IMG/VR virus record: IMGVR_UViG_3300030118_002047
Span: 1 to 26,372 of that record
Source of the DNA: a virus
DNA length: 26,372 nucleotides
Reading direction: 5' to 3' (one strand)
Positions 1 through 26,372 of the stretch are shown one piece after another. Every line of letters begins with the position of its first letter. Position 1 is the stretch's first letter. A program made the translations under genes and the position numbers. Below the pieces are notes generated by a model. It saw only the letters and a list, made by a program, of their open reading frames with translations, was not told where the DNA came from and made no database searches.

Positions 1-1
1 A

Positions 2-304
2 GAAGCTGGCTTAGGCCGCGACGAAGCACTCGCCAAAGCAATAGAAACGGTATCTGATAATTTAGGTATCACAGAAGATAATCTTCTAGACGCTATATCC
101 GATTCAGAATCGGCATTGTCAGACGAAATTGATGACCTAGCTACAGACGTTGCTACAGACCTTGGCAATGTAGAGAAGAATATACTTGAAGAAGTAGCAG
201 CCAATGAAGAGGCTGGGTTAGACCGTGACAAGGCGCTCGCTGAAGCAATAGAGACTGTATCTGATAATTTAGGTATTACAGAAGACAACCTAACCAAGAT
301 TATA
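2..304 (+). repeat. Coding tandem repeat, 207-base (69-residue) period
   Basis: The segment beginning EAGLGRDEALAKAIETVSDN (2-97) recurs 207 bases later as EAGLDRDKALAEAIETVSDN (209-304), with 24 of 27 residues identical. Both are followed by ALSDEI. A weaker third version of the core, LGVTKDELLDTI, starts near 379. The array is cut by the left window edge and probably continues upstream. Confidence 0.8.
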
Positions 305-1114
305 GAGGCGGGCGATACTGCACTTTCTGATGAGATAGCTGATGTAGGCACTGCTGTAGACGACCTTGCTGGTGAATTAGGTGTAACAAAAGACGAGCTT
401 CTTGACACTATAGGGCAAACGGAAGAAGACCTACTTGCAGCACTAGGCGAGACAGAAACAACACTAAGCGGCGAAATAGACACCATAGCCGCAGTGCTAG
501 GTAAACCCGCCCAAGATGTAACGTCTGCTGATGTTGACTTTGTTACTGACCTTATTGCACAACAAGAAGCACTAGCTGATCCGTCTACATTTGCGTTTAC
601 TGAGGCGCAGCTAGGCTATGATGTAACAGGTGATGGGGTTGTAGATGTTACAGACCTTAACCTACTGCAAGATGTATTAGCTGGCGACCAAACATTAGAT
701 CCACTTGCCGATAGCCGCTTTGCCGCAACAGGTGTGTTCGCTTCGCAGTTACAGCAACAACAAGAACTGCAACAGCAGCTACAGCAGCAACAACAGCAAC
801 AAATGCAACAACAAATGCAGATGCAGCAGCAAGCCGAACAACGTGCAAAGGAGTCGTCTGCAAGAGATTTTTTGAGTATGCTCTTAGCTTCTGAAGAAGG
901 TAGGATAGATGTAGGACAGTCGCCCCTTGCGCAACTAGAACCAGCTTATGATTTCAGCAGTATTTTTGGCACTCCACAACAAGAACGCACTGCGGCAGGG
1001 CCATACGGAGGGTACGCTGCAACCAACCCGTTTGGGCAACCTCCAAGACGTGTAGCACAAGGCGGCATTATAGATAGCAATGAAGAACTATTGCGTTTAC
1101 TTGGGAAAGGTTAA
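2..1114 (+). CDS. Virion-associated repeat protein with dockerin-like loop and polyglutamine tract (5' end missing)
   Basis: The reading frame is open to the first base, so the gene begins upstream. A TTG at 116 could be read as a start but lies inside a repeat and is not credible. About 370 residues are visible. Residues encoded by 2-500 are acidic, probably helical or coiled-coil repeats with a 69-residue period. A calcium-binding-type loop (D-V-T-G-D-G-V-V-D-V-T-D) is at 620-655, followed by a glutamine-rich stretch (746-841). The C-terminus carries YDFSSIFG and ends in AQGGIIDSNEELLRLLG. From memory this layout recurs in marine phage virion proteins, but I cannot name the structure it builds. 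It could be a fibre, an adaptor or an internal protein. The stop TAA shares one base with the ATG of the next gene, so translation is probably coupled. Seen: the layout. Inferred: virion role. Confidence 0.75.
   Translation, partial: EAGLGRDEALAKAIETVSDNLGITEDNLLDAISDSESALSDEIDDLATDVATDLGNVEKNILEEVAANEEAGLDRDKALAEAIETVSDNLGITEDNLTKIIEAGDTALSDEIADVGTAVDDLAGELGVTKDELLDTIGQTEEDLLAALGETETTLSGEIDTIAAVLGKPAQDVTSADVDFVTDLIAQQEALADPSTFAFTEAQLGYDVTGDGVVDVTDLNLLQDVLAGDQTLDPLADSRFAATGVFASQLQQQQELQQQLQQQQQQQMQQQMQMQQQAEQRAKESSARDFLSMLLASEEGRIDVGQSPLAQLEPAYDFSSIFGTPQQERTAAGPYGGYAATNPFGQPPRRVAQGGIIDSNEELLRLLGKG
620..655 (+). other. EF-hand/dockerin-type calcium loop in the first virion protein
   Basis: The twelve codons read D-V-T-G-D-G-V-V-D-V-T-D, followed by L-N-L-L-Q-D-V-L-A-G. 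Acidic or hydroxyl residues fall at loop positions 1, 3, 5, 9 and 12 with glycine at 6, as in dockerin type I and EF-hand loops. Only one copy is seen, whereas dockerins normally have two, so a structural calcium site is more likely than a cohesin-binding dockerin. Confidence 0.65.
746..841 (+). repeat. CAA/CAG-rich polyglutamine tract
   Basis: Twenty-three of 32 codons encode glutamine, mixed with Leu and Met. CAA and CAG alternate irregularly, so this is not a pure trinucleotide slippage tract. It sits between the calcium loop and the C-terminal domain and is likely a flexible or coiled-coil linker. Confidence 0.85.
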
Positions 1115-1809
1115 TGAGCACATTTTTTAGCGATCTAGTAGATAAGTTTGCAGGTAAAGAAAACGCTAGCTTTTCAGATTTTATTAGTAGTGACGCCGGT
1201 TCTATACTTGCTGGGCTTGGTGTATCTGCTCTAGGTAACAAGTTTGCTCCAGACTTCTTCAACCCCCAAATGCAATCTACTGGCTATCAAGGCGAAATAC
1301 CACGATATGCGGCTATACGGGAACGAGTTCCCATGCCAGAAAGACAGCCCATACCTGAAGGCGGTATTGACCCAAACCGTCGTCCCGGCTCTGCAGGTCG
1401 TCGTTATTTTAGCGACACTATCTACGCAAAACAGCCAGAAACCACCCCAATGTCGATTGCAGAAGCTCGTGCCAAAGCTAAAGAACAGGCAGAAGGCATA
1501 GCAGCTTTGCAAAGCGGCACGGGTATGGCAGCAGGTGGCATTTTAGCTCTTAGTAAAGGTAGGTATCTAGACGGCTCTACTGACGGTATGGCTGATAAAG
1601 TCCCTGCAAGAATTGATAATGGACAAGAAGCAAGATTAAGTGACGGTGAGTTTGTTATTCCTGCAGATGTAGTGAGTCATTTAGGTAATGGCAACTCAGA
1701 TGCAGGAGCGAGAGTTTTACATGAGATGATGAACCGAGTACGCAAAGAACGTACAGGTAACGAAAAACAGGGTAAAGAAGTAGACCCCATGAGGATGTTG
1801 CCAGCATGA
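1114..1809 (+). CDS. Phage virion protein with DGMADKVPA/GEFVIPADVV C-terminal domain
   Basis: This 231-residue protein starts at an ATG sharing one base with the preceding stop (TAATG) and ends in an ATGA overlap with the next gene. The N-terminal part contains TGYQGEIPRYAAIRERVP. The middle carries MAAGGILALSKG (from 1525). The C-terminal third has DGMADKVPARIDNG, then LSDGEFVIPADVVSHLGNG and a basic helix ending in RKERTG. I recall this C-terminal unit in many marine phage structural proteins, on its own or attached to longer proteins, but its function is not known to me. No membrane segment or catalytic motif is evident. A virion or assembly role is inferred from the operon. Confidence 0.7.
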   Translation: MSTFFSDLVDKFAGKENASFSDFISSDAGSILAGLGVSALGNKFAPDFFNPQMQSTGYQGEIPRYAAIRERVPMPERQPIPEGGIDPNRRPGSAGRRYFSDTIYAKQPETTPMSIAEARAKAKEQAEGIAALQSGTGMAAGGILALSKGRYLDGSTDGMADKVPARIDNGQEARLSDGEFVIPADVVSHLGNGNSDAGARVLHEMMNRVRKERTGNEKQGKEVDPMRMLPA

Positions 1810-2780
1810 GTATATTAAAGTATCAAAACGGCGGTGGTGTTGCGCAAGATCCGTCAGTAGGACAAACGACCGGCTATCAAGGTGCGTTAGCCGAGTTTGC
1901 TGGTGATTATGTAACTGACTTTTTGGGCAAAGGTCGTGCTTTAGCAGACCAACCTTATCAAGCCTACACAGGGCCACTTACCGCAGGGCAATCACAGCTA
2001 CAGGACACTGCCTTTGCGGGTTTAGGTAATCTTGTCGTGCCTACCACCGAACAGATGTCTTTTACCCCCGGCACTTTTAGTGCTACAGACGCTCCTGCCG
2101 CAACTGGTGATGCCCCTACTGCGGGAGGCACTAATGTTAACCAGTACATGAATCCTTATCTATCGGCGGTGTTACAACCACAACTAGAAGAAGCACGTAG
2201 ACAAGCTGAAATAAGCAGGCAGGCAGAGGCTGGTAGATATACGAGGGCGGGTGCTTTTGGCGGTTCTCGTCAGGCGCTTGCTGATTTAGAGCGAGATGCC
2301 ATATTAAATAGAACTCTAGCTGACATAACAGGCAAAGGCTACGCACAGGCTTTTCGAGAGGGTAGAGACCAATTCAATATAGAACAAGGAAGACAGCAAA
2401 CAGCCACTGATGCAGCTAGGCGGTTTGGGCTTGAAGCATTAGCAGCACAAACAGGTGCAGGGCGTACACAAAGAGATATAGAACAAGCGGGTATATTGGC
2501 AGACAGAGAACAATTTGAAGAGGAAAGAGACTTCCCATACAAGCAACTGCAATACCAGCGTTCACTGCTGCAAGGACTACCAATCGCTGCAAGATCTTAC
2601 TCTGTAACGCAGCCTAGCGGTCTTAGCGCACTATTAGGCAGCACAGGTGATGTGTCTTCGTTAATCCAATCACTATTTGGCTTAGGTGGTAAAGAGAAAA
2701 AAGACGATTCTGGTAGCGGTATGACCGCAGAAGAAATAGCTGATTTTATAGCTAAGCGAGACGCGGGAGGGGCTGCATAA
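1806..2780 (+). CDS. Internal virion / ejection-type protein (T7 gp14-like position)
   Basis: This 324-residue protein begins at the ATG of an ATGA overlap. It opens with a glycine-rich peptide (NGGGVAQDP) and TGYQGALAEFAGDYV. A central helical region holds YMNPYLSAVLQPQLEEARRQ and RAGAFGGSRQALADLERDA, then long Gln/Glu/Arg-rich helices, as in marine phage internal proteins I recall. The C-terminus has a short hydrophobic patch (LSALLGSTGDVSSLIQSLFG) and a charged tail. Place in the operon (first of three proteins of rising size, 324/619/2048) resembles T7 gp14-gp15-gp16, but I see no alignable T7 signature. The assignment rests on order and composition. Confidence 0.6.
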   Translation: MSILKYQNGGGVAQDPSVGQTTGYQGALAEFAGDYVTDFLGKGRALADQPYQAYTGPLTAGQSQLQDTAFAGLGNLVVPTTEQMSFTPGTFSATDAPAATGDAPTAGGTNVNQYMNPYLSAVLQPQLEEARRQAEISRQAEAGRYTRAGAFGGSRQALADLERDAILNRTLADITGKGYAQAFREGRDQFNIEQGRQQTATDAARRFGLEALAAQTGAGRTQRDIEQAGILADREQFEEERDFPYKQLQYQRSLLQGLPIAARSYSVTQPSGLSALLGSTGDVSSLIQSLFGLGGKEKKDDSGSGMTAEEIADFIAKRDAGGAA

Positions 2781-4639
2781 TGATAGCTAACTCCTCACAA
2801 GGCATAGTGGAGATGATACAGCGTAAAAAAGACGCATATCAGGGTAATCCACAAGCATTACAACAGCGGTATCAGCAGAACAAACAGCTTACTGACCTGC
2901 TGGCACTGCAGCAGCTAAAAACAGAGAAAGAAGCTGCGGCACGCGACATACAGTTAAAGATGCAACAGAACCCTCAGACTATTGCACAACAACGAGAGCA
3001 ACAAGTTCTGGGGCTTATCAAGCAAGAACAGGGACGTAATCTTGGAAAAGTCACCGAGCAAGTAGGTGGCGTTCTTGGGCAGCGTCAAAAAGAAGCCATG
3101 CAACGGCGACAACGCATGGGTATGGCCCAAGGCGGCATTGTTGGGTTTCAGTCTGGCGAGATAGTAGACGGAGAAAAAGCAGAAACAATAAGTGTTGCGG
3201 ATGCTATAGCGGAGTTAGGCGAGGAAGCCTTTAACTACATAAAGGAAAATCCAGCAGAAGCTGCGCTACAGCTTGGGCTTATAGTCGTTCCCGGCGGGCT
3301 TGCCGTAAGAGGCGGATTAGCCGCATTAAAGGCGGCAGGGGTAACATCTAAACTAAAGAACCTAATGCGGGGTAAGAAGCCCGACTTTGAAGTTACTCCT
3401 AAAGGCACCGCAGTGCCTACAGATAGGTCTGGGATACTCTCTCAGTCTAAGGAAGTAGGGCCGTATTTATCTGGCCCAGTGGAAGCCGGTAAGCAATTAG
3501 TGCCTGTTGGAAGAGGGGCGCTAATAAATAGGCCCACTGCGGCTTTAACTGGTATAGGTGCCGCAAGCACTGCGCTACTTGGATCATCAGATGATGTAGT
3601 CGTTAGCGATGATAGTGCCGGTGATGACGACGGTTCGGGTTCGCAACAAAGTGACTCAACAGGCACCATTCCGGGCGTTGACACTATTGATAAAGATGAG
3701 CTGTTTGACGAGCTTAAAGTCACAACACCGGAACTAGATATAGGCACTACTAGGCAAGATGCTGCGAAGGGTATTTTAACTGACATAGGCTTAGATGAAC
3801 GAGCTGCTAGAGACCCAAGTGCAGTGCGAAAAGCCAGAATAGCTGAAGTTAAAGACGAGATGGGTCTTGCAGGGATACAAACTAGGAAACAAAGCCAGAT
3901 AGACAGGCTGCGTAGACAGCAAGAGCAACTTGCAGAACGCGATCCATTTGAAGCGTTTATAGCTGGCACAATAGGTTCCGCTCAACGTGGTGGGCCGGGA
4001 GGCTTTGCTGCAGGGTATATGGGTAAGTTGTCCCAGCAACGTGCACAGCAACGGCAAAACCTTAAAGATGAGTTTGGTATAGAGAACGAGCTTCTAGATA
4101 TTGAGCAAACTGTGTTGGCGAAAGGCATTGACAGTGCAGACAAAGCAGAACAAGTGCTGTCAGCAGAAAAACAAGCGTACTCAAACATCATGTCTAGAGC
4201 TTCTGAAGGTGATATTAACGATGCTCAACAGCAAGCAAACCGTGTGCTTGATGCAGACGTACAAAACATCAAGACGAAGCTAGATTTGCTAGGGCAGGAA
4301 ACTGATCGTGCGATAGCGTCTGCTGAACTACGCGGAGCCGCGTTAGAAGACATGCAGGAACTACTACAGAAAGAAGTAGAACGCCGTGATGAACTACTCT
4401 CACCAGTAATAACCCAATTGATAGATCAAGCGCAGAGCTTCGGTGGTGATGTAGAAGACGCAGTAAATAGAGCGGGTATAACTAAAGGCTTTATCTTGCA
4501 AGCCACAGGTATATTTGAAAGAGAAGAGGATTTATTACGCCGTATAGCAGCACTAGGGGGAGATGTTAGTTCGCAAAGAGCCGCTTTAGCCAAAGATCGG
4601 CAGCGGGTTGAGCTTATGAGTCAATACCTACAGCAGTAA
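2780..4639 (+). CDS. Large helical internal virion protein (T7 gp15-like position)
   Basis: The 619-residue protein starts at an ATG overlapping the preceding TAA by one base. Residues 1-115 are Gln-rich helices containing YQGNPQALQQRYQQN, followed by MAQGGIVGFQSGE. Around residues 155-195 a hydrophobic stretch (LGLIVVPGGLAVRGGLAALK) could insert in a membrane. Residues 265-300 form an Asp/Ser-rich linker. The rest is mostly long charged helices with coiled-coil character. The Gln-rich N-terminus plus GGIV motif is a combination I recall in marine phages. An internal or ejected protein is likely. A tape-measure role is the alternative but the size and neighbours fit less well. Confidence 0.55.
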   Translation: MIANSSQGIVEMIQRKKDAYQGNPQALQQRYQQNKQLTDLLALQQLKTEKEAAARDIQLKMQQNPQTIAQQREQQVLGLIKQEQGRNLGKVTEQVGGVLGQRQKEAMQRRQRMGMAQGGIVGFQSGEIVDGEKAETISVADAIAELGEEAFNYIKENPAEAALQLGLIVVPGGLAVRGGLAALKAAGVTSKLKNLMRGKKPDFEVTPKGTAVPTDRSGILSQSKEVGPYLSGPVEAGKQLVPVGRGALINRPTAALTGIGAASTALLGSSDDVVVSDDSAGDDDGSGSQQSDSTGTIPGVDTIDKDELFDELKVTTPELDIGTTRQDAAKGILTDIGLDERAARDPSAVRKARIAEVKDEMGLAGIQTRKQSQIDRLRRQQEQLAERDPFEAFIAGTIGSAQRGGPGGFAAGYMGKLSQQRAQQRQNLKDEFGIENELLDIEQTVLAKGIDSADKAEQVLSAEKQAYSNIMSRASEGDINDAQQQANRVLDADVQNIKTKLDLLGQETDRAIASAELRGAALEDMQELLQKEVERRDELLSPVITQLIDQAQSFGGDVEDAVNRAGITKGFILQATGIFEREEDLLRRIAALGGDVSSQRAALAKDRQRVELMSQYLQQ

Positions 4640-7600
4640 TGCAAGCTCATTCTTTAGAACAGGTACAAACGGCGATTAGGAATGCCCAAGCCGCAGGGGA
4701 TGCTAGAGCAGTAGCAGCCCTCAAAGACTACGAAGAAGACATAAAAAGAGATATAGCAATACTACGTGCTCTTGCTCCACGCGAAGAAGCTGGCGTAGTC
4801 GAGAACATTACTTCTGGAATCGGCGCAGGTATTGTTGACGTAGGTGAACTCGCGTTATTAGGTGGTGCAGCCGCACTAGAAGAAGAGGCTGAACTTGCTG
4901 CCCGCGAAAAAATTAAAGCTGGTGCTGCAGCCTTACGTCCAGAGGGCGGTGACCCCGACTCTATTAGCTATCAAATAAGCCAAGCCCTTGGGTCTATTGC
5001 AGGGATTGCTGCCGTGCCTGCCGCCGCTGCAGTTGCTGGTGCCCCCGGTGCCGCTGCTATAGGTCTTGGTGCTCTAGCTGCCGCTGGTGCTGGAGCCGGT
5101 GAAGCAAGTGAACGAGCAAGGGCCGCTGGCGCTACCGAAGAAGAAAGAGCCACGGTTACCGCGCGTGGTGCTGGTATTGGACTGCTAGACATACTACCTA
5201 TTGCAAGAGTAGTAAAATTTGCTGACTTACCTGCCCTTAATAAAATACTAGACAAAATACCTCCTGAGAAAGTCGAGACTTTTGGCGAGCGTATACGTAG
5301 TGCGGGTGTAACAGGTGGTGCAGAAGCTGCACAGGAAGCAGCGTCTAATGTGCTACAGAACTTAAATGCAAGAGAGTACGACGCTCTAGCAGAAGCATTT
5401 GACATAACAACTGCTCAAGAAGCAGCCCTTGGTGGCTCTGCAGGTGCGATATTGCAGGGGCTAGTAGACCTGTTTACCTCTCGTAAGCGCGGTAAAACTA
5501 TTGCAGAAGTGGCAGAAGAGCAGCCAGATAGCCCTGAGATTGCAGGGCTGCTTGAGTTTAGGCCAGAAGAACCCACACAGCTAGACTTACTAGGCGTACC
5601 CAAAGCACCAGAGCTAAACATTGACGAGATCCGAGCCAAGGTAGAGGGCGGGTACAAGAAGCCTTTTGCAGAGCTTACCGACAAGCAGAAAGAAAGTCGG
5701 CTAGAGTCAATAGCAAAGCGCGTGCAGAAACTTCCTCCAGAAGAACGTGCACTGTATGAAAGATCTTTAGAAGAACCTGAAGCACCTGTCCGAGAGGAAG
5801 TATCTCCTGACCAAATGGTGATACCGGGGTTAGAACCAGAAAGCACGGTTGGCCCACAACTGCAAAGGTTACTTGCACCAGAAGCAGATACTGTTGCGGG
5901 TGAAACTCTAGCACTTACCCCAGAGGGACAAGCGCTTACTAGAGAAGAAGTACTAGATCGTATTAACCGTCGAGATAGAGAACGACGAATTACGGAAGAG
6001 CCTGTGTCAGATGAGGCACGGCTAGGGCAGCAACGTGCAGCAATAGCCGCAGAAGACCAGCCTGATTTGTTCCCAACTGAATTAGCTAAAGCACGGCAAG
6101 AGGCGAGGCTCACCGCTACCGAGTCTGCAGACGTTGAAACTGCGCCAGATCCAGTGGTGGCTACAGAAGAGGCTCTGAATAGTTTATCTATCCCGGCGAA
6201 AGACCCGGTACGACAAAAACTACTAGATAAGGACTTACGAGAAACTGAGCAGCAGGACATACTTACCAAATACGCTGCTAGAAGAAGCACTTCTGGAAAA
6301 GCAAAATCCGCTATAAACAGGTTCTTAAAAGGCACACCAGAAGCGCAGCTAGAACTTGTTACCCCCACAGGTAGAAGACCCCGTGTTACAGAAGAAGTAG
6401 CCGCCCCTACGCTGATACAGCGAACAAGAAAGAAGATCGCAGCAAGAGCTAAACCGACAGAAGAAGTTACTGCGGAGCCTGCTACAAGAAGGGTTACCAC
6501 TGCACCTACAGTAAGGAAGCCCCCTGCTAGACCTCCTGTAGATGCAGAAACTCTTGCGGAGTTAGAACGGCAGTCAGCAGAACGCACTGATCCGATAATA
6601 GCTGAAGCCGCAAAAGAGAAGCGGGAGATAGGAGACCAATACAGAAAAGATCTTAGGGAAATGAAAAAACGGGTTCGTAAATCCGTGCCGTCTATAGAGC
6701 CTCGTAAGCGAGAGATAGCAGCGAGGACAGAGGAGCTATCAAAACAATACGAAGAAAAAATAAAAGCTGTAAATACAAGAACAAATGAGGCGTTTAAGCA
6801 ACAGAGAGAACGTGAGCGGGTTGCTAGAAATGAAGAGTTAGAAAGAAAGAGTAGAGAAAGAGTTGCAGCAAGAACACAGCGAGCGCCAGAAACCGAAGTC
6901 GAAGCGGAAACCACAGAAGCAGTTACCTTAAATGATTTATCTAAGGAGGAACGAGCTGCACGTAACACAGAGTTTACGAAACTTGTCGCTGATAAGAAAA
7001 AGGAAGGACTTACTCAAAAGCAGGCCGTAGAAGCTGCCCGAGATGAGCAAGCCATAAACGACCAAGATAACTTGCTTGGGGCCAGCAACATTGCATATAA
7101 CGCAATAGACGCACCCATACCTGACGCAGCACTACGTGCAGCTAAGAAAGGCGAACTGCGGCGTGCTCTGCTGGAGATAGCTGAGACTGTAGACGATCCG
7201 ACTACTAAGAAGATAGCTAGAACGCTAGCAAACTACACGTTTACCACTAAGATCAGCGTGCGGCCTAGTCGTTCTATCATGGGCAAAAGCCCAGTTACGG
7301 GGGAAGTCGTACCTTTAGACGGTGCGTTTAATCCAAAAACAAACGAAATACTTCTAGACGAAGAATCTGGCACATCTGTCGGCATTCTGCTGCATGAGAT
7401 GACACACGCGGCCACAGATAACGTGCTGGAGAACAAGTCACACCCAAACACAAAGAAGCTGCAAAGACTCTACGACGAGGTGAAAGAACAACTTGGGGAT
7501 GCCTATGGAGCAACTAACTTAAAAGAGTTTGTAGCAGAAGCATTTACCAACGCTAAGTTCCAAAACGACCTAGCGAAAATATCGCCCAAGGGTAAGCAAC

Positions 7601-10600
7601 TAACCTTTTGGGAGAATCTGTTACAGATACTATCGGACTTTTTGGGTATTCAGAGGTTTGACCGCAGTGCTAGAGGTAAGGCGTTTAGACGCATTCAAGA
7701 GATACTAGCGCCTGCACCTGAGTTTAGATATGGCCCGCTGCTGGCTGCATCAGGTAGGCCCGATGATGTGCGTAGAATCTTTGAAGAGATAAAAGGCCAA
7801 AAAGCTGGGTTTAGAACCGCCGAAGGTAGAGCGACTGCAAGAAAGAAACTATCGAAAGAGATAGAAGCTATCCTGACAGACCCACAAGTAGGGTTTAAGA
7901 AGTACGCTACTAAGGTATTTGGGTTTCTGCCAAACGGATCAATACAAGACATCGCCGAAGCTCGTGGCATACCCAACGCAAAAAGAATACTAGATGCCAT
8001 AGAGACACAGCGTGGGCGTTTGACGGAGGCAGAACAGGTTACTAGACAGACGTTAGAGCCTGTATTCCGGTGGGCCAGTAAAGCACCACAAGAAACAATG
8101 AAGGTCTTCAATAACCTTGTTTACGAAAGCACCATAAACGAGGTAGACCCCAACCTAACACCTGCTGAAGCCAAGAAGAAATACGGCGATCAAACGGTGG
8201 AAGGAACTTCGCAACGGAAGATAGATAAATATAACGAGTTACGTACACTATTTCAAAGTGCAGAAATGGGGCCAGACGGAAGAAGAGCCTATGAAGAGTT
8301 GCGTGGATTCTACAGAGATCAGTACAACGCGCTGATAGATTCTTTGCGGGGGCGTCTTGACGATCTACCTGTAGGAGAGACCACAAGAACTAACCTTAAA
8401 AACGAACTGCTGGCTAAACTGCTAGAAAACACAGGTAAGGAGCCATACTTCCCACTCACTCGTAGCGGCAGCTATTGGTTAGCCGTGCGGCAAAAAGAAG
8501 GTGATAGATCTAATGCTGCGGTATTTGCTTTTAACACGCCGGGGGAACGGCTTGCCGCTATGGAGTCTTACGAGAAGCAAGGCTTTGAGGTTGATTCTTG
8601 GGATAATAGTAAGTCGTCTTCTTATAGAAACCCACCGCCGGGGTCATTTGTTTCTGATGTATTGAAGATATTAGATCTAACAGACCAGACCATAGACCCT
8701 ACAGTAAAAGAACAAATAACTAGGTTGTTCATTGAAGAGCTACCGGAATCTTCTTTTGCAAAAGCGTTAATCAAACGTAAGAACACCGAAGGCTACGACA
8801 TGGATGCAGTAGACGCAGCCAGAACAAAAGCCTTTGATTTGGCGCGACAGACAGAACGCATCAAGAACAGCAACGCTATATCGCGTGAGCTAGATCAGAT
8901 GTTAGAGCAAGTTGAAGCACAGGGGCTAGGTAAAGACAGTGCTAGAAATGCACAGCTAATCGAAGAGCTTAGAAGTCGTGCACAGTTTGCGATACAGCCC
9001 ACCGTGGAAGGCTGGCCTAAACACGCTAACCGCTTGGCATTTTTGTACACGATAGGATTTAACACATCTTCGGCACTTGTGAACCTATCTCAAATACCGT
9101 TGTTTACGTTACCTATGTTGAGCGGTAAATATGGAGCCAAACAAGCCACTGATGCAGTAAAAAATTCTACGCTGTTGTTCCAAGGTGCGCCTATGAATAA
9201 GGCAAGCCGCACTTTATATGGTGATGTAAGAACCCCGGATAGCATAAAACAAAAACTTGCAGAGGACGGGTTATACGGAACACTGCAAGATATGTCTCTC
9301 AAGAGCTTGGATAACTACTATACGTTTACTAGAGATCCAAACAGCGGCGACTTACTCTTTTCTGTAAGAGAAGATCTAGAACTGCCCAAAGATAAAATCA
9401 CTGAGTTAGAAGAGTTAGCACCGCTGATCCAACTGGCTTCTAGACGAGGACACCTAAACTCGTCATTTCTCGCGGATACACTAAGCGTAGATGGTGCAGG
9501 GCGCAAAATGAGCCGTTATGACACCATGACAAACGCCTCTGCACTTATGTTTCATCAGGCAGAATTGATGAACCGACAAGTAACTATGGTAACGGCTTAT
9601 AAGCTAGAACTAGATAAACTTACAAACGGTGATCCAAGCAAAGCGACGGCAGAGCAAAGAAAAGAAGCAGCAGATAAAGCGTTATATGAAACTCAGTTAG
9701 TAAACGGCGGTGCTACTTTAGAAACCGGCCCTCGACTTGCAAGAGAAGGTATAGGTCGTGTTGCGTTGATGTACAAAAACTACGGCATCCAAATGTACTA
9801 CGCAATGGGCAAAACAGGTTATGAGGCTGTTCAAGTATATGCCGACAGTTACAGGAAAGATCTTGAATCAAAAGGTATGGCGAAGAGTGCGATAGACGCG
9901 CTCGTAAAAACAGCCAAATCAGAAGCGTTCAAACAACTTGCAGGGGTGCATTTATCCGCATTGTTGTTGGCTGGGGTGCAAGGATTGCCGTTGTACGGGG
10001 CGATTTCGGCGCTATACGACGCATTTACGGACGATTACGACGAAGATTTCGATACTTTTGTACGTAGCTCGTTGAATAATGAGGCCATATACAGAGGAAT
10101 ACCAACAGAACTCCTTGGTATTGACGTATCTGAGCGCATCAAGTTGACTGACTTACTCGTTGAAGCAGACAGGTTCACGTCTGATCCATCTCCCGCAGAA
10201 ACGTTCATGCACTATCTAGGTGGCCCTGCGTGGAGTGTTGTATCCAGAGCGTATCGTGGGGGCGAAAAACTGATAAATGCAGAAAACGGCAGGGATCTTA
10301 TGCGTGGAGTTGAAGACCTACTGCCCGGAGCAGTGCGTAACTTGTATCAGGGTGCAGTTCGTTACCCTATGGAAGGAGGGATACGTAACAAACGTGGGGA
10401 CTACATATACGATGACATGTCAGCAGGAGAGTTGGCAGTAAAAATACTAGGGTTCCCACCAGCCGAATATACGAGAAGCGAAGCAGAAAAGCGGGCAGTA
10501 AAGAACATAGAGACTGCGGCCACGCGAGAAAGAGGCCGACTACTAAACAGCTTCTACGTAGCTACCAGATTCGGCGAGTTTGATGAAAAGAGAAGAATAC

Positions 10601-10785
10601 GTCGAAAGATGAACGAGTTTAACGACAGTGATGCTGTCAGGATAAACCCCAAACTGCGTATAGATGACAAAACAATAGAACGATCTCTAGAGAGTCATAA
10701 ACGCACGACCAAGGCCAAGATGTACAACGGCGTTACACTATCTAAAGGCGCACAAGATCTAGTAGATGACGTAGGGTTCTTTTAG
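4639..10785 (+). CDS. Giant virion protein with zincin metallopeptidase-like domain (T7 gp16-like position, polyvalent-protein type)
   Basis: The protein is 2048 residues, longer than the 1318-residue T7 gp16. ATG overlaps the upstream TAA by one base and no Shine-Dalgarno sequence is seen, so reinitiation is likely. Residues 1-45 (SLEQVQTAIRNAQAAGDARA) are a short helical domain. Residues about 113-160 are Ala/Gly-rich and hydrophobic. Residues about 290-790 are Glu/Arg/Pro-rich and probably flexible. Residues about 840-985 look like a zincin: H919-E-M-T-H923 with a downstream EFVAEAF (E963, E967) as possible third ligand. FRYG near residue 1028 recalls the PLxRFG motif of phage polyvalent proteins. 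Hydrophobic segments lie near 1465-1493 and 1768-1796. No lysozyme or transglycosylase motif was recognised. It probably enters the cell with the DNA; the peptidase substrate is unknown. Confidence 0.65.
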   Translation: MQAHSLEQVQTAIRNAQAAGDARAVAALKDYEEDIKRDIAILRALAPREEAGVVENITSGIGAGIVDVGELALLGGAAALEEEAELAAREKIKAGAAALRPEGGDPDSISYQISQALGSIAGIAAVPAAAAVAGAPGAAAIGLGALAAAGAGAGEASERARAAGATEEERATVTARGAGIGLLDILPIARVVKFADLPALNKILDKIPPEKVETFGERIRSAGVTGGAEAAQEAASNVLQNLNAREYDALAEAFDITTAQEAALGGSAGAILQGLVDLFTSRKRGKTIAEVAEEQPDSPEIAGLLEFRPEEPTQLDLLGVPKAPELNIDEIRAKVEGGYKKPFAELTDKQKESRLESIAKRVQKLPPEERALYERSLEEPEAPVREEVSPDQMVIPGLEPESTVGPQLQRLLAPEADTVAGETLALTPEGQALTREEVLDRINRRDRERRITEEPVSDEARLGQQRAAIAAEDQPDLFPTELAKARQEARLTATESADVETAPDPVVATEEALNSLSIPAKDPVRQKLLDKDLRETEQQDILTKYAARRSTSGKAKSAINRFLKGTPEAQLELVTPTGRRPRVTEEVAAPTLIQRTRKKIAARAKPTEEVTAEPATRRVTTAPTVRKPPARPPVDAETLAELERQSAERTDPIIAEAAKEKREIGDQYRKDLREMKKRVRKSVPSIEPRKREIAARTEELSKQYEEKIKAVNTRTNEAFKQQRERERVARNEELERKSRERVAARTQRAPETEVEAETTEAVTLNDLSKEERAARNTEFTKLVADKKKEGLTQKQAVEAARDEQAINDQDNLLGASNIAYNAIDAPIPDAALRAAKKGELRRALLEIAETVDDPTTKKIARTLANYTFTTKISVRPSRSIMGKSPVTGEVVPLDGAFNPKTNEILLDEESGTSVGILLHEMTHAATDNVLENKSHPNTKKLQRLYDEVKEQLGDAYGATNLKEFVAEAFTNAKFQNDLAKISPKGKQLTFWENLLQILSDFLGIQRFDRSARGKAFRRIQEILAPAPEFRYGPLLAASGRPDDVRRIFEEIKGQKAGFRTAEGRATARKKLSKEIEAILTDPQVGFKKYATKVFGFLPNGSIQDIAEARGIPNAKRILDAIETQRGRLTEAEQVTRQTLEPVFRWASKAPQETMKVFNNLVYESTINEVDPNLTPAEAKKKYGDQTVEGTSQRKIDKYNELRTLFQSAEMGPDGRRAYEELRGFYRDQYNALIDSLRGRLDDLPVGETTRTNLKNELLAKLLENTGKEPYFPLTRSGSYWLAVRQKEGDRSNAAVFAFNTPGERLAAMESYEKQGFEVDSWDNSKSSSYRNPPPGSFVSDVLKILDLTDQTIDPTVKEQITRLFIEELPESSFAKALIKRKNTEGYDMDAVDAARTKAFDLARQTERIKNSNAISRELDQMLEQVEAQGLGKDSARNAQLIEELRSRAQFAIQPTVEGWPKHANRLAFLYTIGFNTSSALVNLSQIPLFTLPMLSGKYGAKQATDAVKNSTLLFQGAPMNKASRTLYGDVRTPDSIKQKLAEDGLYGTLQDMSLKSLDNYYTFTRDPNSGDLLFSVREDLELPKDKITELEELAPLIQLASRRGHLNSSFLADTLSVDGAGRKMSRYDTMTNASALMFHQAELMNRQVTMVTAYKLELDKLTNGDPSKATAEQRKEAADKALYETQLVNGGATLETGPRLAREGIGRVALMYKNYGIQMYYAMGKTGYEAVQVYADSYRKDLESKGMAKSAIDALVKTAKSEAFKQLAGVHLSALLLAGVQGLPLYGAISALYDAFTDDYDEDFDTFVRSSLNNEAIYRGIPTELLGIDVSERIKLTDLLVEADRFTSDPSPAETFMHYLGGPAWSVVSRAYRGGEKLINAENGRDLMRGVEDLLPGAVRNLYQGAVRYPMEGGIRNKRGDYIYDDMSAGELAVKILGFPPAEYTRSEAEKRAVKNIETAATRERGRLLNSFYVATRFGEFDEKRRIRRKMNEFNDSDAVRINPKLRIDDKTIERSLESHKRTTKAKMYNGVTLSKGAQDLVDDVGFF

Positions 10786-10790
10786 AGATA

Positions 10791-10830
10791 CCCCCCTACC
10801 AAGGTGTAAGGGAGGCCAAGGTAGAGGGGC
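10791..10830. terminator. Imperfect GC-rich hairpin between convergent operons
   Basis: CCCCCTACC near 10792-10800 can pair with GGTAGAGGGG at 10820-10829, with one bulged A and a loop of about 19 bases. It lies between the rightward virion operon and the end of the leftward operon, where a bidirectional terminator would be expected. Neither side has a clear T-run, so termination is uncertain. The rest of 10786-10883 shows nothing else I can name. Confidence 0.35.
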
Positions 10831-10883
10831 TGTGGGAGATATAGGATTTTGTTGGAGACTACACCCTATGGAACGGCATGGTA

Positions 10884-11105
10884 TCACATGGTTCTCCAAA
10901 CACGAACACCTAATTTGTCACTTTCAGTAACAACTTTTACCGTACATTCCCAGCCAAAACCAGTGATTATTTTCAGTATTTGTTGTCTTGCCAAGTAAGT
11001 ATTTATGCAAGGCACGAACACTGAACTGCTGATAGCCATGCTGGGCCAATCAATTACGATACGTATTCCATCAGGGTTTATATCATCAGTTCTGAGTACG
11101 CCCAC
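10884..11105 (-). CDS. Small conserved-type phage protein of unknown function (73 aa)
   Basis: GTG start at 11105, sharing one base with the TAG of the primase-helicase gene (TAGTG), which suggests coupled translation. The protein has IVIDWPSMAISSSVFVPCIN, then a helix (YLARQQILKIITGFG) and ends in GVRVWRTM. I recall small phage proteins with an IDW...FFVPC...R.WR layout near replication genes, but none with known function. It is the last gene of the leftward operon. The bounded layout and coupling support a real gene. Confidence 0.6.
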   Translation of the reverse strand: MGVLRTDDINPDGIRIVIDWPSMAISSSVFVPCINTYLARQQILKIITGFGWECTVKVVTESDKLGVRVWRTM

Positions 11106-13945
11106 TACTCGCTGTCTATTGAAAAGTTCACCACGATCACATTTGTAGGTGGCAGTCTCATTTGTGTGCCTTTACTCAGACGCATCTTAGTGCGCTTGCC
11201 TTTCAGCTTTTCAATGAGGTCTTCTACAAACCCTGCATAGTTTATCTGTTGTTTGCCACACCATTCTTTTAATGGTTTAGGTAACAAGTACATGCGTTTT
11301 ATGTCTGTCTCGTACCTTGCAACAAACTTAACTTTTGGTACAGCGTCAGGCACCACAAGGGAATCTAACCCGTTTGCAAGTATGTTAGTCTCATTTAGTT
11401 TTCGTAAGTCATCAGTACTTTTTATCCATAACACGTTACCGTAGTGTTCCATGATGTAGTCATTTAAGACTTGCTCTACTGATGCTCCCATTTCACTTAC
11501 GCTCTTCTTGTTTTCTTTTAATAACCTTACAACCCATTTGGTGATGACCTCCATATTGTAGTCTATCAACCCCAACTTCTGAGCGATCATGCCACCAGTT
11601 ATAGCGCACGCAGCTCCCGCTGACCAAAACCTATTTTCTGGAGCCAACTCAGCACGGCGGTCTATAGTTTGCTGCACGATACGAAGCTGTCCTTTGTAAT
11701 GATCTATGTGATTCATTACGTGCTGTATAAAGATCGGGCCTGCATGTCCATAGTGCTCTTCTATGTTCCTTTCAAAATCGTCGGTAAGTTCTTTGTCCTT
11801 TGACTTTGAAAAGATCTGCCTAGCGCGATGCTCTAATATCCTCTGTGCTTCTGCTTTCGGCCCAGCTTTACACAACGATATTTTCTCAATCGCACTCATG
11901 TTGCCAGTGGTGCAGCACAACAGTTTCCAAGGTTCACCTCTTGTACGTTCTAGGTTTGAGCCGTTACTCATACGCCCGCGCTGTTGCCCGCTGGTTAATT
12001 GATACGCAAGACCACTCATCTCCTTCTCAGGAGTATTTGTCATCTCGTCAATGTAAAACGGTAGATTATGCAGCACCTCTCCACGATTCATCTTAAAAGC
12101 GGTAGTGTCATTATCGTCCACCAATGTCCCTTTAAAGTGCCCCCACACTGATGCAGCCACTTTCATAGCTGCTGTTTTACCTGCACCGCCAGCTTTATCG
12201 TGTACGTGCATGGTGCCACAGTTCTGCGGTAAGAATTGCATGAGCGGAGAGCCAAAAGCAGTGCACACAATATACTGGTGCATCTCCATACCCTCTCTTG
12301 ACAGGTAGAAATTAGCCATCTCCTGCCAACCTTCTAACGTGCCTTTTGTTTTGAAAGATGGGTAAGACTGCGATGTAGCTCCAGTCATTGGGTTATAAGA
12401 AATCTTATTGGGATGTATCTCTTTATCACCCACCACAAAACTACGACAGTCATCTGATGTCCACCCGTATTGCCGGTGTGCTATGTCTGCTACAGATTTT
12501 GCCTGTAACTCGTTAACCCATGTAGTCATATATTGCTGCAAGTCATCCTGTTTCAAAACGGCAACGCCCATCGCTGCCATATTCTTTCTAAATTCTTCTC
12601 TAGATGTAAGTGCTGTTAGGGGTAATGTGAACTCTCGCACTCCATCTTTAGGTAAGTGTAACCGCACCACAACCATTTCACCGTCTTCAACATCATGCAA
12701 ACGCCGTGTTACGTAAATGTCGTTTTGGTAGATTACCCGTTCATCTGTCTCACCGTCTGTATTTGTGCTTCTAACGAATACCCCACCGCTAGCTCCACGA
12801 AAATACGGACGCGGGTATGTGGGTATAACATGTTCTGGTGTATCATCTACTAATGCCAACTCCGGGGAGTCTGTAAATTCATCTAATGATTCCGCAGCGT
12901 TTCCACTATTAGTGTGATCTTCAGATGCTTTGAACCTACGCCCAAGCACGATTGGAGACTTTATTTTGCCCCAGTGAGGACAGTCTGTGCAGACGTTTGG
13001 ATTATTCTCGTCAAATGTTGCGCACCTGTACGGGCCTTTTACCAAATCCTTTTTAGTCTCTGTTAAATGTGGAACATACTCAGGGTGCTTTGCAGACAGC
13101 ATGTGCGCTGCCTTGTCCCCATCACGACAGAACTTTGTAATAGATAACCCTGCTCTCCACATTGGCTCCGTAGTAACTTCTTGGTTAGCTACTATCAAAC
13201 CAAGTTGCGCACAGCCATTACCGTTATTTGTTTTGACTAGAATGTCTTTGAAACTGAACTCACTAGATTTTAATAAGAACTCAGCAAAAGCCCCTGCGCT
13301 CCCCTCTTCATGCTTTGTAGGAACTGTTATCACCGGCCCACCGATGGCCTCCGAAAACCAATCGAAATCTACAGCTTTGGGAACACTGCTCAGAAGCTGC
13401 ACTGGGGCGGGTGAATCGGGCTTGTAGTTATGCGTGCCTAGAACACGTAACACTCTAGCTGCGTCTGCGGGGACACTGGTGTCTATTTCAAACTTATGTT
13501 CTGCGCATAGGTTCTTTAGTCTTTGTGCTACGGGTTTCCAATCCGTTACGCTGACCGCCTCGCGCAGCATCCAATAGACGTGTACGCCTCTACCAGAGCT
13601 AACTATAAGTGGTTTTGGTAATTTAGTTGCTGCACAGAAACTTTGCAGTTCTTGAATTACGTCTACCTGTGTTGCGTGTGGTTTGTCGGCCCCACAATCT
13701 AAATCCAAAAAGAAACTTTGTATGTACTTGGCGTCTACTGCCTTACGAGAGTTTTCCTTACAGAAAGAACTCAACGCAAAATATACGTCTAACCCCGCCC
13801 TGTCTGCTTCTATAGCAGCACGTTCTAAATCGTCTATATCCGTGTAAGACGTTTGCTCAAGGGTTCCTGTTTGCGGGTTGATTCGCAGTAAAACGTAAAT
13901 TCCTTCGGGGGGCAGCAGACTCCTTAAAAATAATTTTGTATCCAT
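11105..13945 (-). CDS. AEP primase fused to DUF927-like helicase (primase-helicase)
   Basis: A 946-residue replication protein likely to prime and unwind at the phage fork. The N-terminal archaeo-eukaryotic primase-type domain shows FFLDLDCG (D81, D83), SSGRGVHVYW (residues 117-125, H122) and VLRVLGTHNYK (residues 165-175), matching the three usual AEP motifs. A cysteine cluster with VCTDCPHW (about residue 320) may bind zinc. The C-terminal helicase has Walker A GGAGKT (about residue 585), Walker B FYIDEMTN (about 632) and a downstream TTGN sensor-like motif. The layout resembles phage DUF927 helicases. ATG start is preceded by AGGTG at six bases. It follows the SSB gene after a terminator-like hairpin, so its expression may be set separately. 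Confidence 0.85.
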   Translation of the reverse strand: MDTKLFLRSLLPPEGIYVLLRINPQTGTLEQTSYTDIDDLERAAIEADRAGLDVYFALSSFCKENSRKAVDAKYIQSFFLDLDCGADKPHATQVDVIQELQSFCAATKLPKPLIVSSGRGVHVYWMLREAVSVTDWKPVAQRLKNLCAEHKFEIDTSVPADAARVLRVLGTHNYKPDSPAPVQLLSSVPKAVDFDWFSEAIGGPVITVPTKHEEGSAGAFAEFLLKSSEFSFKDILVKTNNGNGCAQLGLIVANQEVTTEPMWRAGLSITKFCRDGDKAAHMLSAKHPEYVPHLTETKKDLVKGPYRCATFDENNPNVCTDCPHWGKIKSPIVLGRRFKASEDHTNSGNAAESLDEFTDSPELALVDDTPEHVIPTYPRPYFRGASGGVFVRSTNTDGETDERVIYQNDIYVTRRLHDVEDGEMVVVRLHLPKDGVREFTLPLTALTSREEFRKNMAAMGVAVLKQDDLQQYMTTWVNELQAKSVADIAHRQYGWTSDDCRSFVVGDKEIHPNKISYNPMTGATSQSYPSFKTKGTLEGWQEMANFYLSREGMEMHQYIVCTAFGSPLMQFLPQNCGTMHVHDKAGGAGKTAAMKVAASVWGHFKGTLVDDNDTTAFKMNRGEVLHNLPFYIDEMTNTPEKEMSGLAYQLTSGQQRGRMSNGSNLERTRGEPWKLLCCTTGNMSAIEKISLCKAGPKAEAQRILEHRARQIFSKSKDKELTDDFERNIEEHYGHAGPIFIQHVMNHIDHYKGQLRIVQQTIDRRAELAPENRFWSAGAACAITGGMIAQKLGLIDYNMEVITKWVVRLLKENKKSVSEMGASVEQVLNDYIMEHYGNVLWIKSTDDLRKLNETNILANGLDSLVVPDAVPKVKFVARYETDIKRMYLLPKPLKEWCGKQQINYAGFVEDLIEKLKGKRTKMRLSKGTQMRLPPTNVIVVNFSIDSE

Positions 13946-13960
13946 TTATGCACCTAAAAA

Positions 13961-14033
13961 GAAAAGACACCACGGCAGAAGTGACAGGCAGATGTGCCAC
14001 TCTTTTCGGCTTACCACATACCTAGCCGTGGTG
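13961..14033 (-). terminator. Attenuator-like terminator between SSB and primase-helicase genes
   Basis: In the leftward transcript, CACCACGGC (14033-14025) pairs perfectly with GCCGTGGTG (13976-13968), followed at once by TCTTTTCTTTTT, the form of an intrinsic terminator with a long loop. The same upstream arm can instead pair ACCAC with GTGGT (14017-14013) in a small hairpin. A GGCA/TGCC mini-stem lies in the big loop. An 8-base direct repeat, GTCACTTC in transcript sense, precedes both arms (14040-14033 and 13985-13978). Competing stems before a U-run resemble an attenuator. Regulation is inferred. Confidence 0.5.
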
Positions 14034-14049
14034 AAGTGACCATTAAAAC

Positions 14050-14775
14050 CTAGTCTTCATCATCCCAAGCATCAATGATCGAACTTAGATCGCCAGCGTC
14101 TGTAGGTGCGGGGGCAGACTTTTTGACGACCTTCTTTTTCGGTTCTGCCACAGGGGGCAGATCTTCCTCGTCCCCAAAACCATCGTCATCATCCTCGGTA
14201 GAGGTAACAGGTTCTTCGGGGGCAGGGGAGAACGGGCTGGCTTCCGTAGCCACAAAGCCATCAGAAACAGCAGCAAAAGGACTGCTAGCTTTCATTGGCT
14301 CGTACTTCAACACCTGTACGGCGTTGATACGCAAACTAACACCAGTGCTACCTGATACACTGTATGGAACAAATGTCACAGAGATATTGACAATACTGCC
14401 GCTGGTGAGTCTGAAATCGTCACCGCACGGCGTATTTTTAGAATCCACTAGCAGTGGTTTGCGGCTGGCATCTTTGCCGAAAGCGCCTTTTAATCGGGTC
14501 TTACCTTCGTAAGTACCGTCTTCTTGTTTCTTGAAAGGATTTGGGAACTTGTCAGGCCAGCTCTTTTCTTTTCTCTCAAGGTAGTAAGCCTTCATCGCTT
14601 TGTATAACTTCTTAGCGTCAGACTCTGACAACTTAAAGTTTAGCTCGTAGGCTGCACCGTCATCAAAAGGATCACAAGGAACTGAGCGGTTTGCAGTCTG
14701 GTCAAACTTATAAGTCTGGTCGATTTTTGGGTATAACGCTTCTGCGCTAGGTATTATGTAGTTGGCTTCAGCCAT
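14050..14775 (-). CDS. Phage single-stranded DNA-binding protein (DUF2815-like, T7 gp2.5-type)
   Basis: The start at 14775 (MAEANYIIPS) is chosen over an in-frame ATG 30 bases upstream because AAGGAGA stands six bases before it. The protein is then 241 residues. The core ends in GSIVNISVTFVPYSVSG and GVSLRINAVQVLKY, the pattern of DUF2815 OB-fold proteins found with family A polymerases in many phages. After a Pro/Lys-rich linker the tail is strongly acidic and ends DAWDDED, like the C-terminal tails by which T7 gp2.5 and bacterial SSB bind replication partners. The gene overlaps the upstream gene by 8 bases. It likely coats single-stranded DNA and recruits polymerase and helicase. Confidence 0.78.
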   Translation of the reverse strand: MAEANYIIPSAEALYPKIDQTYKFDQTANRSVPCDPFDDGAAYELNFKLSESDAKKLYKAMKAYYLERKEKSWPDKFPNPFKKQEDGTYEGKTRLKGAFGKDASRKPLLVDSKNTPCGDDFRLTSGSIVNISVTFVPYSVSGSTGVSLRINAVQVLKYEPMKASSPFAAVSDGFVATEASPFSPAPEEPVTSTEDDDDGFGDEEDLPPVAEPKKKVVKKSAPAPTDAGDLSSIIDAWDDED

Positions 14776-15421
14776 GATATGTCTCCTTAATTTCAAAACC
14801 CTCACTAACCGGAAAAGGGGACTGTGTGTGATCTACAACCTCAAACGTAATTGTGTTGAGGGTGCTGGGCCGAGTAACGACCTCACGCACAACGTCTAAC
14901 TCTTCCATCCGCAATGCTCTCGACGGTGCAAAGCACAAACGAGGCATGTTACTTGTAGTATCAAAATAAATTTTTGTTACTACCGTTGCGCTTGGCGTTC
15001 CGTGTTTAGCCAAAAAGCGCGAGTAGGCTTCAAGCGACATGTTACTGTTGCTCTTGCCAAAGATGCTTGCTGACGGAACTTGCAATCTATGTACAGTGTT
15101 TAGGTCATGCTCAAAAGCAATCGCTAAAAGCTGAAAGAATCTGCACGCTCTGCCATTACCACCTATTGCTGATCCACGTATATTCTGAGTGCAGTCGATA
15201 CACCTACCAGATTGGCGAGTCGCCGCTGGTACTTGTAACGTTGGTCTCTCAGTGTCCGTTGACCAACATGCAGGTAATTTATTACCTTCTGGTTGGTATT
15301 CACCAGCGAAGTAACTTCTGTGAACTCTAGAAGCATGGACGATTACTGCTTTCATTTGTGTGCAGTACGCATCTAGCTCCGGTGGTCCAGAGAAGTAACC
15401 CCCACGGATGCTGATTCTCAC
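14768..15421 (-). CDS. Replication-module protein with four-cysteine zinc-binding-type motif
   Basis: This 217-residue protein starts at a GTG overlapping the previous TGA (TGTGAG). A start at Met23 is possible but has no better ribosome site. Cysteines C52, C74-x2-C77 and C93, in SGRCIDCTQNIRG...NGRACRFF, could form a zinc site. The C-terminal half reads VPSASIFGKSNSNMSLEAYS and VVTKIYFDTT, features I recall in a phage family encoded just before the SSB gene. Exact activity is unknown. A DNA-binding accessory role is inferred from the zinc-like motif and from sitting between a DNA-binding HTH gene and the SSB gene. Confidence 0.6.
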   Translation of the reverse strand: MRISIRGGYFSGPPELDAYCTQMKAVIVHASRVHRSYFAGEYQPEGNKLPACWSTDTERPTLQVPAATRQSGRCIDCTQNIRGSAIGGNGRACRFFQLLAIAFEHDLNTVHRLQVPSASIFGKSNSNMSLEAYSRFLAKHGTPSATVVTKIYFDTTSNMPRLCFAPSRALRMEELDVVREVVTRPSTLNTITFEVVDHTQSPFPVSEGFEIKETYHG

Positions 15422-15636
15422 AGATCATCGTCCGAATCTTCCTCTACTTCGTGAATGTCATTGTTGTAACGAAGCAAGGCAAACGTCACATCAGGCAGCG
15501 AAAACCTGTAGGTTTTCCCTATCTTCACGTAGCTATTTGCGGGAATAATGTCTTGCCGAACCCACAAACGAATCGTTGAAATAGACACTTTGAAGTGCTG
15601 CGCAACAGATTCGATTGGCACTAGAGGATCTGTCAT
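15418..15636 (-). CDS. Small helix-turn-helix DNA-binding protein (MerR/excisionase-like)
   Basis: A 72-residue protein with an N-terminal winged HTH pattern: VPIESVAQHFKVSISTIRLW is a helix-turn-helix, followed by VRQDIIPANSYVKIGKTYRF, the wing. This is the usual form of excisionase/AlpA-type helix-turn-helix proteins. The tail is acidic (EVEEDSDDDL). ATG overlaps the preceding TGA by four bases (ATGA). It may act as regulator or as architectural protein for replication. With no integrase visible, an excisionase role cannot be argued. Confidence 0.7.
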   Translation of the reverse strand: MTDPLVPIESVAQHFKVSISTIRLWVRQDIIPANSYVKIGKTYRFSLPDVTFALLRYNNDIHEVEEDSDDDL

Positions 15637-16034
15637 TTCTTAGGTCTCCGAACTGATAACGAGTATTCGCTATCGACGTTCAGACCTTTTGGTAACAGAT
15701 CTTCATTTTCTTCAAGAAACGTCCGCACATTTGTTTGGTGCAACCGCTTCTCCAGAAGATCAGGCAAGCCATGCTCCAGTATAAACTCGTGCATACTTCC
15801 CCAATCAGAAGTCCAATACTTCGTCTTAGTAGTGCGGTAAAAGGTGCCATTGGGTGTCCTGATAGAATCAATGTTCTGCTCTTGCAGATGCTTCAACAAC
15901 TCACTTTTGATCGTGTTTTGTTGCTCTTCTAGCTGACCGTCCTGCTCCTTGTACCTACTCGACAACTCTTCTCGTTGTTCTTTTATTTTCAGATAAACTT
16001 TTGTTAGCTTATCTACGTTTATTGCATCGCTCAT
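15633..16034 (-). CDS. Coiled-coil replication-module protein, conserved phage type, function unknown
   Basis: Start chosen at 16034 (MSDAINVDKL) because GGAG lies about eight bases upstream. An earlier in-frame ATG at 16061 has no ribosome site. The protein is 133 residues. The N-terminal half is a charged helix (LTKVYLKIKEQREELSSRYK) likely to form a coiled coil. The C-terminal half has SIRTPNGTFYRTTKTKYWTS, LLEKRLHQTNVRTFLEE and LLPKGLNVDSEYSLSVRRPK. I recall this two-part layout in phages with this replication module, without known function. It lies between helicase and HTH genes and is joined to the latter by an ATGA overlap. Confidence 0.6.
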   Translation of the reverse strand: MSDAINVDKLTKVYLKIKEQREELSSRYKEQDGQLEEQQNTIKSELLKHLQEQNIDSIRTPNGTFYRTTKTKYWTSDWGSMHEFILEHGLPDLLEKRLHQTNVRTFLEENEDLLPKGLNVDSEYSLSVRRPKK

Positions 16035-16080
16035 ACGAATCTCCAAAAGCGAGAAACGCATTCTGCTATTGTTTTGTTAG

Positions 16081-17616
16081 TTATGCAACAATTTCTTTGT
16101 AAAGATCAATGATTTTTGTGTGAGTGTGTAATTTATTATCTAGAAGTGAGTAGACGCGCTTTTCAGCGAGAGATCCTGCCAATTGAATCACCGTGCATTT
16201 GTGATCTTGGCCCTGTCTATGGATACGGGCGTTAGCCTGTTCATAGGTTTCAACGGAAGAAGTTGGCCCCCACCAAACAATAGTGTCGGCAGCGGTTAGT
16301 GTGACTCCATGCGACGCAGCTTGTGGCTGTATTACCAAAATGCGTGGGTTTGGAGTTTGTTGGAACTGCTTAAATATCTCAGTGCGCTGGTTTGCGGTCA
16401 CATCACCGCGAACCATTTCTGTGGTTATACCGTCCTGACGTAGCTTATCTACAAGCACATCTATGACGTTCTTGAACGGAACAAATATCAAAACTTTTTT
16501 GCTCGCTTCAGAGATAACCTCACGTAACACCTTATATCTATGCTTGATGTCAAACTCTAGAGACTCGCCCTCGTCTGTGTACACGGCTCCTGCTGATATT
16601 TGTAGTAGCTTATTGAGATTAACGGCGGCATTTGCCGCTGAGATTTGTTCTCCTGCTGCTTGCATCACCATCTTATCTTTCAGTTCTTTGTAGTACTTCT
16701 GCTGCTGTCTTGTAAGCTCGACCTCACGGTGTGTGTAAACAATCTCCGGTAAGTCTAGACACTCGGCTTTGGTAAATCGTATCGCCGGTTGTAAAGCACT
16801 GAATACTATTTCTGTAGCTTCGGGCTTCGGCACCCATTTGAACTGGCTTACTTTACTCATAACTTGATCGCGGAAAGTGCCAAAGAATCTTGGCACCGAT
16901 TTGGGGTCTACGATCTTAGCTAACCCAAATGCATCTAGTGGACTTTGGGCAGCGGGCGTTCCGGTCATCATCCATACCCACGTAGAACCAGTTATGAGGC
17001 TGTTCAATGTTTTCCAGCGATTAGTTTGCACATTCTTATAGTGCGTAGCTTCGTCTACGATAACTAAGTCAAACCCGCCCTCTTCAATAGCATCCCTGAC
17101 AACCTCAACGCCATCATAGTTAATTATGACGAACTCAGCGCCTTCCTCTATTATCTTTCGGCGTTGCTTTGAACTACCGTATGCAACTGAAACGGATCTG
17201 TGCATGGCAAAAGTAAACAAGTCTTGCCGCCACGCAGAATCCATAATCGACAACGGGCATATAACTAATGCTCTGCTTACCCTACCTTTGTTCATCAAAT
17301 AATCTGCTGCCCAGATAGCACTGGCAGTTTTACCTGTGCCTTGTTCGTTGAAGCAGAAAGCTCTTTTATTCAACGTCAGAAATGCACTAGTAGTCTTTTG
17401 ATGGTCAAATGGCTCATGCTTTCCTGTCCATTCGTACTCAGCTTCTATGGGCGAAGGTGCTTTGATGTTTAAGTTTTTTAGTACGTGTGTTTCTTCAATG
17501 CCCCAGTTAACTAATACTCGGTTATCAGGTAACAACTTACTTTTAGGTATAACACTGATTACTTTTTCGGGCTGGCGTAACTTTAGTAGCAAAGCCTTAT
17601 TGTCTATAACTTGCAT
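16081..17616 (-). CDS. SNF2-type superfamily 2 helicase
   Basis: The 511-residue protein is an ATP-driven DNA translocase or helicase. Motif I is NEQGTGKTASA (about residues 90-100), motif II VDEATH (about 187-192), motif III MTGTPAAQSP (about 217-226), and motif VI QANARIHRQGQ (residues 460-470), the last characteristic of SNF2 proteins. Both RecA-like lobes are present. Size is normal for the compact phage SNF2-like helicases encoded with family A polymerase, SSB and VRR-NUC. AAGGAGACAGT precedes the ATG. It probably helps fork progression or recombination. Nothing suggests truncation. Confidence 0.9.
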   Translation of the reverse strand: MQVIDNKALLLKLRQPEKVISVIPKSKLLPDNRVLVNWGIEETHVLKNLNIKAPSPIEAEYEWTGKHEPFDHQKTTSAFLTLNKRAFCFNEQGTGKTASAIWAADYLMNKGRVSRALVICPLSIMDSAWRQDLFTFAMHRSVSVAYGSSKQRRKIIEEGAEFVIINYDGVEVVRDAIEEGGFDLVIVDEATHYKNVQTNRWKTLNSLITGSTWVWMMTGTPAAQSPLDAFGLAKIVDPKSVPRFFGTFRDQVMSKVSQFKWVPKPEATEIVFSALQPAIRFTKAECLDLPEIVYTHREVELTRQQQKYYKELKDKMVMQAAGEQISAANAAVNLNKLLQISAGAVYTDEGESLEFDIKHRYKVLREVISEASKKVLIFVPFKNVIDVLVDKLRQDGITTEMVRGDVTANQRTEIFKQFQQTPNPRILVIQPQAASHGVTLTAADTIVWWGPTSSVETYEQANARIHRQGQDHKCTVIQLAGSLAEKRVYSLLDNKLHTHTKIIDLYKEIVA

Positions 17617-17693
17617 ACTGTCTCCTTAGTAAGCCCGCCTTCGGCTGCACGGACGGGAACGCGCTGGAGAGGTCAGTGCTCGTAACCCCAAGC

Positions 17694-17972
17694 CTATTTA
17701 CGGCGGGTAGGTCTTTTGCCGTTGCGACTACGGTTTACGCTACGACTTTCTACCCGCACGCCATCCTTATTCGATCCACCCTTACTTAACATCTTTTTAT
17801 GGCTAACATCTTTGCCTTCGCGTTTGTCAGCCACTCCGTTCTTGTTTGCGTCTTTACTTGTTCTATCCATCTTGCGTCTAGCGCGTTGCCGCTCCATACG
17901 AGATTCAAAAGCCTTTGTTCCTTTTCTATCTGGCTTTTGCTTTTTACGATCTTTTGGATTTTTATAAGGCAT
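17694..17972 (-). CDS. Small very basic protein, reduced HNH-like
   Basis: Of 92 residues, roughly a third are Lys or Arg. The N-terminus is MPYKNPKDRKKQKPDRKGTK. The C-terminal half reads KDVSHKKMLSKGGSNKDGVR and then SVNRSRNGKR, which resembles the D-H...L..GG.N...N..N core of HNH endonucleases, but the first metal-binding histidine region is shortened, so activity is uncertain. I recall such proteins in T7-like and other phages. The ATG overlaps the stop of the Cas4-like gene (TAATG). The 77-base gap after it, before the helicase gene, contains the helicase ribosome site but no other clear element. It is likely nucleic-acid binding. Confidence 0.6.
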   Translation of the reverse strand: MPYKNPKDRKKQKPDRKGTKAFESRMERQRARRKMDRTSKDANKNGVADKREGKDVSHKKMLSKGGSNKDGVRVESRSVNRSRNGKRPTRRK

Positions 17973-18643
17973 TATCTGTTACTCCCGTTATGACTGCATT
18001 CAACCACTGGGCAGTGTCTCCTACACAAACCATTAGGGTTTGGATTCCACACATCATTCTCATACGAATACTTCATATCAGTAAACGAATCTGCCCACTT
18101 GATCCATAGTTTTTTACTGTCTGAAGCTATAAAAGAATCTTTAATTAATTCGTTACACACAATAAATAATAATCCAGCTCGAACCGTGTCGATATGTGGG
18201 AAGTGCCTAAACACAGCCATCGCCATAAGCTCTAACTGACCGTTATCTGCGTACCGCGCTGATTTGCCTGTTTTGTAATCAACAACCCACGCTAAATTAT
18301 TTTTATGGTCTAGGATAAGTAAGTCCGCTATCCCTCTAAACCAAACGTCTCTTGCGCCAAACGTGCATGGTTCTAAACGGTTTGTTAGCCCCATCCTATA
18401 TTCACATAACTTGTCACCTTCTTTTGCGTTAAGTGAGTCCAACGCAGGCCGAGCAAACTCAAACCGCCTATCTAACTCTTTGCCCTGTATGTAATCTTCT
18501 GCGGCTTTGTGAAACTCATTACCATAGCGCACAGCACTGGTCATCTTGAACGGGTATTGTTTGATTACTTTTTCGTGGTAAAACTGTTTAGGGCATTGTT
18601 GAAATGCCTTAATTTTACTGAATGACCACGGTGCGGCATTCAT
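17972..18643 (-). CDS. PD-(D/E)XK nuclease, Cas4/RecB-like with predicted 4Fe-4S cluster
   Basis: This 223-residue protein matches a compact Cas4-like exonuclease. Catalytic residues are H45 (GNEFHKAAED), D107 in GIADLL, and D122-Y-K124 in VVDYKTGK. Cysteines C17 (FQQCPKQF) and C207, C211, C216 (LCRRHCPVVEC) are placed as in the iron-sulfur-binding Cas4/AddB group. It is downstream of and overlaps DNA polymerase by four bases (ATGA). With no CRISPR array or other cas gene, the likely job is DNA end processing in phage recombination or replication, as in phages encoding RecB-like nucleases beside SSB and polymerase. Confidence 0.85.
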   Translation of the reverse strand: MNAAPWSFSKIKAFQQCPKQFYHEKVIKQYPFKMTSAVRYGNEFHKAAEDYIQGKELDRRFEFARPALDSLNAKEGDKLCEYRMGLTNRLEPCTFGARDVWFRGIADLLILDHKNNLAWVVDYKTGKSARYADNGQLELMAMAVFRHFPHIDTVRAGLLFIVCNELIKDSFIASDSKKLWIKWADSFTDMKYSYENDVWNPNPNGLCRRHCPVVECSHNGSNR

Positions 18644-20478
18644 GCTTCGCAGTCTCCGTATGCTCTAGCCACACCACTCTCACAATCAAGTGGCAGTCCT
18701 TCTGCCCAATCTGGCACGTAACGCATACATTGTTCTACATAACTCTGCGCTTCCTCTACACCATCTTCGGGGACACTAACCACTACAGAGTCATGCACGG
18801 TCAGCACAGGTGGGTATTTTTTGCGTATAAGTAGCATCTGCTCACCGATAATACACCGAGCAACTGCCTGACATACGTTCTCTATAACTTTCCCACCGTA
18901 GATCCGAGTTCGGCCTCGTCTTGTTTTGTAGCTGTATTCTATGCCGCGCTCACCTTGTTCCCTGTCTAAATCTTCGTACCGCATTTGCAGGCCATTTGGC
19001 AATAATACGGAAGAGTTCTTACCTATAGATCTAATAAGATGAGGAACGCCGATGCGCATTGACTGCTTTTCGTACAGCATGGTTAACATGTTTTGAGCTT
19101 CGCGCCACAAGTGGTTTATTTTCCAGTTAGCGTCACGGTATATACTGATGATACGCCGCGCTTCGTCAAGGTCTATTTGAGTCCCAAGAGATTCCAATTG
19201 TGCTTGAAATTTTACTGCACCCATGCCGTACCCCGCTCCAAGGATCGTGGTCTTGCCAACAAACCGCTGCTCTTTAGTTACGTGCTCAAGTCGGTCAATA
19301 GGTATGTTGTAGATACGTGCGGCCATTTTTACGTAAACGTCTTCTTTGTTAGCAAACGAGTCTACGAGATCTGTTTGCCCCGCAAGCCAAGCCAAAACTC
19401 GCGCTTCGATTTGCGAAGAGTCACAGTCAACTAATCTGTAACCATCTAGTGCAAGGATGCTCCGTTTTAGCATCTTGCCATTTGGCCCACGGCTAGGAAG
19501 ATTCTGTAAGTTTATCTTGTCATCTCCGCCCCACCTACCAGTGTGCGCGGCATAATATCTTACGGGTACAGGCAACAGTCCTCGGTGGCTGATGTCTATA
19601 AATCTTTGGGTACGTGTCTCTTCTAAAGTGCTTTTGTTCCCTAGTCGCGCTGCCACCAACGTTTGCACGTTTTCATTTTCGTGCTCTCCAAGGCTCTTGA
19701 AGGCTTCATCGGTTTTAGCGAATGCGAAGGTCTCTTTGCCTGTCGTGGTGCTTATTTTGGTAGGAGGTGTTACACCCTGCTCAATCAACAACTCTGCGAA
19801 CTTGTTGTTTGACATGAGATCCTTACGAGAGACACCTGCTGCGCATAACAACTTCTCTTTATTCTTTTTGATGTTGTGCAGGTGAGAACTCAGTAAATTC
19901 AAATCTAGATCTAACTGCGGAAGTAAGAACATTCGTAACGTGCAGTCAATTATCTGTAGTTCTTTTTTGGGGAAGTCACGGGCCATAAGAGAAAACAATT
20001 TGTAGGTAAGATCTACGTCGTTGATGCAGTAGTCACCATATAGATCTAATTCATCATCGCTAAAGTCTTCTCTACGCTTACCGATTGCTTTGAGTACTTC
20101 GGTGCCTTTCTCTCCTATATCATAACGTTCTGCTAAGGCTTTTAGGCTCCCACTAACTTCAACTCCGTGAATGGCACGTCCCATACATAGAGTATCAGCC
20201 CATACTTTAGGTTTGATGCCATATAGCCAAGAAAGAATAGCACCATCAAACATAGTGTTATGTGCCAGAACCATACTGGAAGCCCAATCAAAATCTGCAA
20301 AATAATCCGCAAGTTCTTCATGGGTGCCGCTTGCCCACTCTGTTGGCCTGTTGTTGACCTTTATACCCACGCCTATTACTTCAAAACGTGAATCGCGGAC
20401 ATACTCCTCTGTTGTTAACTTAGACAGAGAGAAGTCCTTATCGTAAAAAGTTTCAAAGTCTAGCGTGATGAGATCCAC
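18640..20478 (-). CDS. Family A DNA polymerase with 3'-5' exonuclease (Leu at the position-762 site)
   Basis: The 612-residue replicative polymerase has an N-terminal proofreading domain (DFETF, D7/E9; HNTMFDGAIL; YGDYCINDVDLTY) and a C-terminal polymerase domain. Motif A is VDCDSSQIEAR with catalytic D353, motif B is RFVGKTTILGAGYG with K409, and motif C is LTVHDS with D563. The residue four after the motif B lysine, equivalent to E. coli Phe762, is Leu413. Motif C has serine where HDE is usual. There is no 5'-3' exonuclease domain. The start is GTG, in a TAGTG overlap with the previous gene, with GAGGA about nine bases upstream. All catalytic residues are present, so it should be active. 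Confidence 0.93.
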   Translation of the reverse strand: MDLITLDFETFYDKDFSLSKLTTEEYVRDSRFEVIGVGIKVNNRPTEWASGTHEELADYFADFDWASSMVLAHNTMFDGAILSWLYGIKPKVWADTLCMGRAIHGVEVSGSLKALAERYDIGEKGTEVLKAIGKRREDFSDDELDLYGDYCINDVDLTYKLFSLMARDFPKKELQIIDCTLRMFLLPQLDLDLNLLSSHLHNIKKNKEKLLCAAGVSRKDLMSNNKFAELLIEQGVTPPTKISTTTGKETFAFAKTDEAFKSLGEHENENVQTLVAARLGNKSTLEETRTQRFIDISHRGLLPVPVRYYAAHTGRWGGDDKINLQNLPSRGPNGKMLKRSILALDGYRLVDCDSSQIEARVLAWLAGQTDLVDSFANKEDVYVKMAARIYNIPIDRLEHVTKEQRFVGKTTILGAGYGMGAVKFQAQLESLGTQIDLDEARRIISIYRDANWKINHLWREAQNMLTMLYEKQSMRIGVPHLIRSIGKNSSVLLPNGLQMRYEDLDREQGERGIEYSYKTRRGRTRIYGGKVIENVCQAVARCIIGEQMLLIRKKYPPVLTVHDSVVVSVPEDGVEEAQSYVEQCMRYVPDWAEGLPLDCESGVARAYGDCEA

Positions 20479-20663
20479 TAACTTGTTTCCTCAACTTCAA
20501 GCACTTGCTGAATGTCCCGCCTCACGGTCTTCGGCAACTCTAAGTAATAGCCTTCGCCATCTTCGGCGGCGAACCGAGCTTCTTCCTCGTTTTTCGCTTC
20601 AACTTGTACGCGCCTACGCACAGTCTCTTCTAGCGTGATGTTAAACTTCTTTTTAGTGCTCAT
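20478..20663 (-). CDS. Small acidic phage protein of unknown function (61 aa)
   Basis: ATG follows the DUF3310-like gene by one base with a G-run ribosome site (GGGGGGTGAT). The protein opens with a beta-strand-like ITLEETVRRRVQVEAKNEEE, then EARFAAEDGEGYY, a pattern common in small phage proteins with an E-A-x-x-E-E-A helix. It ends in VLEVEETS and overlaps the polymerase GTG by one base. No function can be assigned. Tight coupling to the polymerase suggests a replication accessory. Confidence 0.55.
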   Translation of the reverse strand: MSTKKKFNITLEETVRRRVQVEAKNEEEARFAAEDGEGYYLELPKTVRRDIQQVLEVEETS

Positions 20664-20664
20664 A

Positions 20665-20919
20665 TCACCCCCCTAGTCGTTTGATTTCAGCGTCTATATA
20701 GAAGCGGATCTTCTTAGCATCACGTAGCTGGTCGCTGTGGGATGCTTGTCCGTACCTATAGCACGATCTGAAAATCTCTCCAATCTGGGCGTTCATATCT
20801 TTATGGGATATGAGATCTTGGAGTTCTTTTGAACCTTTAGGTAACTCGTAATAACTAGCTGTGCTACCGTCCGATGTATCTACCTTCCGTGGTCGGCCAC
20901 GTTTCTTTTGCATGGTCAT
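20665..20919 (-). CDS. DUF3310-like protein with AT-hook-like N-terminus
   Basis: Start chosen at 20919 (MTMQKKRG), five bases after the stop of the preceding gene, with AGGT upstream. A longer GTG start at 21003 would overlap that gene by 79 bases. The protein is 84 residues. The N-terminus has KKRGRPRK, the core of an AT-hook. The rest, YYELPKGSKELQDLISHKDM and IGEIFRSCYRYG, then DAKKIRFYIDAEIKRL, fits DUF3310, a small helical family found in phage replication modules and related to T7 gp1.7-type proteins. The nucleotide-related role known for some members cannot be confirmed here. Confidence 0.65.
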   Translation of the reverse strand: MTMQKKRGRPRKVDTSDGSTASYYELPKGSKELQDLISHKDMNAQIGEIFRSCYRYGQASHSDQLRDAKKIRFYIDAEIKRLGG

Positions 20920-20924
20920 GTGTG

Positions 20925-21659
20925 TTACCTGTTTCTGTGAATGCGTTTCTGTAACGCTTGAGTTAGAAACTGTCTGTGTTGTGGTTGTCCGAACCACTGA
21001 CACCCTTGGAGCAACCTACGAATAATTGTCTGGTAGCTGCATGGGTTTGTGTTCTGTTCCCAATCAGTTATGCGTAACCTTAGATCTCTTATTTCTCTGA
21101 CGGTCTTTTGATCCGTAAACGCTGACCATTCTTGCGAGTGTATTTGGTAGGAGCGCGTGTAAGACTTAGGCTTTTCTCTTCGCGTATCGAACCCTTTTGT
21201 TTCAAAAAAAGCATCTGCGATTAGTTCCCAATCATCTATGGTGCAGTTCGCGTATTTCGCGTAGGTGTTTTCAACATCGCTAACAGGGATCGTTGCATCA
21301 GCAATATCTACAACGTTCCCCTTTGCTGTGGGGGGTTCAAAGACTGCGTTTTGAGAAAGCATTATTGAGTCACGGCCATCGAGAAAAGATAGTTGCTTGA
21401 CCATAACTTCTTGTACCCCCGCGCCCTCATGGTATACCCATCTTCGGGGATTATTTAGATCTTCGATGTCGGCGTTAAAAGTTTTCCTATCAGTCAACCG
21501 ACCTAGAACTATTTGGGTGATTAGATACTCACGCTCCTGTTCTTGGTTTAGTTTGATGACCTCCCAAAACTTAGTCGAATCTTCAGGCGCTCTCTCAGTA
21601 TTTCTTCTGTTCTCAATAAACTCAAAAACCATGCCCTTACGTAGGTTTTCGTATTTCAT
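20925..21659 (-). CDS. Unrecognised replication-module protein (244 aa)
   Basis: The ATG has AGGAGA eight bases upstream and starts ten bases after the VRR-NUC stop. The protein starts MKYENLRKGMVFEFIENRRN and is charged throughout, with a central acidic stretch (VVDIADATIPVSDVENTYAK) and a C-terminal helical segment (IRRLLQGCQWFGQPQHRQFL) that reads like a helical bundle or helix-turn-helix-like fold. No catalytic motif or membrane segment was found and I do not recognise the family. It lies between nuclease and DUF3310-like genes. Confidence 0.6.
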   Translation of the reverse strand: MKYENLRKGMVFEFIENRRNTERAPEDSTKFWEVIKLNQEQEREYLITQIVLGRLTDRKTFNADIEDLNNPRRWVYHEGAGVQEVMVKQLSFLDGRDSIMLSQNAVFEPPTAKGNVVDIADATIPVSDVENTYAKYANCTIDDWELIADAFFETKGFDTRREKPKSYTRSYQIHSQEWSAFTDQKTVREIRDLRLRITDWEQNTNPCSYQTIIRRLLQGCQWFGQPQHRQFLTQALQKRIHRNR

Positions 21660-21668
21660 ATTAGTCTC

Positions 21669-21986
21669 CTAGTTAAAGTTCATCTCCAGTTGTGCTGGTA
21701 TAGCACCTATCAAATCCAAAACATCTCCTGCGTTTTGTTCGTTTATCACCAGCGCGATCCCACCCGCTTGGCGTATCTCTTGTAAGTTCTTCTCTTGTAG
21801 TGGGGTAGGTTTGTTGTTGCCCGCCTTACACTCAATACCAAAAAACTTACCGCGAAAACACCCAACAATGTCGGGTACACCACTCTTGCCATATCCACCA
21901 GTAGCGGGGAAGAAGTGATACGCACCCACTGAACGCAGTTGCTTTCTCACCGTTTCCTTAACTCTTTTTTCTGGTGTCATTGCCAT
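21669..21986 (-). CDS. VRR-NUC domain nuclease
   Basis: The start at 21986 (MAMTPEKRVKE) has AGGAG seven bases upstream. A longer reading to 22040 has no ribosome site and runs across the preceding small gene. The 105-residue protein consists of one VRR-NUC fold: E5, GVPDIVG (D39), then IECKAG (E52, K54) and Q64 in PLQEKNL. All residues of this PD-(D/E)XK-type active site are in place. Phage stand-alone VRR-NUC proteins are structure-specific nucleases. It likely resolves branched replication intermediates. Confidence 0.87.
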   Translation of the reverse strand: MAMTPEKRVKETVRKQLRSVGAYHFFPATGGYGKSGVPDIVGCFRGKFFGIECKAGNNKPTPLQEKNLQEIRQAGGIALVINEQNAGDVLDLIGAIPAQLEMNFN

Positions 21987-22098
21987 CCGTTTGCTCCTGT
22001 AAAAGTTTCTCCATACGTTCCAGAACCGCCAAGATCTCATGTTGCAGATCTATTAGCCGCACAAAATCCTCTTCCTCAAGCTCCAAAATAACTTTCAC
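21958..22098 (-). CDS. Small coiled-coil protein overlapping VRR-NUC gene (46 aa)
   Basis: This short gene begins at GTG (22098), with GGAG six bases before it, and overlaps the nuclease start by 29 bases. It reads KVILELEEEDFVRLIDLQHE, then ILAVLERMEKLLQEQTDGND and TRKKS. Hydrophobic residues are spaced 3 and 4 apart through about 30 positions, so it is one amphipathic helix, likely a coiled coil. The strong ribosome site, fit in the gap and helical pattern argue for a gene; no function is known. Confidence 0.55.
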   Translation of the reverse strand: MKVILELEEEDFVRLIDLQHEILAVLERMEKLLQEQTDGNDTRKKS

Positions 22099-22120
22099 TT
22101 TTCTCTCCAAGGAACTGTTA

Positions 22121-22345
22121 TCAGATGTAGACCCAAAATTTATCCACCGCCGAGCGCATCCCTACGCCCGACACTGGTGAACTTTTCGGCTGCATAATCG
22201 ACAGAGCAAGTACCCGATTCTTAATTTCATCAGGCAAATGCTCTGGACTATCGTAGACACCTTCATACGATGTTTCAATAGAAAAAGTATCAAGTGACCA
22301 GACCTTACACTTATCTGTATCGTATGACAAGTCTACGTAATACAT
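22121..22345 (-). CDS. Small phage protein of unknown function (74 aa)
   Basis: ATG lies 16 bases after the stop of the 317-residue gene. The only ribosome-site candidate (AAGG) overlaps that stop and is rather distant. The protein reads MYYVDLSYDTDKCKVWSLDT, then a helix (LPDEIKNRVLALSIMQP) and ends GVGMRSAVDKFWVYI. The aromatic ends suggest a small alpha/beta fold. I do not recognise a family. Its place fits the operon and no other frame competes. Confidence 0.55.
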   Translation of the reverse strand: MYYVDLSYDTDKCKVWSLDTFSIETSYEGVYDSPEHLPDEIKNRVLALSIMQPKSSPVSGVGMRSAVDKFWVYI

Positions 22346-22361
22346 GGAGTTACTTACTACC

Positions 22362-23315
22362 TTACAGCGCTGGGACTTGAGAAATGACTACAAAGTACAA
22401 GTTATCTCGTACTTTCATACCCACGTCTAACACCGCATCGTTAACGTCCATAATAGACAACGAGTTTATGCGCTGCTCCAACTCAGGAAACTCGCCGACA
22501 CGGAAACACCTCACAAGTGCTGTCTCCTTGTGATCGTAGTCCGATAATCTGTCAGACCAAATTACAGTGGCATCGTTCTCTTTGCAATGAACAAATACAA
22601 CTTTGCTGGAATCGTGGGTATCCTTGAAGTTCTCTATGGTGTTCTGTGCGTCATATATCTGCGTAATCGTATCCGCAACATCTGGTGCGTTCTGCTTCAA
22701 CGCCTCAAACACTACAGGGTTAGTCATTGCAGCAAACGCATTGGAGCGCAAGAAGGGCTTACCAAACCCAGCCCCAGACACCGCTTTAATCAGATCATCT
22801 AGGCCGCTATCTAGCTCTGTCTTTTTATTATGAATCGCGGTCTTGAACTCGTAGGTATGCATCTCCGCTATCTCGCCCAACGTGCGGTTGTGCAGAACAC
22901 CTAACGCCTTCTTGACTGCTGTAGCTTTCGACTTGCTGTGAATAGTTTCACTGCTGTCCTTTTTGTTGTTGACGTGCGGTGACGTAACACCAAATACCTG
23001 ATACGTCTTTTGGTCAGCGTACCCTTGATTGATGGTCTTGTTCTGAGTGCTGAGAAACCCCATCGGCATCAGATCACCCTGCTCGTAAACCCAGTAGTTA
23101 GGATGACCGTGAATGGTTACTGGTTTGTACGTAGCAAACCGTATATCGCGTGTGTGCAGTCGGCCACGTAACTTGTCCCGCACTTCTTTAACGTAGTCAA
23201 AGTAGTTTCTGTCCCAAGCATCATATGATTCGTAGCTTGTCTTATACACTTCATCTAGATCTACTTCATGTAGATCCTCTACCCAGTGCTGATATGTTGA
23301 ACTTACAAACGTCAT
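22362..23315 (-). CDS. Unrecognised 317-residue phage protein downstream of a regulatory gap
   Basis: ATG follows GTAAGGGAAACAAAA, in which AAGGGA is the likely ribosome site. The N-terminal 70 residues are acidic and aromatic (YESYDAWDRNYFDYVKEVRD). The middle has MPMGFLSTQN, YQVFGVTSPHVNNKK and SKATAVKKALGVLH. The C-terminal part contains VVFVHCKENDATVIW and ends VRDNLYFVVISQVPAL, which reads as beta strands. No catalytic signature, repeat or signal peptide was found. It is the first gene after the palindrome/DnaA-box gap, so it may head a transcript, possibly early. Function unknown. Confidence 0.6.
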   Translation of the reverse strand: MTFVSSTYQHWVEDLHEVDLDEVYKTSYESYDAWDRNYFDYVKEVRDKLRGRLHTRDIRFATYKPVTIHGHPNYWVYEQGDLMPMGFLSTQNKTINQGYADQKTYQVFGVTSPHVNNKKDSSETIHSKSKATAVKKALGVLHNRTLGEIAEMHTYEFKTAIHNKKTELDSGLDDLIKAVSGAGFGKPFLRSNAFAAMTNPVVFEALKQNAPDVADTITQIYDAQNTIENFKDTHDSSKVVFVHCKENDATVIWSDRLSDYDHKETALVRCFRVGEFPELEQRINSLSIMDVNDAVLDVGMKVRDNLYFVVISQVPAL

Positions 23316-23320
23316 TTTTG

Positions 23321-23331
23321 TTTCCCTTACA
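23321..23331 (-). promoter_or_regulatory. Ribosome-site leader shared with the AAA+ gene
   Basis: In leftward sense this is TGTAAGGGAAA, eight or so bases from the ATG of the 317-residue gene. The same eleven bases occur at 26351-26361 before the MoxR-type ATPase gene. It contains AAGGGA. Confidence 0.55.
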
Positions 23332-23347
23332 TAAATTATTTTCTGGT

Positions 23348-23356
23348 TGTGGATAA
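23348..23356 (-). promoter_or_regulatory. DnaA-box match
   Basis: The leftward strand reads TTATCCACA, identical to the strict DnaA box. It is in the only sizeable AT-rich gap of the leftward block, 17 bases from the palindrome. A single 9-base match can occur by chance, so an origin role is only a hypothesis. Confidence 0.4.
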
Positions 23357-23373
23357 ATTCTGTCTCTAGATAC

Positions 23374-23397
23374 TTTGTTATAAGTACTTATAACAAA
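23374..23397. promoter_or_regulatory. Perfect 24-base palindrome, candidate operator
   Basis: TTTGTTATAAGT is followed directly by its exact reverse complement, centred between 23385 and 23386. It is AT-rich and has no T-run after it, so it fits a dimeric regulator site better than a terminator. The 107-base gap 23316-23422 otherwise holds the DnaA-box match and ribosome site. No clear -35/-10 pair could be fixed. Confidence 0.6.
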
Positions 23398-23422
23398 ATA
23401 CTTACATCGTATAGATTATCCT

Positions 23423-23617
23423 CTAGTCTTCTTCCGCTTCTTCTGTCGTGCTTGTAACGAACCAGAACGGAACGTAAAGCAGTGCAGTCGCCATCGGAAA
23501 AGCGATTACCGGAGTGAGGCCGATACCCTCGTTCATATACTCCAGACCTAAGAACGCCATAGCGCCAGATAACCCAGCGCATGACATCGAAACTAATACT
23601 GTTATGTATGAGTGCAT
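23423..23617 (-). CDS. Two-helix small membrane protein
   Basis: The ATG at 23617 is preceded by TAGGAGATAGAT, a good ribosome site overlapping the stop of the peptidase gene nine bases upstream. Its 64 residues contain two hydrophobic helices, about residues 3-26 and 33-54, joined by a short GLEYMNEG-type loop, with an acidic C-terminus (TTEEAEED). The size and topology would fit a holin, but no endolysin is nearby and the accessory context suits another membrane role. Holin remains an untested alternative. Confidence 0.65.
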   Translation of the reverse strand: MHSYITVLVSMSCAGLSGAMAFLGLEYMNEGIGLTPVIAFPMATALLYVPFWFVTSTTEEAEED

Positions 23618-23626
23618 ATCTATCTC

Positions 23627-24010
23627 CTAAAAATTAACTTTTTCCCAAAAGGTATTTACTGGCCTGTATCTACAGTCCCATATATCAACCACGTACCCAT
23701 CTTCGACCGCCGTTAAATGGCCGCTATTCCTTACGACTGCCACGCCCTCAAAGTCCCAATCTCTGAGCTTGATTAGCTTGCCGTTATCATCGCGTGGACA
23801 TTTGCGTTTAACCAAGCCTTGATCTTCGGCGTATGCCATCCAGACTTTATCGTGATCTGGATAAGCACCTATCTCTATGCCAAGGTGCATCAACTCGCTA
23901 AACACTTTTTTGTATGGCTTGTTGAGCACAATGCTGAGAGATCTTACGGTGCAATCGTCCTTCCAAGTGCGGCAGATCCTGTCGCCGGTATGCCATTCGT
24001 GATACTTCAT
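23627..24010 (-). CDS. Small papain/C39-like cysteine peptidase family protein
   Basis: A 127-residue protein with ribosome site AGGGGATAG before ATG. DDCTVRSLSIVLNKPYKKVF supplies the probable catalytic Cys20 at the start of a helix, SGHLTAVEDG supplies His98, and VVDIWDCRY supplies Asp109 or Asp112. This Cys-His-Asp order with the ..C.vRsl.. and h..av.dg..D.wd layout matches small C39/papain-like proteins common in phages. Substrate is unknown. It follows the zincin-VWA gene by nine bases and is probably cotranslated with it. Confidence 0.7.
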   Translation of the reverse strand: MKYHEWHTGDRICRTWKDDCTVRSLSIVLNKPYKKVFSELMHLGIEIGAYPDHDKVWMAYAEDQGLVKRKCPRDDNGKLIKLRDWDFEGVAVVRNSGHLTAVEDGYVVDIWDCRYRPVNTFWEKVNF

Positions 24011-24019
24011 ATCTATCCC

Positions 24020-25237
24020 CTAAAGTTGATCTGCTGTTAGATGTACTGTCTTGCCCACCGGAGGCTTGGCTTTGGGGTTGTCCTTGACACACCAGAGAAC
24101 TGGCACGTTCCAAGTACCCCATTCGTTACCCCACATCTCACCATCCGTAAAGACGATCACGCCTTCGGGGTTGATCTGGTGTTCCTGCATGTAATCAGTT
24201 ACACACTGTGCACTAGTGCCACCGCCGCCTTTGGGTTCAGTAAGCTCAGTAAAGTTGTCCATCGTGTCTTCGTCGTAGAACTCGTCACCGACAACTGAAC
24301 TGCCCCAGTACAGAATCCTGACCCCACCGATATTGAGCGTAGAACAGATAGACTGCATCTCGGCTAGGAATGCGGGTGCGTCATACAGGCATGACCCTGA
24401 CGTGTCACACGCAAGCACGATCTCGGTGATCTTGTCACTAAGCGCACTGGGCATATAGATGTCCGAACCGATGTAGCGACGATTGGGTTTGGCCCAAGTG
24501 CAGTAGTCACTACCTGTACAGACAGACTGCGCAAAGTCGAGTGCTACCTGCGTCCAGTCAATCTGTGGCTGTAACACCTCATCTAGAACTGGATCGTGAC
24601 CATGCCCCGCTTTGCTGGCACTGAGAACACCTTGGCGTATGGCTTCATCAACCTCGCGCTCTAGGTCGGTCTTCTCTACATCCGTCATCTCTTCGGCTGC
24701 TTCCCAATCGTGTTCATCCAGCGATGAATACCCGCCTTGACCCCCACCGCCTTGTGGCTGGTCGGTATCGTCATCATCTGTGAGCATGTCAAAGATAATC
24801 GGCGGCCCCATCCATGTGCCATCAGGCAACCGGAATCGGTCATCATACAGGCCCACGGCTGGCATCTTGGCGAATCCGTCTTGGCGGTTTTCATCCACCA
24901 GCTTGCCATTGATCGTGAAGTCACACGCCTTGTTCGTTCTTGTACGTGACTTGTCCCACAGATGCTTCCACGTTATCAGGTGCTTGAAGATCATGTGATA
25001 GCACTCATGCAGCACGACGAACCGTAGCTCTGGGTCAGTCAGTATCTCGATGAACTGCTGACCGAACTTAACGTCACGCCCGTTGGTGCAAGCAGTCATG
25101 TCGGGGTCATCGACCACTTCATACTTTGCCATCATTATGATGCCAGCCATCGCCATGTATCTGGGATGGCCGATGCAAGCAACACGCGCTTTATCCAGCC
25201 GCTGCTGGGCACTTAGTTGTGTAGTTACTCCGAACAT
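24020..25237 (-). CDS. VWA-like protein with putative metallopeptidase domain (DUF2201-type), MoxR partner
   Basis: The 405-residue protein has an N-terminal metallopeptidase-like domain with H77-E-C-Y-H81 in VVLHECYHMIFKHL, an acidic Gly-rich linker around residues 160-190, and a C-terminal von Willebrand factor A-like domain with D278-T-S280-G-S282 (MIDAS DxSxS) and FTDGE near residue 360. This two-domain layout matches the VWA-like/metallopeptidase family usually paired with MoxR AAA+ ATPases. A strong GGGAGGT site stands before ATG, nine bases after the ATPase stop. The pair may act as a metal-dependent chaperone or protein-remodelling machine. Substrate is unknown. Confidence 0.8.
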   Translation of the reverse strand: MFGVTTQLSAQQRLDKARVACIGHPRYMAMAGIIMMAKYEVVDDPDMTACTNGRDVKFGQQFIEILTDPELRFVVLHECYHMIFKHLITWKHLWDKSRTRTNKACDFTINGKLVDENRQDGFAKMPAVGLYDDRFRLPDGTWMGPPIIFDMLTDDDDTDQPQGGGGQGGYSSLDEHDWEAAEEMTDVEKTDLEREVDEAIRQGVLSASKAGHGHDPVLDEVLQPQIDWTQVALDFAQSVCTGSDYCTWAKPNRRYIGSDIYMPSALSDKITEIVLACDTSGSCLYDAPAFLAEMQSICSTLNIGGVRILYWGSSVVGDEFYDEDTMDNFTELTEPKGGGGTSAQCVTDYMQEHQINPEGVIVFTDGEMWGNEWGTWNVPVLWCVKDNPKAKPPVGKTVHLTADQL

Positions 25238-25246
25238 GTTACCTCC

Positions 25247-26347
25247 CTAAACTTTGTCCGCTGCGAACATCCAGCCGTTCTCTGCGCAGAACTTCGTCCA
25301 GTTGGCGTTCTTGCTAATCATGGAACGGTTGGGGTTCTTGGGGTTTCTGACCGCATGGGCAAACAAACCTTTCTCGTCTTGGTCGAGCCGGTTGAGATAG
25401 GTCACGTAGGCATCCACGCATTTGCTGTCGATGTCCGACAACATCCGAGTGATGACCATGCACCGTGCTGGCCCCGATGTGGGTATCATCGCGCTATCGG
25501 GTGATTGCTTGATGGAATCCAGCGTGGGCAGTTGATCTGCTAGTCGAATGAATGTCATCAGGTCAGTAGCCGCGCTGTAACCAATCGTACCTATCAATGC
25601 AGCGGTCAGTGTCTGGTCGTCCATGTTTGCACGATTCTGCACAATGAATGCCGCTTTGGTGACAGACCGTGGCGTGGTACATGCCACCCGATCCGTTGCG
25701 CGGGGATGGTCGATAAACGTATTGTCTTCTGGATTTTCAACATCGCGAAAGTCTTGGAACACTTTGTTCTTGTTCTCCAAGACCCAGCCAGAAACAATCG
25801 GCTCCAGATCATTGGGTATGGCGTAGTCTTCTACCCACTGCACACCGTGGGGTGATCTAAGCTCTATGCAGGTCATGCGGTTGAGTGCATGTGCAGGTAA
25901 CAAGTCACCCAGCTTCTCTACCCCAAGGTTGCCGGTAGAGATGACGATGGAGTCTTTGTGTAACTTGTACTGCGCAAACATTCGTTCAAGCCCGAGCCGC
26001 ATACACGGTGTCTTCACTGTCGGCGAAGCCTTGGGTAGCTCGTCCAACAGAATAATCAGTGGCTTGTTCAAGTGCAGACCCAGCGACTCGTTGGCTACAA
26101 AAGAAACACTGTCACCCTCTTCTGCATCCTTGAACCGTGGAATCGCTAGGTCACCCGCTTCTAGCATGGTTGTGTCAACGTAGCGCGGCTCGTGTGTTGG
26201 CAGTTTCTCAGCCAGCATTTGTAACAGCGTAGTCTTGCCCACACCCTTGAGACCTTGGACGTGCACCCAGTTGGTCTTGCCGATAGCCATGATTAGCTCC
26301 ACGACTTGATCGTGATTGAGTGCGTACATTCTTGATAGATTGCTCAT
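25247..26347 (-). CDS. MoxR-type AAA+ ATPase
   Basis: The 366-residue ATPase has Walker A GLKGVGKTT (residues 32-40) and Walker B LIILLDELP (97-105, D102/E103), then a sensor-1-like VISTGN and an arginine-bearing LNRMTCIELRSP segment. The order and spacing fit MoxR-type ATPases. C-terminal residues 210-366 form a helical lid-like region. AAGGGA precedes the ATG. The next gene encodes the zincin-VWA partner, the usual MoxR arrangement. The two together likely remodel a protein or insert metal. The gene is complete and its promoter probably lies beyond the right edge. Confidence 0.8.
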   Translation of the reverse strand: MSNLSRMYALNHDQVVELIMAIGKTNWVHVQGLKGVGKTTLLQMLAEKLPTHEPRYVDTTMLEAGDLAIPRFKDAEEGDSVSFVANESLGLHLNKPLIILLDELPKASPTVKTPCMRLGLERMFAQYKLHKDSIVISTGNLGVEKLGDLLPAHALNRMTCIELRSPHGVQWVEDYAIPNDLEPIVSGWVLENKNKVFQDFRDVENPEDNTFIDHPRATDRVACTTPRSVTKAAFIVQNRANMDDQTLTAALIGTIGYSAATDLMTFIRLADQLPTLDSIKQSPDSAMIPTSGPARCMVITRMLSDIDSKCVDAYVTYLNRLDQDEKGLFAHAVRNPKNPNRSMISKNANWTKFCAENGWMFAADKV

Positions 26348-26372
26348 AATTTTCCCTTACAAAGTTTTGTTA
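26348..26372 (-). promoter_or_regulatory. Leader of the MoxR-type ATPase gene, cut by the window edge
   Basis: The leftward strand shows TAACAAAAC at the edge, then TTTGTAAGGGAAAATT before the ATG. The AAGGGA ribosome site is shared with 23321-23331. The terminal TAACAAA matches the end of the palindrome arm at 23374-23397, so a second operator could be cut here, but seven bases prove little. Confidence 0.35.

Follow-up and report, generated by a model that had tools for sequence, protein, structure and literature searches.

A MoxR-like ATPase and zincin-VWA gene pair of the phage N4 gp24/gp25 kind at the head of a viral replication operon

The window, that is, the whole stretch of viral DNA that was analysed (26,372 nucleotides, IMG/VR record IMGVR_UViG_3300030118_002047), ends in a run of closely spaced genes on the minus strand. 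The initial annotation had read a MoxR AAA+ ATPase, a partner with HECYH and DTSGS motifs and a C39-like peptidase as one cluster, a pair with two peptidase-type folds. The reading frames, including that of a small hydrophobic protein, were open at the positions given there and the spacings of about ten bases were borne out, each intergenic gap being 9 bases, but the 64-residue hydrophobic gene lies just beyond the range 23627-26347 that had been assigned to the cluster. The record continues for just 25 bases upstream of the ATPase gene. The features of the locus are:

25247..26347, minus strand: AAA+ ATPase, MoxR/midasin-like, N4 gp24 family, 366 aa (phrog_1297 profile, N4 gp24 and other phage homologues, motifs)
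24020..25237, minus strand: zincin-like metallopeptidase-VWA protein, DUF2201 / N4 gp25 family, 405 aa (Pfam, phrog_1314, motifs, VWA fold)
23627..24010, minus strand: accessory cysteine-peptidase-like gene (phrog_3754), 127 aa, a passenger in a variable slot
23615..24021, minus strand: cassette flanked by AGGNGATAGATATG direct repeats (pattern search and empty junction in relative L002)
23423..23617, minus strand: protein with two hydrophobic stretches, 64 aa, present in L002 and not found in relative L004
22362..23315, minus strand: fast-evolving syntenic gene with a weakly matched C-terminal GVGxR-type domain, 317 aa
22121..22345, minus strand: stand-alone GVGxR-type protein, 74 aa

The ATPase matched phrog_1297 over residues 5-360 (PHROG profile search, E 1.1e-40) and carries Walker A (G35-K38), Walker B (D102-E103), sensor 1 (N140) and arginine finger (R157) motifs, with R227 in the sensor-2 region. 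The arginine finger position was conserved in 31 of 32 aligned relatives and the other positions in all 32. Profile comparison placed midasin as the best solved relative, with weaker matches to NorQ, CbbQ and CobS; ClpB/ClpC matched as well. Pfam AAA_5 was found in 20 of the 32 relatives and MoxR models in four. The window ATPase itself scored below the Pfam cut-offs, so the MoxR label was assigned on the basis of the profile comparisons together with the VWA partner.

The partner matched phrog_1314 over residues 7-401 (PHROG profile search, E 3.6e-71) and two Pfam families, DUF2201_N (E 1.8e-17, 64.3 bits, cut-off 23.2) and DUF2201 (E 2.7e-11, 44.1 bits, cut-off 26.4). A zincin-like metallopeptidase domain occupies residues ~10-116, and a VWA domain fills residues ~267-405, up to the C-terminus of the 405-residue chain, where no additional effector was found. 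The HECYH motif corresponds to residues 77-81 and DTSGS to residues 278-282, the MIDAS being completed by T341 and D365. Both HExxHxxxxH and the MIDAS were kept in 43 of 43 aligned members (in one of them by way of an alignment gap only) and in all 12 distant phage VWA proteins that were read. The AlphaFold2 model had a mean pLDDT of 83, and its VWA fold superimposed on the VWF A2 domain (Z 13.4, rmsd 2.3, 135 residues), the VIA-align rows spanning residues about 240-405, i.e. the VWA part and not the zincin domain. Zinc binding and proteolysis by the HExxHxxxxH domain are predicted from its motif. The initial MoxR-VWA reading is supported, with the ATPase a candidate member of the MoxR / dynein-related clade.

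The pair is not novel. The ATPase and zincin-VWA genes form an old, widespread two-gene pair already known in phages, and the window provides a further member. Ninety-two loci have more than 184 bases of upstream sequence; in all 92 the ATPase gene precedes the VWA gene, and divergent phages keep this order even where other genes intervene. Known as gp24/gp25 in N4, the genes are a core pair of the Schitoviridae, a large lytic phage family, and they recur in jumbo phages, Vequintavirinae, cyanophages, a Thermus phage and bacterial chromosomes. The chromosomal pair is common as an operon in Gammaproteobacteria and is also found in others; a VWA homologue was present in 105 of the 369 genomes sampled, with the ATPase adjacent in nearly all chromosomal loci read. 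The two proteins occur together across many phage groups and are not a stray bacterial carry-over.

The sequence comparisons assign the window pair to the phage branch of the MoxR AAA+ / DUF2201 zincin-VWA pair, with gp24/gp25 of Escherichia phage N4 as prototype. The same two families are matched over nearly their full length, in the same order, with the same motifs and in a middle/replication region, although the window proteins are about 23-25% identical to those of N4 and the gap between the genes is 167 bases in N4 and 9 in the window. The window's copy falls in an old clade made up mainly of phage sequences, whose split from the chromosomal-operon clade is well supported; the chromosomal AAA-DUF2201 operon shares the gene order, HExxHxxxxH and MIDAS but is a separate clade. 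Across the window lineage the pair is near-constant, and its dN/dS values in comparison with close relatives are low (VWA 0.020/0.118, ATPase 0.023/0.157), which indicates slow, purifying evolution. No DNA-level relative of the window was found among named phages, and neither partner was annotated among the 49 features of Pseudomonas phage Rollin, the nearest by primase (annotation only). The genes gp24/25 are reportedly missing from some of the smaller vibrio phages of the N4-like group (PMC9525291), which makes the pair dispensable in certain backgrounds. Two labels in circulation are misleading and are corrected by these findings, 'HNH endonuclease' for the zincin-VWA family (PHROG 1314, copied into RefSeq phage records) and 'rIIA/rIIB-like' for N4 gp24/25. 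The literature on DUF2201/COG3864 function yielded nothing useful and no report of the function of the pair was found; a gp25 in a CRISPRi-ART paper was rejected as N4 gp25, since it belongs to phage PTXU04.

The cysteine-peptidase-like gene is a removable accessory passenger and not a part of the machine, because it is missing from a 96%-identical relative (L002) with an exact empty junction, is swapped for a different gene in another (L004), and occurs mostly in records without the pair. In the window, AGGNGATAGATATG direct repeats, the two exact matches of a pattern search, lie at 24008-24021 and 23615-23628. The C39-like identity of the gene is plausible from the motifs, D19-C20, H98 and D109/D112 being conserved, with no family or fold match: Pfam gave no peptidase match over 10 members, and the AlphaFold2 model built from 10 close sequences (pLDDT 54) had no Foldseek match at E <= 0.001 and no VIA-align match at Z >= 8. 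That ATPase, VWA-zincin protein and peptidase act as a single functional cluster, as the initial annotation had it, is extremely improbable. The common strand and tight spacing in the window favour it, as do two relatives (L099 and L100) that hold the peptidase near a divergent ATPase-VWA pair, but the empty site in L002 largely refutes it, and 8 of the 10 records with close peptidase relatives have neither partner (three are 54-65 kb; fragments cannot prove absence). What stands of the claimed cluster is the ATPase and zincin-VWA pair.

The surroundings of the pair were surveyed in the 61 relatives whose downstream sequence runs to 4 kb or more. A VRR-NUC gene followed on the same strand in 60 of the 61, as did genes for a DNA polymerase (48), an exonuclease (36) and an SNF2 helicase (28). 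The five structural proteins of the window were searched for beside the pair in these relatives and none was found, in flanks of <=10 kb that leave structural genes farther away out of view. The pair stands first in the DNA-replication operon of the window lineage. Phage RHph_TM3_14A has the same gene order, in Presley the pair adjoins a helicase and a DNA polymerase, and N4 gp24/25 are middle genes (PMC4193335). The window phage has a podovirus-type gene set. It encodes a Gp2.5-like SSB, a DUF927 primase and a small DNA polymerase of family A, and none of the N4 hallmarks (vRNAP, RNAP1/2, N4-type polymerase and primase) was seen in the 26-kb fragment; judged by its predicted genes, the phage is, in its 26 kb, unlike N4.

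Farther downstream, the 317-aa gene follows the pair in most of the window lineage at 13-20% identity, and no significant homologue was found near the pair in N4, phiFa, G, CRP-7, RHph, Pag-Yong1, GAP32 or Presley. Residues 236-310 weakly match (i-E 0.015) a GVGxR-type domain of ~75 residues with the pattern LP...R.A.L....GVGxR...FWV, which has no named match in PHROGs. At locus L131, a GVGxR-type gene directly follows the pair, and a related operon of Spiribacter salilacus, which includes a small GVGxR-type gene, is flanked by DrmA/DrmB/DrmD-, GajB- and IetA-like genes.

We give an even chance to the reading that the pair is an ATP-driven machine that remodels, and possibly clips, proteins during the replication phase. 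By analogy with NorQ/NorD, RavA/ViaA and similar pairs, an ATPase ring would drive the VWA-zincin protein, the VWA MIDAS would grip a target protein by an acidic patch, and ATP hydrolysis would remodel the target or its complex; the HExxHxxxxH domain, judged by its motif, may be able to cut the target. A NorQ hexamer does act with the NorD VWA protein, and the MIDAS is needed for target binding (PMC9976466). Because the pair heads the replication operon, we infer that it would act on a complex, of the phage or of the host, that is in use during the early-to-middle phase of infection, when replication takes place, and not on virion parts; genome position is only a proxy for timing. Given the operon position and motif conservation, phage N4 offers a way to put the reading to a concrete test.

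A somewhat unlikely alternative is that the pair is a virion-assembly chaperone with peptide processing that brings about the folding or maturation of tail or head proteins. This was proposed in 2021 for a MoxR-vWA/metallopeptidase chaperone pair found in jumbo phages of group 2.2 (PMC7824862), which has exactly this architecture, an AAA+ protein plus an N-terminal metallopeptidase fused to vWA. In experiments on p618/p892 of Acidianus two-tailed virus (ATV), likewise a viral MoxR + VWA pair, the partners interact and act in tail development (PMC4124505); ATV, however, is an archaeal virus, and its pair lacks the peptidase domain. In roseophages a second structural module is located close to gp24/25 (PMC4193335), the PA5oct ATPase is flagged ESI-MS/MS, i.e. 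marked as seen by mass spectrometry, and in GAP32 a head-completion gene is found a few genes away from the pair. Against these points, the window pair stands in a replication operon with none of the five structural proteins nearby, N4 gp24/25 have middle-gene timing, and the pair is not named among the ten N4 virion gene products, or the 14 for LIT1/PEV2, in the part of PMC3715699 available to us. The context leaves a virion-assembly role unsupported here. Two things argue against simply copying that label from the jumbo phages: the place of the pair at the head of the replication operon, seen in a lineage whose gene content is unlike that of N4, and the strict conservation of the zinc-peptidase motif. 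The jumbo-phage proposal, the ATV tail pair, the PA5oct flag and the loss of gp24/25 in vibrio phages were counted against the replication-phase reading.

Metal or cofactor insertion, with the pair maturing a phage or host metalloenzyme in the manner of CobS/CobT, NorQ/NorD or CbbQ/CbbO, is very unlikely: the two-part design is the same and the ATPase matches NorQ, CbbQ and CobS weakly, but no such metalloenzyme target was recognised in the window. VWA partners of the CobS/CobT, NorQ/NorD and CbbQ/CbbO types are not known to carry a zincin domain. These systems and RavA/ViaA share the general MoxR-VWA working principle, with VWA proteins of another family that lacks the zincin and with cellular enzyme targets. 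The initial annotation had also suggested host takeover and, more tentatively, counter-defence, in which the pair would remodel or clip a host defence or regulatory protein, and this we regard as unlikely. Presence in lytic phages with reported absence from some relatives is as expected for host-dependent functions; on the other hand, the pair is core and not accessory in the Schitoviridae, near-constant in the window lineage and slowly evolving, and it had no meaningful PADLOC match. The sole hint, the Spiribacter salilacus defence island, is a single, anecdotal case. Nor was the suggested link to the vWA-MoxR conflict systems (VMAP, iSTAND, FtsH, beta-propeller) supported for the window phage: the MoxR + vWA core is shared, but the VWA protein carries no fused effector, and no third component of these kinds was recognised downstream in a record that ends 25 bases upstream of the ATPase. 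It is also quite unlikely, though conceivable, that the pair is the motor of an unnamed multi-part phage system in which the fast-evolving GVGxR proteins are the changing target or adaptor; if so, the recurrence of GVGxR in the Spiribacter salilacus island would point to phage-host or phage-phage conflict.

Four consecutive open frames were found on the minus strand of the 26,372-base virus fragment, each separated from its neighbor by a 9-base gap:

25247-26347, minus strand, AAA+ ATPase
24020-25237, minus strand, zincin-VWA protein
23627-24010, minus strand, peptidase-like protein of 127 aa
23423-23617, minus strand, 64-aa protein with two hydrophobic stretches

The MoxR-type ATPase and zincin-VWA genes described in the initial annotation were real, with profile and motif matches, and its spacing of about ten bases was close to the observed gaps. 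Its two-helix membrane protein corresponds to the 64-aa protein but lies just outside the range that it gave. Only 25 bases remain upstream of the ATPase start, and the next upstream gene is outside the record. The minus strand also encodes a Gp2.5-like SSB, a DUF927 primase, an SNF2-type helicase, a PD-(D/E)XK exonuclease, a family-A DNA polymerase and a VRR-NUC protein, while the plus strand encodes a head-tail adaptor/portal-like match, a DNA-ejection-like protein and a 2048-aa protein. The 2048-aa protein (4639-10785, plus strand) matched very large phage proteins with its second half (phrog_11358, phrog_10089), and one of these families is labelled DarB-like antirestriction; it had no Pfam match. 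The 946-aa primase-like protein (11105-13945, minus strand) matched DUF927 strongly and LigD-type prim-pol weakly, and its relatives among phage records numbered six, from Pseudomonas phage Rollin, Rhizobium phages and one unnamed phage only.

The ATPase-VWA pair is an established phage machine. The genes have been named as part of the Schitoviridae core (PMC4193335, PMC7650795), an AAA and vWFA pair has been on record since 2009 (PMC2784036), and a 2021 paper described the combination of MoxR with a zincin-VWA protein (PMC7824862). New elements are the occurrence of the pair in a lineage whose gene content is unlike that of N4, its place in the replication operon of many relatives, the finding that the peptidase-like gene is a passenger, and the GVGxR-type genes. 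Apart from the pair, no N4 hallmarks were seen in the window, itself a fragment.

The ATPase matched phrog_1297 over nearly its full length (E = 1e-40) and had relatives in 373 phage records (tblastn, <60% identity), including N4 gp24. Walker A, Walker B, the sensor 1 Asn, the Arg finger and a downstream Arg are retained. In profile comparisons midasin was the best match, NorQ, CbbQ and CobS were weaker, and ClpB/ClpC matched too; 20 of 32 relatives matched the dynein-related AAA_5 family of Pfam. Because of these matches and the VWA partner, which is the strongest argument, we call the ATPase MoxR-like.

The partner matched the Pfam domains DUF2201_N, a putative metallopeptidase domain (E = 1.8e-17), and DUF2201, a VWA-like domain (E = 2.7e-11), and, over nearly its full length, phrog_1314 (E = 4e-71), with relatives in 485 phage records (tblastn, <60% identity), among them N4 gp25. 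Across 43 diverse members, H77, E78, H86, N102 and D106 were invariant, as were the MIDAS residues D278, S280, S282, T341 and D365; H81 was missing from one row solely owing to an alignment gap. Each of the 12 distant phage proteins read (N4, phiFa, Presley, CRP-7, RHph_TM3_14A, PA5oct, CR8, GAP32, G, SCTP-2, Pag-Yong1 and Av-05) has both HExxHxxxxH and DxSxS, and so do bacterial homologues. The invariant glutamate of the zinc motif argues for a putative working peptidase. In the AlphaFold2 model (mean pLDDT 83), the C-terminal part, which the fold comparison covers, aligned to VWA domains (VWF A2, Z 13.4, rmsd 2.3, 135 residues). The family phrog_1314 is labelled 'HNH endonuclease', a name that also appears in RefSeq phage records, for example NC_008720 gp25; its Pfam matches, its motifs and its fold favor a zincin-VWA protein instead. 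N4 gp24/25 have also been named rIIA- and rIIB-like (PMC9525291), whereas the annotated RIIA in N4 is gp33.

Co-occurrence of the two genes far exceeds that of chance neighbors. The ATPase gene lay upstream of the VWA gene in 92 of 99 loci, the window included, and the other seven are not real exceptions since at most 184 bases were present upstream. The genes adjoin in N4; distant phages keep the order, often with small genes in between, and in the Vequintavirinae phage Av-05 roughly 4 kb separates them and their strands differ. A VWA homologue occurred in 105 of 369 genomes sampled from the class of Spiribacter salilacus, adjoined by an ATPase in nearly all chromosomal loci read. The pair is no bacterial stray: in both trees the window fell inside a supported phage clade (VWA, 98/89; ATPase, 99/94). 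A larger surrounding clade (100/100 and 100/99, respectively) added Spiribacter, Chthoniobacterales and two MAG copies, and the main gammaproteobacterial clade (100/100) was separate from it; long branches for several distant phages leave the deep order unsure in both trees.

Beyond motif conservation and pairing, the mechanism is drawn by analogy with NorQ/NorD. There the ATPase assembles into a hexamer, a model places the VWA domain as a plug in the ring, and an intact MIDAS is required for the target though not for docking (PMC9976466). The phage ATPase would form a ring, with the VWA-zincin protein as an arm whose MIDAS may grip a target that would be remodelled and possibly cleaved.

The peptidase-like gene is a passenger, and the three-gene cluster with two peptidase folds proposed initially is not a unit. 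One relative of the window phage (L002), with 96% identity in the VWA protein, has its 64-aa gene starting 9 bases past the VWA gene end, an exact empty junction; in another (L004), an unrelated 100-aa frame occupies the slot. The gene is flanked in the window by AGGGGATAGATATG and AGGAGATAGATATG, the sole two exact matches to their pattern there, and these short repeats would therefore offer an easy route for its gain or loss. Close relatives (60-91% identity) were found in 10 records, eight of which, three being 54-65 kb, have neither ATPase nor VWA gene; more remote relatives are carried by Geobacillus, Lak and other phages. Its conserved D19, C20, R23, H98, D109 and D112 fit a possible papain-like or, as first suggested, C39-like active site, but neither Pfam nor a low-confidence model (pLDDT 54) confirmed that identity.

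Gene context speaks for the pair belonging to the replication phase. Among the 61 relatives for which 4 kb or more of downstream sequence was available, 60 had VRR-NUC downstream on the same strand, 48 a DNA polymerase, 36 an exonuclease and 28 an SNF2 helicase, and none of five structural-strand window proteins searched for turned up there. Rhizobium phage RHph_TM3_14A has ATPase, metallopeptidase, 257-aa and 83-aa genes and DNA polymerase, followed by exonuclease, VRR-NUC, SNF2 helicase and primase, an order resembling that of the window; in Presley, helicase and DNA polymerase are immediately downstream, and gp24/25 of N4 belong to its middle genes (PMC4193335). On the opposing side, virion assembly and peptide processing have been proposed in jumbo phages for the identical architecture (PMC7824862), and the ATV pair, which has no peptidase domain, functions in tail development (PMC4124505). 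The PA5oct ATPase homologue (L113, 6079-7194) carries an ESI-MS/MS note, as do nearby structural proteins, and may therefore be virion-associated in that jumbo phage.

An anti-defence role, also raised initially, is unproven. The GVGxR-type domain, about 75 residues with the pattern GVGxR...FWV and no named match in Pfam or PHROG, makes up an entire 74-aa gene (22121-22345, minus strand), weakly matches the end of the 317-aa protein (22362-23315, minus strand; i-E 0.015) and was seen in 42 of the 78 large relatives of this longer protein. This fast-evolving neighbor belongs to a family that is syntenic yet 13-20% identical, as against about 45% for the pair. In Spiribacter salilacus a small GVGxR-type gene directly follows the pair (held-out E = 8e-7), and DrmA/DrmB/DrmD-, GajB- and IetA-like genes flank the operon. 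That the GVGxR-type protein is a third component with a conflict role seems improbable in this strong form, and the Spiribacter arrangement may be mere island traffic. The phage-type operon, its GVGxR-type gene included, is part of a defence island on the chromosome of strain C176 (L131, 4893-7455; L140; L141), an island that also carries a HEC-05-like gene. In Planktothrix phage Pag-Yong1 (L118, 25453-28634), two genes come after the VWA gene, a 300-aa one of no assigned function and then one annotated as anti-CRISPR AcrVA2.
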